From Bacillaceae bacterium (GTDB taxonomy: Bacteria > Bacillota > Bacilli > JACDOE01), in the NCBI GenBank assembly GCA_017656255.1, contig JACDOE010000007.1:62001-126000 (forward strand): a stretch of 64,000 nucleotides of DNA, in the 5' to 3' direction. The notes under the pieces were generated by a model. It had not been told where the DNA came from, did not search any database, and saw only the letters and a list, made by a program, of their open reading frames with translations. Position numbers and translations under genes: made by a program. Positions within the stretch are counted from its first letter, which is position 1. The number at the start of each line of letters is the position of its first letter. Below are positions 1 to 64,000 of this stretch, piece after piece.

Positions 1-13
1 ACGTGGAGGTGCG

Positions 14-919
14 GTGAGCGTGGAGCGCTGGATTTATTTAAACGGGGAGTATGTCAAGAAAGAAGATGCCAAAGTATCCGTGTTTGATCACGGTCTGCTA
101 TACGGGGACGGAATCTTTGAGGGGATTCGGGTCTATAACGGGAACGTTTTTAAAATGAAGGAGCATATCGACCGCCTGTACGATTCGGCCAAGTCGATCA
201 TGCTGGACATTCCCCATACGCGTGAAGAGATGACGGATATTGTGGTGAAGACGGTTGAGAAGAATCAAATGCGAGATGCCTATATTCGTCTGGTTGTGAC
301 CCGGGGAACCGGTGATCTGGGACTGGATCCGCTGAAGTGTCCCAAACCGAATGTTTTTTGTATCGTGGAACAACTGGCTCTGTTCCCGAAGGAACTCTAT
401 GAAAAAGGGATTCGTATTGTAACTGTCCCGACCCGCCGCAATGTGCCTGATGCGCTGAATCCCAAGATTAAATCGCTTAACTATCTGAACAATGTGCTGG
501 TTAAGATGGAAGCCAACATGGCCGGGGTAAGCGAAGCCCTGATGCTCAACCATGAAGGGTATGTCACCGAAGGTTCGGGTGATAATATTTTTATCATTAA
601 AAATAACGTGATCACCACGCCCCCCAGCTATCTGGGAGCTCTGGAAGGGATCACCCGCGGGGCGATCATCGATATTGCCCGGGACCTGGGTTATGAGGTA
701 AAAGAGCAGCCGTTTACCCGTCACGATGTCTACATTGCCGATGAGGTCTTTTTAACCGGTACTGCGGCTGAAGTCATCGCCGTCACGGAAGTAGACGGAC
801 GTGTGATCGGGGAAGGTAAGAGCGGACCGATTACCAACCGCCTGCTGGAGGAATTCCGCAAGATCGTGGAAGTGGACGGCGTGAAAGTGTTTGAGGATTC
901 TGTGCAGAAAGCCCTGTAA
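14..919 (+). CDS. ilvE: Branched-chain amino acid aminotransferase
   Basis: Fold-type IV PLP enzyme that interconverts branched-chain amino acids and their 2-oxo acids with glutamate/2-oxoglutarate, the last step of Ile, Leu and Val synthesis. At 301 residues it has the normal family length. The N-terminal FDHGLLYGDGIFEGIRVY block and the segment KIKSLNYLNNVL, which carries the PLP-binding lysine near residue 155, are typical, as is the EGSGDNIF cofactor-phosphate segment near residue 190. The GTG start is preceded by GGAGGT at 5-10. D-amino acid transaminase and aminodeoxychorismate lyase share the fold, but the sequence matches BCAT best. Upstream context lies outside the window; a strong terminator follows. 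Confidence 0.93.
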   Translation: MSVERWIYLNGEYVKKEDAKVSVFDHGLLYGDGIFEGIRVYNGNVFKMKEHIDRLYDSAKSIMLDIPHTREEMTDIVVKTVEKNQMRDAYIRLVVTRGTGDLGLDPLKCPKPNVFCIVEQLALFPKELYEKGIRIVTVPTRRNVPDALNPKIKSLNYLNNVLVKMEANMAGVSEALMLNHEGYVTEGSGDNIFIIKNNVITTPPSYLGALEGITRGAIIDIARDLGYEVKEQPFTRHDVYIADEVFLTGTAAEVIAVTEVDGRVIGEGKSGPITNRLLEEFRKIVEVDGVKVFEDSVQKAL

Positions 920-951
920 GATTATGGTATCATATAACAGGATGAATACGG

Positions 952-979
952 CGGCATGTTCTCGGAACATGCCGTTTTT
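952..979 (+). terminator. Intrinsic terminator after ilvE
   Basis: A perfect 10-bp stem CGGCATGTTC/GAACATGCCG with a 3-nt loop is followed by five T residues. Confidence 0.9.
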
Positions 980-1047
980 CCGTCATGCCTGTGGTACGAG
1001 CCATGTGGCGGTGACGATTAATTCGGACTTTGTCAGGAGGGGTTATG

Positions 1048-1377
1048 ATGGCAACGATCGAGGATTTTCAAAAGTTGGATATCCGCGTGGGAACGGTTAG
1101 AAAGGCGGAAATGTTCAAGGAAGCGCGAAAACCGGCGATTAAACTGGAGATCGATTTTGGCGAACTGGGAGTCAAACAGTCCAGTGCGCAGATCACCAGA
1201 CGGTATGAGCCGGAAGAAATGATCGGGCGCCAGGTGGTGGCTGTGGTCAATTTTCCGCCGCTTCGCATCGCCGGTTTTAAATCGGAAGTGCTGGTACTGG
1301 GCGGTGTTCCGGAAGAAGGGGATGTGGTCCTGTTAAAACCGGATATGGAGATACCGAATGGGACCCCGATTGCATGA
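1048..1377 (+). CDS. csaA: CsaA, tRNA-binding-domain export chaperone
   Basis: Small dimeric protein with an OB-fold EMAP/tRNA-binding domain. B. subtilis CsaA has chaperone activity and interacts with SecA and precursor proteins. The whole 109-residue chain is the domain: LDIRVGTV at the N terminus, [11 protein letters not shown] in the middle and [19 protein letters not shown] near residue 80, the last being the family signature. Two in-frame ATGs occur at 1045 and 1048. The second lies 7 nt after AGGAGG (1035-1040) and gives MATIEDF, matching the known CsaA start, so it was chosen. It is a single-gene unit bounded by terminators. Confidence 0.93.
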
Positions 1378-1391
1378 CCCTGTGACCCTGT

Positions 1392-1428
1392 AAGATCCCT
1401 GTGATCGGCAGGGTCTTATTTTTTTTTT
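1392..1428 (+). terminator. Intrinsic terminator after csaA
   Basis: AAGATCCCTG pairs with CAGGGTCTT (one bulged T) across a 7-nt loop and is followed by a run of ten T residues from 1419. Confidence 0.88.
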
Positions 1429-1557
1429 GCCAGCCGGTAACTTCTCGGCAATCCAATGGCGTTATTCCCGTCCGTAAAAGTCTCCAGCAATTTTTAATGT
1501 CATTTGGGCGGCTGATGCATATGATGTAAGTGAATTTTGGGAGGGAGGTAACGTCGA

Positions 1558-2340
1558 GTGAAGATTCATGTCGTGAAACAGGGAGAAAATCTGAGGAAAA
1601 TTGCCAAAAAGTATAACGTGGATGCGGAGAAATTGATTGCCGTCAATCGGCACATCCAGGACCCTTATAAACTGAAGCCCAGGACAAAAGTGAAGATCCC
1701 CACGGAAGGGGTTCCACTCAGGCCGAAAAAAGCTGAAGTCCAGGCAGCAACGGTCCAGAGTCGTCCCGGGGACTCCTACGACAGCAATGCCGATTCATCA
1801 GCGGATCAGAGCAATCTGTCTGATTCACAGGACAGTTACTGGGGGGATATGACCTCTTCAAATATGGATTATTCCGGTATGACGTCGGGAGAATCCTGGA
1901 TGGATGACGCTGAATCCCCTTATGCGCATATGCCGGGATACGGGATGGCACCTTACATGCATCAACCCATCATGCCGTATGCGTATCCGTCGTATCCGAA
2001 TCCCATGGCACCGATGATGAGTCCGTATGGATATGAAAACCAGATGCCGTATGGCATGGGTGGCGAAAATTTGTACCCCAATCTGTATCCCAATGTCAAT
2101 CCTTATGCGAATCCCAACATCAATCCATACTTCAATCCCAACATCAATCCGTATGCTTACCCCAACGCAAACCCTGACATGTTCTCGCCGTACATGTACG
2201 GCATGAACAGTTATCATCAGAATCCATGGATGCCTTATGCCGGTGCTTATACACCCCCGATGCACAGCATGTATGAGCATTCGGAAATGTGGGATTCCAT
2301 GGAAGACAGCAGATTTGATCAGGAAAAAAAGAAAAAATAA
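1558..2340 (+). CDS. safA: SafA-like LysM spore-coat morphogenetic protein
   Basis: Residues 1-50 form one LysM peptidoglycan-binding domain ([18 protein letters not shown]...[16 protein letters not shown]). In SafA this domain sends the protein to the forespore surface, where it recruits inner-coat proteins. The rest of the 260 residues is low-complexity: Ser/Asp-rich at 75-120, then rich in Tyr, Met, Pro and Asn, with repeats of the type NPNINPY near 180-205 and a Lys tail (QEKKKK). GTG start with GGGAGGAGG-like site at 1540-1549. Its position before a CotS-like gene and yebC matches B. subtilis safA-coxA-yebC. Only the LysM domain is recognisable by sequence; the safA assignment rests on layout and synteny. 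Confidence 0.75.
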
Positions 2341-2373
2341 ACGGGTACCGGAGGCTGAATGAGTTAAGGGGAT

Positions 2374-2402
2374 TGGCTACCTTTACAGGTAGCCATTTTT
2401 TC
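2374..2402 (+). terminator. Intrinsic terminator after safA-like gene
   Basis: TGGCTACC/GGTAGCCA stem with a 6-nt loop followed by a T run. Confidence 0.85.
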
Positions 2403-2430
2403 CTTCCCAACCGGATGAATGATGGATGCC

Positions 2431-2464
2431 TGTTACATCCATACCCGCGAGTATGTTTGTAACA
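2431..2464. repeat. 34-bp interrupted palindrome, copy 1
   Basis: TGTTACATCCATAC, a 6-nt centre CCGCGA, then GTATGTTTGTAACA: a 14-bp stem with two mismatches. Its reverse complement differs from the copy at 5374-5407 at only two positions. It lies 27 nt upstream of the CotS-like GTG start, so it could be an operator or an RNA hairpin. Confidence 0.8.
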
Positions 2465-2491
2465 TAACGCTGTACGAAAAGGAGGGATCCT

Positions 2492-3487
2492 GTGACCCAG
2501 CATCTGGCGGAACGGATCGAGACATTATACAACTGCCGTGTTTATGCCATTACCGCCGGCAGAAAACAGGTGTTTAAACTCAAAACAAGCCGCGGAGACT
2601 GGCTGATGAAACGTTACCGCGAGCCGTATACAGCCCGGTGGGTTACCCGTCTCTGCCGGCAGTTGCCACCGAGGGGTTTTGATGTCACGATTCCCTATGT
2701 GAGAACGCGGGAAGGCAAAACTTATTTTATCTGTGACGGACGTGCCTATACCGTCATGAAAAAATTGCCCGGGCGACATGCGTCGTTCCGCAGGCAAGAT
2801 GATTTGCATCGTACCATCTCCTGTCTCGCATCATTTCACCGGGCCGCACAAAACATCGAAGGAGGCCCCATTCCCGATTCCGGCGAACCGCCACTGTTAC
2901 GTAAGTGGCGGCGAAGGACCACCCGTTTTGAAAAAGTGGTGGCGCATATCACACGAAAAAAGAGAAAGTCCGACATCGAAAAAAGGATTCTGGAAATGGC
3001 GCCGCACCTGATTGAAGATGCCCGCGACGTGATGGACATTCTGGCGCGTTCGCCGATACAGGAAGATGTGAAAAAGTCTGTCCTGCACAAAAAGGTGGCG
3101 CACCGGGATCTGGCTTCCCATAATTTTCTTGTCTCCGGACATGGGTGCTATCTTATTGATTATGATACCGCCATGTATGATTCGCAACTGGTGGATCTGA
3201 TCCAAATCCTGGGCCGGATCCTGCCGCTTCAATCCTGGGACTTTGACCTTTATGCCGAATTGATCGATACCTATCAGCACCGAATTCCCCTGACCGACCG
3301 GGAGCGTTCCCTGATCTATACTCTCCTGCGTTACCCCGATGATTTCATGCGGGAGGTTAACGGATGCTACCGGGAGGACGAGGGGTTTCATCCCAAAAAT
3401 CTCGGATTTATCGTGCGCACCGCACAAAAAACATGGGAAAACCGCCGTATCTTTTTTGAAGGGGCTCACTATTTTTTGACTGTATGA
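2492..3487 (+). CDS. CotS-family kinase-fold spore coat protein
   Basis: 331-residue protein of the aminoglycoside phosphotransferase/CotS superfamily (CotS, CotI, YutH, YsxE). The catalytic-loop motif HRDLASHNFL sits near residue 204, and the metal-binding IDYD, the DFG equivalent, near 223. The N-terminal lobe shows a plausible ATP lysine in GDWLMKRYRE. CotS proteins sit in the inner spore coat, and some act as small-molecule or Hsp-like kinases. GTG start with AAGGAGGG at 2480-2486. Here it stands where B. subtilis has coxA. The conserved H-D-x4-N set suggests that phosphotransfer activity may be kept; the substrate is unknown. Confidence 0.8.
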   Translation: MTQHLAERIETLYNCRVYAITAGRKQVFKLKTSRGDWLMKRYREPYTARWVTRLCRQLPPRGFDVTIPYVRTREGKTYFICDGRAYTVMKKLPGRHASFRRQDDLHRTISCLASFHRAAQNIEGGPIPDSGEPPLLRKWRRRTTRFEKVVAHITRKKRKSDIEKRILEMAPHLIEDARDVMDILARSPIQEDVKKSVLHKKVAHRDLASHNFLVSGHGCYLIDYDTAMYDSQLVDLIQILGRILPLQSWDFDLYAELIDTYQHRIPLTDRERSLIYTLLRYPDDFMREVNGCYREDEGFHPKNLGFIVRTAQKTWENRRIFFEGAHYFLTV

Positions 3488-3498
3488 GCCCTTTTTTT
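3461..3498 (+). terminator. Terminator overlapping the stop codon
   Basis: GGGCTCA (3462-3468) pairs with TGAGCCC (3485-3491) and is followed by seven T residues. The 3' arm begins with the TGA stop of the CotS-like gene. Confidence 0.8.
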
Positions 3499-3568
3499 GT
3501 GATATCATTAAAGATAACAGAAATACGGATATACGGCAGAATCAAGCGTAAAAAGGATGGATAAACCG

Positions 3569-4315
3569 ATGAACATGGAACAAAAAGTTGATTTTCTGGT
3601 CAACTGGTTGCGTGAACAGGTGAAGATGGCCGGAGCGGACGGACTGGTCGTCGGCATATCCGGCGGCGTGGATTCCGCCCTGGTCACTTTTTTGATTAAA
3701 AAGGCGTTTCCGGATGGTAGCCTCGGTGTGATTATGCCCTGCAAGAGCAATCCGCAGGACCGCCTCGATGCGCTCAGTGTGGTGGAGGCGAGTGGAATCG
3801 ATCATATTGAAGTGGATTTGACCGACACCCATGAGCTTTTGTGGTCTCAGATTACGCGCACCCTGGAAGCGAAACAGGCCCTGAATGCGGATCGGAAACG
3901 AATGGGTGATGCCAATCTGCGTGCCCGCCTTCGTATGAGTACGCTGTATGCTGTCGCCAACAACTATAATTATCTGGTGGTGGGTACGGATAATGCGGCG
4001 GAGTGGCACCTCGGCTATTTTACCAAATACGGGGACGGCGGTGTGGATCTGGTCCCGCTGGTCAATCTGAAAAAGCGGGATGTTCGGGAGATGGCCCGGT
4101 TCGTGGGGGTTCCCGATGCGATTATCGAGAAGGCGCCCAGTGCCGGATTGTGGGAAGGACAGACAGATGAGGAAGAGATGGGAACCACCTACGACAGGGT
4201 GGATGATTATTTGAGCGGGAAACCGATACCGGATGCGGATCGGGAGAAGATCGAGGCGCTACATAAACGGTCGGCTCACAAGCGCACGCTTCCCCCTTCA
4301 CCACCCCGGTTTTAA
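3569..4315 (+). CDS. nadE: Ammonia-dependent NAD+ synthetase
   Basis: Last step of NAD synthesis: amidation of deamido-NAD with ATP and ammonia. The PP-loop SGGVDSA lies near residues 31-37, and the adenylation-pocket motifs VGTDNAAE and TKYGDGGVDLVPL follow near 130-150. There is no glutaminase domain, so this is the short ammonia-dependent class. Three in-frame ATGs occur at 3557, 3569 and 3575. AAGGATGG (3553-3560) is best spaced for 3569, giving MNMEQKVDF, so the protein is 248 residues rather than 252. It converges with a small gene only 6 nt downstream. Confidence 0.93.
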   Translation: MNMEQKVDFLVNWLREQVKMAGADGLVVGISGGVDSALVTFLIKKAFPDGSLGVIMPCKSNPQDRLDALSVVEASGIDHIEVDLTDTHELLWSQITRTLEAKQALNADRKRMGDANLRARLRMSTLYAVANNYNYLVVGTDNAAEWHLGYFTKYGDGGVDLVPLVNLKKRDVREMARFVGVPDAIIEKAPSAGLWEGQTDEEEMGTTYDRVDDYLSGKPIPDADREKIEALHKRSAHKRTLPPSPPRF

Positions 4316-4321
4316 GAAGGG

Positions 4322-4474
4322 TTATTCGTAAATCTCATCGGCATTCGGGTAACGCAGGTCATCGGAATGGGCCGGCGTTTTGGCGGTTTCTGTCTGTTTC
4401 GTCTGATTGCGGGTCCTCTGGGGCGGAGCAGTTTGTGGTTCTGCCTCTTTCCGGGTCTGTTTCTGCTGATTCAC
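4322..4474 (-). CDS. Small hydrophilic protein of unknown function
   Basis: About 50 residues from a GTG at 4472-4474, preceded by AAAAAAGGAGG with a slightly long spacer of 13 nt. The product is rich in Gln, Thr, Lys and Pro, has no membrane segment and ends in an acidic patch (DLRYPNADEIYE). An in-frame upstream start could extend it to 74 residues, but the ribosome site favours the short form. It faces nadE tail to tail and diverges from yebC. Small, charged, disordered proteins in such blocks are often spore proteins, but nothing here proves it. Confidence 0.5.
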   Translation of the reverse strand: MNQQKQTRKEAEPQTAPPQRTRNQTKQTETAKTPAHSDDLRYPNADEIYE

Positions 4475-4534
4475 GGCCTGACACACACCTCCTTTTTTAG
4501 GGGGGATGTTTATTTTCACAGTCTTTAACATTTT

Positions 4535-4564
4535 TTGACCGACCATCCTGGTTTATGCTAGACT
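4535..4564 (+). promoter_or_regulatory. Sigma-A-type promoter of yebC
   Basis: TTGACC (-35), 18 bp, then an extended -10 TGC-TAGACT ending at 4564, 35 nt before the yebC ATG. Confidence 0.55.
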
Positions 4565-4599
4565 AAATCATGGATTTTTTTCGGTAGGAGGAACAAGCC

Positions 4600-5355
4600 A
4601 TGGCTGGACATTCCAAATGGAAAAATATACAACATCGAAAGGGACGGCAGGACGCACGCCGTGCCAAAATTTTTACCAAAATCTCCAAAGAGATCTTCGC
4701 TGCCACACGGGCGGGCGGTCCTGATCCGGAAACCAATCTCCGGTTGCGTGCCGCTATTAATAAGGCGAAAGAAAACAACATGCCCAACGATAACATCGAG
4801 CGCACCATCAAGAAGGCCACCGGTCAGGTGGAAGGGGTTCAGTACGACGAGATCACCTATGAAGGTTATGGTCCCGGTGGCGTGGCCGTGATGGTGGAAG
4901 TGCTGACCGATAACCGTAATCGAACGGCGGCTGACGTCCGCCATATTTTCTCCCGAAATGGCGGAAATATGGGAGAATCGGGATGTGTCAGCTATCTGTT
5001 TGATAAAAAAGGGATCATTACTATTAACCGCGGGGATACCGGGGATGACGAGGATACAGTGATGATGGAAGCGCTGGAAGCGGGCGCGGAAGACTTTGAA
5101 GCCAGTGAGGACAGTTTTGAGATCACCACGGCACCGGATCAGTTCGAAGCGGTTCGGGAATATCTGGAGTCGAAGGGATATAACCTGGCATCGGCCGAGG
5201 TGACTATGGTTCCGCAGACGACGGTGTCATTAAGCGGTGATGATGCGGAGAAGATGCTAAAATTGATGGATGATCTCGATGACAACGATGATGTGCAAAA
5301 TGTGTACGCCAATTTTGATATCGACGATGATGCCATGGAAAAGTATGGTCAGTAA
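4600..5355 (+). CDS. yebC: YebC/PmpR-family protein
   Basis: 251-residue protein of the YebC family, cytoplasmic proteins described both as DNA-binding regulators and, for several members, as ribosome-associated factors that help translate proline-rich stretches. The invariant N terminus [19 protein letters not shown] is complete. The central [22 protein letters not shown] block and the acidic C-terminal domain are normal. ATG start with GTAGGAGGAAC at 4583-4593. It is the last conserved synteny gene before the accessory region; a palindrome and a terminator follow. Confidence 0.93.
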
Positions 5356-5372
5356 CACGGATATCTGTGTAT

Positions 5373-5408
5373 CTGTTACATCCATACTCGCGGGTATGGA
5401 TGTAACAG
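5373..5408. repeat. 34-bp interrupted palindrome, copy 2
   Basis: Perfect stem TGTTACATCCATAC/GTATGGATGTAACA (plus an outer C-G pair) around TCGCGG. It matches the 2431-2464 copy in inverted orientation with two differences. There is no T run after it, so it is not itself an intrinsic terminator. Confidence 0.85.
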
Positions 5409-5433
5409 CGTTAATGGAATAAGTAGGACGTTT

Positions 5434-5466
5434 ATCGGGGGAGTTTTAGCTCTCCCGATATTTTAT
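5434..5466 (+). terminator. Terminator after yebC
   Basis: ATCGGGGGAG/CTCTCCCGAT stem (one G-T pair), 6-nt loop, followed by ATTTTATTTT. Confidence 0.75.
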
Positions 5467-5784
5467 TTTGCCGAGGGAAATTCCATATCTCAGGGATAAA
5501 GGTTAATTATATTGTTATTATTTTGTGGTAATATATGGTTATTTATTTAATAAATTACTGATATAATGATCACGCATTTAGCAATAAACACCTCTCGCAT
5601 CATTTCTCTGCGATCAATCTTGCGATCAATCTTTTATTAAAGAAATAAAGTTGTGACTCCCCATTATTTCTAAAGTCTTTATTTTAACTGAAGAAATGTC
5701 TCTATTTTAAGAGGGAGGATTTTGCTTTTTCGGATTAGCTTCAAAGTTATATTTTCGAAAAATTAAAATTTCAGGAGTGACATA
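5467..5784. other. A+T-rich gap at the left edge of the island
   Basis: No gene was found. Base use becomes strongly A+T-rich here. A tandem pair of TGCGATCAATCT occurs at 5609-5632. A ribosome site (CAGGAGTG, 5772-5779) serves the next gene. No promoter was confidently placed. Confidence 0.5.
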
Positions 5785-6984
5785 GTGAAAAAGAGGCAAT
5801 TGTTATGGATATCTTCAAGTGTTTTGGCTGTTGTTGCACTGACTTTAACCCTGTTGAGTCCTGATTCTACAAAAGAACAGTCTGAATGGCACGCTGTCGG
5901 GAACGGTAATCTAGGAGTACACCACATCAATGATGGGTATTTATTATATCCCGTTGCAACGACTTATGTTCCAGGAGTTAACGGATCGAAATTGACGGAA
6001 TATAAGTTGGGTACAAAAAATGGCTATATATTAGAAAAGGATGGTGGAAACATACAGCCTGTGCAAATATCAGAATCTACATTAGCTATCGGGTCTGAAA
6101 CGGTTTCTATTATTAAAGTAAATGGACATGCTTTTGCGACGGATCGCACAGATATTAAACGGGTATCAACTGGTTTTGTTGTTGGTTCCAGAGAGTATTA
6201 TACAAACATATGGTTGGTGTCTGAAGATGGTTCGATAGCAAAACCTCTTGTGAACACAGATGGTTACAGCGAAGCAAAGCAAAAACTGAAGCGTATCAAT
6301 AAAGATAAAGGTGAAGATATGGTGAGCCTTGTTTGGGCAGCAAACCCATATCCATTGCACAAAGGAGATAAAATTGCCTATCTTTCAAACCGAACTACCC
6401 TCTCAAACGACTGGAATGTACGTGTAATCAATTCGGATGGAACTGACGACAGGGTTTTAATTGATGGAGCTGGTTATGGCGGTATCAACATCGTAGGCAC
6501 CACCGACAACCTTGTGATTGCTCACACAACAGTTAACAAATTAATTGTTGCGAATTCGGAAACCGGTGAAGTTAAAGAAATTAATCTAGACGGTTTGTTT
6601 CCTTTCTCGGTCTCTCCTGCAGGGCATGTACTGTTAATGACTCAAAACAATGATATTCGCGTGATGGATCTTAAAACAGGTTCAGTATCAAAGACAAATA
6701 TGCCATCTGGATATTTCTATAATACAGGTGGCGATTGGTCGGATGATGGCAAACGATTTGCTTTTTATGCCAATGGTTTTGAAAACATTGATGATAGTAA
6801 ATTGTATCGTGATAACATCCAGGTTGCGGTTCTGGATGTAACAACCTCAAAGATCGAAACATATGGAAAGCCTCCTGGTTCTGCTAGCTTATATCCATTA
6901 GGGGAGATCCAGTGGATCGGTGACAGTCAGTTACTGACTTATACCGTTAACGATACAGCATGGCTCGTCAGAGTGCCCAAATAG
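5785..6984 (+). CDS. Secreted/anchored beta-propeller-like protein
   Basis: 399 residues beginning with MKKRQLLWISSSVLAVVALTLTLLS, a clear signal peptide or signal anchor without a lipobox cysteine. The rest is rich in beta-strand and turn patterns, with repeated blades of TolB/WD40-like form: GDKIAYLSNRTTLSNDWNVRVINSDGTDDRVLI near 200, NDIRVMDLKTGSV near 295 and GDWSDDGKRFAFYANG near 315. TolB-type propellers outside the membrane usually bind proteins or ligands; the partner is unknown. GTG start with CAGGAGTG. Codon use is A+T-rich, unlike the housekeeping genes around it, which suggests horizontal origin. No enzyme motif was seen. Confidence 0.7.
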   Translation: MKKRQLLWISSSVLAVVALTLTLLSPDSTKEQSEWHAVGNGNLGVHHINDGYLLYPVATTYVPGVNGSKLTEYKLGTKNGYILEKDGGNIQPVQISESTLAIGSETVSIIKVNGHAFATDRTDIKRVSTGFVVGSREYYTNIWLVSEDGSIAKPLVNTDGYSEAKQKLKRINKDKGEDMVSLVWAANPYPLHKGDKIAYLSNRTTLSNDWNVRVINSDGTDDRVLIDGAGYGGINIVGTTDNLVIAHTTVNKLIVANSETGEVKEINLDGLFPFSVSPAGHVLLMTQNNDIRVMDLKTGSVSKTNMPSGYFYNTGGDWSDDGKRFAFYANGFENIDDSKLYRDNIQVAVLDVTTSKIETYGKPPGSASLYPLGEIQWIGDSQLLTYTVNDTAWLVRVPK

Positions 6985-7188
6985 GTGATGTGAGTTGTCA
7001 CACTGTTTCCTTGTTCCGGTGTACCTTTTTCAAGAACCCGTGGACAGCACGAGTTTAAAATAAGATGCGTTTTCCATAAAACTCAATTGACCTTAGATCA
7101 GTAATTAAAAATAAAAAAATCAAAAAAGTTGAATCGTTTCCAATAAAATTTTCGTCATATTAGATAGAGGTTGCTAACAGTGAAGTGA

Positions 7189-7431
7189 TTGAAGGGGGAA
7201 CCCGATGATAATCTAAACACGACTCTGACAAAGGAACAGAAGTTGGTTTTAATCAGCTATCTTTTATCAAAAGAAGTTTTAATGAACCTGGACCAACAGT
7301 ATCTGAATTCCAGGCAAAAAAATAGCTATAGAACAATATGAAATAAATGAGATATTGACAATGTTGAGTTGAGACACTTGAATGACGAGGAATTAGTTAA
7401 ATCTTACATCCTCCCCTAAAACAATCCACCA
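7189..7431 (+). pseudogene. Degenerate 5' part of a gene, Sda-like motifs
   Basis: From a TTG at 7189 one frame reads for 50 codons, is broken by TGA at 7339 and 7348 and TAA at 7417, and then continues in frame into the next CDS. The stretch before the first stop includes LTKEQKLVLISYLLSKEV and LMNLDQQYLNS. The stretch before the third stop reads ELRHLNDEELVKSYI and continues past it as MQDVLVVTLAQEIRNN. Both resemble the helical hairpin of Sda-type proteins (LSDE-L-SY ... DFI-L-E-EI). The resemblance is from memory of the family and modest; the stop codons are a direct observation. Confidence 0.5.
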
Positions 7432-8115
7432 ATGCAAGATGTACTGGTTGTGACTTTGGCTCAAGAAATAAGGAACAACTTAATGCTTGCAGAGAATCCT
7501 AAATGGATTCCTGCAGGCATTCTTATTAAATTCTCGAATAAATTTAGAGAGGATGAAAACAGTACTATGCATGCTCGTTATTGGAAATTTATAGCGCTCA
7601 TTTCTATTATCATAAATGTCATATTTATTACGGCAACATGGAATCTGTATGTGGAAAAGCAAAATTTTAAAAAAAGTTTAGCCATTGAATATGTAGATAA
7701 TATCAAACAACTGGAATATTGGCTTACAGAAGTGATCGAAAATAAAAATATTAAGAATAAAACCCTGGTCTCTTTGATTAAGGCCGAACGCATTCTATGG
7801 TACAATCTCATGATTTCTGGAAATGCAACGATTGTTGGTTCACAAGGAGAATTCCCTATAAATCTTCAGGAGATAAATCACAGAATGGGAAATCAAACAG
7901 GGGTTCCCGTAAATGTTGCGCTAAAAGAATTAACCATTAAAGGAAAAATTAGTGAAGATACTTTAAATGACATAGAATTTTATAAGAATGTCTTGTCTAA
8001 AATGGTTTCCATAATAGATGAAGAGATTGGATACAAAAATCTACCGAAAGCTAACAACGATGAAATTTTACGTGTATTCAATGAGATCAATGAGTGGCTC
8101 GGCAATATGATGTAA
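7432..8115 (+). CDS. Single-pass membrane protein, unknown
   Basis: 227 residues if read from ATG 7432. Residues 1-45 look like the remnant of a cytoplasmic regulatory segment continuous with the decayed frame upstream. One transmembrane helix, FIALISIIINVIFITATWNLY, lies at about 50-70, followed by a Lys/Glu-rich, largely helical outer domain to the end (KNIKNKTLVSLIKAERILWYN...). An alternative start at ATG 7567 would give a 182-residue signal-anchor protein, but its spacing from GAGAGG is long. No family was recognised. A+T-rich, within the island. Whether it is still expressed is uncertain. Confidence 0.5.
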   Translation: MQDVLVVTLAQEIRNNLMLAENPKWIPAGILIKFSNKFREDENSTMHARYWKFIALISIIINVIFITATWNLYVEKQNFKKSLAIEYVDNIKQLEYWLTEVIENKNIKNKTLVSLIKAERILWYNLMISGNATIVGSQGEFPINLQEINHRMGNQTGVPVNVALKELTIKGKISEDTLNDIEFYKNVLSKMVSIIDEEIGYKNLPKANNDEILRVFNEINEWLGNMM

Positions 8116-8308
8116 ATGGGGTGAGACGAAATAAATTCTAAGAAGTTTATTTTTTCAGGAAGGAGCTTCTTCAAGTTTTTTTCGTGAACATGAAGACATG
8201 ACGAAAAACAAAGATTGGATTCCAATCATTGAAAAACTGTGTGACATATCTCTTGAACCTTGAGCAAATGACCAAAGACCAAGAATATTTGATGGGAGGG
8301 AAAAAGGA
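8116..8308. other. Gap with a 21-codon open frame
   Basis: ATG 8198 to TGA 8263 encodes MTKNKDWIPIIEKLCDISLEP, which echoes ENPKWIPAGILIKF in the preceding gene and may be another decayed module. GGGAGGG at 8294-8300 probably serves the next gene. No other gene was found. Confidence 0.35.
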
Positions 8309-8341
8309 ATTTTAAAAATTTTAAAATATATTTTCTATATT

Positions 8342-9124
8342 GTGTTGTTGATGATTTGTTTTTTTCTATTAGATTATTTGTCCCAAATCTTTCATCCAAC
8401 GGTTAATATTATTGAGGAGCTAACGCCAAATAAGTTTTTCATTCTTTTTCTGTATTTCCTTGTTGGAATGCTCATGGCTATGGAACGGATTATAGAACGA
8501 CCTGTAAAATTTGATTTTAAGAGTTTTCAATTTAAACACTTCATTTTGATTAGCATACCTGCTCTCATATTGGTTTTATATAACCTTATTTACAAATTTG
8601 TACCAGATTTTTTATTTTATCTTATTTTTAATCGTTATCTTTTCATTAGCAAACTTTCTTCTCTTTTGTTAGGGTATGTGATCATCGCCTCGTTTGAAAA
8701 AGTTGAAACACAAGTTAGAAGGTCTCAACAAATTATGGCAGGGATTTTTTTGATAACTGTCATTATAATGTCAAAAATAATTCAGGAACTGATGGAATTT
8801 GCTAATTACAATTACCAGTATGGTGAGTATATTGTTTTTACCCATGTTATAATGTTTTTGTTTGCTGGGGTTATTCTTGGAATATATTCGTTTGCCGCGG
8901 AAAAGCGACTATCAGGTTCCTGGAAAGTAAATGGAATAAAATTGATGATTATCGGTATTCCTTCTTTTTATTTTGGATTGTATCAACACTTTGCTTATTT
9001 ATTACCCTTTAATCTGCCAGTCGTTAATTATGATATATTTGAACTGCTATCAACACTCCTGTTTGGATATAGTGTTATGTCTTCTTTTCAAAAAATTAGA
9101 AGTACCGATAATGAGGATGATTAG
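8342..9124 (+). CDS. Polytopic membrane protein with an internal duplication
   Basis: 260 residues with about eight hydrophobic helices and no recognised family. The two halves are alike: residues about 30-125 end in LSSLLLGYVIIASFEKVE, and about 155-255 end in LSTLLFGYSVMSSFQKIR, each preceded by a similar run of helices. The first listed start is GTG 8342, but no ribosome site lies near it. GGGAGGG at 8294-8300 is 8 nt from an in-frame ATT at 8309, which would add the basic lead LKILKYIFYI. The true start may therefore be non-canonical and upstream. A+T-rich, last gene of the island. Function unknown. Confidence 0.6.
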   Translation: MLLMICFFLLDYLSQIFHPTVNIIEELTPNKFFILFLYFLVGMLMAMERIIERPVKFDFKSFQFKHFILISIPALILVLYNLIYKFVPDFLFYLIFNRYLFISKLSSLLLGYVIIASFEKVETQVRRSQQIMAGIFLITVIIMSKIIQELMEFANYNYQYGEYIVFTHVIMFLFAGVILGIYSFAAEKRLSGSWKVNGIKLMIIGIPSFYFGLYQHFAYLLPFNLPVVNYDIFELLSTLLFGYSVMSSFQKIRSTDNEDD

Positions 9125-9164
9125 CCATTAAAATGTCGCGAACTCTTTTTAGAACGCTGGCTTC

Positions 9165-10577
9165 TTATCTGTTCGAAAATGGAACATCACCACCGTCATT
9201 CTTCGGATCCTCAAGGCGGTATTTTTTTATTTTCTGATACAGACTGGCCCGGGAAATCCCCAGCTTCCGGGCAGCCGCACTCTTGTTGCCGTACGTCTCC
9301 TTCAGCGCCTGCCGGATCCGTTCCTGTTCCAGCCGTTCTTTTTCACTGTGCAGGGTGTCCAGCTGCAGTGCTTGCCCGGATTCCGGATACAGAAACTCCG
9401 GCACATCCTGCATGGTAATATGCCCGGTATCGCTTAAAATGGTCAATCGCTCAATCACGTTGCGCAACTGGCGGATGTTGCCCGGCCAGTCATAATTCAG
9501 AAACGCAAGCATCACATCGGAATTGAGGATGGGAATCGGCTTTTCGTACTTGTCGGCAAACTCCCGCAGAAACACCTGCACCAGTTCCGGAATATCCTCG
9601 GACCGCTGGCGAAGCGCCGGCAATTTCAGAGAAATCACATTCAGGCGGTAAAACAGGTCTTCACGAAACGCCCCCCGTTGGATTTTCTCCTCCAGGTTCT
9701 GGTTGGTGGCGGCGATGATCCGGACGTTGATCTCACGGGGGGTGGTACCGCCCACCCGGTAGAAAACCTGTTCCTGCAACACCCGAAGCAGCTTCACCTG
9801 CATGTCGAAGGGCAGATCGCCCACCTCATCCAGAAACAGCGTTCCCCCGTCGGCCAGTTCCAGCTTTCCGGCTTTTCCCTTTTTGTTGGCGCCGGTGAAC
9901 GCGCCTTCCTCATAGCCGAACAACTCACTTTCAAACAGCGCTGCGGGAATGGCCCCGCAATTAATCGGCACAAAGGGATGTTCCCGGCGCCGGGAACTTT
10001 TGTGTATCGCCCGCGCAAACACCTCTTTTCCCACGCCGCTTTCTCCGGTGATGAGGATTGTCGCATCGGTTCCCGCTACTTTTTTCGCCATCTCGATGCT
10101 CTGCCGGATGGGTTCACTGTGCCCTTTAATATGAAAAAATGGATCTTCTTCGGCAGCCCCGGTCATCTCTTTTTTCAATTTGTCCAGTTCCATCGACGTC
10201 TCCGAAAGTTCTTCATTCAATCTAACAATCTGGCTGACGTCCTGTTCCAGGGAAATCGCCCCGATCAACTGCCCCTGATCATCATATACTGGAGTAGAAT
10301 TGATGATTACGTGGGTATTGGGCTGCGGCGTATGATACAGGGAAAAAACAGGCTGACGCGTTTTCAGTACTTTGAGCACCATCAGATCCTCTTCCCGGAA
10401 AAATTCCTGGATTTTGCGTCCCAGAATCTTCTGTTGTGGAATGCCGTAATATTTTGCGGCCGCCTCGTTCCACCCGATCACCGTACATTCCGTATCAATC
10501 ATGGTCACCGCATCATGGGTGACATTTAACAGGTAGGCCAGAAATCCCCGTGCATTTGGGTCCGGCATCTGATTCAT
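9165..10577 (-). CDS. PAS-AAA+-Fis sigma-54-dependent activator (RocR-like)
   Basis: 470-residue enhancer-binding protein. A PAS sensor covers residues about 10-120 ([22 protein letters not shown]). The AAA+ domain has Walker A GESGVGKE near 176, the sigma-54 contact loop GAFTGA near 224, Walker B GGTLFLDE and the arginine-finger region [12 protein letters not shown] Fis-type helix-turn-helix ([23 protein letters not shown]) lies near 430. It is transcribed away from fadM-rocA, whose promoter is a -24/-12 type, so it very likely activates them in response to proline or a breakdown product, as RocR does for arginine genes. RBS GGAGGAGG precedes the ATG. Effector unproven. Confidence 0.88.
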
Positions 10578-10594
10578 CGGAACCGCCTCCTCCG

Positions 10595-10634
10595 TAGTGT
10601 AAACGATTGTGACACTATCCAGACAGAAATGTCT
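10595..10634. promoter_or_regulatory. Candidate enhancer sites for the sigma-54 activator
   Basis: Inverted repeats TAGTGT-N11-ACACTA (10595-10617) and AGACA-N4-TGTCT (10621-10634) lie about 80-115 bp upstream of the -24 element, a usual place for an upstream activating sequence. They are assigned by position and symmetry only. Confidence 0.4.
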
Positions 10635-10710
10635 ATTTTTTAAACACTTTTCCCTTTTATTATATCGAAAATCAGGGTGATAAGGGGCGTTTTATGCGCC
10701 TAAGAAAAGT

Positions 10711-10726
10711 TGGCATGCCTTTTGCT
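10711..10726 (+). promoter_or_regulatory. Sigma-54 (-24/-12) promoter of fadM-rocA
   Basis: TGGCATGCCTTTTGCT fits TGGCAC-N5-TTGCW, with exactly 10 nt between GG and GC. The start of transcription would be near 10737, leaving a leader of about 60 nt before fadM. Confidence 0.88.
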
Positions 10727-10796
10727 TCTAAATACAGGGTGAAGCCACGTGGCCTGATACTCAACAATTCAATAGTGGTGAGAGGAAGAAAACAAC

Positions 10797-11717
10797 ATGG
10801 AGCAAATATTAAGAAATTTCTTCTTGTTTATGGCGAAAAACCGGACATTGAACCGCGGTGCGAAGAAGTACGGCCTTCGTTTCGGAGCCGGGCGTTTCGT
10901 CGCCGGGGAAACACTTGAATCGGCGCTGTCCGTGATCCGGGAACTGAATCAGCGCGGTATGTCCGTCACCATTGATCGCCTCGGGGAGTTTGTCACCAAT
11001 GAGCAGGAAGCCGTTGAGATGGCTAACCACTGTGTGGAAGCGCTCCACGGGATGGCAGAGGCACAGGTGGACAGTTATCTCTCCCTGAAACTGACCTCCA
11101 TGGGGCTCGACATTTCCCAGGATCTCTGTCTGGACAACATGCGGCGTATACTGAATACCGCCCGTGAATATGGATATTTTGTCCGGATTGACATGGAGGA
11201 TTATGCCCACCTTGAGAGTACACTGGATCTTTATCACCAGTTGCGGGAGGAAGGGTATGACAACGTGGGGCTGGTGATCCAGGCTTACCTGTATCGCAGT
11301 GTCGAAGATGTGGAAGCGCTTTCCAAACTCGGCACCAATCTGCGCCTGGTGAAGGGAGCCTATAAGGAATCTCCGGAAGTAGCCTTCCCGGACAAAAAAG
11401 ATGTGGATGAAAACTTCAAGAAAATCATCGCCATGCAGCTGAAAAGTGGTAATTATGCTGCCGTGGCCACTCATGATGAAGCGATCATCGCCTACACCAA
11501 AAATCTGGTTAAGGAATGGGAAATTCCCCACGACAGGTTTGAATTTCAGATGTTGTTTGGCATTCGCACAGACCTGCAACAGCGGCTGGTTGAGAAAGGA
11601 TACCGCGTCCGCATTTATGTGCCGTACGGGGATGACTGGTATGGCTATTTCATGCGGCGCCTCGCTGAACGGCCGGCCAATGTGGGGTTTGTGCTGAAAG
11701 GCATATTCAAAAAATAG
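10797..11717 (+). CDS. fadM: Proline dehydrogenase
   Basis: FAD-dependent oxidation of L-proline to 1-pyrroline-5-carboxylate, donating electrons to the respiratory chain. The 306-residue single-domain TIM barrel is the monofunctional Gram-positive type (PutB/FadM). The barrel motif RLVKGAYKE lies near 182, [10 protein letters not shown] near 245 and the C-terminal [23 protein letters not shown]-type substrate motif near 275. GTGAGAGGAAG supplies the ribosome site. It is followed 16 nt later by the P5C dehydrogenase, so both steps from proline to glutamate are co-transcribed from the -24/-12 promoter. Confidence 0.93.
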
Positions 11718-11733
11718 AAGGAGGAGGACCATT

Positions 11734-13281
11734 ATGCTGGTAGATTTCAGACCCGAACCTTTTACAAATTTTCAGGACGAAGCTAATCGCAGGGCATTTG
11801 AGGAAGCACTGAAAAATGTGGGCAGTCAACTGGGTAAAGAATATCCGATCGTGATTAACGGAGAACGCATTTTCACCGACAAAAAGATCACGTCGGTCAA
11901 TCCGTCCAAAAAGGATGAAATCATCGGTTATACATCAAAGGCCGATCAAGACCTGGCGGAGAAAGCGATTCACGCCGCCGCTGAAAAATTTGAAGAGTGG
12001 AAAAAGGTACGCCCGGAACAGCGTGCCCGTTATCTGTGGAAAGCTGCGGCGATCATGCGCCGGCGCAAGCATGAATTTTCCGCGTGGCTGGTCCATGAAG
12101 CCGGAAAAAGCTGGGCGGAAGCCGATGCGGATACCGCAGAAGCCATTGACTTTCTCGAATTTTATGGAAGAGAGATGGTGCGTCTGTCCCAGCCCCATCC
12201 GCTGACCCGTCTCCCCGGGGAAGATAATGAAATGTACTATATCCCGCTGGGAGTTACGGTAGTCATTCCGCCGTGGAACTTCCCGCTGGCAATCCTGACC
12301 GGGATGACCAGTGCGGCGGTTGTATCCGGTAATACGGTCGTGTTGAAACCGGCCAGTGCCACCACCGTCATTGCTTCCAAGCTCATGGAATTGATGGAGG
12401 AAGCGGGCGTTCCCGCCGGTGTGATCAATCTGCTTCCGGGAAGCGGCAGCGAAGTGGGAGACTTCCTGGTCGAACATCCGCTGACCCGCATGATCAGCTT
12501 TACCGGATCCCGTGAAGTGGGCCTCCGTATTAATGAGCTGGCGGCAAAACGAAGCGACCAGCAGAAGTGGATCAAGCGCGTGATCGCGGAAATGGGCGGT
12601 AAAGATACCATTATTGTCGATAAAGAAGCGGACCTGGATCTGGCCGCTCAAAATATCATGGCCTCTGCCTTCGGATTCTCCGGCCAGAAATGTTCAGCCT
12701 GCTCCCGGGCTGTGGTGCTGGAAGAGGTTTATGATGAGGTGCTGGAACGGGTCGTCGAAAAGACCAAACAGTTGAAAATCGGCGATGTGCGTGAGCCGTC
12801 CACTTACACCGGACCGGTCATTGACGAAAGTGCCCTGAACAAGATTTTAAACTACATTGAGATTGGTAAAAACGAGGGACGCCTGGTGCTGGGCGGTGAA
12901 AAAGGATCGGATGACGGGTATTATGTCAAACCGACCATTTTTGCCGATGTTGACCCGAAAGCCCGCATCATGCAGGAAGAAATCTTCGGTCCCGTCGTTG
13001 CCTTTACGAAAGCGAAAGATTTTGATCATGCGCTGGAAATCGCCAATAATACCGAGTATGGCCTGACCGGCTCCGTCTTTTCTAAGAACCGGGCCAACCT
13101 GGAGAAAGCCCGGGACGAATTCCATGTCGGTAACCTGTACTTCAACCGCAAGTGTACCGGAGCCATTGTCGGGGCCCATCCGTTTGGCGGATTCAATATG
13201 TCCGGTACCGATTCCAAAGCGGGCGGACGCGATTATCTGCTGCTCTTCACCCAGGCCAAGGCGGTTTCGGAGGTTCTGTAA
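11734..13281 (+). CDS. rocA: L-glutamate gamma-semialdehyde (P5C) dehydrogenase
   Basis: Oxidises glutamate semialdehyde, from 1-pyrroline-5-carboxylate, to glutamate with NAD+. The 515 residues match the RocA/PutC length. ALDH motifs are complete: [10 protein letters not shown] near 172, the Rossmann segment FTGSREVG near 250, the general-base glutamate in AEMGGKD near 285 and the catalytic cysteine in [12 protein letters not shown] near 320. [10 protein letters not shown] and the C-terminal [28 protein letters not shown] are typical of the P5CDH class rather than general aldehyde dehydrogenases. GAAGGAGGAGG provides a strong ribosome site. Also called pruA or putC. Confidence 0.94.
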
Positions 13282-13290
13282 ACTTTTCAA

Positions 13291-13326
13291 CCGGGGGGAT
13301 TCCTTTCGGAGGATCCCCTCTTTTTT
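13291..13326 (+). terminator. Terminator after rocA
   Basis: GGGGGATTCC pairs with GGATCCCC (imperfect) around TTTCGGA, followed by CTTTTTT. Confidence 0.8.
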
Positions 13327-13393
13327 ACCATTGCCATATTCTGAATTTTTGTTTAATTTATAACTAACCCTATTAATAAAGGAGTGTGTTGTC

Positions 13394-13507
13394 ATGGAAC
13401 AGGCCGGTCTGACTCCTGCAACCTGGTTCTGGCTTACAGTGCCGATGCCTCTGTTGATTGTATGGGCAATTGTGACTTATGTCAGAGAAGGGAGGCGGGG
13501 TGAGTAA
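13394..13507 (+). CDS. 37-residue membrane protein coupled to putP
   Basis: ATG 13394, 9 nt after AAAGGAG (13378-13384), opens a 37-codon frame ending at TAA 13505-13507. Its stop overlaps the putP start as TAATG. The product has a short polar head (MEQAGLTPATWF), one hydrophobic helix (WLTVPMPLLIVWAIVTYV) and a basic tail (REGRRGE), so the N terminus should lie outside. Tiny membrane partners encoded just ahead of SSS-family symporters are known (YhdT with PanF is a classical case), so a role in assembly or activity of the symporter is likely but inferred. Confidence 0.78.
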   Translation: MEQAGLTPATWFWLTVPMPLLIVWAIVTYVREGRRGE

Positions 13508-15006
13508 TGAACGCTTCTTATGTGACCTTTGTCTTTTATCTGGTGGTACTGCTGGGAATCGGGCTTTATACGTATCGGATGACCAGCACGCTGTCCGATT
13601 ATGTGCTGGGAGGGCGTAAACTAAATAGCTGGGTGGCCGCTTTATCAGCCCAGGCCAGTGATATGAGCGGCTGGTTGCTGCTGGGATTGCCCGGTGCCGC
13701 CTATGCGTCCGGAATGGGGATGTGGAGCATCTGGATTTCCATCGGACTGGCCACGGGAACGATGTTGAACTGGCAATACGTGGCGAAACGGCTACGGCGT
13801 TATACGGAAATTGCCGGAAATTCAATCACTTTATCCGAATATTTCGAAAACCGTTTTCGGGATCAAAGCGGTATTCTGCGTATTATTTCCGCGATCTTCA
13901 TTTTGATTTTCTTTCTGTTTTATACCGCGTCGGGACTGGTTGCCGGCGGTCTGCTGTTTGAAGGGACTTTTCAGATCGATTATCATACCGCGGTGATCAT
14001 CGGGGCGATTGTCATTATCGGATATACCTTTCTCGGCGGTTTTCTGGCGGTCAGCTGGACTGACTTTCTGCAGGGAGCGCTGATGTTTTTCGCACTTATT
14101 ATTGCGCCGATTATATCCATTAATTATATCGGAGGACTGGACGAGCTGTTTGCACGAATCGCAGCGGCCAACCCCGATCTGTTGAATGTGGCCCGTGATG
14201 TGGAGTTTGCCGATGGTGTCTGGCAATCCACCGGAGCACTCAGTGTGGTGGGGATTATATCCGCGCTGGCCTGGGGGCTGGGTTATTTCGGGCAACCCCA
14301 CATTCTGGCCCGTTTTATGGCCATTCGTTCCGACCGGGATGTGCGGAAATCCCGTCTGATCTCCGTCATCTGGGTGGTGATCACCCTGTACGGTGCCATC
14401 ATGGTGGGATTTGTGGGAATTGCGCTGTTCGGAACGGAACAGCCGCTTGAGAATACAGAGACCGTTTTTATCGAAATGGTTCAGATCATTTTTAATCCCT
14501 GGCTCGCAGGTATCCTACTGGCTGCTGTCCTGTCAGCGATTATGAGTACCATTGACTCACAATTGCTCGTTTCTTCGAGTGCCCTGACTGAGGACTTCTA
14601 CCGGAAATTTATCCGGCGCCATGCCTCCCAGAAAGAACTGGTGTGGACCGGGCGGATTGCGGTGTTGGTGATTGCCCTGATCGCCCTGATGCTGGCCTGG
14701 AATGATGAAAACAAGGTGCTGGATCTGGTGGCTTATGCCTGGGCCGGATTCGGGGCCGCCTTCGGGCCTGCGATTCTCTTCTCGCTCTTCTGGAAACGGA
14801 TGACCGGGGCAGGGGCTCTCGCCGGGATGATCTTCGGGGGATTGACGGTGATTCTGTGGAAATACACAGGTTCCAACCTGTATGAAATCGTCCCCGGGTT
14901 TATCTTTTCCTCCATCGGGATTGTGTTGTTCAGTCTGGTGAGCCCGCGGCCGCCTGCGGAGGTGGAAGCAGAGTTTGAGAGGGCGCAGAAACCGATGGAA
15001 TCTTAA
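13507..15006 (+). CDS. putP: Sodium/proline symporter
   Basis: Inner-membrane Na+-coupled symporter of the SSS family, 499 residues and about 13 helices. Sodium-site and signature regions are present: SAQASDMSGWLLLGLPG near residue 46, GGFLAVSWTDFLQG near 178, LGYFGQPHILARFMAIRS near 258 and AIMSTIDSQLLVSSSALTED near 340. These match PutP better than pantothenate or acetate symporters. ATG start overlaps the stop of the small gene before it; AGGGAGG lies within that gene. It follows the fadM-rocA operon but behind a terminator, so it probably has its own promoter. It supplies proline for catabolism or osmoprotection. Confidence 0.92.
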   Translation: MNASYVTFVFYLVVLLGIGLYTYRMTSTLSDYVLGGRKLNSWVAALSAQASDMSGWLLLGLPGAAYASGMGMWSIWISIGLATGTMLNWQYVAKRLRRYTEIAGNSITLSEYFENRFRDQSGILRIISAIFILIFFLFYTASGLVAGGLLFEGTFQIDYHTAVIIGAIVIIGYTFLGGFLAVSWTDFLQGALMFFALIIAPIISINYIGGLDELFARIAAANPDLLNVARDVEFADGVWQSTGALSVVGIISALAWGLGYFGQPHILARFMAIRSDRDVRKSRLISVIWVVITLYGAIMVGFVGIALFGTEQPLENTETVFIEMVQIIFNPWLAGILLAAVLSAIMSTIDSQLLVSSSALTEDFYRKFIRRHASQKELVWTGRIAVLVIALIALMLAWNDENKVLDLVAYAWAGFGAAFGPAILFSLFWKRMTGAGALAGMIFGGLTVILWKYTGSNLYEIVPGFIFSSIGIVLFSLVSPRPPAEVEAEFERAQKPMES

Positions 15007-15026
15007 AAGGGAATCGATTAATGATG

Positions 15027-15053
15027 AAAACCGGGATTCGCTCCCGGTTTTTT
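15027..15053 (+). terminator. Terminator after putP
   Basis: AAAACCGGGA pairs with TCCCGGTTTT across a short loop and is followed by T residues. Confidence 0.88.
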
Positions 15054-15072
15054 CTTTTCCATTTTTTCCACC

Positions 15073-15102
15073 TTGCATCTTTTTCCCCGGTTCGCATATA
15101 CT
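15073..15102 (+). promoter_or_regulatory. Sigma-A-type promoter of the polymerase/YolD operon
   Basis: TTGCAT, 18 bp, TATACT. The LexA box begins 8 nt after the -10, over the expected transcription start. Confidence 0.7.
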
Positions 15103-15110
15103 AGGTTATA

Positions 15111-15124
15111 CGAACATATGTTCG
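15111..15124. promoter_or_regulatory. LexA (DinR) SOS box
   Basis: CGAACATATGTTCG is a perfect match to the Gram-positive LexA consensus CGAAC-N4-GTTCG and overlaps the start region of the promoter. Confidence 0.92.
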
Positions 15125-15157
15125 ATAAAATTCACAATATAGTGAGGGCGAACGGGG

Positions 15158-16390
15158 ATGAAAGACAGAGTGATTTTCCTGGCGGATATGCAGAGTTTTT
15201 ATGCGTCGGTGGAAAAAGGGGATCATCCTGACCTGCGGGATAAACCGGTGATCGTCTCCGGGGATCCGGAGCGGAGGAGCGGGATTATCCTGGCGGCCTG
15301 TCCCATTGCCAAATCATGGGGTGTGGAGACCGCCGAAGCCCTGTGGCAGGCTCAGCAGAAATGTCCCCATGCGGTGGTGGTACGTCCCCGCATGCAGCGT
15401 TACATCGATGTCTCCTGCCAGATCACGGCGATTTTTGAGGAGTTTACCGATCTGGTGGAACCCTACAGTATTGATGAACAGTTCCTCGATGTCACTGGAA
15501 GCCGGCGGCTGTTCGGCGATCCGCTTGCCATGGCACAAAAAGTGCAGCAACGGATCATGGAAAAAACGGGAGTTTACGCCCGGATCGGCATCGGCCCCAA
15601 CAAAGTAATGGCCAAGATGGCCTGCGACAATTTTGCCAAGAAGAACGAAAACGGGATCTTCTGGCTGACCCGGGACAAGCTGGAGACACACCTCTGGCCG
15701 CTTCCCGTCCACAAAATGTTCGGGGTGGGCAGCCGGATGAAGCGTCACCTCAACAACATGGGCATCCGCACCATCGGCCAACTGGCCCGTTTTCCCCTGG
15801 AGAAGCTGAAGCGAAAATGGGGCATTCCCGGGCATATCCTGTGGATGACTGCCAACGGGCTGGATGCCAGTCCGGTCACTCCCGGCACCCACGATACCCA
15901 GAAGGCGGTGGGTCACCAGATGACCCTGCCGCGGGATTATGCCGATGAAAAGGAGATCAAGGTGGTGCTGCTGGAGTTGTCCGAAGAGGTAGGCAGGCGG
16001 GCACGGATGAAGGGATATGCCGGCAAAACCGTCGCCGTCGGGTGCCGCGGGGCCGATTTTGACGTGCCCACCGGTTTTTACCGGCAACAGAAACTGGATG
16101 AGCCGACCAATGACGCAATGGATATTTACCAGGCGGCTTCCCGGCTGTTTGACCGGTTCTGGGACCGGCTTCCCATCCGCAGCATCGGGGTGACCCTGAC
16201 CCAGTTGCAATCCGATGAGGAGTACCAGTTGACCCTTTTTGACAACCAGTATAAAAAGCGGCAGCTGGGCCATACGGTGGACATGATCCGGGAGAAATAC
16301 GGGGCCACTGCCGTGATCCGGGCCGTATCCCTGTTACCCGCAGGCCAGGCACTGGATCGGGCTGAAAAAATAGGAGGGCATTACAAATGA
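15158..16390 (+). CDS. Y-family DNA polymerase (UvrX/YqjW type)
   Basis: 410-residue translesion polymerase. The palm motif FLADMQSFYASVE at residue 7 carries the first catalytic aspartate, and YSIDEQFLD near 104 carries the second acidic pair. The helix-hairpin-helix thumb region (MFGVGSRMKRHLNNMGIRTIGQLARF) is near 190, and the little-finger domain follows. A C-terminal LTLFDN motif (near 364) resembles beta-clamp binding motifs (QLxLF). The LexA box and the overlapping YolD gene match the SOS-induced PolY2/UvrX group rather than constitutive DinB. ATG start; AGTGAGGGCG supplies a modest ribosome site. Confidence 0.9.
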   Translation: MKDRVIFLADMQSFYASVEKGDHPDLRDKPVIVSGDPERRSGIILAACPIAKSWGVETAEALWQAQQKCPHAVVVRPRMQRYIDVSCQITAIFEEFTDLVEPYSIDEQFLDVTGSRRLFGDPLAMAQKVQQRIMEKTGVYARIGIGPNKVMAKMACDNFAKKNENGIFWLTRDKLETHLWPLPVHKMFGVGSRMKRHLNNMGIRTIGQLARFPLEKLKRKWGIPGHILWMTANGLDASPVTPGTHDTQKAVGHQMTLPRDYADEKEIKVVLLELSEEVGRRARMKGYAGKTVAVGCRGADFDVPTGFYRQQKLDEPTNDAMDIYQAASRLFDRFWDRLPIRSIGVTLTQLQSDEEYQLTLFDNQYKKRQLGHTVDMIREKYGATAVIRAVSLLPAGQALDRAEKIGGHYK

Positions 16391-16755
16391 GCCGTGACCG
16401 GTATTTAAAGCGGGGCAATCTGTTGTGGGAGTCGTCGCGGATGATGCTTCCCGAACACCGGGAACAACTGCTGGAAAAAAGGCGTAACGAACGGTGGCAG
16501 GAAGAAAATCCACACGTCGAGCCGGATGAACAGGAACTGGAACGGATGCACGTCCGGTTGAGCCGGGCGGTGGAAGAGAATCGGCCGGTGACGCTGACCG
16601 TCTGGAACCGTAAGCAGGGAAGGCGGCGTCTGCAGGGGATGATTGCCGGGATGAACCTCTCCGCCGGCACCTGCCGGATTCAGACTGATTCCGGGCCGGT
16701 GACCGTTCTTTTTTGCGATATGGTGGAGGTGGATATCGACGATCCGTTTTTCTGA
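16387..16755 (+). CDS. YolD-like protein
   Basis: 122 residues; starts in an ATGA overlap with the polymerase stop, so translation is coupled. It has the YolD features RGNLLWESSRMMLPEHRE near the N terminus and a C-terminal beta-rich domain (VTLTVWNRKQGRRRLQGMIAGMNL...). YolD/YqjX proteins almost always accompany UvrX-type polymerases and are structurally likened to UmuD-type partners; their exact role is unknown. It is expected to be SOS-induced with the polymerase. Confidence 0.88.
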   Translation: MSRDRYLKRGNLLWESSRMMLPEHREQLLEKRRNERWQEENPHVEPDEQELERMHVRLSRAVEENRPVTLTVWNRKQGRRRLQGMIAGMNLSAGTCRIQTDSGPVTVLFCDMVEVDIDDPFF

Positions 16756-16851
16756 TTCGTGTCTTACGGAAACTCCTTCGATCGAAATGGTATAAAATCC
16801 CACTTAGTGGGGAATGATAGCTAAAAAAAGAGTGTAAAGAAGGGGTTTCCG

Positions 16852-17505
16852 ATGTGGAGAAGAAGATCGGGACGGAGAAAAACCTATAAGACACTGGGAG
16901 GCATGATCATCCTGCTGGCGGCCGCCGGTCTGGCAGGCGGTTCCTGGTATCTGTTCGATGCGGCCGGAGCCCGTACGCCGGTACCGGAAGTGGACATGGA
17001 TGTGGAACAGCTTGTCCGGCAGGCGGAAGAAAGGGAAGACGCCTTCCGACAGGTGGACGCCTCGCAGACAGAGATCACCCTGAAAAAAGTATATGTATGC
17101 GGGGTGGAAAGTGAACAGACCGTCTATGGCCCGCCGGGTGCGGATGACGAAACGATTTTACAGGAGTATCCGGACTGGCAGCTGGTATCCCGTGAGGGGA
17201 ATCGGGTGCTCTTGCAACAACAGATCAATGATATTTCACCGCTGTGCAAAGAGAACGGTTATTTCGGCCTGACGCCGGATCAGATTCTGGCCCTGTTTGA
17301 CGGGCCGCCCGGTGAGGAAAACGTGATTCAGACCTTTTACCAGATCGACACGGAGAAGCTGGAGTCCCGGCTTCCCCGCGAAGAGATTGAAAAGTTGTAT
17401 GAGGGGATTCGGATTCGGGATCTTGCTGAATATTACAGCATCCTTTCCACCTTCGGGGAATATATGCTGCACCAGCCCGGGACTCTGAATCAACCGGAAT
17501 CGTAA
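16852..17505 (+). CDS. bofC: Bypass-of-forespore-C protein
   Basis: BofC is exported from the forespore into the intermembrane space, where it restrains the SpoIVB protease that triggers sigma-K activation. The 217-residue protein begins with a basic segment and one signal-anchor helix (MIILLAAAGLAGGSWYLF). The C-terminal BofC domain is clear: NDISPLCKENGYFGLTPDQILALFDG near 125, then VIQTFYQIDTEKLESRLP and LYEGIRIRDLAEYYSILSTFGEYM. Lying between yebC and ruv genes, it keeps the B. subtilis order despite inserted genes on both sides. ATG start with AAAGAAGGGG. A hairpin TCCCAC-TTA-GTGGGGA lies in its leader. Confidence 0.9.
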   Translation: MWRRRSGRRKTYKTLGGMIILLAAAGLAGGSWYLFDAAGARTPVPEVDMDVEQLVRQAEEREDAFRQVDASQTEITLKKVYVCGVESEQTVYGPPGADDETILQEYPDWQLVSREGNRVLLQQQINDISPLCKENGYFGLTPDQILALFDGPPGEENVIQTFYQIDTEKLESRLPREEIEKLYEGIRIRDLAEYYSILSTFGEYMLHQPGTLNQPES

Positions 17506-17545
17506 AACCTCTCTCAGCCGATAAAAAGGCGGGGGAGGTTTTGTT
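17504..17545 (+). terminator. Terminator after bofC
   Basis: AAAACCTC, starting inside the stop codon, pairs with GAGGTTTT (17535-17542) across a long loop. The tag gene converges from the other side. Confidence 0.6.
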
Positions 17546-17571
17546 ATGTTTTTGAAGTGTACAGGGGAAAT

Positions 17572-18144
17572 CTAATCCCCAACCAGCTCCCGATATCGAA
17601 AACAGTCCGTCGTATGATCCATCACCATACCGGTAGCCTGCATATAGGCATAACAGATGGTGGACCCCACAAACTTAAAACCCCTTTTCTTCAGGTCCCG
17701 ACTCATGGCATCCGACTCCCGGGTGCGGGTGGGCACCTCATCATGGGATCGCCAGTGATTGATGATCGGCTTGCCATCAACAAAACCCCATATGTAATCC
17801 CGAAATGACCCGAATTCTTCCTGCACCCTGAGAAAAGCCCGGGCATTTCCCACTGCGGCCCGGATTTTAAGGCGGTTTCGTACAATGCCGCTGTCGGCGA
17901 GTAACGCAGCTATCTTCTCATCCCCGTAACCGGCCACTTTTTGGGGATCGAAGCCGTCAAAAACCTGACGGTAATGCGCTCGCTTTTTTAAAATGGTGAG
18001 CCAGCTGAGTCCTGCCTGGGCGCCTTCGAGAATCAAAAATTCAAACAGCAGGCGGTCATCATAGACGGGTACACCCCATTCGCGATCGTGATAGTCGATG
18101 TAGAGCGGATCGTCAGTTGTCCAGGCACATCGTGTCTGATTCAT
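17572..18144 (-). CDS. tag: DNA-3-methyladenine glycosylase I
   Basis: Removes 3-methyladenine from alkylated DNA. 190 residues. Family landmarks: RCAWTTDDPLYIDYHDREWGVP at the N terminus (the Cys is a zinc ligand), EGAQAGLSWLTILKKR with the catalytic Glu near 40, and the C-terminal KKRGFKFVGSTICYAYMQATGMVMDH, which adds the other zinc-binding residues. An earlier ATG would add eight residues, but GGGAGGA lies 8 nt from the ATG at 18144, so MNQTRCAW is the start. It converges with bofC. Confidence 0.92.
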   Translation of the reverse strand: MNQTRCAWTTDDPLYIDYHDREWGVPVYDDRLLFEFLILEGAQAGLSWLTILKKRAHYRQVFDGFDPQKVAGYGDEKIAALLADSGIVRNRLKIRAAVGNARAFLRVQEEFGSFRDYIWGFVDGKPIINHWRSHDEVPTRTRESDAMSRDLKKRGFKFVGSTICYAYMQATGMVMDHTTDCFRYRELVGD

Positions 18145-18257
18145 TACCCATTCCTCCCGTGGAAACAAATTCAGGCCTTTACACTTCCTATGATAGCATG
18201 TCTTTCCATCTTCAGGTTATCCAAAGGATTGATTGATAGGTCAGGTGTTCAAAAAAG

Positions 18258-18287
18258 TTGAAAATCCTATATGAATGTGTATATGAT
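18258..18287 (+). promoter_or_regulatory. Promoter of a leaderless GntR gene
   Basis: TTGAAA (18258-18263), 18 bp, TATGAT (18282-18287), then AAAAAC and the ATG at 18294. The expected transcription start is at or next to the A of ATG. The spacer holds TCCTATATGA, near-identical to a palindrome in the paralogous promoter at 20899-20927. Confidence 0.7.
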
Positions 18288-18293
18288 AAAAAC

Positions 18294-18971
18294 ATGAAAA
18301 GTCAAAAACGTAACAAACAACAACATGCATATGAAACGATTCGTTCCCGGATTCTCGACGGCACGTATGCTCCCGGATACCGTCTGGTCATCGATCAACT
18401 GGCCAGAGAACTGGATTCCAGTGCGATTCCGGTTCGTGAAGCGATACGCCAGCTGGAAGCCGATGGCCTGATTCAATACAGACCCTACAGTGGTGCGGTG
18501 GTCACGCCGATTAACCGGAATGAGTATCTGGAGACCATGACCGTGCTTGCCGTAATTGAAGGGTATGCAACAGCGCTGAGTTCTCTGCAATTTCCGCTGG
18601 AAAGGATAGGTGAACTCAGGGAGATTAATGAGCAGATGAAAGATGCGCTGGAAGAGCTGGATTTCAACCGGTTCGGAGAACTCAACCGCAGGTTTCACGG
18701 GCTGACCTACGAATATTGCGACAACAAGTATTTGGTGGAGAACATCAAGCAGACCTGGAATCGTCTGGACACGATCAGGCGAACGGGTTCCGCGTTTATT
18801 CCCGTGAGGGCGAAAGAGTCTATTAATGAACATGAGCAGATAATCGTGCTACTGGAACAGAAGAAGCCAATGGACGAAATCGAGCACTTTGTCCGCAAGC
18901 ATAAGATGAATACGGTAGAAGCATTTAAAAAGAGAAAAGACGCCATGGATTCCTCGGTTTCATTTTTTTAA
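18294..18971 (+). CDS. GntR/FCD-family transcriptional regulator 1
   Basis: 225 residues from ATG 18294. The N-terminal winged helix-turn-helix (AYETIRSRILDGTYAPGYRLVIDQLARELDSSAIPVREAIRQLEADGLI) is followed by an all-helical FCD ligand domain (RRFHGLTYEYCDN, EHEQIIVLLEQ). FCD regulators usually bind organic acids and control catabolic operons. A TTG at 18258 would give a longer frame, but it is the -35 box. No ribosome site precedes the ATG, and the promoter predicts a leaderless message. It is a paralogue of the gene at 20934, sharing GTY-PGYRL, SSAIP-REA-RQLEA and SIRRTGS-type stretches. Likely target is the nearby aromatic-acid cluster; inferred. Confidence 0.88.
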   Translation: MKSQKRNKQQHAYETIRSRILDGTYAPGYRLVIDQLARELDSSAIPVREAIRQLEADGLIQYRPYSGAVVTPINRNEYLETMTVLAVIEGYATALSSLQFPLERIGELREINEQMKDALEELDFNRFGELNRRFHGLTYEYCDNKYLVENIKQTWNRLDTIRRTGSAFIPVRAKESINEHEQIIVLLEQKKPMDEIEHFVRKHKMNTVEAFKKRKDAMDSSVSFF

Positions 18972-19007
18972 TGTTTATGTCGCTACGCCATAGGATCCCG
19001 AACATGA

Positions 19008-19046
19008 TAAAACGCACGGAGGAGATTTTTCCTCGGTGCGTTTTTT
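19008..19046 (+). terminator. Terminator after GntR 1
   Basis: AAAACGCACGGAGG pairs with CCTCGGTGCGTTTT (one mismatch), followed by T residues. Confidence 0.85.
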
Positions 19047-19084
19047 GATAAGCGCTATGTTGTCATGCCAATAGTTCAACCGTC

Positions 19085-19948
19085 TTACGTGTTCATTTGT
19101 TCTTTTAGCACGTTTAAGAATGCGTTCAGATTGGCTGAAAGCCATTTGTTTTTGTGATAAGCGGCATAAATGGCTATGGGGTTGTCTGGCACATTAGATT
19201 CAATTTCTCTTAGTTCTCCTCGTTCAATGGCGTCTTTTACTGAAAAATGAGGAAGTAAAGACGTTCCCAATCCGCACAAAACACATTTTTTTATCGCCTC
19301 TATACTTGGTAATTCCACTTTTGATACAGATGTTTTTCCCTCTGCCATTAAATGATGATCAAAAATGGGGCGCCAACTACATGATTGTTCCGTGTAAAGC
19401 ATTGTTTTTTTGCCGGTAGAAGTCAGGTTGTGTGCTGACTGTACGAGAGAAAGTTTCTCATCTTTTAACTTTAGCGTTGTTAATTCCTTTGGCTTCCAGG
19501 CAGACGTTTCTACAAGGATGGCCACATCGATGTCACCCTTCTTTAATTGAGTTGATAAATTATGATAATCAATCGGCTTAAGCGTCAATTCAACTCTGGG
19601 ATATAATGTCATGAAATGAATCATGATATCGGGTATCCAATATATCATTATAGATTCAGACGCACCGATGCTTAATTGACCGGAGGGTTCATCTCTATGA
19701 TTGATAACCTCTTTTGATTTTGAATAAAGATTGATAATGTCTTCCGCATAGGGCAGAAAACGTCTACCTGCCTGGGTCAACGTTATATTCTTGCCTAAAC
19801 GGTCAAAAAGGGGTGTTCCCAGTTCTTTTTCAAGTTCTTTAATATGAGTCGTAACTGAAGATTGGGCGTATCCCAATTCATCGGCAGCCCTCTTAAAGCC
19901 TCCTGCCTCGACAATGGTTCTAAATGTGATGAGGTGACGGAGTTCCAT
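19085..19948 (-). CDS. LysR-family transcriptional regulator
   Basis: 287 residues with the LysR winged helix-turn-helix at the N terminus (FKRAADELGYAQSSVTTHIKELEKELGTPLFDR) and a periplasmic-binding-protein-like effector domain (GQLSIGASESIMIYWIP..., near 90-285). It is divergent from an NAD(P)H oxidoreductase gene with about 170 bp between them, the standard LysR layout for control of a target plus its own gene. GAGGGGGAACCC precedes the ATG. The effector may be a quinone or electrophile, by analogy with similar pairs; this is inference. Base use is more A+T-rich than neighbours. Confidence 0.9.
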   Translation of the reverse strand: MELRHLITFRTIVEAGGFKRAADELGYAQSSVTTHIKELEKELGTPLFDRLGKNITLTQAGRRFLPYAEDIINLYSKSKEVINHRDEPSGQLSIGASESIMIYWIPDIMIHFMTLYPRVELTLKPIDYHNLSTQLKKGDIDVAILVETSAWKPKELTTLKLKDEKLSLVQSAHNLTSTGKKTMLYTEQSCSWRPIFDHHLMAEGKTSVSKVELPSIEAIKKCVLCGLGTSLLPHFSVKDAIERGELREIESNVPDNPIAIYAAYHKNKWLSANLNAFLNVLKEQMNT

Positions 19949-20002
19949 GGGTTCCCCCTCTTTTTATCGCTATTTTTGAATTAAACAATCAAAAATATCA
20001 AT

Positions 20003-20031
20003 TTTACTGAAGTGATAATTCATTCTATACT
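20003..20031 (+). promoter_or_regulatory. Promoter of the NAD(P)H oxidoreductase gene
   Basis: TTTACT, 17 bp, TATACT. It lies in the LysR-oxidoreductase divergent region, where the LysR protein would bind; no unique T-N11-A box was singled out. Confidence 0.5.
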
Positions 20032-20118
20032 AAAGATACCTCAAATTCAAGTGGCCTTGAAAACAGGACTTACCAGCAAAGAAACGTTTATCACATTTAG
20101 AAAGGGGTGGCGTGCATC

Positions 20119-20694
20119 GTGAAAGTATTGACAGTCGTAACACATCCAAGAACAAATTCGTTGACGTTTGAGGTCGCAAATCATTTGGTCAGAGGTCTTA
20201 AAGATGCAGGACATGAAACAGAGGTATTGGATTTATATCGCAGTGGTTTTAACCCTGTATTATGGGAAGAGGATGAGCCTGATTGGTCAGCCGCCGATCA
20301 ACAATATTCGCCTGAGGTGGAGGCGGAGATCGAACGAATGAAGAAACACGATGGATTAGCTTTTATATTTCCGCTTTGGTGGTGGAGCATGCCGGCCTTG
20401 TTGAAGGGGTATATTGACCGCGTTTGGAATTATGGGTTTGCTTATGGACCAAACAAACTTCATCATCAATATGTATTGTGGCTCAGTCTGGCAGGCGCCC
20501 CTATCGAGCGCTTTCAGAAAAGGGAATATGACAATATGATAACCCATTACTTCAATGCAGGCCTGGCTGACTATTGTGGAATCCCTCATTCCAGAGTTGA
20601 ATTATTCTATGAAACGATCAGGTCAAAGCCTGAGCATGTTGAAACAATGTTTGCTCAAGCATATGATCTCGGATTGAATTATGCCAGAACATGA
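20119..20694 (+). CDS. NAD(P)H oxidoreductase (flavodoxin-fold, YwrO/KefF/MdaB type)
   Basis: About 191 residues. The flavodoxin-like fold of two-electron quinone reductases is recognisable from VVTHPRTNSLTFEVANHLV (FMN/FAD phosphate loop, near residue 6), DGLAFIFPLWWWSMPALLKGYIDRVWNYGFAYG (the FP-WW-MPA-LK---DRV signature, near 80) and LWLSLAGAP. A GTG at 20107 overlaps the AAAGGGG ribosome site, so GTG 20119 (MKVLTVVTH) is the likelier start. It probably detoxifies quinones or other electrophiles under the divergent LysR regulator. Confidence 0.88.
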   Translation: MKVLTVVTHPRTNSLTFEVANHLVRGLKDAGHETEVLDLYRSGFNPVLWEEDEPDWSAADQQYSPEVEAEIERMKKHDGLAFIFPLWWWSMPALLKGYIDRVWNYGFAYGPNKLHHQYVLWLSLAGAPIERFQKREYDNMITHYFNAGLADYCGIPHSRVELFYETIRSKPEHVETMFAQAYDLGLNYART

Positions 20695-20751
20695 TGCGTC
20701 AGGAACGGTTCCAACCAAATCTCTAAATTGTCAATGCCACCACTCACTTCC

Positions 20752-20776
20752 CCGGGAAACCTGTCCCGGTTTTTTT
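20752..20776 (+). terminator. Terminator after the oxidoreductase gene
   Basis: CCGGGA-AACCTG-TCCCGG followed by seven T residues. Confidence 0.85.
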
Positions 20777-20898
20777 ATCTCCTGCCTGTCACCAATTACA
20801 TCCCCAATCTTGCCCCCTGTCATCACCCTTTCAGAATTTATCCCCGCAGATTGAATAATACATCAAATAAGATTTTTCTGAAAAATATATAATTTATA

Positions 20899-20927
20899 TT
20901 GAAATCATATATGATATTAGATATTAT
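20899..20927 (+). promoter_or_regulatory. Promoter and operator of the second leaderless GntR gene
   Basis: TTGAAA (20899-20904), 17 bp, TATTAT (20922-20927), then TGAAAC and ATG 20934. The spacer holds the perfect palindrome ATCATATATGAT (20904-20915), a good candidate for an autoregulatory GntR operator. Confidence 0.7.
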
Positions 20928-20933
20928 TGAAAC

Positions 20934-21614
20934 ATGAACAGGAAAAATCAGAAGATGAGTAAGCAGGAATTTGCATACCGCACCGTTCGGGAACGGATTT
21001 TGGACGGCACCTATACCCCCGGATACCGATTGATTATCAGTCAGTTGGCCCGGGAATTTTCCACCAGTGCCATTCCGATTCGGGAAGCGCTCAGGCAGCT
21101 GGAGGCGGAACGGTTGATCGAATACAAACAATTCAGTGGCGCTGTCGTCACACCGGTGGATGAACGCCAGTATGTCGACACGCTTAAAGTGTTTGCCGTT
21201 CTGCTGGGATTTGCCACCGCACTCAGCGTCCCCCAATTTCCCGAACAACAGATCAGGAAACTGGAAGCGCTCAACCGGCAGATGAAACAGGCACTTGAAG
21301 ACTTCGATTTTCACCGTTTCGGCCAGTTGAACCGCCGGTTTCACGAATTGTCGATTCAGTCTTGTGACAATGAATACCTGCTGAAAACCATCGAAGAGAT
21401 CCAGAATCGCATTGACTCCATCCGCCGGACGGGCTCCACGTTTTTTGGGGTCCGGGCCAGAGAATCGGTAGAGGAGCATGACCAAATTATCTCTTTATTT
21501 AAAGAGAAGGTGTCACCCGGTGAAGTCGAACAATTTGTAAGAAAACATGTCTGCAAGACAGCAGAAGTCTACCGGGCCAGAAAAGAGGGGAAAGGGATTC
21601 AAAACCCCTTTTGA
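20934..21614 (+). CDS. GntR/FCD-family transcriptional regulator 2
   Basis: 226 residues, paralogous along its length to the regulator at 18294. The winged helix-turn-helix reads FAYRTVRERILDGTYTPGYRLIISQLAREFSTSAIPIREALRQLEAERLIEY, and the FCD domain has RRFHELSIQSCDN and EEHDQIISLFKEK, which include its metal- or ligand-binding histidines. No ribosome site precedes the ATG, which lies 6 nt after the -10 box. It stands directly ahead of the DHDPS-family/HpaG/HpaE operon in the same direction, 131 bp away, so it is the most probable regulator of that operon. Confidence 0.88.
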   Translation: MNRKNQKMSKQEFAYRTVRERILDGTYTPGYRLIISQLAREFSTSAIPIREALRQLEAERLIEYKQFSGAVVTPVDERQYVDTLKVFAVLLGFATALSVPQFPEQQIRKLEALNRQMKQALEDFDFHRFGQLNRRFHELSIQSCDNEYLLKTIEEIQNRIDSIRRTGSTFFGVRARESVEEHDQIISLFKEKVSPGEVEQFVRKHVCKTAEVYRARKEGKGIQNPF

Positions 21615-21745
21615 TAAAAATTATTCAAATGTGCATTTCGGGGATTAAGGGGGTGCCCAGAACAGAACAGTCTGATTTTTCAATCTGTTTGTCCAACCCA
21701 ACATCACTATAAATCATTTACAGAAAAAGGAGAGGGAGATGCACG

Positions 21746-22672
21746 ATGATGTCGATTGAAGAGGCAAAACAAAGATTCAGAGGCTCTATCGCACCGGTTG
21801 TTACCCCTTTTAAAGAGGATGACAGTCTGGATTTGGAAACCCTTGCCAACCTGATTGAGTGGCATATTGAGAGTGGAAGCCATGGCATCTCGGTCACAGG
21901 TACTACGGGAGAACCCAGTTCCTTAACCATTGAAGAGCGGGAACAAGTGATGGAAACCGCCATCAAAACAGTGAACGGCAGAGTGCCGATCGTACCCGGA
22001 ACCGGGTCTACCAACCACGCCGAAACCCTGCACCTGACCAAACGGGCCCAGGAGATGGGCGCCGACGGGGCGATGGTGATTGTTCCTTACTATAACAAAC
22101 CGTCACAGCACGCACTCTATAAGCATTTTAAAACGATTGCGGACGCGGTGGATATCCCGATTATCATCTATAACATTCCGGGCCGTACTGCTGTCAATCT
22201 GCACGTGAAAACGCTGGCCAGACTGAATGAAGATTGCCCCAATATTATTGGCGTCAAAGAATCCAACAAAGATTTTGAACATGTGAATCGGGTCCTGCTG
22301 AACTGCGGAAGAGACTTCCTGCTTTTCTCGGGAATCGAGTTGTTGTGCTACCCGATGCTTGCCATCGGTGGAGCCGGATATATCAGCGCCACGGCCAACG
22401 TCATTCCGGATAAAGTGGCGGACGTTTACAACGCGTGGGCAGCCGGCGATGTAAAAAAGGCGCAGGATCTGCACTATGAATTGATGCCGTTAAATGATGC
22501 CCTGTTTAAAGATACCAACCCGGCACCGTTAAAAGCGGCACTGGGCATGCTCGGCAGAATTACACCGAGACTGCGGTTGCCGATGGATTTGCCGACGCAG
22601 GAACTGCAGGATGAACTGAGACAGATCATGACCGACATGGGACTTCTTAAGGGAGGCGTAAACGTATCATGA
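21746..22672 (+). CDS. DHDPS/NAL-family lyase or aldolase, probably catabolic
   Basis: 308-residue class I Schiff-base aldolase of the dihydrodipicolinate synthase family. It has SVTGTTGEPSSL near 50, the tyrosine motif IYNIPGRTAV near 140 and the Schiff-base lysine in GVKESNKD near 170. The YN-PGRT arginine is typical of true DapA, so lysine/dipicolinate synthesis cannot be excluded. However, the gene overlaps by 4 nt an HpaG-like isomerase, followed by an HpaE-like dehydrogenase, and follows a GntR regulator. In that setting it more likely cleaves the pathway's final oxo-acid in place of HpaI. AAAGGAGAGGGAG precedes ATG 21746. Confidence 0.82.
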   Translation: MMSIEEAKQRFRGSIAPVVTPFKEDDSLDLETLANLIEWHIESGSHGISVTGTTGEPSSLTIEEREQVMETAIKTVNGRVPIVPGTGSTNHAETLHLTKRAQEMGADGAMVIVPYYNKPSQHALYKHFKTIADAVDIPIIIYNIPGRTAVNLHVKTLARLNEDCPNIIGVKESNKDFEHVNRVLLNCGRDFLLFSGIELLCYPMLAIGGAGYISATANVIPDKVADVYNAWAAGDVKKAQDLHYELMPLNDALFKDTNPAPLKAALGMLGRITPRLRLPMDLPTQELQDELRQIMTDMGLLKGGVNVS

Positions 22673-23427
22673 AACATGCCAGATTTATTGTCGAAGGACG
22701 CGAACAAACAGGTGTACTGAATCAGACAGGAGATGCTATTGTCGCAGCATCAGGCAAAACATACAATCTGGAGGAAATCCAGGTCTGGTTGCCTCCAATC
22801 AAACCAAACAAGATGATCGGGCTGGCTCTGAATTTTGCCGATCATGCCGAGGAACTGGGGCTTGAAAGACCGAAAGAACCGGTGCTGTTTATCAAACCCA
22901 ATACGTCGTTGATTGGACACAAGGCGCCGATTTTCTACCCCAATGGGGCCACTTATATGCACTATGAAAATGAACTGGCCGTCGTCATCGGAAAACACGG
23001 CCGCAACATCAAAAAGGAAAACGCCATGGACTATGTCAGCGGCTATACCATTGCCAATGACGTCACCGTCCGTGACTTCGTCAACAACTACTTCCGCCCG
23101 CCGGTACGTGCCAAGGGGCATGACTCCTTCGGCCCGTTCGGTCCCTATTTTGTCGATAAAGAAGACATCGAAGATCCCGGCAACCTTGAACTGCGTACTT
23201 ACGTTAATGGAGAACTGCGTCAACAGGGGAACACCAGAGACCTGATCTATACCATTCCGGAACTCATTGAATTCATCAGTTCATTTATGACCCTGGAACC
23301 TAATGATGTCATCTGGACCGGAACGCCGAAAGGGTTGTCCCACGTATATCCCGGAGATGTGATTCGTCTGGAAATCGACGGCATCGGTGCCCTGGAAAAT
23401 CCGGTTCTCGACGGACGGACAGAATAG
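22669..23427 (+). CDS. HpaG-like fumarylacetoacetate-hydrolase-family isomerase/decarboxylase
   Basis: 252 residues of the FAH fold. The metal-binding E-x-E pair appears in MHYENELAVVIGK (near 105), and the signature GYTIANDVTVRDFVNNYFRPPVRAKGHDSFGPFGP lies near 124, followed by IWTGTPKGLSHVYPGD near 222. In the homoprotocatechuate meta-cleavage route HpaG decarboxylates and isomerises 5-oxopent-3-ene-1,2,5-tricarboxylate. This is a single-domain version of that two-domain enzyme. Related FAH proteins also act on acylpyruvates. ATGA overlap with the preceding lyase gives translational coupling. Confidence 0.82.
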   Translation: MKHARFIVEGREQTGVLNQTGDAIVAASGKTYNLEEIQVWLPPIKPNKMIGLALNFADHAEELGLERPKEPVLFIKPNTSLIGHKAPIFYPNGATYMHYENELAVVIGKHGRNIKKENAMDYVSGYTIANDVTVRDFVNNYFRPPVRAKGHDSFGPFGPYFVDKEDIEDPGNLELRTYVNGELRQQGNTRDLIYTIPELIEFISSFMTLEPNDVIWTGTPKGLSHVYPGDVIRLEIDGIGALENPVLDGRTE

Positions 23428-23447
23428 AAGGGGGATGTGAACGTAAC

Positions 23448-24959
23448 ATGGCACAGAAGACGGATGTAAAAATACAGGCCGTACATCAGAAACTGGATGA
23501 TATCCAATTGTATATCAATGGCCAATTCGTAGACGGAGAAGCCGGGACGACTTTTGAAAACGTCAATCCGTTCACGAATGACGTCATCAACCAAGTGGCG
23601 GAAGGCCGTCGGGAAGATATTGATAAAGCAGTGACAGCGGCGAAAAAGGCTTTCGATGAGGGCCCGTGGGGTTCGATGAAACTGAAGGAAAGAATGACAT
23701 ACATCGACCGTATCGCTGATCTGATCGATGAAGAAATCGAGGAAATTGCCATTCTGGAATCCCTGGACACGGGTCTTCCCATTAGCCAGACCCGTAAAAT
23801 GACCGCCCGTGCCGCGGAGAATTTCCGCTTTTATTCACGGATGGTCCAGTCTATCCACTACGAGTCTTACCCGGTGGACAACGAGTTTATTAATTATACC
23901 GTGTATAAACCACTTGGTGTGGTCGGACTGATTACCCCGTGGAATTCGCCGCTGATGCTGTCGACATGGAAAGTGGCACCTGCTCTGGCCACGGGCAATA
24001 CTGTGATTTTAAAGCCTGCGGAACTGGCGCCGCTTACCGCTAACAAGCTGGCAGCAATCATCGATAAAGCAGGCCTGCCAGAAGGTGTATTTAATGTGGT
24101 GCACGGGTTTGGTGAGACAGCCGGGGCATCACTGGTCGCCCATCCGGATGTCGCCGCCATTTCCTTTACCGGAGAAACGGTAACCGGAAGTACCATCATC
24201 AAAAACGCGGCCGATAACCTGAAGAAAACGTCGATGGAACTGGGTGGAAAGTCCCCGTTGATTGTATTTGATGACGCCGATCTGGACCGTGCACTGGACG
24301 CTGCGGTCTGGGGCATCTTTTCCTTCAACGGGGAGCGCTGTACCGCCAATTCCCGGGTGTTCCTCCACAAAAATATCAAGGACAAATTCATCGAAGCGCT
24401 CAAACAACGGGTCCAGAACATTCGAATCGGCGATCCGATGGATCCGTCCACGCAACTTGGCCCGTTGATTGATAAAGGTCATTACAACAAAGTGACCGGT
24501 TATATCGAGCTTGCGAAAGAGGAAGGCTGTGAAGTCTTTCAGGGGGAAGTTCCGGAAGACGTCAAAGCCGGCAATTTTGTGCCGCCGACGCTGCTTTTAA
24601 ATGCCAGAAATGATATGCGGGTTTGCCAGGAAGAGATTTTTGGTCCCGTCATGGCTGTGATTGAATTTGAAACGGAAGAAGAAGTGATCCGCATGGCCAA
24701 TGATGTCAAATACGGTCTGGCCGGATACGTCTGGACCAACGATATTAAACGGGGACACCGGGTGGCCCAGGCCGTAGATGCTGGAATGCTCTGGGTCAAT
24801 GCCCAGAATGTCCGCGACCTGCGGATTCCGTTTGGAGGAACAAAATACAGTGGAATCGGAAGAGAAGGCGGCCATTATGCCATCCTGGAATTTTATACTG
24901 AGCCGAAAGTGATTCACGTCTCCATCTCAGATCATCATATTCCGCAATTCGGCAAGTAG
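23448..24959 (+). CDS. HpaE-like 5-carboxymethyl-2-hydroxymuconate semialdehyde dehydrogenase
   Basis: 503-residue NAD-dependent aldehyde dehydrogenase. Catalytic motifs: ITPWNSPLMLSTWKVAPALATGN near 162, FTGETVTGS near 241, MELGGKSP with the general-base Glu near 264 and FNGERCTANSRVF with the nucleophilic Cys near 298. ESLDTGLPISQT near 103, NAQNVRDLRIPFGG near 448 and the C-terminal ISDHHIPQFGK closely parallel HpaE and are unlike betaine or succinic-semialdehyde dehydrogenases. It ends the three-gene operon and is followed by a terminator. Confidence 0.86.
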   Translation: MAQKTDVKIQAVHQKLDDIQLYINGQFVDGEAGTTFENVNPFTNDVINQVAEGRREDIDKAVTAAKKAFDEGPWGSMKLKERMTYIDRIADLIDEEIEEIAILESLDTGLPISQTRKMTARAAENFRFYSRMVQSIHYESYPVDNEFINYTVYKPLGVVGLITPWNSPLMLSTWKVAPALATGNTVILKPAELAPLTANKLAAIIDKAGLPEGVFNVVHGFGETAGASLVAHPDVAAISFTGETVTGSTIIKNAADNLKKTSMELGGKSPLIVFDDADLDRALDAAVWGIFSFNGERCTANSRVFLHKNIKDKFIEALKQRVQNIRIGDPMDPSTQLGPLIDKGHYNKVTGYIELAKEEGCEVFQGEVPEDVKAGNFVPPTLLLNARNDMRVCQEEIFGPVMAVIEFETEEEVIRMANDVKYGLAGYVWTNDIKRGHRVAQAVDAGMLWVNAQNVRDLRIPFGGTKYSGIGREGGHYAILEFYTEPKVIHVSISDHHIPQFGK

Positions 24960-24968
24960 GATGAGGTG

Positions 24969-25000
24969 TAAAACGGGGAGTTTTACGCTCCCCTGTTTTA
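24969..25000 (+). terminator. Terminator after the hpaE-like gene
   Basis: AAAACGGGGAG pairs with CTCCCCTGTTTT (one bulge) across a 7-nt loop; the 3' arm ends in a T run. Confidence 0.8.
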
Positions 25001-25328
25001 TAAATCCATTCATCTTTCTCTGTTTGGGTGATTTTTCCCGAAGCAGCTTTGCAATCAGATGAAATGGAAAGGCTTTCAAAACGTGTTGCATTAAGGCGAG
25101 GTGAGGGATGAGAACCCATTTTAGAACAGTGTTAACCTGGCGAAGGATAGTTGAGAAGAGGGTACGAATCAGGCACAACTTTTGGGAAAATCACGCAACA
25201 AAATGTTAGAAAATTATGAAAGGTCCCGGCATTCATACTATCATCCATCTCTACAGGACATGATCAAAAAATCACCGCAATTCTAACAGTAAAAACAAAT
25301 CGATTGAAAGGTTAAGGGGGTTTTTGAT
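25001..25328. other. Leader region of the ABC importer operon
   Basis: No gene was found. The region must hold the promoter of the liv-like operon. CATACTAT at 25234-25241 could be a -10, but no convincing -35 was found. TTAAGGGGG at 25311-25319 is the ribosome site of the next gene. Confidence 0.4.
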
Positions 25329-26546
25329 TTGAAAAAGGGATTACTGCTTGTTTTAAGTCTGATGCTGATGTTATCAGTAGCTGCCTGTGGCGGAGGGAAT
25401 GAACCGGCTTCCCAGTCAAACAGTGAAGGTAATGAATCGACTGACCAGACCGCTTCTGAAACCACGGAAGTCATCAAGATCGGTGGTATCTTTGCGGCCT
25501 CCGGAGGAGCGGCACCGCTGGGAAAACCGGAAATGGACACGGTCAAAATGCTGGTTGAACAACTGAACAACAATGGCGGCATTAATGGTAAGAAAATTGA
25601 TTTGATCGCCATCGATAGTAAATCGGATCAGAATGAAGCGGCTCTTTCCATGAAAAGGCTGCTTGAACAGGAAAAAGTCGTCGCTGTCATCGGTGGTACG
25701 ACAAGTGGAAACTGTCTGACTATGATTCCCATGGCTGAGAAAGCAAAGGTTCCTTTCTTTGCGCTGGGTGCAAGTAAACAAATCAATAATCCGAGTGACA
25801 ATTCACCGCGTGAATGGACATTTAAATCTCCTCAGGGAGACGATATTGTTGCCCCGAAAGTGGTGGAATATTTAAAAGATGAAGGTCTGACCAGAGTGGC
25901 CTGGTTGAATGTAGCCAATTCTTTTGGAACCAGCGGACATGAAGAGTTTATGAAAGCAGCCAACGAGAATGGCATAGAAGTGGTAGCGGAAGAAGAGTTT
26001 GAAGCAAGTGTCAATGATGCAAAAGCGACCCTGACCCGGGTGAAAAAGGCAGATCCGCAGGCCATTATTGTCTGGGGAACAGCTCAGGAATCCGCTGTCG
26101 TAACTAAGAATATCCGCGAACTGGGAATCGAGGTTCCGATTATTGAAAGTCACGGAATCGCCACCAAGCAATTTATCGAACTGGCGGGCGAAGCCTCAAA
26201 CGGTGTCATTTTCCCTGCCGGAAAACTGCTGGTCGTGGATCAATTGCCGGATGATGATCCGCAAAAAGAAGTCCTTTACCAGTACAGAAATGATTTCGAA
26301 GGAAAATTCGGTTATGAGGCCAGTACCTTCGGCGGACATGCCTATGATGCGTTTTATATGCTGGTCAACGCCATTGAAAAAGTAGGTACCGATCCGGAAG
26401 CCATCCGGGCGGAACTTGAAAAAACACAGGGATTCGTCGGAACCGGTGGTGTCTTTAACATGTCTCCAGAGGACCATAATGGTCTCACAACGGATGCCCT
26501 GGTTATGATCGAGATTCAGGATGGATCCTATGTGCTAAAGAAATAA
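25329..26546 (+). CDS. ABC importer substrate-binding lipoprotein (LivK-like)
   Basis: 405 residues. A lipoprotein signal peptide ends in the lipobox LSVAAC near residue 20, followed by a Gly/Ser/Glu/Thr linker. The mature part is a two-lobed type I periplasmic-binding fold of the branched-chain amino acid class (IKIGGIFAASGGAAPLGKPEMDTVKMLVEQLNNNGGINGKKI). Such proteins bind amino acids, urea, short amides or aromatic acids. TTG start, 8-9 nt after TTAAGGGGG. It leads a five-gene importer operon beside aromatic-acid catabolic genes, so an aromatic or dicarboxylic acid is a reasonable but unproven ligand. Confidence 0.9.
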   Translation: MKKGLLLVLSLMLMLSVAACGGGNEPASQSNSEGNESTDQTASETTEVIKIGGIFAASGGAAPLGKPEMDTVKMLVEQLNNNGGINGKKIDLIAIDSKSDQNEAALSMKRLLEQEKVVAVIGGTTSGNCLTMIPMAEKAKVPFFALGASKQINNPSDNSPREWTFKSPQGDDIVAPKVVEYLKDEGLTRVAWLNVANSFGTSGHEEFMKAANENGIEVVAEEEFEASVNDAKATLTRVKKADPQAIIVWGTAQESAVVTKNIRELGIEVPIIESHGIATKQFIELAGEASNGVIFPAGKLLVVDQLPDDDPQKEVLYQYRNDFEGKFGYEASTFGGHAYDAFYMLVNAIEKVGTDPEAIRAELEKTQGFVGTGGVFNMSPEDHNGLTTDALVMIEIQDGSYVLKK

Positions 26547-26560
26547 AACGGAGGTAGACG

Positions 26561-27442
26561 ATGGAAATCCTTAGCCAGGTCTTACAGTTGCTGTTTTCAG
26601 GTTTGACCGTGGGTTCAATTTATGCCCTCATCGCCATTGGGTTTGTGGTGATATACAACGTGACAGGTGTTCTCAACTTTGCCCAGGGCGAGTTCGCCAT
26701 GTTTGGTGCCATGATTTGTATTTCTCTCGTCGGAATGGGGCTGCCATTATTGGCAGCCGTCATTTTGACGATTTTGATCGTCTCCGTTATCGGGGGATTG
26801 TTTGAGCGTCTGGCCATTTATCCGGCGCGAAACTCTTCCGTCCCCACGCTGATCATTATTACGATCGGAGTATCCATTGCTTTTCGCGGCATTGCCATCC
26901 TGATCTGGGGAACGCAGCCTTATGCCTTGCAACCCTTTACCGAAAACAATCCGATTCGGATACTGAATGCCGTGTTGTTGCCGCAAAATCTGTGGGCGAT
27001 CGGGATATCCCTGGTCAGTGTATTCGCCATGGTTTACTTTTTTAATAAAACGTATATCGGAAAAGCGGTGACCGCCTGTGTGGTCAACAAATTCGCCGCT
27101 CGACTGATGGGAATTAACCCGGAAAAAATGTCACTTCTGTCCATATCCATGAGTGCCGGGATTGGAGCTCTGGCGGGTATTGTCATCGCTCCCATTTCCG
27201 GAGCGTCTTATGGAATGGGGATGATGCTGGGGATGAAAGCATTCGTGGCAGCCGTCATTGGCGGATTAACCAATGCCCCGGCGGCGATTCTGGGTGCGTT
27301 TCTGATCGGTATTCTGGAATCTTTCACGGAAGGTCTCTGGTCATCAGGCCTGAAAGATGCCGTCAGCTTTGCGATGTTATTGTTAATCCTGTTTTTGAAA
27401 CCTGAAGGGCTGTTTGCAAAAGCATCAGGAAAAAGAGTGTAA
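26561..27442 (+). CDS. ABC importer permease (LivH-like)
   Basis: 293 residues with about eight helices. The LivH hallmarks are present: GLTVGSIYALIAIGFVVIYNVTGVLNFAQGEFAMFGA at the N terminus and AVIGGLTNAPAAILGAFLIGILESF near 230. ATG with CGGAGGTAG, 14 nt after the binding-protein gene. It forms half of the membrane channel with the LivM-like protein encoded next. Confidence 0.93.
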   Translation: MEILSQVLQLLFSGLTVGSIYALIAIGFVVIYNVTGVLNFAQGEFAMFGAMICISLVGMGLPLLAAVILTILIVSVIGGLFERLAIYPARNSSVPTLIIITIGVSIAFRGIAILIWGTQPYALQPFTENNPIRILNAVLLPQNLWAIGISLVSVFAMVYFFNKTYIGKAVTACVVNKFAARLMGINPEKMSLLSISMSAGIGALAGIVIAPISGASYGMGMMLGMKAFVAAVIGGLTNAPAAILGAFLIGILESFTEGLWSSGLKDAVSFAMLLLILFLKPEGLFAKASGKRV

Positions 27443-27455
27443 GGGGGATATCACG

Positions 27456-28514
27456 GTGGACAGAACGGATTTGAAGAAAATATACAATAATAGTCTTGCA
27501 GGTCCCCTGATTTTTGCGGGAGTCTTATTTTTACTCCCTTTTGTCGTCCAGTCCAACTATATTTTGAGCATTATGATTATGATCGGGTTTTATGCCCTGC
27601 TCTGTAACGGATTGACCCTGTTGATGGGATATGCGGGACAAATATCCCTGGGCCATGCCGCTTTTTATGGGATCGGCGCGTATATGTCGGCTTATCTGTC
27701 GGCCAAAATGGGACTGTCTCCGTGGCTCGGCATGCTGGCAGGGATGATTCTGGCGGCGATCATCGCTTACATTGTCGGCATCCCGATTTTTAAACTGAAG
27801 GGCCACTATCTGGCACTGGCCACGCTGGGATTTGGTGTTATTGTTTATACGGCGTTTAAAGAGTTAAAAGATTTCACCGGGGGATTGAACGGATTTTTCG
27901 GTATTCCGACGATCAGCCTGTTTGGCTTCGAATTTAACAATGACTTTCGGTTTTATTATCTCATCTGGTTATTCGTTATTCTTGGCATCCTTTTTTCACG
28001 CAATATTATTCATTCACGAATCGGGAGAGCCCTTCGTTCTATTGAAGGCAGCGAAGTCGCATCCGATGCCGTCGGGGTCAATATCATGAAGTATAAGCTT
28101 CAGGTGTTTATGCTGAGTGCGATGTTTGCTTCCCTGTCCGGTTCACTGTATGCCCATTATATTACGTTTATCAATCCGAACCTGTTTGATGTGATGACCT
28201 CTATCTATCTGCTGATCATGGTGGTGATCGGCGGTGCGAGTAGTATCTGGGGTTCTGTCATCGGTGCCGCTGTGTTCGTGTTGCTGGGCGAGATACTGAA
28301 AAGTGTGGTCCCGCTTGTTTTCCCGAATGCCGGCGGCGAATTTGAAATTGTGTTCTTTGGTTTGCTTCTGGTGGTTACGTTAATATACATGCCGAATGGT
28401 CTTTCTCCCCAGTTAGAGAAGCTGATTGCGAGATTCAGGCGTAATAAAGAACTTGTGCCGGCACCGGTTGCAGCGGGCCGTGACGGTGTGGAATCAGGAG
28501 GTGATCAATCGTGA
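27456..28514 (+). CDS. ABC importer permease (LivM-like)
   Basis: 352 residues from GTG 27456, 8 nt after AAGGGGG; a longer frame from 27414 runs back into livH and lacks a ribosome site. LivM motifs include LCNGLTLLMGYAGQISLGHAAFYGIGAY near 48 and VVIGGASSIWGSVIGAAVFV near 260. A variable charged tail (RRNKELVPAPVAAGRDGVE) ends the protein. It overlaps the LivG-like gene by 4 nt (GTGA). Confidence 0.93.
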   Translation: MDRTDLKKIYNNSLAGPLIFAGVLFLLPFVVQSNYILSIMIMIGFYALLCNGLTLLMGYAGQISLGHAAFYGIGAYMSAYLSAKMGLSPWLGMLAGMILAAIIAYIVGIPIFKLKGHYLALATLGFGVIVYTAFKELKDFTGGLNGFFGIPTISLFGFEFNNDFRFYYLIWLFVILGILFSRNIIHSRIGRALRSIEGSEVASDAVGVNIMKYKLQVFMLSAMFASLSGSLYAHYITFINPNLFDVMTSIYLLIMVVIGGASSIWGSVIGAAVFVLLGEILKSVVPLVFPNAGGEFEIVFFGLLLVVTLIYMPNGLSPQLEKLIARFRRNKELVPAPVAAGRDGVESGGDQS

Positions 28515-29302
28515 GCGGGCAACAGACAATTTTGAAAGTGGAAGGGTTGACGAAGCAATTTGGTGGTGTGGCAGCGGTTCATGATGTTTCCTTCGAGGTG
28601 AAGGAGGGCGAAATATTTGCCGTGATCGGCCCGAACGGGGCAGGTAAAACGACTCTTTTCAACATGATCACCGGTGTATTGCCCGTGACAACGGGAAAGG
28701 TCTATTTCAAAGACCGGGAACTCACCGGTCTCAAACCCTATCAAATCGCGGCACTGGGGGTCACCCGGACGTTTCAGAACCTGGAAGTGTTCAGTAATAT
28801 GACCGTGATTGAGAATGTGATGACCGGCGCCCATCTGCGCATGAATACCGGCATCCTCAGGGCCGGATTTCGCTTCCCTTCTGTGGTCAGGGAAGAAGTG
28901 AACATCATGGAAAAAGCGATGGAATGTCTGAAACTGGTGGGGATTGAACATCTGGCCTATGAGCGAGCCGTCACATTGCCCTATGGAAACCAACGGCTGC
29001 TTGAGATTGCCAGAGCTTATGTTTCCGAACCGGAACTGATTTTTCTGGATGAACCGCTGGCCGGCCTGAATTCAGAAGAGACGCGAAAATGGATCAATGT
29101 CATATTAAAAATGCGAGAAAACGGGATGACGTTTGTGTTTGTCGAACATGATATTGAAGCGGTCATGTCCATTTCGGACCGGATCGTGGTCCTCGACAAT
29201 GGCATTAAAATCGGGGAGGGCACACCCGAAGAGATTTATGAGAATCCGAAGGTGGTAGCAGCATACCTTGGGGAAGAAGAGGAGGATGCTGTATCATGCT
29301 AA
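28511..29302 (+). CDS. ABC importer ATPase (LivG-like)
   Basis: 263 residues. Walker [10 protein letters not shown] near 38, the Q-loop in [13 protein letters not shown], a signature region that reads [14 protein letters not shown] rather than LSGGQ (usual for LivG), Walker [13 protein letters not shown] near 177, and the switch histidine in [13 protein letters not shown] start within GTGA overlap; CAGGAGGTGATC supplies a strong site. It couples ATP hydrolysis to uptake with the LivF-like partner. Confidence 0.93.
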
Positions 29303-30033
29303 AGGTGGATAATCTACACACCTACCACGACTATCTTCACGTCTTAAAAGGCATTCATTTTGAATTGAATGAAGGGGAAATTCTGGCGATTCTGGGTTCA
29401 AACGGAGCCGGTAAAAGTACGCTTTTGGGAACACTGGCCGGTGTATATGCTCCACGGGAAGGAAATATTACCTTCAAGGGAGAAGACATTACACAGGACG
29501 GGGTGCAGAAGGTCGTCAGCAAAGGAATCTGTCTGGTTCCGGAACGGAGACAAATTTTCAACTCGATTTCGGTACGGGACCATCTGCTGCTGGGGGCCTA
29601 TCACCGCTACAAAAGGGATAAGAAAACGATTCAGCAGGATTATGAAAATGTGATCGAGATGTTCCCTCGTTTGAAACAAATGCTGGATCGCCCGGGCGGC
29701 CTGTTATCCGGCGGGGAGCAGCAAATGCTGGCGATCGGTCGCGGTCTGATGGCCAGACCGCAAGTCCTGATGCTGGATGAACCCTCACTGGGGCTTGCTC
29801 CTTTGATTGTCCGGGATATCATGGGCATTTTACGTCGGCTGTGTGAAGAGATGGGAACCACGATCATTCTGGTAGAACAAAACGTCAAAGCCGCGTTGAA
29901 AGTGGCTGATCGAGCCTGTGTACTCGCGCACGGCCGGATTGAGATTTCCGGAACAGCCGAGGAACTGATGCAGGATTCCAGTATTCAGGAGGCCTATTTC
30001 GGAAAATCCAAAAAGGCCAAAAAAGCAACATAA
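29296..30033 (+). CDS. ABC importer ATPase (LivF-like)
   Basis: 245 residues. Walker A GSNGAGKST near 34, signature LLSGGEQQMLAIGR near 136, Walker B VLMLDEPSLGLAP near 156, and the histidine-switch position occupied by VEQNVKAAL, the usual LivF glutamine form. The C terminus is Lys-rich (FGKSKKAKKAT). The ATG overlaps the LivG stop by 7 nt. Last gene of the importer operon. Confidence 0.93.
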   Translation: MLKVDNLHTYHDYLHVLKGIHFELNEGEILAILGSNGAGKSTLLGTLAGVYAPREGNITFKGEDITQDGVQKVVSKGICLVPERRQIFNSISVRDHLLLGAYHRYKRDKKTIQQDYENVIEMFPRLKQMLDRPGGLLSGGEQQMLAIGRGLMARPQVLMLDEPSLGLAPLIVRDIMGILRRLCEEMGTTIILVEQNVKAALKVADRACVLAHGRIEISGTAEELMQDSSIQEAYFGKSKKAKKAT

Positions 30034-30067
30034 GCCAATACTATCGTGGAAAGGGTGTTTTTTCATT

Positions 30068-30523
30068 ATGGCAAACAACGAACCGATGACGGCATTAACC
30101 GATGAGCTCATGGATTATCTGGAAGGTGAAAAACTGGTTCTTTTGACCACGATTGAAGCGGAAAGTGGAGCGCCGAATGTGTCGGCGATCTCATGGGTAA
30201 AAAGTTACAGCAAAGACAAAATCCGTTTTACCGTTACCAACAACTCCCGCATCATCAGTAATATCAAGGCAAACCCCAATGTGGTATTTACCATTATCGG
30301 ACTGGGAACGGTCTATTCCATCGCCGGAAGGGCAGATATCCTGGAGGAGACGATGGAAGGGGTTCCGTTGAAGCTGGCCAAGGTGGAAGTTGAAGTGAAA
30401 CAGGTATTTGAGAGCATGTTCTGGGGCGCAGAAATCACGCAGGAACCGGCATATAAGAAAACCTACAATCCTGAAAAAGCGAAGGAACTGGACGAACAAG
30501 TTTATGCAGCCCTTATGAAATAA
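30068..30523 (+). CDS. PNPOx-fold flavin-binding protein
   Basis: 151 residues of the pyridoxamine-5'-phosphate-oxidase-like split beta-barrel: KLVLLTTIEAESGAPNVSAISWV, DKIRFTVTNNSRIISNIKANPNVVFTIIG, then a C-terminal helix. Such proteins bind FMN, F420 or haem and act in small redox reactions; the substrate cannot be read from sequence. It follows the importer operon by 34 nt, so it may be co-transcribed, and could supply a redox step for an imported aromatic compound. It is not a close match to the HpaC flavin reductase family. Confidence 0.7.
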   Translation: MANNEPMTALTDELMDYLEGEKLVLLTTIEAESGAPNVSAISWVKSYSKDKIRFTVTNNSRIISNIKANPNVVFTIIGLGTVYSIAGRADILEETMEGVPLKLAKVEVEVKQVFESMFWGAEITQEPAYKKTYNPEKAKELDEQVYAALMK

Positions 30524-30540
30524 GCGGGGGTTGGGGATAG

Positions 30541-30765
30541 AAAATAGCGGAAATTTTTACCGTTATATCCCCATTTCGCCCTGTTTTTATAAAATAGGGG
30601 AAAAGTTTCCGTAGTTAACCCCGTTTTATGATTATGCGAAGTATTCGAGCCGAATAGCGGAAAACTTTTTCTCTATAATTTCACAATCCCCCCTTTTTCG
30701 AAGAATAGCGGAAATGTTTTCCGCTATATTTTTTAGATGATAATAGCGGAAACAACTTTCATTAT
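30541..30765. repeat. Composite ATAGCGG palindromic repeat, copy A
   Basis: At least four AATAGCGGAAA-type units occur (30543, 30653, 30704, 30742). The unit at 30705-30727 is a 10-bp hairpin, ATAGCGGAAA-TGT-TTTCCGCTAT. A linker including GATTATGCGAAGTATT (30630-30645) recurs exactly at 61439-61454. The element fills a convergent gap between the PNPOx gene and the MFS gene. Confidence 0.85.
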
Positions 30766-30821
30766 CCTAAATCTGACCTCCGAACTCTAACCACTGATTA
30801 GTTGATTCGATGCACCCCAAA

Positions 30822-32111
30822 TCATGCTGAATGATTCGCCGGCAACCGGTCTCTTTTTCGAGCCTGTGCCATATGAAATCCAAAATTGGCGGCAGCCCCG
30901 ACTAGCAATACGGAAGCAGACAGGATAAAAGTACTGAAATAATTTCCGGAATAATCAATTAAAAGGCCGGATATGATCGGAGACACAAATTGCCCGATCC
31001 CGAAAAACAGCGTAAGAAATCCCATTGCCACCGGAACAAGTGCAGGTCGGACGTATTCGCTGACGGTGGCATTGGCAATGGTTGGCACAGCGAATAACGA
31101 CAACCCGTAAAGGATAACCTCGATCAGGACCAGCAGGTGATTTTCGGAAAGAATAATGGCCAAAAGCAATCCTCCCTGAAAAACATAGACGATGGCCATG
31201 GTTAACACCCGTCCGATCCGGTCGGAAATGTTGCCCCAGATCATCCCGCTGAATATACTGACAAAACCGGCAACCGCAAAATAATTTCCGGCTCTTGTTT
31301 TGTCATATTCGGCATCGTAGATTAAATAATCGACCAGAAACGTCGAGAAAATGAGATAGCTAAATCCCCACGCCATATAAACCAGGCCGATCATCCACAC
31401 CTGTTTGTTTTGGTAGACTTGACCCGATCCGGGCTTCCTTTGATCCGGCTCGTCCGCTTCTTTCACAGGCTGGCTTACTTCCTGACCAACCGGCCTCATG
31501 CCCACTTCACCGGGATCATTTTTCAAAAATATCAGATTGATGATCACAATCATGAGAATGAGAGAGGCCAGCAAAAGCCAGCTGTAACGCCAGCCGGCCA
31601 CCGGACTGATCGTGATGATCAGCGGGACGGTCATACCGCTGATCAGCATCCCCAGACCATTCCCCGAATTGACGATTCCCATTGCCGTTCCGCGACGGCT
31701 GGGTGCAAACCAGCGTGCAATCACGCCGAGTGCCGGAATGTTGGATCCCCCCGACCCGATTCCCATGAGCAGGCTCCCGATGTAAGCCGGCCAGAATCCC
31801 CGGGCCGACGCCAGCAATACCATACCAGAAGCGATAATGATCATCGACACGATAATCACTTTTTTAAATGAAAATCGGATGACCACGTAACCGGATAAAA
31901 AAGCACTGACCAGATAACCCATAAATATACCGGATGCCACCAGGCCGGTCTGACTGTAATCAAAGGCCAGCCCCTCTTTCATAAAAGGGAGAATGGCGCC
32001 GTAGGAGAACCGTCCGAAACCGAGACTGGCCAGGCCGCACAGCATCAGAACAAAAAGGATGATTCGGATTCGCGTTTTTTGTTTCAAATTACTCACATCT
32101 TTCTGTTTCAA
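30822..32111 (-). CDS. Major facilitator superfamily transporter
   Basis: 429 residues with 12 predicted helices. The N-terminal half begins LCGLASLGFGRFSYGAILPFMKEGL, recalling the YbfB/OFA-like MFS groups, and the loop RWFAPSRRGTAMGIVNSGNGLG is typical of anion or monocarboxylate carriers. A long hydrophilic loop (residues about 200-235) separates the halves. The start is a TTG with no good ribosome site; nearby in-frame GTG and TTG codons are alternatives. It may move a metabolite related to the adjacent aromatic cluster; the substrate is unknown. Confidence 0.82.
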   Translation of the reverse strand: MKQKDVSNLKQKTRIRIILFVLMLCGLASLGFGRFSYGAILPFMKEGLAFDYSQTGLVASGIFMGYLVSAFLSGYVVIRFSFKKVIIVSMIIIASGMVLLASARGFWPAYIGSLLMGIGSGGSNIPALGVIARWFAPSRRGTAMGIVNSGNGLGMLISGMTVPLIITISPVAGWRYSWLLLASLILMIVIINLIFLKNDPGEVGMRPVGQEVSQPVKEADEPDQRKPGSGQVYQNKQVWMIGLVYMAWGFSYLIFSTFLVDYLIYDAEYDKTRAGNYFAVAGFVSIFSGMIWGNISDRIGRVLTMAIVYVFQGGLLLAIILSENHLLVLIEVILYGLSLFAVPTIANATVSEYVRPALVPVAMGFLTLFFGIGQFVSPIISGLLIDYSGNYFSTFILSASVLLVGAAANFGFHMAQARKRDRLPANHSA

Positions 32112-32220
32112 AGTTAGGGTTCATGGTTAAATGTATAAGTTCAGTATAACGTCCGAAACGCCCAGCTGTCATCGGCATAAGCAGTTGAAAAAACAAGTAT
32201 ATGTCGTATGATAAATACCA

Positions 32221-32253
32221 GCGGCTTTGACCCTCAACAGAGAGTAAAGCCGC
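32221..32253 (-). terminator. Hairpin downstream of the lipoprotein gene
   Basis: GCGGCTTT/AAAGCCGC, 8-bp stem with a 17-nt loop. T residues are sparse on the minus strand, so termination may be weak. Confidence 0.45.
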
Positions 32254-32275
32254 CTTTTGCTTTCACGCTCGAAAC

Positions 32276-32827
32276 CTATTTTGTGTTGTCAGAGTAATGT
32301 AAAATGACCTGGGAAGTATTGTCATTCTGTCCGATGATCTGGAGGTAAATGCCGCCCTCCTGTCCGGTTGCTCTCAACAGAAGTACAGCGTCCGATTTGA
32401 GTTGTTCATCCAGAGTAAACCCGCGGTTTTCTGCATATGAGGTATAGCGATCAAACAGGGAGTTACGATCTTCATCCGTCGTATAAATGACCTGGTAACC
32501 GTTCCTGTTTTCTTCTTTAAGTTCAGATGCCTGTTCAATGACGGCATTTTCTGGAAGCGGGATGTCAGAGGGGAAATTTTCCGGAAGTTCGCCCCCGGTC
32601 TTTGTTGTGATTGTCTCTCCTTTTTCATTTGTAAATGTTATTTCTTGATTTTCTAAATCGGTCTCAATGGACAATTCACCGTCATTCCCTTTGATTGAAA
32701 CGTTCTCACCGTCCAATTCAACGCTGGCTTCACCGCCGTTATCCAGAGGAACGGTGACCGAATCGCCGCATCCTGCTGCAACCAGCATCATGGCCAATAA
32801 GGCTCCTGTCATGATAAGGTATCTCAT
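32276..32827 (-). CDS. Lipoprotein of unknown function
   Basis: 183 residues. The signal peptide ends in the lipobox LVAAGC (Cys near 20). The mature part is acidic and beta-rich, with short repeats of a charged turn pattern (NGGEASVELDGENVSIKGNDGELSIETD) followed by a small alpha/beta domain (IPLPENAVIEQASELKEENRNGYQVIYTTDEDRNSLFDRYTSYAENRGF) that recurs in Firmicute lipoproteins of unknown role. ATG with AAGGAGAAG. It is divergent from ruvC. Confidence 0.75.
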   Translation of the reverse strand: MRYLIMTGALLAMMLVAAGCGDSVTVPLDNGGEASVELDGENVSIKGNDGELSIETDLENQEITFTNEKGETITTKTGGELPENFPSDIPLPENAVIEQASELKEENRNGYQVIYTTDEDRNSLFDRYTSYAENRGFTLDEQLKSDAVLLLRATGQEGGIYLQIIGQNDNTSQVILHYSDNTK

Positions 32828-33039
32828 GTACGTTCTACTTCTCCTTTCTGTTCATCTACAGGTCAATCCTATCACGTCAAAACCGGGGATGAAATTATAC
32901 TTCGGTATAATGTTTGCCGAAAAAAAGGAAAATGTATGTTCGTATATTCGCTTTTATAGTACAATAGGTTTACGTACATATTTTAGGACCTGCAAACATA
33001 CAAGTGGCAAGATCATTTCAAACAACAGGGGGCGGTTCC

Positions 33040-33561
33040 TTGAAGATCATCGGAATTGACCCGGGGATTGCGATCGTCGGATTTGGCATTATTGTTCAAC
33101 GGGGCAGCCGACTGGTCCCTGAACAGTATGGGAGTATACAGACCAGGGCGGGGCTGGAAACGGCCACCCGTCTGAAACAGGTCTATGATGCCACGGTTGA
33201 ACTTCTCCATAAATATCAACCGGATGTGATGGCTATCGAAAAACTCTATTTTAACCGTAATGTGACCACGGCTTTTACCGTCGGCCAGGCGAGGGGCGTA
33301 ATGATGCTGGCGGCGGAACAACAGGGGATTCCGATCTATGAATATACCCCGCTTCAGGTGAAACAGGCCACGGTCGGATACGGGAAAGCGGAAAAGAAAC
33401 AGGTGCAGGAAATGGTGCGCATGCTTTTGTCTTTGAAAGATATTCCGCGTCCCGATGATGTGGCGGATGCGCTCGGGGTTGCCATCACGCATGCCCATTC
33501 GGCCAAGTTGAATGACGTGGTCCATCACAAGCATACTCTGCATGATAGGAGCAAAAGATAG
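33040..33561 (+). CDS. ruvC: Holliday-junction resolvase RuvC
   Basis: Nicks Holliday junctions moved by RuvAB. 173 residues. The RNase H-like acidic residues are in place: IGIDPG at residue 7, AIEKLYFNRN near 67 and PRPDDVADALGVAI near 140. The TTG at 33040 (MKIIGIDPG) is chosen over the upstream frame extension, which adds residues not present in RuvC proteins. CAGGGGGCGG precedes it. B. subtilis lacks RuvC and uses RecU, so this gene helps to place the organism. Confidence 0.93.
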   Translation: MKIIGIDPGIAIVGFGIIVQRGSRLVPEQYGSIQTRAGLETATRLKQVYDATVELLHKYQPDVMAIEKLYFNRNVTTAFTVGQARGVMMLAAEQQGIPIYEYTPLQVKQATVGYGKAEKKQVQEMVRMLLSLKDIPRPDDVADALGVAITHAHSAKLNDVVHHKHTLHDRSKR

Positions 33562-34203
33562 ATGATTGACTTTATCGAAGGCAAGCTGGCTTACACGGAA
33601 CTGGACTATATTGTGGTTGAGACCGGCGGAATCGGCTACCGTATTTTTTGCGGCAATCCGTTTCAGTTTTCGCAGGAAGACGGGCCCGTCCGTCTCTATA
33701 CCCATCATTATGTAAGGGAAGACGCCATTCATCTTTACGGGTTTGCGACCCGGGAAGAACGGACGCTGTTCCGGATGCTTCTGGATGTTTCCGGCATCGG
33801 CCCCAAAGGGGCCCTGGCAGTGGTATCTGCGGCGCGTCCTTCCGAAATTGCAGCGGCGGTGCGCCAGGAAGATATTCATTTTCTCACCCGTTTTCCGGGG
33901 ATCGGGAAGAAGACAGCCCAGCGAATTATTCTCGATCTGAAGGATAAGATGGCTGAGTTTGCCGATCAGCAGGACTGGGAGAGCAAAGCGGACGTTGGAG
34001 AGGACAAACCAATGCCGATGCAGAATGAGGCGGTGCCTCAGTTGACCGAAGCGGTAGAAGCCCTGAAAGCACTGGGGTATCAGGAAAGAGAAATTGAAAC
34101 GATCACAGGTGATTTGAAGGCCTGGATCGAACAGGAAGAGGCTGGCCTGCAGACAACGGACCGGGTTGTAAAAAAAGCCCTGCAATTACTGATGAAGCAA
34201 TAA
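33562..34203 (+). CDS. ruvA: Holliday-junction branch-migration protein RuvA
   Basis: Tetramer that binds the junction and loads RuvB. 213 residues: N-terminal OB domain (MIDFIEGKLAYTELDYIVVETGGIGYRI), two helix-hairpin-helix motifs (LLDVSGIGPKGALAVVSA and RFPGIGKKTAQRIILDLKDK) and a C-terminal RuvB-binding helical domain (EAVEALKALGYQEREIE). It starts directly after the ruvC stop with AGGAGCAAAAG as ribosome site. Confidence 0.95.
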   Translation: MIDFIEGKLAYTELDYIVVETGGIGYRIFCGNPFQFSQEDGPVRLYTHHYVREDAIHLYGFATREERTLFRMLLDVSGIGPKGALAVVSAARPSEIAAAVRQEDIHFLTRFPGIGKKTAQRIILDLKDKMAEFADQQDWESKADVGEDKPMPMQNEAVPQLTEAVEALKALGYQEREIETITGDLKAWIEQEEAGLQTTDRVVKKALQLLMKQ

Positions 34204-34215
34204 GGAGAGATCAGC

Positions 34216-35220
34216 GTGGAAGATCGCATTATTTCGGCGTACATACAGGCGGAAGATGAGGGAGTTGAATACAGTCTTCGACCTCGTTATCTGTCGGAAT
34301 ATATCGGACAGAAACAGGTCAAGGACAATCTGAAAGTATTTATTGAAGCGACCAAGATGAGGAAAGAAGCGCTTGATCATGTGCTCCTATACGGCCCGCC
34401 GGGATTGGGGAAAACCACCCTGTCCAATATCATCGCCAATGAACTGGGGGTCAATCTGCGCACAACGTCCGGCCCGGCCATTGAACGCCCCGGAGATCTG
34501 GCGGCGATTCTGACCAATTTGCAGGAAGGTGATGTCCTGTTTATTGACGAGATTCATCGGTTAAATCGAAGTGTTGAAGAAGTATTGTACCCGGCCATGG
34601 AAGACTTCTGCCTCGACATCGTGATCGGGAAAGGACCCAGTGCCCGTTCGGTCCGGCTTGATCTTCCACCGTTCACGCTGATCGGCGCCACGACGCGGGC
34701 CGGGAAATTGTCTTCTCCCCTGCGGGACCGATTCGGCGTGGTCAGCCGGCTGGAGTATTATACACCGGATGAGTTGGAACTGATTGTCACCCGCGCCGCG
34801 GAAATTTTGAATATCGAGATTCAGGGGAATGGTGCACGGGAAATCGCTGTTCGTTCCAGGGGAACCCCGCGGATTGCCAACCGTTTGTTGAAACGCGTAC
34901 GTGATTTTGCCCAGGTGGAAGGTGACGGATTGATCACCGAAGAATTGGCACGGGAATCTCTGGAAAGAATACAGGTGGACCGTCTTGGGCTGGATCATAT
35001 CGACCACAAGATGCTGTTGACGATCATCCAGAAATTTAACGGCGGTCCGGTCGGGGTAGACACCATTGCGGCGACAATCGGTGAGGAAACGCATACCATA
35101 GAGGATGTGTATGAACCTTATTTGTTACAAATCGGTTTCCTGCAGCGGACGCCGAGAGGACGTATGGTGACGCCCGCTGCCTATCAGCACTTTAATCTGG
35201 AGGTGCCATCCAAAGAATGA
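34216..35220 (+). CDS. ruvB: Holliday-junction helicase RuvB
   Basis: AAA+ motor of branch migration, 334 residues. [11 protein letters not shown] (Walker A) near 57, LFIDEIHRL (Walker B) near 107, the sensor-1 segment [22 protein letters not shown] with its arginine finger near 155, and a C-terminal winged helix ([21 protein letters not shown]). GTG start with AAGGAGAG. Third gene of the ruvCAB operon. Confidence 0.95.
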
Positions 35221-35435
35221 ATCCGGTAGCTAAAATGCTGATCATCGGTGGGATTATGCTGATCGTCATCGGGTTGGTCTGGCAGGTGGGAGGCAAATTC
35301 CTCAATCTGGGACGCCTGCCCGGTGACATTGTGCATGAAAAGGGGAATGTACGCTTCTATTTTCCGATTATGACCAGTATAATCCTGAGTATTGTACTCT
35401 CTCTTTTATTTTCTCTGTTTCGCTTCTTCCGTTAA
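35217..35435 (+). CDS. DUF2905 small membrane protein
   Basis: 72 residues with two hydrophobic helices flanking [24 protein letters not shown], the family's conserved core. ATGA overlap with ruvB couples translation. DUF2905 genes often sit after ruvB or near queA in Firmicutes; function unknown. Confidence 0.85.
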
Positions 35436-35455
35436 CCTTCCCTCTGTCGGCCCTG

Positions 35456-35848
35456 TTACTTGATCAGCACATATTTAATCGATTGCTCACGGACCAGGAT
35501 GCGGCGGAATTCTTCTTCTCCAACCCGCCCTTCTTTCATGTACTCCTGAAGTTTACCCGCGTGAATCTGCAATACATCCTGGAATACATCCGGAGAGAGA
35601 ACCCGGCTCGCCTCATTGACATCAAATTCTCTTCGATTAACGCGTGACTGGAGAATGACGGTCTGCCGGTCGTTGATCTTCACCTGGTCCACCTGTTTTT
35701 GCTCCATGTACTGAATGATGTCCGCTTTTAACCGGCTCTCCTTTTGTTCCAGTTCTTTTTTTTGCTTGCGCAAGTTATCCAGTTCTTCCGCCGCTCTGAC
35801 AAACGCTTCAAAGGACATGCCTGTGTCAGTTTGCTGCTCATTTACCAT
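35456..35848 (-). CDS. Coiled-coil cytoplasmic protein, unknown
   Basis: 130 residues without a membrane segment. Residues about 15-50 form a charged coiled coil (AFVRAAEELDNLRKQKKELEQKESRLKADII), then a short domain VKINDRQTVILQSRVNRREFDVNEASRVLS, and a C-terminal helical part. AAGGGGG lies 9 nt before the ATG. Convergent with the ruv operon, 20 nt from its end. No family recognised; phage-derived host-nuclease-like small proteins have a similar layout, but the match is not specific. Confidence 0.6.
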   Translation of the reverse strand: MVNEQQTDTGMSFEAFVRAAEELDNLRKQKKELEQKESRLKADIIQYMEQKQVDQVKINDRQTVILQSRVNRREFDVNEASRVLSPDVFQDVLQIHAGKLQEYMKEGRVGEEEFRRILVREQSIKYVLIK

Positions 35849-36018
35849 TTTACAGATCCCCCTTAACCTTTTTAATTTTCCTGTAAAATAGGCCCTAACA
35901 AAATTTTATGGGTTGTCAGATGAGAAAATGACAGTGAACTCCTGCAATAACGGAAGGAAAACGTTGAATCGTGTCGAACTGGTATAAAGCAAATTGATTG
36001 GGATGGAGGGACCGTCGG

Positions 36019-38193
36019 ATGAGCGGACATCATACAGCGATTCAGCAGCAAACGGGAACCCCCGTGAAAATATTCAGGTGTGTTCTGGTCATGGTGTTAC
36101 TGGTTCATTTTGTTCTCACACCTGTTTTTCAGGTTGGAGCCGAAGAGAAACAGGAGCAAAAAATACGTGTGGCCCTATTTGTCGATATCGGTAAAGGGTT
36201 CCAATTGACCGTACCCACCGTCACATTATCAGGTGAGTACGGGATGGACATCGGCGTTCGAACAGACAGCGGCATTTCTGTATATGAACAGGTAAAGGGA
36301 GAAGCTGGCCGGAGGTTCAGTCCGGACGGTTATTATATCCTGGCGGCTGAGACAACGAACAGTACCGAAGCCCAGCAGATTGCCCAGCGGATCAGCGGTA
36401 CCGGTATAAAGGCGGAAATTCAATACATATTGAAAAGTGGCAAGCCTGTCTTTCAAGTGGTAGCCGGTCGATCCCCGGTCCGTTCTGAAGCGGAAAAGAA
36501 GCAGAACGAGATCGCACAAAAAACCGGTGTGTTCGGATTGCTTCAGGGTCCGTTCCGGGTCGAGACCGGGCGCTTTTCCTCTGTTCAGGAAGCAGCGGAA
36601 CAGGTCGCCCTTTTGACCGAAAAAAATATTGACGCTTATCTGGTGATGGTGGCCGGATCGGGTAACACTCTGGAATACCGAGTCTGGGCCGGTAATGAAA
36701 CCAGTGCCTCTGAAAGCCAGGCTCTGGCGCAACAGATTCAGCAGAGTACCGGACTGGCTGCGAATCCATCTCCTGAGGCATCCAACTATCTACTGGTAAA
36801 ACAGGACGCCGTTCTGTCGGGTAACCAGCAGGAGGCGCTGACCCATTACGTTTTTTCACCCGGACAAAAAGTGGTCGTGTCCCCCCGTGAGGGAAACGGA
36901 TCACGTCCTCCGCTTATTCAAGTTGAGGAAAAAGGAAACCGGGCTTACCGGGGAATGATGGAGTTAAGTGTTTATCAACAGGCTTTTACCCTGGTCAATG
37001 AATTGCCCATGCATGAATATCTGTACGGTGTTGTCGGGTCGGAAATGGCGTCCGGCTGGCCGATTGAGGCATTGAAAGCTCAGGCAGTTCTGGCCCGTAC
37101 CTTTGCGCTGGGACGGGGAAACCAGTATGGCGTTGCCAACCTGTCCGACACGGTCTGGGATCAGGCTTACTACGGATACAGCAAGGAATCCCCGGATATC
37201 CGACAGGCTGTGGATGAGACCCGCGGGGAAGTCCTGCTGTATCAGGGACGGCTGGCAGAGGCCTTTTATTATTCCAATGCCGGCGGGATGACGGCGGATG
37301 GCAGCGAAGTCTGGGGTAACCGGGTGCCTTATATGGTTCCGGTCTCCAGTCCGGACACCATTCCGATGGATGCGGCCGATCTCTGGTATCAGGTGGCGCT
37401 GATGGACGGAGAGATCGGATATGTGCATGCCGAATTTATTACGAAAACCAGTGAGAAGAACCCGATCGGCCTGGCTTATGGCATTGTCAACACGGATAAC
37501 CTCAATTTTCGGACAGGCCCCGACCGTCGTGAATCGCCCAGTGTTCGTTCCCTGTCCAGAGGGATGCAGGTGGTTATTCTGGATGAAGTCAAGGAAAGCA
37601 ACCCCTATCACTGGATCCGCGGCCCCTATACCGGCCGGGAGATGATGGAGATTATCAATGAAAACCAGAAACTATACAATGCGCCCCTTCTGTCGGCACC
37701 GGTCCGGCATTTGTCGGTGACCAGGTACGGTCCGTCCGAGAGGGTGATGGAAGTTAAGGCAGACGGTATTCGTGTGGAATCGAGGACGCCGGACAGCTAT
37801 CGTTCCGTGTTTCGGGTGAATGACAAATCACTTCGCAGCACCCGGTTTACGATTGAAGAAACGGGAAGTTTTACGGTTCTGGGGGCAAACGGCAGGACCG
37901 TTTCCTATCCGAAAAACGGCGGTCAGGCTACACTTTATGCCATTTCCGGGGGAGACAATCAATACGTGTCCAGCCAATTAAATGGAGACAGTGGCTCGTT
38001 TGTCCTGTATAATGCTAAAGGAGATCTGCGGGTCGCCACCCTGTATCCCGCATTTAAATTTGTCGGTTACGGATACGGGCATGGACTCGGCATGTCCCAG
38101 TACGGTGCGAAAGCGATGGCACTGGAAGGGTATGGTTACCGCGAGATTTTGCAACACTATTATCAGGGAGTCACCATTCAGACTTATCCATGA
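36019..38193 (+). CDS. SpoIID/LytB-domain protein with SPOR-like repeats and an SH3-like insert
   Basis: 724 residues from ATG 36019, 8 nt after GGAGGG; a TTG at 35998 lacks a site. A signal peptide (VLVMVLLVHFVLTPVFQVGAEE) is followed by two or three SPOR-like repeats (YYILAAETTNSTEAQQIAQRISGTG; FRVETGRFSSVQEAAEQVALL; YRVWAGNETSASESQALAQQI). The SpoIID catalytic core begins near 325 (NELPMHEYLYGVVGSEMASGWPIEALKAQAVLARTFAL) and ends FVGYGYGHGLGMSQYGAKAMA near 685. An SH3b-like stretch (NTDNLNFRTGPDRRESPSVRSL) is inserted between the two. SpoIID is a lytic transglycosylase that cuts denuded peptidoglycan at engulfment. This ruvB-queA paralogue probably acts on cell-wall glycan in sporulation or growth. 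Confidence 0.88.
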   Translation: MSGHHTAIQQQTGTPVKIFRCVLVMVLLVHFVLTPVFQVGAEEKQEQKIRVALFVDIGKGFQLTVPTVTLSGEYGMDIGVRTDSGISVYEQVKGEAGRRFSPDGYYILAAETTNSTEAQQIAQRISGTGIKAEIQYILKSGKPVFQVVAGRSPVRSEAEKKQNEIAQKTGVFGLLQGPFRVETGRFSSVQEAAEQVALLTEKNIDAYLVMVAGSGNTLEYRVWAGNETSASESQALAQQIQQSTGLAANPSPEASNYLLVKQDAVLSGNQQEALTHYVFSPGQKVVVSPREGNGSRPPLIQVEEKGNRAYRGMMELSVYQQAFTLVNELPMHEYLYGVVGSEMASGWPIEALKAQAVLARTFALGRGNQYGVANLSDTVWDQAYYGYSKESPDIRQAVDETRGEVLLYQGRLAEAFYYSNAGGMTADGSEVWGNRVPYMVPVSSPDTIPMDAADLWYQVALMDGEIGYVHAEFITKTSEKNPIGLAYGIVNTDNLNFRTGPDRRESPSVRSLSRGMQVVILDEVKESNPYHWIRGPYTGREMMEIINENQKLYNAPLLSAPVRHLSVTRYGPSERVMEVKADGIRVESRTPDSYRSVFRVNDKSLRSTRFTIEETGSFTVLGANGRTVSYPKNGGQATLYAISGGDNQYVSSQLNGDSGSFVLYNAKGDLRVATLYPAFKFVGYGYGHGLGMSQYGAKAMALEGYGYREILQHYYQGVTIQTYP

Positions 38194-38250
38194 TGCGATA
38201 ATAGCTAACGTTCACAATCAGATATGAATGAACTAAAGGAATGATGATAA

Positions 38251-39288
38251 ATGGAAGTCGATCTGTTTGACTTTGACCTGCCCGAGGAGTTGATTGCCCA
38301 GACCCCGCTGAAGAACCGAACCGATTCACGGTTACTGGTACTGGACAAGCATACGGGAAAAACGGAGCATCGCGATTTTACCGATCTGATAGATTATTTA
38401 AAACCGGGAGATACACTGGTTTTAAACGATACGAAAGTGATGCCAGCCCGGCTGATGGGCATTAAAGAAGAGACCGGGGCCAAAATCGAAGTCCTTTTGT
38501 TGAAATCCCTGCCGGATGACCGGTGGGAAACTCTGGTCAAACCGGGAAAAAGGGTGAAACCGGGAACCCGCATCGTATTCGGAGACGGGGAACTGACCGG
38601 AATCTGTGAAGATACCACGCCTGCCGGAGGCCGGATCATCCGTTTTCAGTACAGGGGAATCTTTCAGGAGGTACTGGATCGTCTCGGACAGATGCCTCTT
38701 CCCCCGTATATCAAAAAACAACTGGAAGATTCGGATCGTTACCAGACCGTTTATAGCCGCCACTGGGGATCGGCAGCGGCCCCAACGGCCGGCCTTCATT
38801 TTACGGAAGAATACCTGAAAAAGGTGGAGGAGGCAGGCATCCGAATTGCCTATATTACCCTCCATGTCGGTCTCGGAACGTTCCGGCCCATATCCACGGA
38901 TCAGGTGGAAGAACATCAGATGCACAGTGAATACTACCGGGTTGATGAAACCACTGCCAGCCTGATCAATGAGACGCGGAAACAGGGAGGCCGGATTGTG
39001 GCGGTGGGGACCACCTCCACCCGGACGCTGGAGACCGTGGCTTCGAAATATAATGGAGAAATTCGGGCGGAAGACGGCTGGACGGATATTTTTATCTATC
39101 CGGGTTATACCTTTTCAATCGTAGACAGCCTGTTGACAAACTTTCATCTTCCCAAATCAACGCTGGTGATGCTGGTCAGTGCTCTGGCCGGCAGAGAAAA
39201 TATTTTGCGGGCCTATCAGGAAGCGATTGAAAGACGGTACCGTTTTTTCAGCTTTGGTGACGCCATGTTTATTACCGATCTGGATTAA
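38251..39288 (+). CDS. queA: S-adenosylmethionine:tRNA ribosyltransferase-isomerase
   Basis: Transfers and rearranges the ribosyl part of S-adenosylmethionine onto preQ1 in tRNA to give epoxyqueuosine. 345 residues: [15 protein letters not shown] at the start, [13 protein letters not shown] near 54, [19 protein letters not shown] near 170, [10 protein letters not shown] near 208 and [19 protein letters not shown] near 294. ATG with AAAGGAATG. Directly ahead of tgt, the next enzyme of the pathway. Confidence 0.95.
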
Positions 39289-39352
39289 GGTTTCATGCAC
39301 TTTTTTCCTGACGGCCTGTTTTATTCTCGTGTCCGCTCATGTATAATGGTAA

Positions 39353-40543
<1,191 letters not shown>

Positions 40544-40586
40544 ACATAATGGAAATTAAAGGTACTATTGAGGAGGGAATGTTTAG

Positions 40587-40853
40587 ATGAACGAATCTTT
40601 TTCTGGAATTTTATGGCTGGTTGTTATGTTTGCCATTTTCTATTTTGTCTTGATCCGCCCCCAGCAGAAGAGGCAAAAACAGCGTAATGCCATGCTGGCA
40701 GCATTGAAAAAAGGGGATAAGGTGATCACCATCGGTGGCATTCATGGCACGATTACCGATTTGACTGAGGATGAAGTGACGCTGAGAGTGGCAGAAAATC
40801 TGAAATTGAAGTTTGACCGCAATGCCATTAACAGTGTAAAAGAAAGTGAATGA
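40587..40853 (+). CDS. yajC: Preprotein translocase subunit YajC
   Basis: 88 residues: an N-terminal membrane helix (ILWLVVMFAIFYFVLIRPQQKRQKQ) and a small cytoplasmic domain (LKKGDKVITIGGIHGTITDLTEDEVTLRV). It joins SecD-SecF in the accessory Sec complex; secD and secF lie 10 kb downstream in the same block. GAGGAGGGAATG site. Confidence 0.94.
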   Translation: MNESFSGILWLVVMFAIFYFVLIRPQQKRQKQRNAMLAALKKGDKVITIGGIHGTITDLTEDEVTLRVAENLKLKFDRNAINSVKESE

Positions 40854-40865
40854 TTACATAAAAAA

Positions 40866-40912
40866 CAGCCCGGCCGCATCATGATTGATCGATGTAGCCG
40901 GGCTGCTTTTTA
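40866..40912 (+). terminator. Terminator after yajC
   Basis: CAGCCCGGC/GCCGGGCTG outer stem with an inner GCATC/GATGT extension, followed by CTTTTTATT. Confidence 0.88.
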
Positions 40913-40962
40913 TTAAAGTCAAAAAAACATTCATTGTCTGCGCTGATACCGGTCAGGTCAAG

Positions 40963-41781
40963 TTATCTCACTCTTCGAGTTGCCAGTGATACTCTTGACG
41001 GAGCCCCGTTTTCGGCAAGGCGAAAGGCAACACTGACGATAAACATGGCCAAAAGGCTTCCTGCGGTCATATCTGCCAGCCAGTGAATCCCCAGGTAGAA
41101 AATTGAGAAGATAATCACCAGGGCACTGAACATGACAATTCTCCCAAAACGGGGATGTTTCGACTTGATTGCGATAAAAGCCATGGTCAGAGACAGGGAT
41201 GTGTGCAGACTCGGAAAACAATTGTCGATCCCCGACAGGTTCCGATACCCCGATTCAAATCCGGGATAGACATCCAGGATCAAAAAACGGACATCCGGAT
41301 GATGGTACCACACCTCATTAACCGGAAAAAACAGAAAGAACGGGATGGCAATCATATAGTTCATCATAATTCCATAGCACAGGGCGTAAAAAGACGAATG
41401 ATCCTTGCTGTAATGATAGATCAATAACGAGGCAATCAACAACGCTGTGAATACAATGACGTAAAAATAGGTCAGAATAAAGGTCAGAACCTCATTCTGA
41501 AAATACTTCTGGATCCACAGTACGAAATCACCTTCGAATTGATAAATCAGCGGTGTGAAATCGTTTTTCACGTCCATCATTTTTTCAATCAATAATTCGA
41601 TCTTGTTAAACAGGAGAATGGCCAGCATTGCCACGAAATGAATCAAAACCGTTCGGTTGTGTAACAGGTCCCTGACAAAACCCGACAGCGTATGAAACGG
41701 ATTGATCCGCAGGACATACCAGATGATAAGATATGTTGTGACACTGATAGACAGGACAATGGTAAAACTTGAGTCATACAT
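40963..41781 (-). CDS. PAP2/inositolphosphotransferase-type membrane phosphatase
   Basis: 272 residues, about seven helices. The phosphatase motifs are NCFPSLHTSLSLTMAF (C2, near 190) and YLGIHWLADMTAGSLLA (C3, near 236). C1 is not obvious, which fits the Aur1/Ipt1-like branch that transfers or removes lipid phosphates. ATG 41781 lies 9 nt after CGAGG; a TTG start would add 11 residues but lacks spacing. It may act on undecaprenyl or phosphatidyl phosphates; the substrate is not known. Confidence 0.82.
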   Translation of the reverse strand: MYDSSFTIVLSISVTTYLIIWYVLRINPFHTLSGFVRDLLHNRTVLIHFVAMLAILLFNKIELLIEKMMDVKNDFTPLIYQFEGDFVLWIQKYFQNEVLTFILTYFYVIVFTALLIASLLIYHYSKDHSSFYALCYGIMMNYMIAIPFFLFFPVNEVWYHHPDVRFLILDVYPGFESGYRNLSGIDNCFPSLHTSLSLTMAFIAIKSKHPRFGRIVMFSALVIIFSIFYLGIHWLADMTAGSLLAMFIVSVAFRLAENGAPSRVSLATRRVR

Positions 41782-41833
41782 GTCTGTTCGCCTCGTGTAA
41801 GTCAAATTTTTCAAACTCCGTTAAAATTATAAC

Positions 41834-41859
41834 AAAAATGCTTCCGTTAAGGAAGCATT
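41834..41859 (-). terminator. Terminator after the YrzE-like gene
   Basis: On the minus strand AATGCTTCC-TTAAC-GGAAGCATT is followed by TTTG, between the YrzE-like gene and the PAP2 gene. Confidence 0.75.
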
Positions 41860-41954
41860 CTCGGTCTGATTTATATTATGCAATAGGGCACAGGGTGTTG
41901 TAATCATTTTAAAGCACGGAATTCGTTTTAAATCATGGTGGTGGATTCGAGATC

Positions 41955-42362
41955 CTAGCGGGAACTTTTAAAATAGTTGACGCCGATAACGCCCCCGATA
42001 CTGCCGCAGAGAAAAGAGCCGATCAGATAGTACAGGGACGTCAGTTTCAGGGTGGCGTCAAATGCAAGGAAACCGATCAACGCCATAATCATAAAATAAA
42101 ACAACCCTGTCAGGGAACCATGATACCAGCCTCTCTGCCCGGCTTTTTTACCTGCTACCATACCGCCGATGACCAGACTGATTCCGTTTACGGTATAGGC
42201 AAATACGGGCATGCTGGATTCGGAAATACTCGAGTAATGAAAGAGAAGAGAGGTGATGATCGAACCGAGCAGTACCAGAATAAAAGCAATTAACAGACCG
42301 AACAATACCGGAGCGGAAGCAGAACCGGAATGGTTATTTCCGGTGGTGACGTTTCCTTTCAT
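41955..42362 (-). CDS. TIGR04086/YrzE-family membrane protein
   Basis: 135 residues with four hydrophobic helices (VLFGLLIAFILVLLGSIITSLLF; VNGISLVIGGMVAGKKAGQRGWYHGSLTGLFYFMIM). The start ATG at 42362 follows GGGAGG; an upstream frame start is unsupported. In B. subtilis yrzE sits in the same yajC-secDF interval. Function unknown. Confidence 0.82.
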   Translation of the reverse strand: MKGNVTTGNNHSGSASAPVLFGLLIAFILVLLGSIITSLLFHYSSISESSMPVFAYTVNGISLVIGGMVAGKKAGQRGWYHGSLTGLFYFMIMALIGFLAFDATLKLTSLYYLIGSFLCGSIGGVIGVNYFKSSR

Positions 42363-42513
42363 AAGGAATCCTCCCTCACTTTTTTGGTACATCTTATGAC
42401 AGGCCATACATTTTTATGATTAAATTCTCTTCTATAGAAGTTGGTAGTCTGGTAAAATGGGAAAGTGAAATGTGATTTTTATCGACAGGATTTTATAAGG
42501 TGGTGAGTGAAAG

Positions 42514-42789
42514 TTGAAAATTACATCGATGAACCTGCGTATAGAGGAAGAGGATTTTGATTTGTATGAATCGATCCTGGGGAAACTGGGCTGGGAACAT
42601 GTTTCCAATCATGTATATCGCAAGAAATTTGGCGATACAGAAGTGGAGTTGAGAGAACATTTGCCTGCTTTCAGTAATCAACTGGAACTGGTGGTCTCTT
42701 TTCATAATCCGAACGGGTGTAACATGGAAACGTTGAACAAGTTGCTGGAAGAATTAAAAAATGCTGATCTTACACCGGATAAGGAATAG
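42514..42789 (+). CDS. Small acidic cytoplasmic protein, unknown
   Basis: 91 residues, TTG start after AAGGTGGTGAG. A beta-alpha pattern (MKITSMNLRIEEEDFDLYESILGKLGWEHVSNHVYRKKFGDTEVELREHL) suggests a small folded domain, loosely like a glyoxalase-type half barrel. No catalytic residues identified. It lies 60 nt ahead of the antiporter gene in the same direction. Confidence 0.6.
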   Translation: MKITSMNLRIEEEDFDLYESILGKLGWEHVSNHVYRKKFGDTEVELREHLPAFSNQLELVVSFHNPNGCNMETLNKLLEELKNADLTPDKE

Positions 42790-42817
42790 TTGAACCAGAA
42801 TACGAGAGGGGGGATCC

Positions 42818-42840
42818 GTTAGAAGGGCTTTCCTTCTAAC
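42818..42840 (+). promoter_or_regulatory. Hairpin between ribosome site and start codon
   Basis: GTTAGAAGG-GCTTT-CCTTCTAAC, a perfect 9-bp stem. GAGAGGGGGG (42804-42813) lies before it and ATG 42850 after it. A stop (TAG 42820-42822) blocks any earlier start. Folding would bring the ribosome site to about 13 nt from the ATG. Confidence 0.6.
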
Positions 42841-42849
42841 AAAACGCTT

Positions 42850-44076
42850 ATGGCACTGTCAGAAATGTTTGCAGATATGGTTGCACATGCCGAGTCCTTT
42901 TACTTTTTATTTGAACTGGCACTTATCGTACTGGCAATTAAAGTTCTGGGCCACTTGAGTATTAAAATCGGACAGCCGTCTGTGTTTGGGAAATTGCTGG
43001 TAGGGGTTATCCTCGGGCCTTCTTTATTGAATATTCTGCATCCCAATCCGCTGATAACAGAGCTGGCGGAAGTCGGCGTTATTTTGCTGATGTTTCTCGC
43101 CGGGCTGGAAACGGATGTAGATGAGTTTAAAAAAGTGGCTTTCGGGTCGACAACCGTTGCGATCGGAGGGGTGGTCCTGCCTTTTATCGGCGGTATTGCC
43201 GTGGCCATGTTATATGGCTATGAATCGTCCGTCAGTATTTTTGTCGGAGTATTACTGGTTGCCACCAGTGTCAGTATCTCAGTACAAACCCTACGTGAAC
43301 TGGGTAAATTGAAATCGAGGGAAGGAACGACGATCCTGGGGGCAGCGGTGCTGGATGACGTCCTGGGAATCATCATTCTGTCGGTTGTACTTGGTTTCGT
43401 CGCCGGCGGGGCGGAAGCCGGTGCCGGTGGACTGGCCGGAATTGGTTTTCTTCTGATCAAGATTATTGTGTTTTTTGCTCTGGCTGTTGCCATCGGTTAT
43501 TTTATCCTGCCCAAATTGTTAAAATGGTTTAATTTCCTGCAAACCACGGAAACCCTGCTGGCTTTCGGGGTAATTGTAGCCCTTCTTTATGGTTATGGTG
43601 CCGAATTATTTGGCGTGGCCGGTATCGTCGGTTCTTATGTCGCTGGATTAATGTTAAGCCTCACTTCCTTCCGTGAGGAACTTTCCCATAAAGTGGAATC
43701 ATTCAGTTTTCCATTCTTTGTGCCGATCTTCTTTGTAAACATTGGGCTGGTTGCCAATTTCAAGGACATGAGCATGGAAGTGGTAATCCTCAGTCTGATC
43801 CTGACCGTGGTCGCGATTTTGACCAAGATTATCGGTTGTGGGCTGGGAGCCAAAGTGGCGAAGTTTAATAACAACAGTTCCATGGTGATTGGATCCGGAA
43901 TGGTCGCCCGTGGAGAGGTCGGATTAATTGTGGCGATGATCGGGGTTGACCGGGGAATCATCAATACCGATCTGTTCAGTACCATGGTCATCGTCGCGAT
44001 TGCCACGACACTGGCGACACCGCCTTTGCTCAAGTATTTCATTAAGAAGCAGAGTGAAACAGAGTATGGAACCTGA
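42850..44076 (+). CDS. Na+/H+ antiporter, CPA2 family (NapA/GerN-like)
   Basis: 408 residues with about 12-13 helices and no C-terminal RCK domain. The ion-site motif AVLDDVLGIIILSVV, with the double aspartate of electrogenic CPA2 exchangers, lies near residue 165. Other family segments are GVILLMFLAGLETDVDEFK near 76 and GSGMVARGEVGLIVAMIGV near 345. No ribosome site lies next to the ATG; see the hairpin at 42818-42840. It probably exports Na+ or K+ for pH and salt balance. Confidence 0.87.
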   Translation: MALSEMFADMVAHAESFYFLFELALIVLAIKVLGHLSIKIGQPSVFGKLLVGVILGPSLLNILHPNPLITELAEVGVILLMFLAGLETDVDEFKKVAFGSTTVAIGGVVLPFIGGIAVAMLYGYESSVSIFVGVLLVATSVSISVQTLRELGKLKSREGTTILGAAVLDDVLGIIILSVVLGFVAGGAEAGAGGLAGIGFLLIKIIVFFALAVAIGYFILPKLLKWFNFLQTTETLLAFGVIVALLYGYGAELFGVAGIVGSYVAGLMLSLTSFREELSHKVESFSFPFFVPIFFVNIGLVANFKDMSMEVVILSLILTVVAILTKIIGCGLGAKVAKFNNNSSMVIGSGMVARGEVGLIVAMIGVDRGIINTDLFSTMVIVAIATTLATPPLLKYFIKKQSETEYGT

Positions 44077-44096
44077 TAACCCGGTTTGACATTTAT

Positions 44097-44147
44097 GCCG
44101 GCTCATGGGAACTTGACTGAAATGTTCCGATGAGCTGGCTTTTTTTA
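44097..44147 (+). terminator. Terminator after the antiporter gene
   Basis: GCCGGCTCAT pairs with ATGAGCTGGC (one G-T), with inner GGAAC/GTTCC pairs, followed by TTTTTT. Confidence 0.88.
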
Positions 44148-44383
44148 TGTCCTGTTTTTATTTGTATGTATGATAGTGTCATTCCCCTTTTTTTGAACCT
44201 TAAATTTTCTATTAGGCGACATGTCACCCCCACCTGATTCATAAAATGGAATGAAAGTAGACAATCCTGACAAGTTGGAAGTGGGAAGTGAGACGCTGGA
44301 AGTGGGAACACATGAAGGCTATCAACCTGGTCGATTTCACCATTAAAATCCCACCTCCCACATCTAATCAGGGGGAATGGACG

Positions 44384-45715
44384 TTGGAACACTCATACAG
44401 TTCAGATATCGTCTTCTACGCGTACCTGGCACTTTTTATTTTCGGTATGACGTATCTGTTAATTATTCTGGAAACCAAAAACAGGACGGTGATGGCTCTG
44501 GCGGGGGCGGTTGTCATGTTGATAACCGGTATTGTGGAGCTGGAACGAGCCTTTCGGATCCATATTGAGTGGGGGACGATTACCCTTTTAATCAGTATGA
44601 TGATCATGGTTTCCATTGCTAACTGGAGCGGTGTCTTTCATTATTTATCTATCAAAGCGGCCAAACAGGCAAAAGGAGAACCGGCCGCTCTGTTTATCCG
44701 GCTGATGATTTTTACGGCAGTCGGATCTGCTCTACTGGATAATGTGACAACGGTTCTTTTAATCGTACCGATTACACTGACCATCACCCGCCTGTTGAAT
44801 TTGAATCCCTTTCCGTTTCTTCTGTCTGAAATTTTTGCCAGCAATATCGGGGGGATGGCCACGTTGATCGGGGACCCGCCCAATATCATGATCGGCGGAG
44901 CCAATCCTCACCTGACCTTCAATGATTTTCTGATTCACCTGTCTCCGGCAGCTCTGATGATTTTTGTGTTTGCCATTATTTATTTATACGTTTTGTTCGG
45001 CCATACGTTTGTGGTGAATAAGAAAACTAAAAGTCAGCTCATGCAAATTAATGAAAAGGACTATATCAAGGATGCTGTTCTGATGAGAAAATCACTGATC
45101 GTGATGGCGCTGACTTTGTTGGGTTTTATAGTCCACGACAAACTGGGTCTCGAAGCCCCGGTAATAGCGGCTGCCGGGGCTGTTTTACTCATGTTGTGGG
45201 CTGTTGATGACAAGGGGATAGAAGATGCACTGGTATCGGTGGAATGGGGCACAATTTTTTTCTTCGGCGGTCTGTTTGTTCTGGTAGGAGGACTGGTCGA
45301 TACCGGAGTTATCAAAGAGCTTGCGCTGTTCACCCTGGATGTGACTGAACATGATATACCCATGTCTGCACTCATGATTCTGTGGGTTTCCGGCCTTGCT
45401 TCCGGCATTGTTGACAACATTCCCTTTGTCGCGACGATGATACCTTTGATTCAGGATATGGGGGACGGTCTGGGGCTGGGTGAGACTTCCCTGGAAATGT
45501 CGGTTCTCTGGTGGGCACTTTCCCTGGGGGCCTGTCTGGGGGGGAATGCCACTCTCATCGGTTCTTCCGCGAACGTGATCGTAGCGGGCATGGCCATGCG
45601 AGAGAGCAACGCTTTTTCCTTTGTTGAATTTGTGAAAGTCGGTTTTCCGCTGACGGTGATATCCCTGGTGATCGCTACATTTTATCTGTATATTCGGTAC
45701 TTTTCCTATTTGTAA
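44384..45715 (+). CDS. ArsB/NhaD-type ion transporter
   Basis: 443 residues from TTG 44384, 7 nt after AGGGGGA; frames from 44288 or ATG 44312 add a non-conserved lead with poor sites. About 11-12 helices. The two inverted half-repeats carry NVTTVLLIVPITLTITRLLNL...NIGGMATLIGDPPNIMIG (near 120-165) and GIVDNIPFVATMIPLIQDM...LGGNATLIGSSANVIVAG (near 345-405), the hallmark of the ion-transporter superfamily (ArsB, NhaD, P-protein, CitM). Substrate could be Na+/H+, arsenite or a carboxylate; no ars genes are nearby. Confidence 0.85.
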   Translation: MEHSYSSDIVFYAYLALFIFGMTYLLIILETKNRTVMALAGAVVMLITGIVELERAFRIHIEWGTITLLISMMIMVSIANWSGVFHYLSIKAAKQAKGEPAALFIRLMIFTAVGSALLDNVTTVLLIVPITLTITRLLNLNPFPFLLSEIFASNIGGMATLIGDPPNIMIGGANPHLTFNDFLIHLSPAALMIFVFAIIYLYVLFGHTFVVNKKTKSQLMQINEKDYIKDAVLMRKSLIVMALTLLGFIVHDKLGLEAPVIAAAGAVLLMLWAVDDKGIEDALVSVEWGTIFFFGGLFVLVGGLVDTGVIKELALFTLDVTEHDIPMSALMILWVSGLASGIVDNIPFVATMIPLIQDMGDGLGLGETSLEMSVLWWALSLGACLGGNATLIGSSANVIVAGMAMRESNAFSFVEFVKVGFPLTVISLVIATFYLYIRYFSYL

Positions 45716-45740
45716 TAAGGAATTGAGGCGCCACCAAGAC

Positions 45741-45762
45741 ACCTGGTGAAAACCAGGTTTTT
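45741..45762 (+). terminator. Terminator after the ArsB/NhaD-type gene
   Basis: ACCTGGT-GAAA-ACCAGGT followed by TTTT. Confidence 0.85.
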
Positions 45763-45906
45763 ATTATGGCATACTAAGATGTAGATTTATTCAGCAGATG
45801 CCTGGCACAGCTATTGAATGTCACACATATATTAAACAGATTGGTAATTGGTTTTGCAGACATCTTCTGGAGCAGACTGGAAAGGCCAATTTTTTTAAAA
45901 ATCAAT

Positions 45907-45935
45907 TTTAATTTTTGTGGCGGTCATGTTATACT
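45907..45935 (+). promoter_or_regulatory. Probable promoter of mgtE
   Basis: Extended -10 TGT-TATACT at 45927-45935 with a weak TTTAAT at 17 bp. The rest of the 45763-45970 gap is A+T-rich; no magnesium M-box was recognised. Confidence 0.5.
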
Positions 45936-45970
45936 TCTTCTGTGCTAGTCGGAATAAGGTGGTGAAAGCG

Positions 45971-47329
45971 ATGATCGATCAATTGAATGAGAAAGAAATC
46001 ATGCTGCTGGTGATCAAATATCTGAAAGAAATGAAGAAGAAAGAATTTGCTGAGATTATGGATGAACTGCATCCCTATGATATGGCAAAACTGTATGACA
46101 GTCTGCCTGAAAAACATCAGCACAAGTTTCTTTCCTTTTTGACAGCCCGTCAAATCGCCACCTTGCTGCAGGAACTGGAGCAGGAAGATCAGCATGCCAT
46201 TCTGCAAAAACTGGGTCTGGAAAAATCATCGCAGGTCATGGATATTATGGAAAATGACGACCTGGCGGATATGCTGAACGGACTATCCGGAGAAAAAATC
46301 GAACAACTTCTCGCTTCCATGAAAAAAGAGGAATCCCAGACCGTCCAGAATTTGTTGAGTTATCCTCCTGATACGGCGGGGGGAATCATGACCAACCGGT
46401 ACGTCTGGATCCGCAATTACTACACCGTTCAGGAAGCGATCGATAAACTGAGATCTTTCGCCGAAATGGCGGAAAATATTTATTATCTCTATGTGCTGGA
46501 CGAGGATAAGAAACTGGTGGGCGTCGTTTCCTACCGGGATCTGCTTTTGGCCGATACCAACGACAAAATCGACGACATTATGTTCAGTCGTGTGATATCT
46601 GTTAACGTAGACATGGACCAGGAAGAAGTGGCCCAGATCATTGAACGCTATGACTTTATCGCGGTTCCGGTTGTCGATCATGATAATCATCTGGTCGGGA
46701 TCGTCACCGTTGACGATATTATTGATGTCATGATCGCGGAAGCTAATGAAGACATCGAGAAATTGTCAGCATCGGGGAAAGCGATTGATTTTGATACATC
46801 CGCCATGACAGCAACCGTACGTCGTTTGCCCTGGCTGGTTTTACTTCTGTTTATCGGCATTCTGTCCGCCAAAATTATGAGTTATTTTGAAGCGACTTTA
46901 AACCAGGTTGTGATGTTGGCCTATTTTTTACCCATGATCGCGGGAATGACCGGAAATACCGGAACCCAGTCACTGGCCGTTGTTGTCAGGGGGCTGGTAT
47001 CAAGAGAGATTGATCGGAATACGATTGTTCGTCTGATCTGGAGAGAACTGGGCGTCGGCATGATGATCGGATTGGTGTGCGGAATACTGATCTTTGTTAT
47101 TGCCTATGTCTGGGAGGGCAGTTTAATTTTTGCCATGGTGGTGGGATTGTCCCTCTTGTTGACACTTATTATCGGGACGCTGGCGGGAACTGTCATCCCG
47201 CTGATGTTATACTGGTTAAAAGTGGACCCTGCCGTGGCTTCGGGTCCCCTCATTACCACATTGAATGATATTTTTTCCATCTCGGTCTACTTCGGAACTG
47301 CTTCAGCCTTTATTTCGCATCTGATGTAA
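45971..47329 (+). CDS. mgtE: Magnesium transporter MgtE
   Basis: 452 residues from ATG 45971, after AAGGTGGTG; upstream codons in the frame are not MgtE-like. N-terminal superhelical Mg2+-sensing domain (HPYDMAKLYDSLPEKHQHKFLSFL), two CBS domains (DTAGGIMTNRYVWI...; FSRVISVNVDMDQEEVAQIIERYDFIAVPVVD), a plug helix, then five membrane helices with the pore motif MTGNTGTQSLAVVVRGL near 330. Mg2+ bound between domains closes the channel. Confidence 0.93.
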   Translation: MIDQLNEKEIMLLVIKYLKEMKKKEFAEIMDELHPYDMAKLYDSLPEKHQHKFLSFLTARQIATLLQELEQEDQHAILQKLGLEKSSQVMDIMENDDLADMLNGLSGEKIEQLLASMKKEESQTVQNLLSYPPDTAGGIMTNRYVWIRNYYTVQEAIDKLRSFAEMAENIYYLYVLDEDKKLVGVVSYRDLLLADTNDKIDDIMFSRVISVNVDMDQEEVAQIIERYDFIAVPVVDHDNHLVGIVTVDDIIDVMIAEANEDIEKLSASGKAIDFDTSAMTATVRRLPWLVLLLFIGILSAKIMSYFEATLNQVVMLAYFLPMIAGMTGNTGTQSLAVVVRGLVSREIDRNTIVRLIWRELGVGMMIGLVCGILIFVIAYVWEGSLIFAMVVGLSLLLTLIIGTLAGTVIPLMLYWLKVDPAVASGPLITTLNDIFSISVYFGTASAFISHLM

Positions 47330-47432
47330 ACAGAAGGAAATAAAATGGGTGCAAGTGGCAGTTTATCCGTGCATAGAAAGGAATCCCGCTTCAGACAATA
47401 AAGCTGAATCTTATCAGGCGGGAGGATGCTTC

Positions 47433-48137
47433 ATGGAATATTCCACCATGATCTTTCGCACCTTTTTTCTTTACTTCTTCATTCTTGTCGTGGTCCGTTT
47501 AATGGGAAAAAGGGAAATTGCCAAGCTTTCCGTCATTGATCTGGTGGTTTCCATCATGATTGCGGAAATCGCCGTTCTTGCAATAGAAGACCCGTCAAAA
47601 CCGCTATTGTTTGAATTGATTCCGATTGTGTTGCTCATGGTCATTCAGGTGGTTATGGCCTGGCTGTCTTTAAAAAGTGTCAAAATACGCCAGTTGCTGG
47701 ATGGGACGCCGACCGTCCTGATTGCCAATGGTAAGATTAACGACAAAGAAATGGCCAAACTGCGCTATAACTTTGATGACTTACTGACGCAACTCCGTGA
47801 AAAAGATATCAAAAATGTGGCGGATGTGGAGTTTGCCATTCTTGAAACGTCAGGAAAACTGTCCGTTTTTCCGAAAGAAAAGAAAACACCGGTCACTCGG
47901 GAGGATCTGAATATCGAATCCGGCTCCGAATCCAGTTCCAGCGCTATCAATGTTAAATACCCAATGCCGGTGATTATGGATGGTAAGGTGATGGACAACC
48001 ATCTCGAGCAGATCGGAAAAACCCGTTTCTGGCTAAAAAATCAGGTGCAGCGATATCATGTGAAGGATTTTAAAGACATATCATTTGCCAGTGTGGATGA
48101 ACAGGGAAATGTCTATGTGGATCTGAAAGATGACTGA
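47433..48137 (+). CDS. DUF421 (YetF/YrbG) membrane protein
   Basis: 234 residues from ATG 47433 after GGGAGG; an in-frame lead from 47349 is not part of the family. Three N-terminal helices with RLMGKREIAKLSVIDLVVSIMIAEIAVLAIED, then the cytoplasmic DUF421 domain (LLDGTPTVLIANGKINDKEMAKLRYNFDDLLTQLREK) and a C-terminal extension. YetF-type proteins are spore or vegetative membrane proteins of unresolved role. In B. subtilis yrbG also sits next to spoVB. Confidence 0.88.
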   Translation: MEYSTMIFRTFFLYFFILVVVRLMGKREIAKLSVIDLVVSIMIAEIAVLAIEDPSKPLLFELIPIVLLMVIQVVMAWLSLKSVKIRQLLDGTPTVLIANGKINDKEMAKLRYNFDDLLTQLREKDIKNVADVEFAILETSGKLSVFPKEKKTPVTREDLNIESGSESSSSAINVKYPMPVIMDGKVMDNHLEQIGKTRFWLKNQVQRYHVKDFKDISFASVDEQGNVYVDLKDD

Positions 48138-48152
48138 GTCAGCCGGAAATTT

Positions 48153-48171
48153 CGGGATCACATCCCGTTTA
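48153..48171. terminator. Small hairpin between convergent genes
   Basis: CGGGAT-CAC-ATCCCG followed by TTT on the plus strand; a weak bidirectional terminator candidate between the DUF421 gene and spoVB. Confidence 0.4.
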
Positions 48172-49749
48172 CCTCTTCGGAAATAAAGGGGCGATGTACG
48201 GGCCGATCCACGGAATCCGGCTGATATCCTGTTGACCGATTACCCGAAGTGAAAGAAGCATGATGAAATAAAGCGAAACGGAAGCCATCAGTCCCACCAG
48301 TAATGCAATGGCGTAAAAGTCGTAGGTGTTTAATACATAGTTATAGGTCAACACCCCCAGATACCCCATCAACACCACAATGATGCCGACCTTCACGAAA
48401 TCTCCTCCCTGTATCGAAAAGCCTACCAGCTTGATAATACTGAAAAAATGAAGCAGGGTCACCAGCACTACCCCAATATTAATGGCCATGGCCACGCCGT
48501 TGATCCCCAGTTCCGGTCTTGAAGCGAGCACAAAGATCATAATCGTTTTGACAATGGCTCCGATCACCGAATTGCGCATGGCTGCCTGAGCGTGATCCAA
48601 CCCCTGAAGGATGGCAGCAAGCGGCCCCTGAAAGTAAAGAAAGAAAAACAGGGGGGCCATCACTTTCATTGTACTCCCTACATCTGGATTTCCATAAACA
48701 GCCAGGCAAATCGGTTCAGCAAATACAAACATCAACACAGAAAAAGGAGCGCCGACCACGAGCGAAATACGCAGTGACTGGTAAATGCGTCTCTGAACCA
48801 TCCGGTAATTTTTTTTGGCTGCCCCTTCGGAGATAGCAGGAACAAGGGAAACAGACAGCGAATAGGTAAAGAATGTGGGGAACGTCAATAGTGGTATCGC
48901 CATGCCAGCCAGCTCCCCGTACTGGGAGGTGGCCACTACCGTACTAATTCCGGCAATGGCCAGGCTGCGGGCAACCACAATCGGTTCCAGGGCAAACGTG
49001 ATCGAACCGATCAGTCGGCTTGCTGTCACCGGGACCGCAATTCGAAACAAATCCCGTAAAGTTTCAGATCCCTTCATAATCGTACGGACGGTTTTAGACC
49101 GTTTAAATATTTTTTTGACCCTGACTTTTCGAAATTTATAGAGCAGGACACACATCCCGGTAAATTCACCGATCACAATCCCGATCATGGCACCTGCGGC
49201 GGCAAATTCGATGCCGTAGGGCAACAACAACTGTGTAAAGGTGAAAACCGTAAAGATTCGCACGGTCTGTTCCATGATCTGCGAGGTTGCGGTGGGAATC
49301 ATATTCTGAAGCCCCTGGAAATAGCCGCGCAGGATGGACGATATCGCGACGATCGGGACGATAGGGGCGATGCTGATCAGGGAATAAAAAGCCCGCTCAT
49401 CCGTCAGCAGGTACTCCGAAATTAATGGAGCCCCCAGAATCATAGCGGATGTGAAAATAATACTGAGTACCGTCACAATGCCCAGGGATATACGCAGAAT
49501 GTTACGGATTTTTCGCCTGTTATGCTGGGCTTCCGCTTCGGCTACCAGTTTGGAAATGGCAATGGGCAAACCGAAGGTAGACAATGTTATAATTAAATAA
49601 AGGGTGGGTACGGCCATTTGATAAAGGCCCATCCCTTCGGAACCGATAATACGGGAGAGGACGATCCGATTGAAAAATCCGAGCAATTTTGTGACAAGCC
49701 CGGCTGCTACCAGAATGATGGTTCCCTGAAGAAATGTTTGTCTGGTCAC
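48169..49749 (-). CDS. spoVB: Stage V sporulation protein B (MOP-family flippase)
   Basis: 526 residues, about 14 helices, of the MurJ/MATE/polysaccharide-exporter superfamily. SpoVB is needed for spore cortex synthesis and is thought to flip lipid-linked precursors. The start MTRQTFLQGTIILVAAGLVTKLLGFFNRIVLSRIIGSEGMGLYQMA, ILRGYFQGLQNMIPTATSQIMEQTVRI near 140 and LQGLDHAQAAMRNSVIGA near 385 are family landmarks. GTG start after AGAAGGATC. Position in the yrbG-spoVB-comN-secDF order agrees with B. subtilis. Confidence 0.92.
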   Translation of the reverse strand: MTRQTFLQGTIILVAAGLVTKLLGFFNRIVLSRIIGSEGMGLYQMAVPTLYLIITLSTFGLPIAISKLVAEAEAQHNRRKIRNILRISLGIVTVLSIIFTSAMILGAPLISEYLLTDERAFYSLISIAPIVPIVAISSILRGYFQGLQNMIPTATSQIMEQTVRIFTVFTFTQLLLPYGIEFAAAGAMIGIVIGEFTGMCVLLYKFRKVRVKKIFKRSKTVRTIMKGSETLRDLFRIAVPVTASRLIGSITFALEPIVVARSLAIAGISTVVATSQYGELAGMAIPLLTFPTFFTYSLSVSLVPAISEGAAKKNYRMVQRRIYQSLRISLVVGAPFSVLMFVFAEPICLAVYGNPDVGSTMKVMAPLFFFLYFQGPLAAILQGLDHAQAAMRNSVIGAIVKTIMIFVLASRPELGINGVAMAINIGVVLVTLLHFFSIIKLVGFSIQGGDFVKVGIIVVLMGYLGVLTYNYVLNTYDFYAIALLVGLMASVSLYFIMLLSLRVIGQQDISRIPWIGPYIAPLFPKR

Positions 49750-49846
49750 AGGCAGATCCTTCTTTCGTCTTTTTTAATACAAGCATATGCATGTACATAG
49801 AGCTGGCATGACATTCTGACAGAAAAAACATCAAGGAGGCCGACAA

Positions 49847-50332
49847 GTGGAGAGGATTCTGGCATTTCTGGATTTTGTACCGGATGAATGGGTGGTGATC
49901 ATCATCAGCTGTCTTCCGTTTATTGAACTACGGGGAGCCCTGCCGGTAGCGATGTCCGTCTACCAGATGGGCTTTTGGGAGGCCTGGACCTTAAGTGTCA
50001 TCGGAAATATCATTCCGGTTCTTCCCCTGTTGATTCTGTTCCGCCCGTTAAGCCGGTGGATGATGAGATTTCGCTGGTATCGCATTTTTTATGACTGGCT
50101 GTATCATCGGACGATGAAAAAAAGTGAGAATGTGGAGAAATACGGGGCACTGGGGCTTGTTCTTTTTACAGCGGTTCCGTTGCCGACCACGGGAGCGTGG
50201 ACGGCGTGTGTGGCAGCCAGTCTTTTCGATATTAAAATCAAGTACTCATTACCGGCGATCAGTGCAGGCGTTGTCATTGCCGGATTTATCATCGGCCTGT
50301 TGAGCCAATCTGTCATTGCTTCGGTGGGTTAA
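49847..50332 (+). CDS. Small multidrug-export-family (COG2426) membrane protein
   Basis: 161 residues with four or five helices. Family landmarks: IIISCLPFIELRGALPVAMSVYQM near 18, GNIIPVLPLLILFRP near 52, EKYGALGLVLFTAVPLPTTGAWTACVAASLFDI near 97. GTG start after AAGGAGG. The name is historical; transport of drugs is not established for most members. Confidence 0.85.
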   Translation: MERILAFLDFVPDEWVVIIISCLPFIELRGALPVAMSVYQMGFWEAWTLSVIGNIIPVLPLLILFRPLSRWMMRFRWYRIFYDWLYHRTMKKSENVEKYGALGLVLFTAVPLPTTGAWTACVAASLFDIKIKYSLPAISAGVVIAGFIIGLLSQSVIASVG

Positions 50333-50350
50333 GAGGAGGGGACTGTCTGT

Positions 50351-50602
50351 ATGGAAGAGAAGAAAAAAGATCTGGAAGAGTTGAATCGCCATATTGAATA
50401 TCTTTGCAAGAGTAAGGCGGAAGAATTCGCCATACTGGGTTATGACAACATCACGGGAAAAGATATCTGGGAGTGTGTTTCTGCTTCCTATCAGGATGAA
50501 CTTCCACCGCTTCACCAGCTGGTTAATGACATCCTGTCCCTGAAGGTCAACACGTATATGAACTGGATGACCATGAAAGTCTACAGGAATGAAGAGATTT
50601 AA
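50351..50602 (+). CDS. comN: ComN-like post-transcriptional regulator
   Basis: 83 residues, cytoplasmic, matching the YrzD/ComN family: IEYLCKSKAEEFAILGYDNITGKDIWECVSASYQDELPPLHQLVNDILSLKVNTYMNWMT. In B. subtilis ComN controls comE mRNA and its localisation with DivIVA. AGAGGAGG precedes the ATG. Location just before secD is as in B. subtilis. Confidence 0.85.
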   Translation: MEEKKKDLEELNRHIEYLCKSKAEEFAILGYDNITGKDIWECVSASYQDELPPLHQLVNDILSLKVNTYMNWMTMKVYRNEEI

Positions 50603-50742
50603 TGTCACGGGATCGGCGGTTAAACCCCCGGAACGGATTTTGACAAGCTGTTTCGGCAGTGCGTATAATAAAGAGTATTGGCTTTATGGCTATACCATCA
50701 TTTTGTACCTTTTACACAGAAAAGGAAGGAGCAATAGATTTT

Positions 50743-51978
50743 ATGGTTTTGTGGAGTCGAATCGTTACATGGCTGGTTATTGTGGTTTCCTTGTTCGGGC
50801 TGGTTGGAGCCACAACTGGCGATGTACTGGATGAAGTCACGCTTGGACTGGATCTGCAGGGAGGTTTTGAGATCCTCTACGAAGTGGCACCGCTGGAAGA
50901 GGATCAGCAATTGAACGAACAATCGCTGAAGGATGCGGTGGCCGCCATTGTGAAACGGGTGGATATCCTCGGGGTTCGGGAGCCCGAGATTACCATTGAA
51001 GGGGAGAATCGGATCCGCGTTAAACTGGCCGGTGTCCATAATCCGGAAGAAGCAAGAGAAATTATTGGAGAACCGGCGAAACTGACTTTCCGAGACATGG
51101 ATGGTAATGTCCTGCTTACCGGAAGCGCCCTGGCAGAAAACGGGGCGGGTGTAGGATTCGATCAGCTGAATCGGCCCGTTGTTACACTGGAATTCAAGAA
51201 TGCCAGTGAATTTTATGAAATCACAAAAAAATACGTGGGCCAGCCAATCGCCATTTATCTGGATGAAACGATGCTGACCAATCCGGTTGTCAATGAACCG
51301 ATACCGGACGGAAATGCCCAGATTGACGGACAACGAAGTGTGGAGGAAGCCAAGCAGCTGGCTGATCTGTTGAACGCCGGTGCCCTGCCGGTTGATATGA
51401 CGGAGATCTCATCCTTTTCCGTCGGGGCCAAACTGGGCCAGATGGCACTGGATAACTCGATCAAGGCCGGTATTGTCGGAATCGCCCTGGTCTTTCTATT
51501 TATGATTATTTTTTACCGCGTTCCGGGTGTCGTTGCTGCCATCACCCTGGTAGGATACATGTATCTCGTCCTTCGGGTGCTGACCTGGATGGATGCTACC
51601 CTGACACTTCCGGGGATCGCCGCATTTATTCTCGGGGTCGGAATGGCAGTCGATGCCAATATTATTACGTATGAAAGAATCAAAGAGGAGATGAGGTCGG
51701 GAAAAACCCTGTTGTCTTCTTTTAGAGCGGGTTCCCGCCGTTCCCTGGCTACGATTCTGGATGCCAACATCACCACGATCATAGCCGCTATCGTCCTGTT
51801 TTACTTCGGAAACAGCTCGATTCAGGGATTTGCCGTCATGCTGATTTTAAGTATCGTGGTCAGCCTGATTACGGCTGTTTTTGGCGCAAGGTTGCTTCTC
51901 TACTTGATTGTCACCTCCAAATCGGTGACCCGTCCCTGGTTTTACGGTGTGAAGGAGAGTGAAATCGGTGAACTTTAA
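50743..51978 (+). CDS. secD: Protein translocase subunit SecD
   Basis: 411 residues from ATG 50743, after AAAGGAAGGA (spacer 12); the frame from 50659 adds a non-SecD lead. One N-terminal helix, LGLDLQGGFEILYEV near 36, the P1 external domain and five C-terminal helices (AFILGVGMAVDANIITYERIKEEMRSG near 298, with the proton-relay Asp). It uses the proton gradient to pull exported proteins outward. Here it is separate from SecF, unlike the fused SecDF of B. subtilis. Confidence 0.93.
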   Translation: MVLWSRIVTWLVIVVSLFGLVGATTGDVLDEVTLGLDLQGGFEILYEVAPLEEDQQLNEQSLKDAVAAIVKRVDILGVREPEITIEGENRIRVKLAGVHNPEEAREIIGEPAKLTFRDMDGNVLLTGSALAENGAGVGFDQLNRPVVTLEFKNASEFYEITKKYVGQPIAIYLDETMLTNPVVNEPIPDGNAQIDGQRSVEEAKQLADLLNAGALPVDMTEISSFSVGAKLGQMALDNSIKAGIVGIALVFLFMIIFYRVPGVVAAITLVGYMYLVLRVLTWMDATLTLPGIAAFILGVGMAVDANIITYERIKEEMRSGKTLLSSFRAGSRRSLATILDANITTIIAAIVLFYFGNSSIQGFAVMLILSIVVSLITAVFGARLLLYLIVTSKSVTRPWFYGVKESEIGEL

Positions 51979-52879
51979 AAACTATAATTTCGTCAAACAT
52001 CGCAAAATCTACTTTATCATTTCAGCTGTTATGGTCGTGATCGGAGCCCTGTCACTCTCCATAATGGGACTTAATCTGGGAGTGGATTTTGAAAGCGGAA
52101 CCCGCCTGGATGTGTATCTTGGACAGGCTTTCTCCGAAGCAGATATTGCCCGGGAAATGGAACAAATGGGGTTAAGTGCAACGGTGAATACAGCAGGTGA
52201 TCAGGACGACCGGGCTGTGATTCGTTTTTCGGAAACGCTGAGCAAGGAGAAAGTGGCCGAAATCAATTCCGCGTTACAGGAGAAATACGGAGACCAGATC
52301 GATATGCAGGAAAGTAAAGTGAGTCCGACGGTAAGCCGGGAACTGGCTAAAAAAGCTTTTTATGCGGTTCTGCTGGCTTCTGTGGCGATCATCCTGTATG
52401 TGACGATTCGTTTTGAATTTCGTTTTGCCATATCGGCCATTGTGGCCTTAATGCATGATGCCTTTTTTGTCATCACCATGTTTGCGCTGTTGCGGGTGGA
52501 AGTGGACCTGCCTTTCATTGCCGCGGTTCTCACCATTGTGGGGTATTCCATTAATGATACCATTGTCATCTTCGACCGGATCCGGGAAAACCTGCGAAAA
52601 GCAAAAGTCAAGCGCAAAGAGGATCTGGAAGACGTGGTGAACACCAGTATTCAGGAAACCCTGACACGGTCCATTAATACCGTGATCACGGTTCTGTTTA
52701 CGGCTGTCGCCCTTTATGTTCTGGGTGGAGAAGGCATCAAAAATTTCTCCCTGGCTCTGGTGCTGGGGCTTATTGCAGGCGCCTATTCATCTATTTTCCT
52801 GGCAAGTCAGATCTGGCTGGTCTGGAAGGGCCGGGCTGTTGAACGTGAACGGTTTGCCGCAGCCAGAAATGAAGCATAA
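51968..52879 (+). CDS. secF: Protein translocase subunit SecF
   Basis: 303 residues from GTG 51968, 10 nt after AAGGAG; GTG 51959 is only 1 nt from that site. It overlaps secD by 11 nt. Motifs: GLNLGVDFESGTRLDVYL near 33, RFEFRFAISAIVALMHDAFFVITMFALL near 144, IVGYSINDTIVIFDRIRENL near 191. Forms the SecD-SecF-YajC complex. Confidence 0.94.
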   Translation: MNFKNYNFVKHRKIYFIISAVMVVIGALSLSIMGLNLGVDFESGTRLDVYLGQAFSEADIAREMEQMGLSATVNTAGDQDDRAVIRFSETLSKEKVAEINSALQEKYGDQIDMQESKVSPTVSRELAKKAFYAVLLASVAIILYVTIRFEFRFAISAIVALMHDAFFVITMFALLRVEVDLPFIAAVLTIVGYSINDTIVIFDRIRENLRKAKVKRKEDLEDVVNTSIQETLTRSINTVITVLFTAVALYVLGGEGIKNFSLALVLGLIAGAYSSIFLASQIWLVWKGRAVERERFAAARNEA

Positions 52880-52905
52880 TATAATGGAGCAGAGAATGAT
52901 GACAT

Positions 52906-52936
52906 AAGCCGCCGGAAACTGATCCTGCGGCTTTCC
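52906..52936 (+). terminator. Hairpin after secF
   Basis: AAGCCGC/GCGGCTT stem with a 14-nt loop, then TTCC; a weak terminator. Confidence 0.45.
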
Positions 52937-52957
52937 ATTTCAGGAGTGAATACCATC

Positions 52958-53902
52958 ATGTATCAGCCGGAAAAGAGATCACAAATAGCTGAACGGGCTG
53001 CCTGGATCGGCATTATCGCCAATTTGTTGCTGGCCGTGTTAAAAGGGATTGTCGGTTTTGTGGCAAACAGCCGGGCTTTACTGGCCGATGCCGTCAATTC
53101 GGCCTCGGATGTCATGGGATCGATAGCTGTCCTGATTGGACTCAGAATTGCCAGACAGCCGCCGGATGAGGACCATCCATACGGTCACGGGAAAGCGGAG
53201 TCCATCGCGGCGATCATTGTCTCTGTCCTTCTGTTTGTGGTGGGACTGGAAATCGGTTACTCTTCCTTTATGGCCATATTTGAGCCGGCGGTGGTACCCG
53301 GTATCTGGGCGGTCTATGTGTTGATTTTTACGATTGTTTTAAAGGAGATTCTGTTTCATTACCAGAACCGACTGGGTAAAAAATTAAACAGCCAGGCGTT
53401 GATAGCCAATTCCTGGGACCACCGGGCTGATGTTCTGGCATCGTCTGCTGCGCTTGTCGGTGTGGGAGGTTCATTACTGGGCGCCAGATGGGAAATACCA
53501 TATCTGATCTATCTGGATCCCGTCGCGGGTGTTGCGGTTTCTCTGTTTGTCCTGCGTACCGCCTACAAAATGATCGATGAAGCGATACATAATACGCTCG
53601 ACCATGTCTTACATGAGGAAGAAGCGAGTCAACTGGTGGAAGAAGTGGAAAAGGTGGACGGTGTACTGCGTGTGGACGGGTTACGGGCGCGTGAACATGG
53701 CCATTACGTGATTGTCGATGTCAAGATCAGTGTCGATCCCCGGATTACCGTGGAGCGCGGCCACGCTATCGGGAAAAATGTCAAGCACTGCCTGATGGAT
53801 AAGTTTGCACATGTTAATGATGTGCTGGTACATATCAATCCGTATGGACCTGAATTTCCGTATCCGCAGAAACCGAAGGGGAATTCGGACCTGATTCATT
53901 AA
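52958..53902 (+). CDS. Cation diffusion facilitator (divalent metal exporter)
   Basis: 314 residues with six membrane helices. Metal-site motifs: LLADAVNSASDVMGS near 40 and NSWDHRADVLASSAALVG near 150, both carrying the expected Asp/His residues, with the DHPYGHGKAE loop near 72. The C-terminal cytoplasmic ferredoxin-like domain (VDGVLRVDGLRAREHGHYVIVDVKISVDP) is complete. ATG after CAGGAGTG. Likely exports Zn2+, Fe2+, Mn2+ or Co2+ by proton exchange. Confidence 0.9.
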   Translation: MYQPEKRSQIAERAAWIGIIANLLLAVLKGIVGFVANSRALLADAVNSASDVMGSIAVLIGLRIARQPPDEDHPYGHGKAESIAAIIVSVLLFVVGLEIGYSSFMAIFEPAVVPGIWAVYVLIFTIVLKEILFHYQNRLGKKLNSQALIANSWDHRADVLASSAALVGVGGSLLGARWEIPYLIYLDPVAGVAVSLFVLRTAYKMIDEAIHNTLDHVLHEEEASQLVEEVEKVDGVLRVDGLRAREHGHYVIVDVKISVDPRITVERGHAIGKNVKHCLMDKFAHVNDVLVHINPYGPEFPYPQKPKGNSDLIH

Positions 53903-53974
53903 AAGTTGTTCGATGAATGGTCCCGTGTTTTTAGGAACATTCATTACAAATACTGACGATAGGGGTTGAATGAT

Positions 53975-54367
53975 TTGAAGTCTCAGTGGAATCTGATTAT
54001 GGGCCTCATTTTTGCGTTACTGGTTGCGCTTTTTGCCGTCGTCAACGTCAATTCGGTTGCCGTCAATTTTCTGTTTGCCGAAAAAGAGATTCCTCTTATA
54101 CTGGTGATCATCGGTTCGGCCCTGCTGGGTGGATTAATGGTCGGTTCCTTTGGTATTGTCCGTCAGTATCGGCTTCAATGGCGGATCAAAAAGCTGGAGC
54201 AGGAATTGGCCGCGATTAAGCAGGAAACGACTGATGAAACATCACCGGCTTCTCCTGAGAGAACAGGAGCGACCCCGGATGTGGAACAGGAAGCAGCTCC
54301 GGCTTCCGATACCCCGGAAGAGAAGGAAGACGATGCGGAGGAAATGGACAAAAAGGACCGTCTTTAA
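53975..54367 (+). CDS. LapA-domain membrane protein (YrvD)
   Basis: 130 residues from TTG 53975, 9 nt after AGGGG. Two helices (WNLIMGLIFALLVALFAVVNVNSVAVNFLF; LVIIGSALLGGLMVGSFGI) then a coiled coil (RLQWRIKKLEQELAAIKQE) and an acidic disordered tail. This is the DUF1049/LapA layout found before recJ in Bacillales; in other bacteria LapA/LapB help to control envelope lipid synthesis, but the Bacillus role is unknown. Confidence 0.85.
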   Translation: MKSQWNLIMGLIFALLVALFAVVNVNSVAVNFLFAEKEIPLILVIIGSALLGGLMVGSFGIVRQYRLQWRIKKLEQELAAIKQETTDETSPASPERTGATPDVEQEAAPASDTPEEKEDDAEEMDKKDRL

Positions 54368-54439
54368 ATTATCCAGATGGCTGGTTGTCACCCTTTCGCC
54401 GGTTAAGTATAATGAATTTGGGTTAGAAGGGGTGTGATT

Positions 54440-56845
54440 ATGCTAAAATCAAAGACAAGATGGGAGATACATGACCCGGATGAGGAGCGGTGTCAGGCAC
54501 TGGCCGGGGAACTGGACATTTCCCCTTTACTGGCCCGACTGCTTTATGTGCGGGGCATCACGGAGAAATCGGATGCGGAACGGTTTTTAAACACAGATGT
54601 CGCACACTTTCACGACCCGTTTTTAATGGATGGAATGAAAGCGGCGGTTACCCGCATTCGAAAAGCGGTTGAAACGCAGGAACCAATATTGATTTATGGG
54701 GATTACGATGCGGACGGTGTGACCAGCACCAGTCTGATGGTACATACGATGAAGCGGCTGGGTGCCCGGTTTGATTACTACATCCCGGATCGGTTTACGG
54801 AAGGTTACGGTCTGAATAAATCGGCTCTCGACCGGGCGAAGGAGCAGGGGTTTTCTCTGGTGATTACCGTGGATACGGGAATCAGCGGGGTGGAGGAAGT
54901 TGCCTACGCCAGAGAGATTGGTCTGGATGTGATTGTAACCGATCACCATGAACCTCCGGAAATCCTACCTGACGCAGCAGTGGCTGTGATCAATCCGAAA
55001 AAGCCCGATTGTCCTTATCCGTTTAAGATGCTGGCCGGTGTAGGAGTCGCCTTTAAAGTTGCGCATGCCCTGTTTGGCGAACCTCCCCTTGAGTGGATTG
55101 AATATGCAGCCATCGGCACGATAGCGGATCTGGTGCCTTTGATCGATGAAAATCGGATACTGGCCAAATTGGGTCTCGAAGCTCTGTCCGTATCGAAACG
55201 GCCGGGCATCGAGGCGATGAAAGCTGTATCCGGACTGGAAGATAAGGAGATCACCGCTGAACATGTGGGGTTTGCCATCGGTCCCCGCATCAATGCCAGC
55301 GGGCGGCTGGATGTGGCCGATCACGCCGTTGAACTTCTGGTCAGTGATGACCGGGAAAAGGCGAAGGAGCTGGCAGAGATGCTGGATCAATATAACCGGG
55401 AACGGCAGCAACTGGTTCAACAAATCGCCAAAGAGGCAGAAGAACTGGTCGAGCGGTTTGAACCGGAACAGCGTTCGTTTCTGGTGGTGGCCCAAAAGGG
55501 ATGGAACGAAGGTGTTATCGGGATTGTGGCCTCCAGACTGGTCGAAAAATATTACCGTCCCACCATTGTACTGAGCATTGATGAAGAAAGCGGGATGGCA
55601 AAGGGTTCAGCCAGAAGCATTCAGGGTTTCGATATTTACCGGGCGCTTTCCACCTGCCGGGATCTGCTCCCCCATTTTGGGGGACACCCGATGGCGGCCG
55701 GCATGTCGCTGGAAGCGAGCGATATTGAAGAACTTCGGTCCAGGTTGAACCGGCTGGCTGATGAATGGCTGACGGAAGAAGACTTGATTCCGGTGACGCG
55801 AGTAGATGCCCGATGCGGTCTGGATGAGGTGACCATTGAAGCAATTGAAGAGATGCACCGGCTGGCCCCATTCGGAGAGGGGAATCCACGCCCCCGTTTT
55901 TTGATTGAAGGGGTGGAACTTTCCGGATTGAGGACGATCGGCCGGGAGATGAATCATATCAAATGCCTGTTGAACAAAAATGGATGTCGCCTGGACGGGG
56001 TTGCGTTTCAAAAAGCAGACCTGTTGCCGCATATATCGGCCGGAGCCCGGGTCCAGGTCGTGGGAGAACTGGCCGTCAACGAGTGGAATGGGTACCGAAA
56101 GCCGCAGATGATTGTGGAGGACCTGTCCATTCCCGAAATTCAGGTGTTTGATTGGCGGGGTTGCCGGGATAAAGCTTCTAAACTTAAAGAAATTGCCGAA
56201 CGCTGTGAAAGCTGTGTTGTTTTCTTTGAGGAATCATGCAAAGCCCGGCTGGAACCTCATTTTTTCGCCGTCCCGGATCTTTCTTTTTATCACGTTGATC
56301 CGGGAGGGAAGTGGAAGTGTGTATCACCGGGGCGAGACCGGGACAAACCTGATTTCACCTCCCTGGTCTTTTACGATCTTCCGCCCTCTTTGCAATGGAT
56401 GGAAAGTATATTGAAGAAAATGCATAAACTTGAAAGAGTCTATTGTTTGTACGGGGAAGAGGAGGATCGAAACCGGCTTTCAAGTCTGCCAAAACGGGAA
56501 CAGTTCAAGTGGCTGTACGGCCTCTTTTATAAACAAAAACAGCTGCATGTCGATCAGATTGTCAAAGCAGCCGGCGCAAGGGGACTTGCCTATACATCCG
56601 TCCGCTTCATGCTGGATGTGTTTGAGGAACTGGGATTTGTTCTGAGTCAGGGTGCTGCCTATCAACTGGTTGAAACACCTGAGAAAAGAGATCTCACCGA
56701 GTCCGGCATCTACCGGAGGAAAAAGGAGCAGCTGGATATGGCCACAGAACTTATGTATGCATCCCAAAAAACATTGTCAGAATGGATCATGACAGTGATC
56801 CGGCCAAATTATCATGCTGAGGAGGATACGATTCATGAACTATAA
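54440..56845 (+). CDS. recJ: Single-stranded-DNA-specific 5'-3' exonuclease RecJ
   Basis: 801 residues from ATG 54440 after AGAAGGGGTG. DHH phosphoesterase motifs: [16 protein letters not shown] near 85, [24 protein letters not shown] near 165; the DHHA1 motif reads [13 protein letters not shown] near 413, followed by an OB domain. A C-terminal extension of about 230 residues is typical of Firmicute RecJ. Works in recombination and base-excision repair. Confidence 0.95.
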
Positions 56846-57350
56846 GGATTATATCCGTGTCATCCCTGATTTTCCGGAGAAAGGTATTCGTTTTAAAGAT
56901 ATTACCACGCTTTTGAAGGACGGAAAGGCTTATCAGCAGGCGATTGAAGATATGGCAGCTTTCGTGGCAGACAGAGAGATCGACCTGGTGGCCGGGCCGG
57001 AAGCGCGCGGCTTTGTCATCGGTGCGCCACTGGCTTACAAGCTGGGTGTCGGTTTTGTGCCGATTCGAAAAGCCGGCAAGTTACCGGCTGAAACAATTCA
57101 GGTGGATTACAGCCTGGAGTACGGCAAAGATGCACTGGCGATTCATACCGATGCCATCCAGCCGGGACAGCGGGTTCTGATCGCCGATGACCTGCTGGCG
57201 ACAGGCGGAACCATCAACTCTACCATTCAACTGGTGGAAAAGCTGGGCGGAAAAGTGGCCGGTGTTGCCTTCCTGATTGAGTTGAAATATCTCAATGGAC
57301 GCGACAAACTGAAAGAGTATGATGTTTTCTCGCTGGTTCAATATGATTAA
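56835..57350 (+). CDS. apt: Adenine phosphoribosyltransferase
   Basis: 171 residues. Adenine salvage: adenine plus PRPP to [24 protein letters not shown] at the start, [31 protein letters not shown] near 54, and the PRPP loop [18 protein letters not shown] near 119. ATG after AGGAGG; overlaps recJ by 11 nt, so the two are coupled. Confidence 0.95.
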
Positions 57351-57445
57351 ATGACAGGGATACATTTTTAGAATAGTTGCAGGGAGGGATTTGCGTTTCC
57401 CTCCCGTATTTATTAGGAGACAGATATTTTAAGGGGGTAGGGTAT

Positions 57446-58141
57446 ATGGGGAAACAAAGAAACACCCATGATAAAAGCAGACAGAACCTGGTGATGGTCA
57501 CCGGTGTCATCTTTGTTGTTCTGTTAATCGGGCTCGGCATATACAATTTGCTATCCGGAATGATCGGCGGAGACGAGGCGGGTGAGATCAATCTGGACGG
57601 TCAGCCGATGCTGGGGGATCCGGATGCACCGGTGACCATCGTGGAATTTGCCGATTTCAAATGTCCGGCCTGCAAGTCCTTTTATGATCATATTATGTCT
57701 GAACTGAAATCCGATTATATCGATACGGGCAAAGCGAAACTTTACTTCATGAATTTTCCGGTGGTCAGCCGGGATTCCTATACCGCGGCAATGGCAGGTG
57801 AAGCCATTTACCGTCAGGACCAGGAGGCGTTCTGGGCTTTTTATGAAACAGTATATAAAAATCAACCGGATGAGGGACTTGAATGGGCGACTCCGGAATT
57901 TCTGGTCGAACTGGCAAAGCAGTCCGGAGCGGAACTGGACCTTGAAACCTTGCAGAAGGATCTGGCCTACAACCGTTATCAGTCGGATGTCCTTAAAGAC
58001 AAGGAAGCCGGACAGAAAGCCGGCATAAACGCTACCCCTTCCCTGTTGATCAATGGGCAAAATGTACAGAACCCTTTTGATTATGAAGAGATTAAACGCC
58101 TGATTGAACAGGAGCTCGGTGGGGGATCCGATGAAAAGTAA
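57446..58141 (+). CDS. DsbA/BdbD-type thiol-disulfide oxidoreductase
   Basis: 231 residues from ATG 57446, 8 nt after AAGGGGG. An N-terminal signal-anchor helix (VMVTGVIFVVLLIGLGIYNLL) precedes a thioredoxin-like domain with active site FKCPACKSF near 72 and the cis-proline loop GINATPSLLINGQ near 192. It oxidises cysteines of exported proteins outside the membrane. Its frame overlaps the DsbB-like gene, its expected re-oxidising partner. Confidence 0.9.
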   Translation: MGKQRNTHDKSRQNLVMVTGVIFVVLLIGLGIYNLLSGMIGGDEAGEINLDGQPMLGDPDAPVTIVEFADFKCPACKSFYDHIMSELKSDYIDTGKAKLYFMNFPVVSRDSYTAAMAGEAIYRQDQEAFWAFYETVYKNQPDEGLEWATPEFLVELAKQSGAELDLETLQKDLAYNRYQSDVLKDKEAGQKAGINATPSLLINGQNVQNPFDYEEIKRLIEQELGGGSDEK

Positions 58142-58568
58142 TCGCTTCGCAGCCTGGCTCAGGGAATACGACCTGTATCTGGCCTGGGTGGTTTCCCTGA
58201 CCGCTGTAGCAGGAAGTCTCTATTTCAGTGAGGTAGCGGGTTTTATCCCCTGTGAACTCTGCTGGTTCCAGCGCATTATGATGTATCCGCTGGTTCTGAT
58301 CCTGGGGGTGGCCAGTTTTAAAAATGACCGGTCGGTGATTCCTTATGTGCTGGTGCTGAGCATCATCGGGGGATCCATCTCGATCTATCATTACCTGCAA
58401 CAGAAAGTTTCCTTCTTTGCATCCATCTCCACCTGTTCAGAAGGCGTACCCTGCAGCGGGGAGTATATCAATGTGTTCGGCTTTGTAACCATCCCGTTTC
58501 TGGCACTGGTTGCGTTTATCCTGATCACCTGTCTGTTATGGCCGGGTAGACGGCAGAATACTTTGTGA
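58131..58568 (+). CDS. DsbB/BdbC-type disulfide oxidoreductase
   Basis: 145 residues, four helices. First redox pair in PCELCWFQRIMMYPL near 39, second in STCSEGVPCSGEY near 98. ATG after GGGGGATCC, overlapping the partner gene by 11 nt. It passes electrons from the DsbA-like protein to membrane quinones. The pair lies between apt and relA, which are adjacent in B. subtilis. Confidence 0.9.
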   Translation: MKSNRFAAWLREYDLYLAWVVSLTAVAGSLYFSEVAGFIPCELCWFQRIMMYPLVLILGVASFKNDRSVIPYVLVLSIIGGSISIYHYLQQKVSFFASISTCSEGVPCSGEYINVFGFVTIPFLALVAFILITCLLWPGRRQNTL

Positions 58569-58650
58569 AAAACGGCACTTTACATTCAGACATATTTTAA
58601 AGATAATAGAGATTAATCAACAATCGACAAATACGGACAGGTGATAAATC

Positions 58651-60807
58651 TTGAGTATAGAAACATTGCTTGACAAAGTCAAAGGCTATCTGCCTGATGA
58701 TGATGTCAAGTTAATCGAAAAAGCCTATCAGTTTGCCGCCGAGGCGCATGAAGGGCAGACCCGCAAGTCGGGACAACCCTACATTGTCCATCCGGTGGCG
58801 GTGACGGAGATCCTGGCGGATCTTCAGATGGATGCTGTGACGCTGGCGGCAGCCCTTTTGCATGATGTGGTGGAAGATACGGAAGCCAGTGAGGAAGATA
58901 TCGAAGAAGAGTTTGGTAGAGAAGTGGCCCATCTGGTGGACGGCGTGACCAAACTGGGTCGTATTCGCTATAAATCCAAGGAAGAACAGCAGGCGGAAAA
59001 TCATCGGAAAATGTTTGTCGCCATGGCGGAAGATATCCGCGTTATTTTGATTAAACTGGCGGATCGCCTGCATAACATGAGAACCCTGCACCATCTCCCC
59101 GAACAGAAACAGAGACGAATTGCCGATGAAACCCTGGAAATCTTCGCTCCCCTCGCTCATCGACTGGGGATTGCGTCGATCAAATGGGAACTGGAAGACA
59201 TCGCGCTTCGTTACCTCAATCCCCAGCAATACTACCGGATCGTCAACCTGATGAAGAAGAAAAGGGCGGAACGGGAGCAGTACATTGAGGAAGTTATCGA
59301 AGCGATCCGGGAGAAAATGAAAGAGATCCATATTGAAGCGGACATTTCCGGACGTGCCAAGCATATCTACAGTATTTACCGCAAAATGATCCATCAGAAT
59401 AAAGAGTTTAATGAAATTTACGATTTGCTGGCGGTACGGATTATCGTCGATGACATCCGGGAATGTTATGCCGTGCTGGGAATCATCCACACGCTGTGGA
59501 AACCGATGCCGGGCCGGTTCAAGGATTATATCGCCATGCCCAAGCCAAATATGTACCAGTCTCTGCATACCACGGTGATCGGACCGAAGGGAGAACCGCT
59601 GGAAGTCCAGATTCGGACCTGGGAAATGCATCGTACGGCTGAATACGGGATTGCCGCCCACTGGGCCTATAAAGAAGGGAAAATGGCGGAAGAGGACGGG
59701 ATGGAAAAGAAACTGGCCTGGTTCCGCGAGATCCTGGAATGGCAGAAGGAAACACGGGATGCCCAGGAATTTATGGAGTCACTCAAAGTGGACCTGTTCT
59801 CCGATGTGGTATTCGTATTTACACCAAAGGGAGATGTCATCGAGCTTCCTAAAGGATCCGTTCCGCTGGATTTTGCCTACCGGATTCACACGGAGGTCGG
59901 ACACCGCACCATCGGAGCCAAAGTAAACGGCAAGATCGTCACCCTCGATCACCAGTTGAAGACCGGGGATATTGTGGAAGTCCTCACGTCCAAACACAGT
60001 TACGGTCCCAGCCAGGACTGGCTGAAAATCGCCCGTTCCTCCCATGCCCGCAACAAAATCAAACAGTGGTTCAAAAAAGAACGGCGTGAAGAGAATGTGG
60101 AAAAAGGACGGGAATGGGTGGAAAATGAACTGAAAAAACAGGGCTTTGACGTCAAGGAATTTATGACGTCTGATAACCTGCAGGAAGTCGCCAACAAGTT
60201 TAACTTCCAGGGTGAAGAAGATATGTTTGCCGCCGTCGGTTATGGGGGGATTACGGCTGCCCAGATCGCCAACCGCCTGACGGAAAAGGAACGGCGGGAA
60301 AAAGAGGCGGAAGCCCTGCCGGAGATCAAACCGGAGATGGCGCCCCGCCGCAGAGGCGACCAGGGCGGCGTCCGGGTCAAAGGGGTGGACAATCTGCTCA
60401 CCCGTTTTTCCAGGTGCTGTAATCCGGTTCCCGGTGATGAAATTGTCGGCTTCATCACCCGGGGCAGAGGGGTATCCATCCACCGGGCCAATTGCCCCAA
60501 TATCCTCTCGGAGGAAGAAAAGGACCGCCTAATCCCGGTTGATTGGGAAGGAGCTCCGGATCAGTCTTTCAGCGTGGACATTGAGATTATGGGGCATGAC
60601 CGGGAAGGCCTGCTGAACGAAATCCTGAACGCCGTGTCGGAGACGAAAACGACGATTACCGCTGTCAACGGCAAATCGGATAAAAACCGGGTAGCCCGGA
60701 TTCACATGACCATTTCGATCCTGAATCTGGATCATCTTCACCGTGTAGTGGAGCGGATCAAACGCATCAAGGATATTTATTCGGTGAGACGAACCCTGAA
60801 TATGTAA
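58651..60807 (+). CDS. relA: Bifunctional (p)ppGpp synthetase/hydrolase
   Basis: 718 residues, the long Rel type. HD hydrolase domain ([38 protein letters not shown] near 70), synthetase domain ([52 protein letters not shown] near 290), TGS ([34 protein letters not shown] near 387), the conserved Cys region [30 protein letters not shown] near 585, and an ACT domain at the end. The HD motif is intact, so both activities are expected. TTG start after ACAGGTGAT. Confidence 0.95.
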
Positions 60808-60839
60808 GGAAGATCGGATTTGTTGGAGGAGTGTTCCGG

Positions 60840-61277
60840 ATGAGAGTCGTGGTGCAACGTGCGAAGGATGCTGCCGTCACCGTCGAGGGTGAAACGGTGG
60901 GTAAGATTGACCATGGGCTGGTCCTGCTGGTCGGGATCACCCATGATGATGACGAACAGGATGTGGCGTTCGTCGCAGACAAGGTAGCCAATCTGCGGAT
61001 TTTTGAGGATGAAGCGGGGAAAATGAATTTGTCCCTGCTGGATGTGGGCGGGGCGGTCCTGTCCGTTTCGCAGTTTACGCTTTACGGGGACTGCCGAAAG
61101 GGAAGACGCCCCAATTTTATGAATGCGGCGAGGCCGGAGCAGGCGGAACCGCTGTATGAAGCGTTCAATGAGAAACTGCGGGAAAAAGGGATTGAGGTGC
61201 AGACCGGTGTTTTTGGGGCGATGATGCAGGTGTCGCTGGTAAATGACGGACCGGTGACCTTGATTGTGGAGAGTTGA
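60840..61277 (+). CDS. dtd: D-aminoacyl-tRNA deacylase
   Basis: 145 residues. Removes D-amino acids, and glycine from tRNA-Ala, on mischarged t[21 protein letters not shown] at the start, [20 protein letters not shown] near 77 and the Gly-cis-Pro segment of the active site [15 protein letters not shown] at the end. ATG 60840 lies 9 nt after GGAGGA; an in-frame GTG at 60831 touches that site. Second gene of the relA-dtd unit. Confidence 0.94.
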
Positions 61278-61285
61278 TGGGTTTG

Positions 61286-61332
61286 GGAGATGGGCGCGGC
61301 AGGTGTTGATTTCAATAAAGTGCCATCTCCCG
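61286..61332 (+). repeat. Hairpin after dtd
   Basis: GGGAGATGG (61286-61294) and CCATCTCCC (61324-61332) form a perfect 9-bp stem with a 29-nt loop; no T run follows. Confidence 0.55.
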
Positions 61333-61342
61333 GTGTGGTCCA

Positions 61343-61545
61343 TTGAAAAATATAGCGGAAGTGTTTTCCGCTATTCTTCGGATTTGCTTCGATTTTAAAA
61401 AATAGGGGAAAAGTTTTCCGGTAGTTGACCGGATTTAAGATTATGCGAAGTATTGAGGGGTGATAGCGGAAATGTTTTCCGCTATTTTTTTGAAGATACC
61501 CGTTTTTTGTGGGATAGGGGAAGATTTTTCCGCTATTATACCGGA
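61343..61545. repeat. Composite ATAGCGG palindromic repeat, copy B
   Basis: Hairpin units occur at about 61347-61374 and 61463-61485 (the latter identical over 23 bp to 30705-30727), plus variant ATAGGGGAA units at 61402 and 61514. The linker GATTATGCGAAGTATT (61439-61454) is shared exactly with copy A. It lies in the convergent gap between dtd and the exported-protein gene. Confidence 0.85.
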
Positions 61546-61609
61546 CTCGCATTTCGGAGATTTATTCAATTGCTTCACAGTTAAAAAATGAATATTAAAA
61601 AAGTGGAAA

Positions 61610-62230
61610 TCAATGCATTTCCCCTTTCGCCATCATTAAATGATGCAAGGGATGATCGGCGCCAGTCGCCATCAACCCGATAAAGCCCAGTCCCTTGATA
61701 TGCTGGACTTCATCCGGAATTTGTGAAGTAGCGGTTAAAATGGCGCCATTATCCAGCATCTTCAGGTTAATATCCCATGCTTCGATACGGCTTAGCGTCA
61801 TTTCAACATGAGTCGAAACCATTCGGTGGATCGCATCAATGGTTCGCCCCTGCCCCGTCACTTTCATTTGCAGGCCGTTTTCCAGCTCGGTCTCTTCCAC
61901 CTCAGCATTTAAAGTCAATTCATTCATGTCTATCAAATGCCTTTTTAAGGCGGGAATGTCCACCTGACTCCAGTCCGTATTCGGGTCATTTTCCAGAATG
62001 GCGATTATTTCCTGTATGGCACCAAACGCTGCCTGACCCGGCATTGTCGGTATCGCGTTATCTTCTGCCTGTCCCTTGTCGTGTATACCATGTTCACCAT
62101 GAGTATTCGCTGTGGTATGATCAAGGACTGTCTGATCCGTATCCTGAGGCGTTCCAGTAAAAGCATAAACGGAGATGGCCCCGATAAAAACCCCAATAAT
62201 CCCGAAGATAATACCTTTATTTAGTTTCAT
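61610..62230 (-). CDS. Exported protein of unknown function
   Basis: 206 residues. N-terminal signal anchor (GIIFGIIGVFIGAISVYAF), a His/Asp-rich linker (TTANTHGEHGIHDKG), then a compact domain: MPGQAAFGAIQEIIAILENDPNTDWSQVDIPALKRHLIDMNELTLNAEVE near 63, TIDAIHRMVSTHVEMTLSRIEAWDI near 130 and a His/Met-rich end (GADHPLHHLMMAKGEMH). Clusters of His and Met suggest metal binding, possibly copper or haem; this is inference from composition. Related-looking proteins occur in other phyla. No convincing ribosome site was checked beyond the ATG context AGGTTTAGCAC. Confidence 0.7.
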   Translation of the reverse strand: MKLNKGIIFGIIGVFIGAISVYAFTGTPQDTDQTVLDHTTANTHGEHGIHDKGQAEDNAIPTMPGQAAFGAIQEIIAILENDPNTDWSQVDIPALKRHLIDMNELTLNAEVEETELENGLQMKVTGQGRTIDAIHRMVSTHVEMTLSRIEAWDINLKMLDNGAILTATSQIPDEVQHIKGLGFIGLMATGADHPLHHLMMAKGEMH

Positions 62231-62343
62231 GTGCTAAACCTCCCGACCTCATTTTTACAACCGATCGACAAAGTGTCTGAGACTCCTGGAATCCGCTCAT
62301 TTGCCTGTGTTCTTTCAAACTGTGTGCTAATGTGAACACATCT

Positions 62344-64000
62344 TCACCGCTGATAATACCTTCGAATCCCCTGAAAAATCCCTTCCGCCGAATTCTCCTG
62401 GAATTCCCGGGTGTTCATGATTAATTCCTCTTCATAATTAGTCAGAAAACCAAGTTCCACAAGGACAGCCAGTTGCGGATTTTCCCGCAGAACAAAATAA
62501 TTCCCCCGTCTCGCTTTCAGGTCATTCCGGCCATTACGTTTAACCAGTTCCTTCTGAATCAAACGGGCCAGTGTCCGGTCCTCGCCGTTCGTATAAAAAT
62601 AAGTAATCGTTCCGTTAATGCGCGGATCCGGATGGGAGTTATGATGGATACTGATAAACATGTCCGCCTGATGACGAACAGCAATATCCACGCGCGTCTG
62701 CAACTGGATCTTGCGGTCATCGGTCCGGGTCATCACCACATTCGCCCCCGCTTCTTTCAATTTGGCCGCCAGAATTTGTGAAACCTGCATGTTCAGTTTC
62801 TTCTCCAGCGTGTTGAAAAAGGGTCCGGTGGCGCCATCGTCAATTCCCCCGTGACCGGGATCCACCACAATCGTCTTGCCCTTGAGGAACTGATCCGAAT
62901 CACCTCGGTCCACATCGGGAACCCCCTCAGCGGCGACGATCCAGCCCGCCACATAGGCGGTATCCCCGTTGTTCAACCGGATTTTGAACCATTTGCCTTC
63001 CCGGGCGACGATGGGGAACTGATCTCCTTTACCGGCACGGGCCACGACCTGATGTTCGGTACTGGGACCGGAACGAATGTTGGTTCCCGGATACAGAATC
63101 GTCACTGTAGGGGTCTGACTGATCACATCATGCTGCTCGGTCACCAGCCAGCTGGCCACCCATGCCGTTTTCCCGTTCGCAGTCCTTACATTGAGCCAGT
63201 CCCCTTTTTGTTCAATAACCGTCAGGGCGGCCCCCTTCGTCACCTGCCCCTGAACCGGGCTTTCAATGGAAGGCCCGCTCCTCAGATTCAGCCGATCCGC
63301 TGTCACGTAAACCGTCCGGCTCGACGAAGAAGCAGACGATGCATCCCCGTCCCCTGAATCTTCCGGCGAACGCAAATCCGCATATTCCCCCGCAACCCAG
63401 CCCGTTTGGCTGTTAAAGCGAATCTGGTACCAGCCGTTCTGAATATCCAGCACTTCAATGGTCTGGCCGCTCTTCAATTCGCCGATTTCCCGATAATGCG
63501 TGCCCGGTCCGCTGCGTACATTGAGTACGGGCACCGTCACCGTGGCAATATTTTGAGGGGTAAGCCCCGTTTCACCGGGGGTGGCGGCCTTTTTCTCCAC
63601 CAGCCAGGCGGCGACCCAGCCGGTCTTGTTTTCACTCAATTGAATTTTGATCCAGTTTCCCTGTTCCTCCACAAAAGGGTAGGCCTCTCCCTTCTGGATC
63701 TGGTCAATAATGCTGAAGGATTTACTGGGACCGGAGCGGACGTTCAACCCATCCACGGTTGAAACAATGGTGGTGCTCCCGTTGCCTGCATGAGCTGTGA
63801 CCAGCCAGCCGGCCACCCAGCCCGTGGAAGAATCGTTTAACTGAATCTTGTACCAGTTTTCCTCCTGTTTGAGGACCGTATAGGTTTCCCCTTTGTTCAC
63901 CTTAGCGACGATATCAAAGTGAAGCCCCGGTCCGCTGCGGACGTTCAACACCGATACATCCACTTTAATGGAAGAAGCAGCCTGGGCCTGTCCATGCGAA
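62344..64000 (-). CDS. N-acetylmuramoyl-L-alanine amidase with five SH3b repeats (partial)
   Basis: The frame is open to the right edge, so the start and most of the signal peptide lie outside; the first visible residues SHGQAQAASSIKVD look like a signal-cleavage region. Five bacterial SH3 repeats follow, each with the core LNVRSGPS/G and ending GWVAGWLV or similar. The Amidase_3 domain then has the zinc ligands in VVDPGHGGIDDGATG, the segment MFISIHHNSHPDPR and the catalytic Glu in LAVLVELGFLTNYEEE. It cuts the amide between muramic acid and the stem peptide. It matches YrvJ downstream of dtd in B. subtilis. Confidence 0.9.
   Translation of the reverse strand, partial: SHGQAQAASSIKVDVSVLNVRSGPGLHFDIVAKVNKGETYTVLKQEENWYKIQLNDSSTGWVAGWLVTAHAGNGSTTIVSTVDGLNVRSGPSKSFSIIDQIQKGEAYPFVEEQGNWIKIQLSENKTGWVAAWLVEKKAATPGETGLTPQNIATVTVPVLNVRSGPGTHYREIGELKSGQTIEVLDIQNGWYQIRFNSQTGWVAGEYADLRSPEDSGDGDASSASSSSRTVYVTADRLNLRSGPSIESPVQGQVTKGAALTVIEQKGDWLNVRTANGKTAWVASWLVTEQHDVISQTPTVTILYPGTNIRSGPSTEHQVVARAGKGDQFPIVAREGKWFKIRLNNGDTAYVAGWIVAAEGVPDVDRGDSDQFLKGKTIVVDPGHGGIDDGATGPFFNTLEKKLNMQVSQILAAKLKEAGANVVMTRTDDRKIQLQTRVDIAVRHQADMFISIHHNSHPDPRINGTITYFYTNGEDRTLARLIQKELVKRNGRNDLKARRGNYFVLRENPQLAVLVELGFLTNYEEELIMNTREFQENSAEGIFQGIRRYYQR

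Follow-up and report, generated by a model that had tools for sequence, protein, structure and literature searches.

Small single-helix partners of membrane transporters are represented by the MetS-type subunits of NSS transporters, in which a short single-helix protein adjoins a LeuT-fold transporter. PutP, a model for the whole sodium/solute symporter family, is treated as a one-chain transporter, and in a 2021 review of prokaryotic SSS transporters (PMC7918813) the words accessory, small protein and subunit are absent. In the window, i.e., the analyzed stretch of 64,000 nucleotides of contig JACDOE010000007.1 from a Bacillaceae bacterium, a gene of 37 codons was found immediately upstream of putP (Table 1). 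The features of the locus and a comparison of related loci show that this is a real gene and make it likely that its single-helix product is co-translated with PutP and serves as a small subunit dedicated to this transporter.

Table 1. Features of the small gene, putP and the neighboring proline genes (window positions).
Feature	Position	Strand	Basis
Proline dehydrogenase gene, upstream of the small gene	10797-11717		
P5C dehydrogenase gene, upstream of the small gene	11734-13281		
Terminator-like hairpin 3' of the P5C dehydrogenase gene, parting that gene from the small gene and putP	13293-13320	+	consensus scan
AAAGGAG, ribosome binding site of the small gene	13378-13384	+	sequence; homologues preceded by similar purine-rich sites
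Small gene encoding a membrane protein of 37 residues with one helix, the proposed small subunit of PutP	13394-13507	+	ORF, homologues, pN/pS 0.20
Purine-rich GAGAAGGGAGG inside the small gene, likely putP ribosome binding site	13485-13495	+	sequence; inferred role
putP, sodium/proline symporter (499 aa); one-base overlap of its start with the small-gene stop	13507-15006	+	NCBIfam TIGR02121, Pfam SSF
Terminator-like hairpin 3' of putP	15026-15052	+	consensus scan

According to the sequence and the list of open reading frames, the small gene starts with ATG at position 13394 and its 37 codons (13394-13504) are followed by the stop codon TAA (13505-13507); the translation is MEQAGLTPATWFWLTVPMPLLIVWAIVTYVREGRRGE. 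The sequence-only reading had ascribed to this frame a ribosome binding site of its own, a single hydrophobic helix and a TAATG junction with the symporter gene, and all three were recovered. The AAAGGAG site is present nine bases ahead of the ATG, the most hydrophobic 19-residue segment (FWLTVPMPLLIVWAIVTYV) has a mean hydropathy of 1.89, and the ATG of putP begins at 13507, on the last base of the TAA. The protein has an acidic start and VREGRR at its end. Because an acidic N-terminus and a basic C-terminus flank a single helix, the positive-inside rule indicates that the topology is probably N-out/C-in.

The putP product was assigned to TIGR02121 with 697.9 bits, above the cut-off of 515.5. 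The genes for proline dehydrogenase and P5C dehydrogenase are located upstream, and thus the small gene stands in a context of proline catabolism. Since terminator-like hairpins were found 3' of the P5C dehydrogenase gene and 3' of putP, the small gene and putP probably form their own two-gene unit. The number of hairpin sites in the region was close to the shuffled mean, which makes the hairpin ahead of the unit weak by itself, but it is located just past the stop codon. No promoter was identified for the two-gene unit. Divergently from the proline dehydrogenase gene, a sigma-54-type activator with, by eye, an AAA+ domain and a Fis-like C-terminus is encoded at 9165-10577 on the minus strand; it is a candidate for regulating the proline genes, comparable to RocR of Bacillus.

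Homologues were searched for in 300 genomes from the class to which the window belongs, using the 37-residue sequence as a single query and then a profile, and in 398 genomes of the phylum using the profile. The single-sequence query gave a clean series of matches in the class genomes, from 8e-15 to about 0.005. After the loci were oriented, all matches of this series and two weaker ones were found immediately 5' of a symporter gene; a purine-rich site precedes them, and they usually overlap the symporter gene by one or four bases. The class profile search revealed 17 strong PutP-type matches (the window's included), all at PutP loci, and five additional ones belonging to a second symporter subfamily; nine more confident matches came from the phylum search, in other families and all ahead of PutP-type genes. 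In both samples, every strong match to the profile was directly followed by a symporter gene of the PutP type or a related one. The earlier suggestion that the layout resembles small accessory subunits of sodium/solute symporters is supported, as every conserved copy lies immediately 5' of a PutP-type gene. Conservation of the frame in orthologous loci, on which the same reading had made its proposal depend, was found in 17 class genomes and in nine more phylum-wide. A profile match at the locus L137 (9e-5) was taken as chance; no symporter gene adjoins it.

The window's genome carries a single copy of the small gene, and the family- and order-level genome searches returned only this genome. 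Caldalkalibacillus mannanilyticus is a close carrier. In one class genome (locus L076, G048:C1), an intact small gene precedes a putP that is interrupted mid-gene by TAG. Neither the plasmid collection nor the PDB sequences gave a homologue of the small protein. A scan of 18 members with Pfam and NCBIfam models gave no relevant match, which fits the expectation that the gene is likely missed in annotations.

The eight closest homologues gave a pN/pS of 0.20 over a core of 24 residues, with 179, 48 and 343 differences at the first, second and third codon positions, respectively. The corresponding values for the other frames were 1.1 and 2.7 on the forward strand and from 0.42 to 3.6 on the reverse strand, and most of these frames contained stops. 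The homologues are 32 to 55 residues long with one helix and share the pattern LPxxTWFW...P...YxxE; T10 and P17 did not vary in an alignment of 21 of them, and F12 and Y29 were almost invariant. Judged by this conservation, the frame of 37 codons is a genuine protein-coding gene. Note that some loci have a gap (18 or 32 bases) instead of the overlap with the symporter gene and the protein is still conserved there, so that the conserved feature is the protein and not the coupling.

The distribution of the small gene follows the relationships of PutP. The small gene accompanies all 13 nearest relatives of the window's PutP in the class genomes (57 to 78% identical); the relatives that follow them are without it, and three carriers were found lower in rank (G048, which is partial, G023 and G042). 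None of the 33 sampled non-carrier PutP, which form one derived clade, is preceded by the gene, and profile matches upstream of them were no better than noise. In the genome G037, which encodes both kinds of PutP, the small gene is located only at the carrier-type copy. A single change between presence and absence was required on the PutP tree, compared with a mean of about 17 with shuffled labels, and the split had a support of 100%. When E. coli PutP and the phylum-wide loci were included, one change was again obtained versus 16 with shuffled labels, with a support of 90/85; E. coli PutP was placed on the non-carrier side, on a long branch. Since one whole PutP clade is without the small protein and E. 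coli PutP groups there, it is not required by all PutP.

The second symporter subfamily (L079, L080, L081, L082 and L116) is about 30% identical to PutP and has its own version of the small protein, MFxLPxETFxxxxPWP, encoded ahead of the symporter; the one member scanned, L079, did not reach NCBIfam equivalog cut-offs. With this subfamily as an outgroup, the carriers were basal and the non-carriers derived. The simplest history suggested by this arrangement is that the small gene was present in early PutP and was then lost once, although the outgroup biases the inference of ancestral presence because it was picked for carrying the small gene. The branch of E. coli PutP has probably lost the small subunit.

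Position 350 of PutP is Asp in all inspected carriers but one and Ser in 32 of the 33 non-carriers and in E. coli PutP; the remaining non-carrier has alanine. The serine and threonine by which E. coli PutP binds sodium are located in the helix segment to which this position belongs. The PutP residues that distinguish carriers from non-carriers have no statistical weight, because all of them reflect one evolutionary change, and the Asp/Ser difference may be a coincidence. Two phylum-level carriers (L133 and L134) have Gly instead of Gln at position 49, as in the non-carrier clade, yet retain Asp350 and the small gene, and for this reason may be placed near the point of loss. It can be tentatively suggested, with rather less than even confidence, that PutP at first consisted of two parts, one of them a single-helix subunit, and that changes in the main subunit made a derived branch, which includes the well-studied E. 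coli PutP, independent of this helix. The replacement of aspartate by serine at position 350 is one candidate for such a change.

In the proposed two-gene unit, the small protein and PutP would be translated together, the coupling giving matching amounts of both. The single helix would be inserted in the membrane with its N-terminus outside and C-terminus inside and, as the most likely mechanism, would pack against the outer surface of the LeuT-fold bundle, in the manner of AcrZ on AcrB. Such a subunit could help PutP to fold, stay stable or work. Translation, membrane insertion, PutP binding and the effect on PutP are all steps that we infer. T10, F12, P17 and Y29 are spread over the length of the helix, a pattern expected of a helix with one face packed on a partner, and this conservation, together with the gene position and the coupling that imply synthesis together with PutP, favors the subunit role. 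It is also supported by the symporter-only linkage, the low pN/pS, the single change on the tree, the version in the second subfamily and the alignment with DUF proteins given below. If PutP does have a conserved partner, the carrier branch calls for study as a complex of two chains, and a comparison of carriers with non-carriers would reveal what such small helices do.

The main rival to the subunit role is a regulatory leader frame, in which translation would count and not the product, either through re-start on putP or through stalling at the prolines of the PMP motif under proline scarcity. The TAATG junction, the location of the putP ribosome site within the small frame and the invariance of P17 in a system whose cargo is proline agree with such a role. 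However, the entire helix is conserved and not the prolines only, and many homologues have S, N, G, L or V in place of the second proline of PMP. Since the protein is kept in the loci where the 18- and 32-base gaps abolish coupling and a relative is found ahead of another symporter subfamily, we consider the leader role unlikely.

The small membrane protein could also accompany putP and have another target, such as the enzymes of proline oxidation, or act as a membrane stress signal, given that gene linkage and a shared phylogenetic distribution are what connect it to PutP. We regard this as very unlikely, as no strong profile match was found away from a symporter gene in the class and phylum samples and the neighbor is always a symporter, the second subfamily included. 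The shortness of the frame would agree with an open frame that arose by chance in front of putP, but matches down to 8e-15 at corresponding positions, the pN/pS of 0.20 and presence throughout a clade leave this explanation a negligible probability. Thus, a dedicated small subunit of PutP is the preferred reading.

Under the product name 'symporter small accessory protein', no papers were found, and the literature on DUF4212, DUF485 and DUF997 contained passing mentions only. In the AcrZ/AcrB pair (PMC7267776), as in the proposed one, a small single-helix protein binds a transporter in the membrane and alters its activity, whereas the transporter is unrelated and the binding of AcrZ is known by structure, that of the small protein to PutP being predicted from gene linkage and shared distribution. 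The small protein is similar to the MetS-type subunits in being a short single helix and differs from them in the transporter family and in the absence of a Pfam match.

DUF997 and DUF4212 are known small partners of other sodium/solute symporters. The proteins DUF997/YhdT (PF06196) are likewise encoded upstream of an SSS gene, and their second helix begins with G-F/L-P-x-W-F; their partners are pantothenate-type SSS symporters. Unlike the small protein, they have two helices and about 80-100 residues. DUF4212 (PF13937) is also encoded immediately upstream of an SSS transporter, and its second helix starts with G-L-P-x-x-F-W-F followed by charged residues, which resembles the small protein; the differences are its length of about 90-100 residues (a profile of 79 positions), its two helices and its different symporter subfamily. 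The window's genome, with eight SSS-domain matches in all, contains one pair of a DUF4212 small protein and an SSS symporter (G000:C1:486070-487779, L124), which is a useful comparison. The Pfam scan of the 18 small-protein members revealed no match above the cut-off for PF13937 or PF06196, and hhalign gave a probability below 5% for both. Profile comparison with the second helix of DUF997 resulted in an E-value of about 0.007 for one pair, with a probability of 2.5%. The alignment of the small protein falls on the second helix of DUF4212 and DUF997 (GLPLSFWF... and GFPAWFFW...) and scored higher than 60 of 60 order-shuffled controls. This likeness is weak but suggestive, and it provides a lead to a possible common origin of the small protein and the second helix of DUF4212/DUF997.
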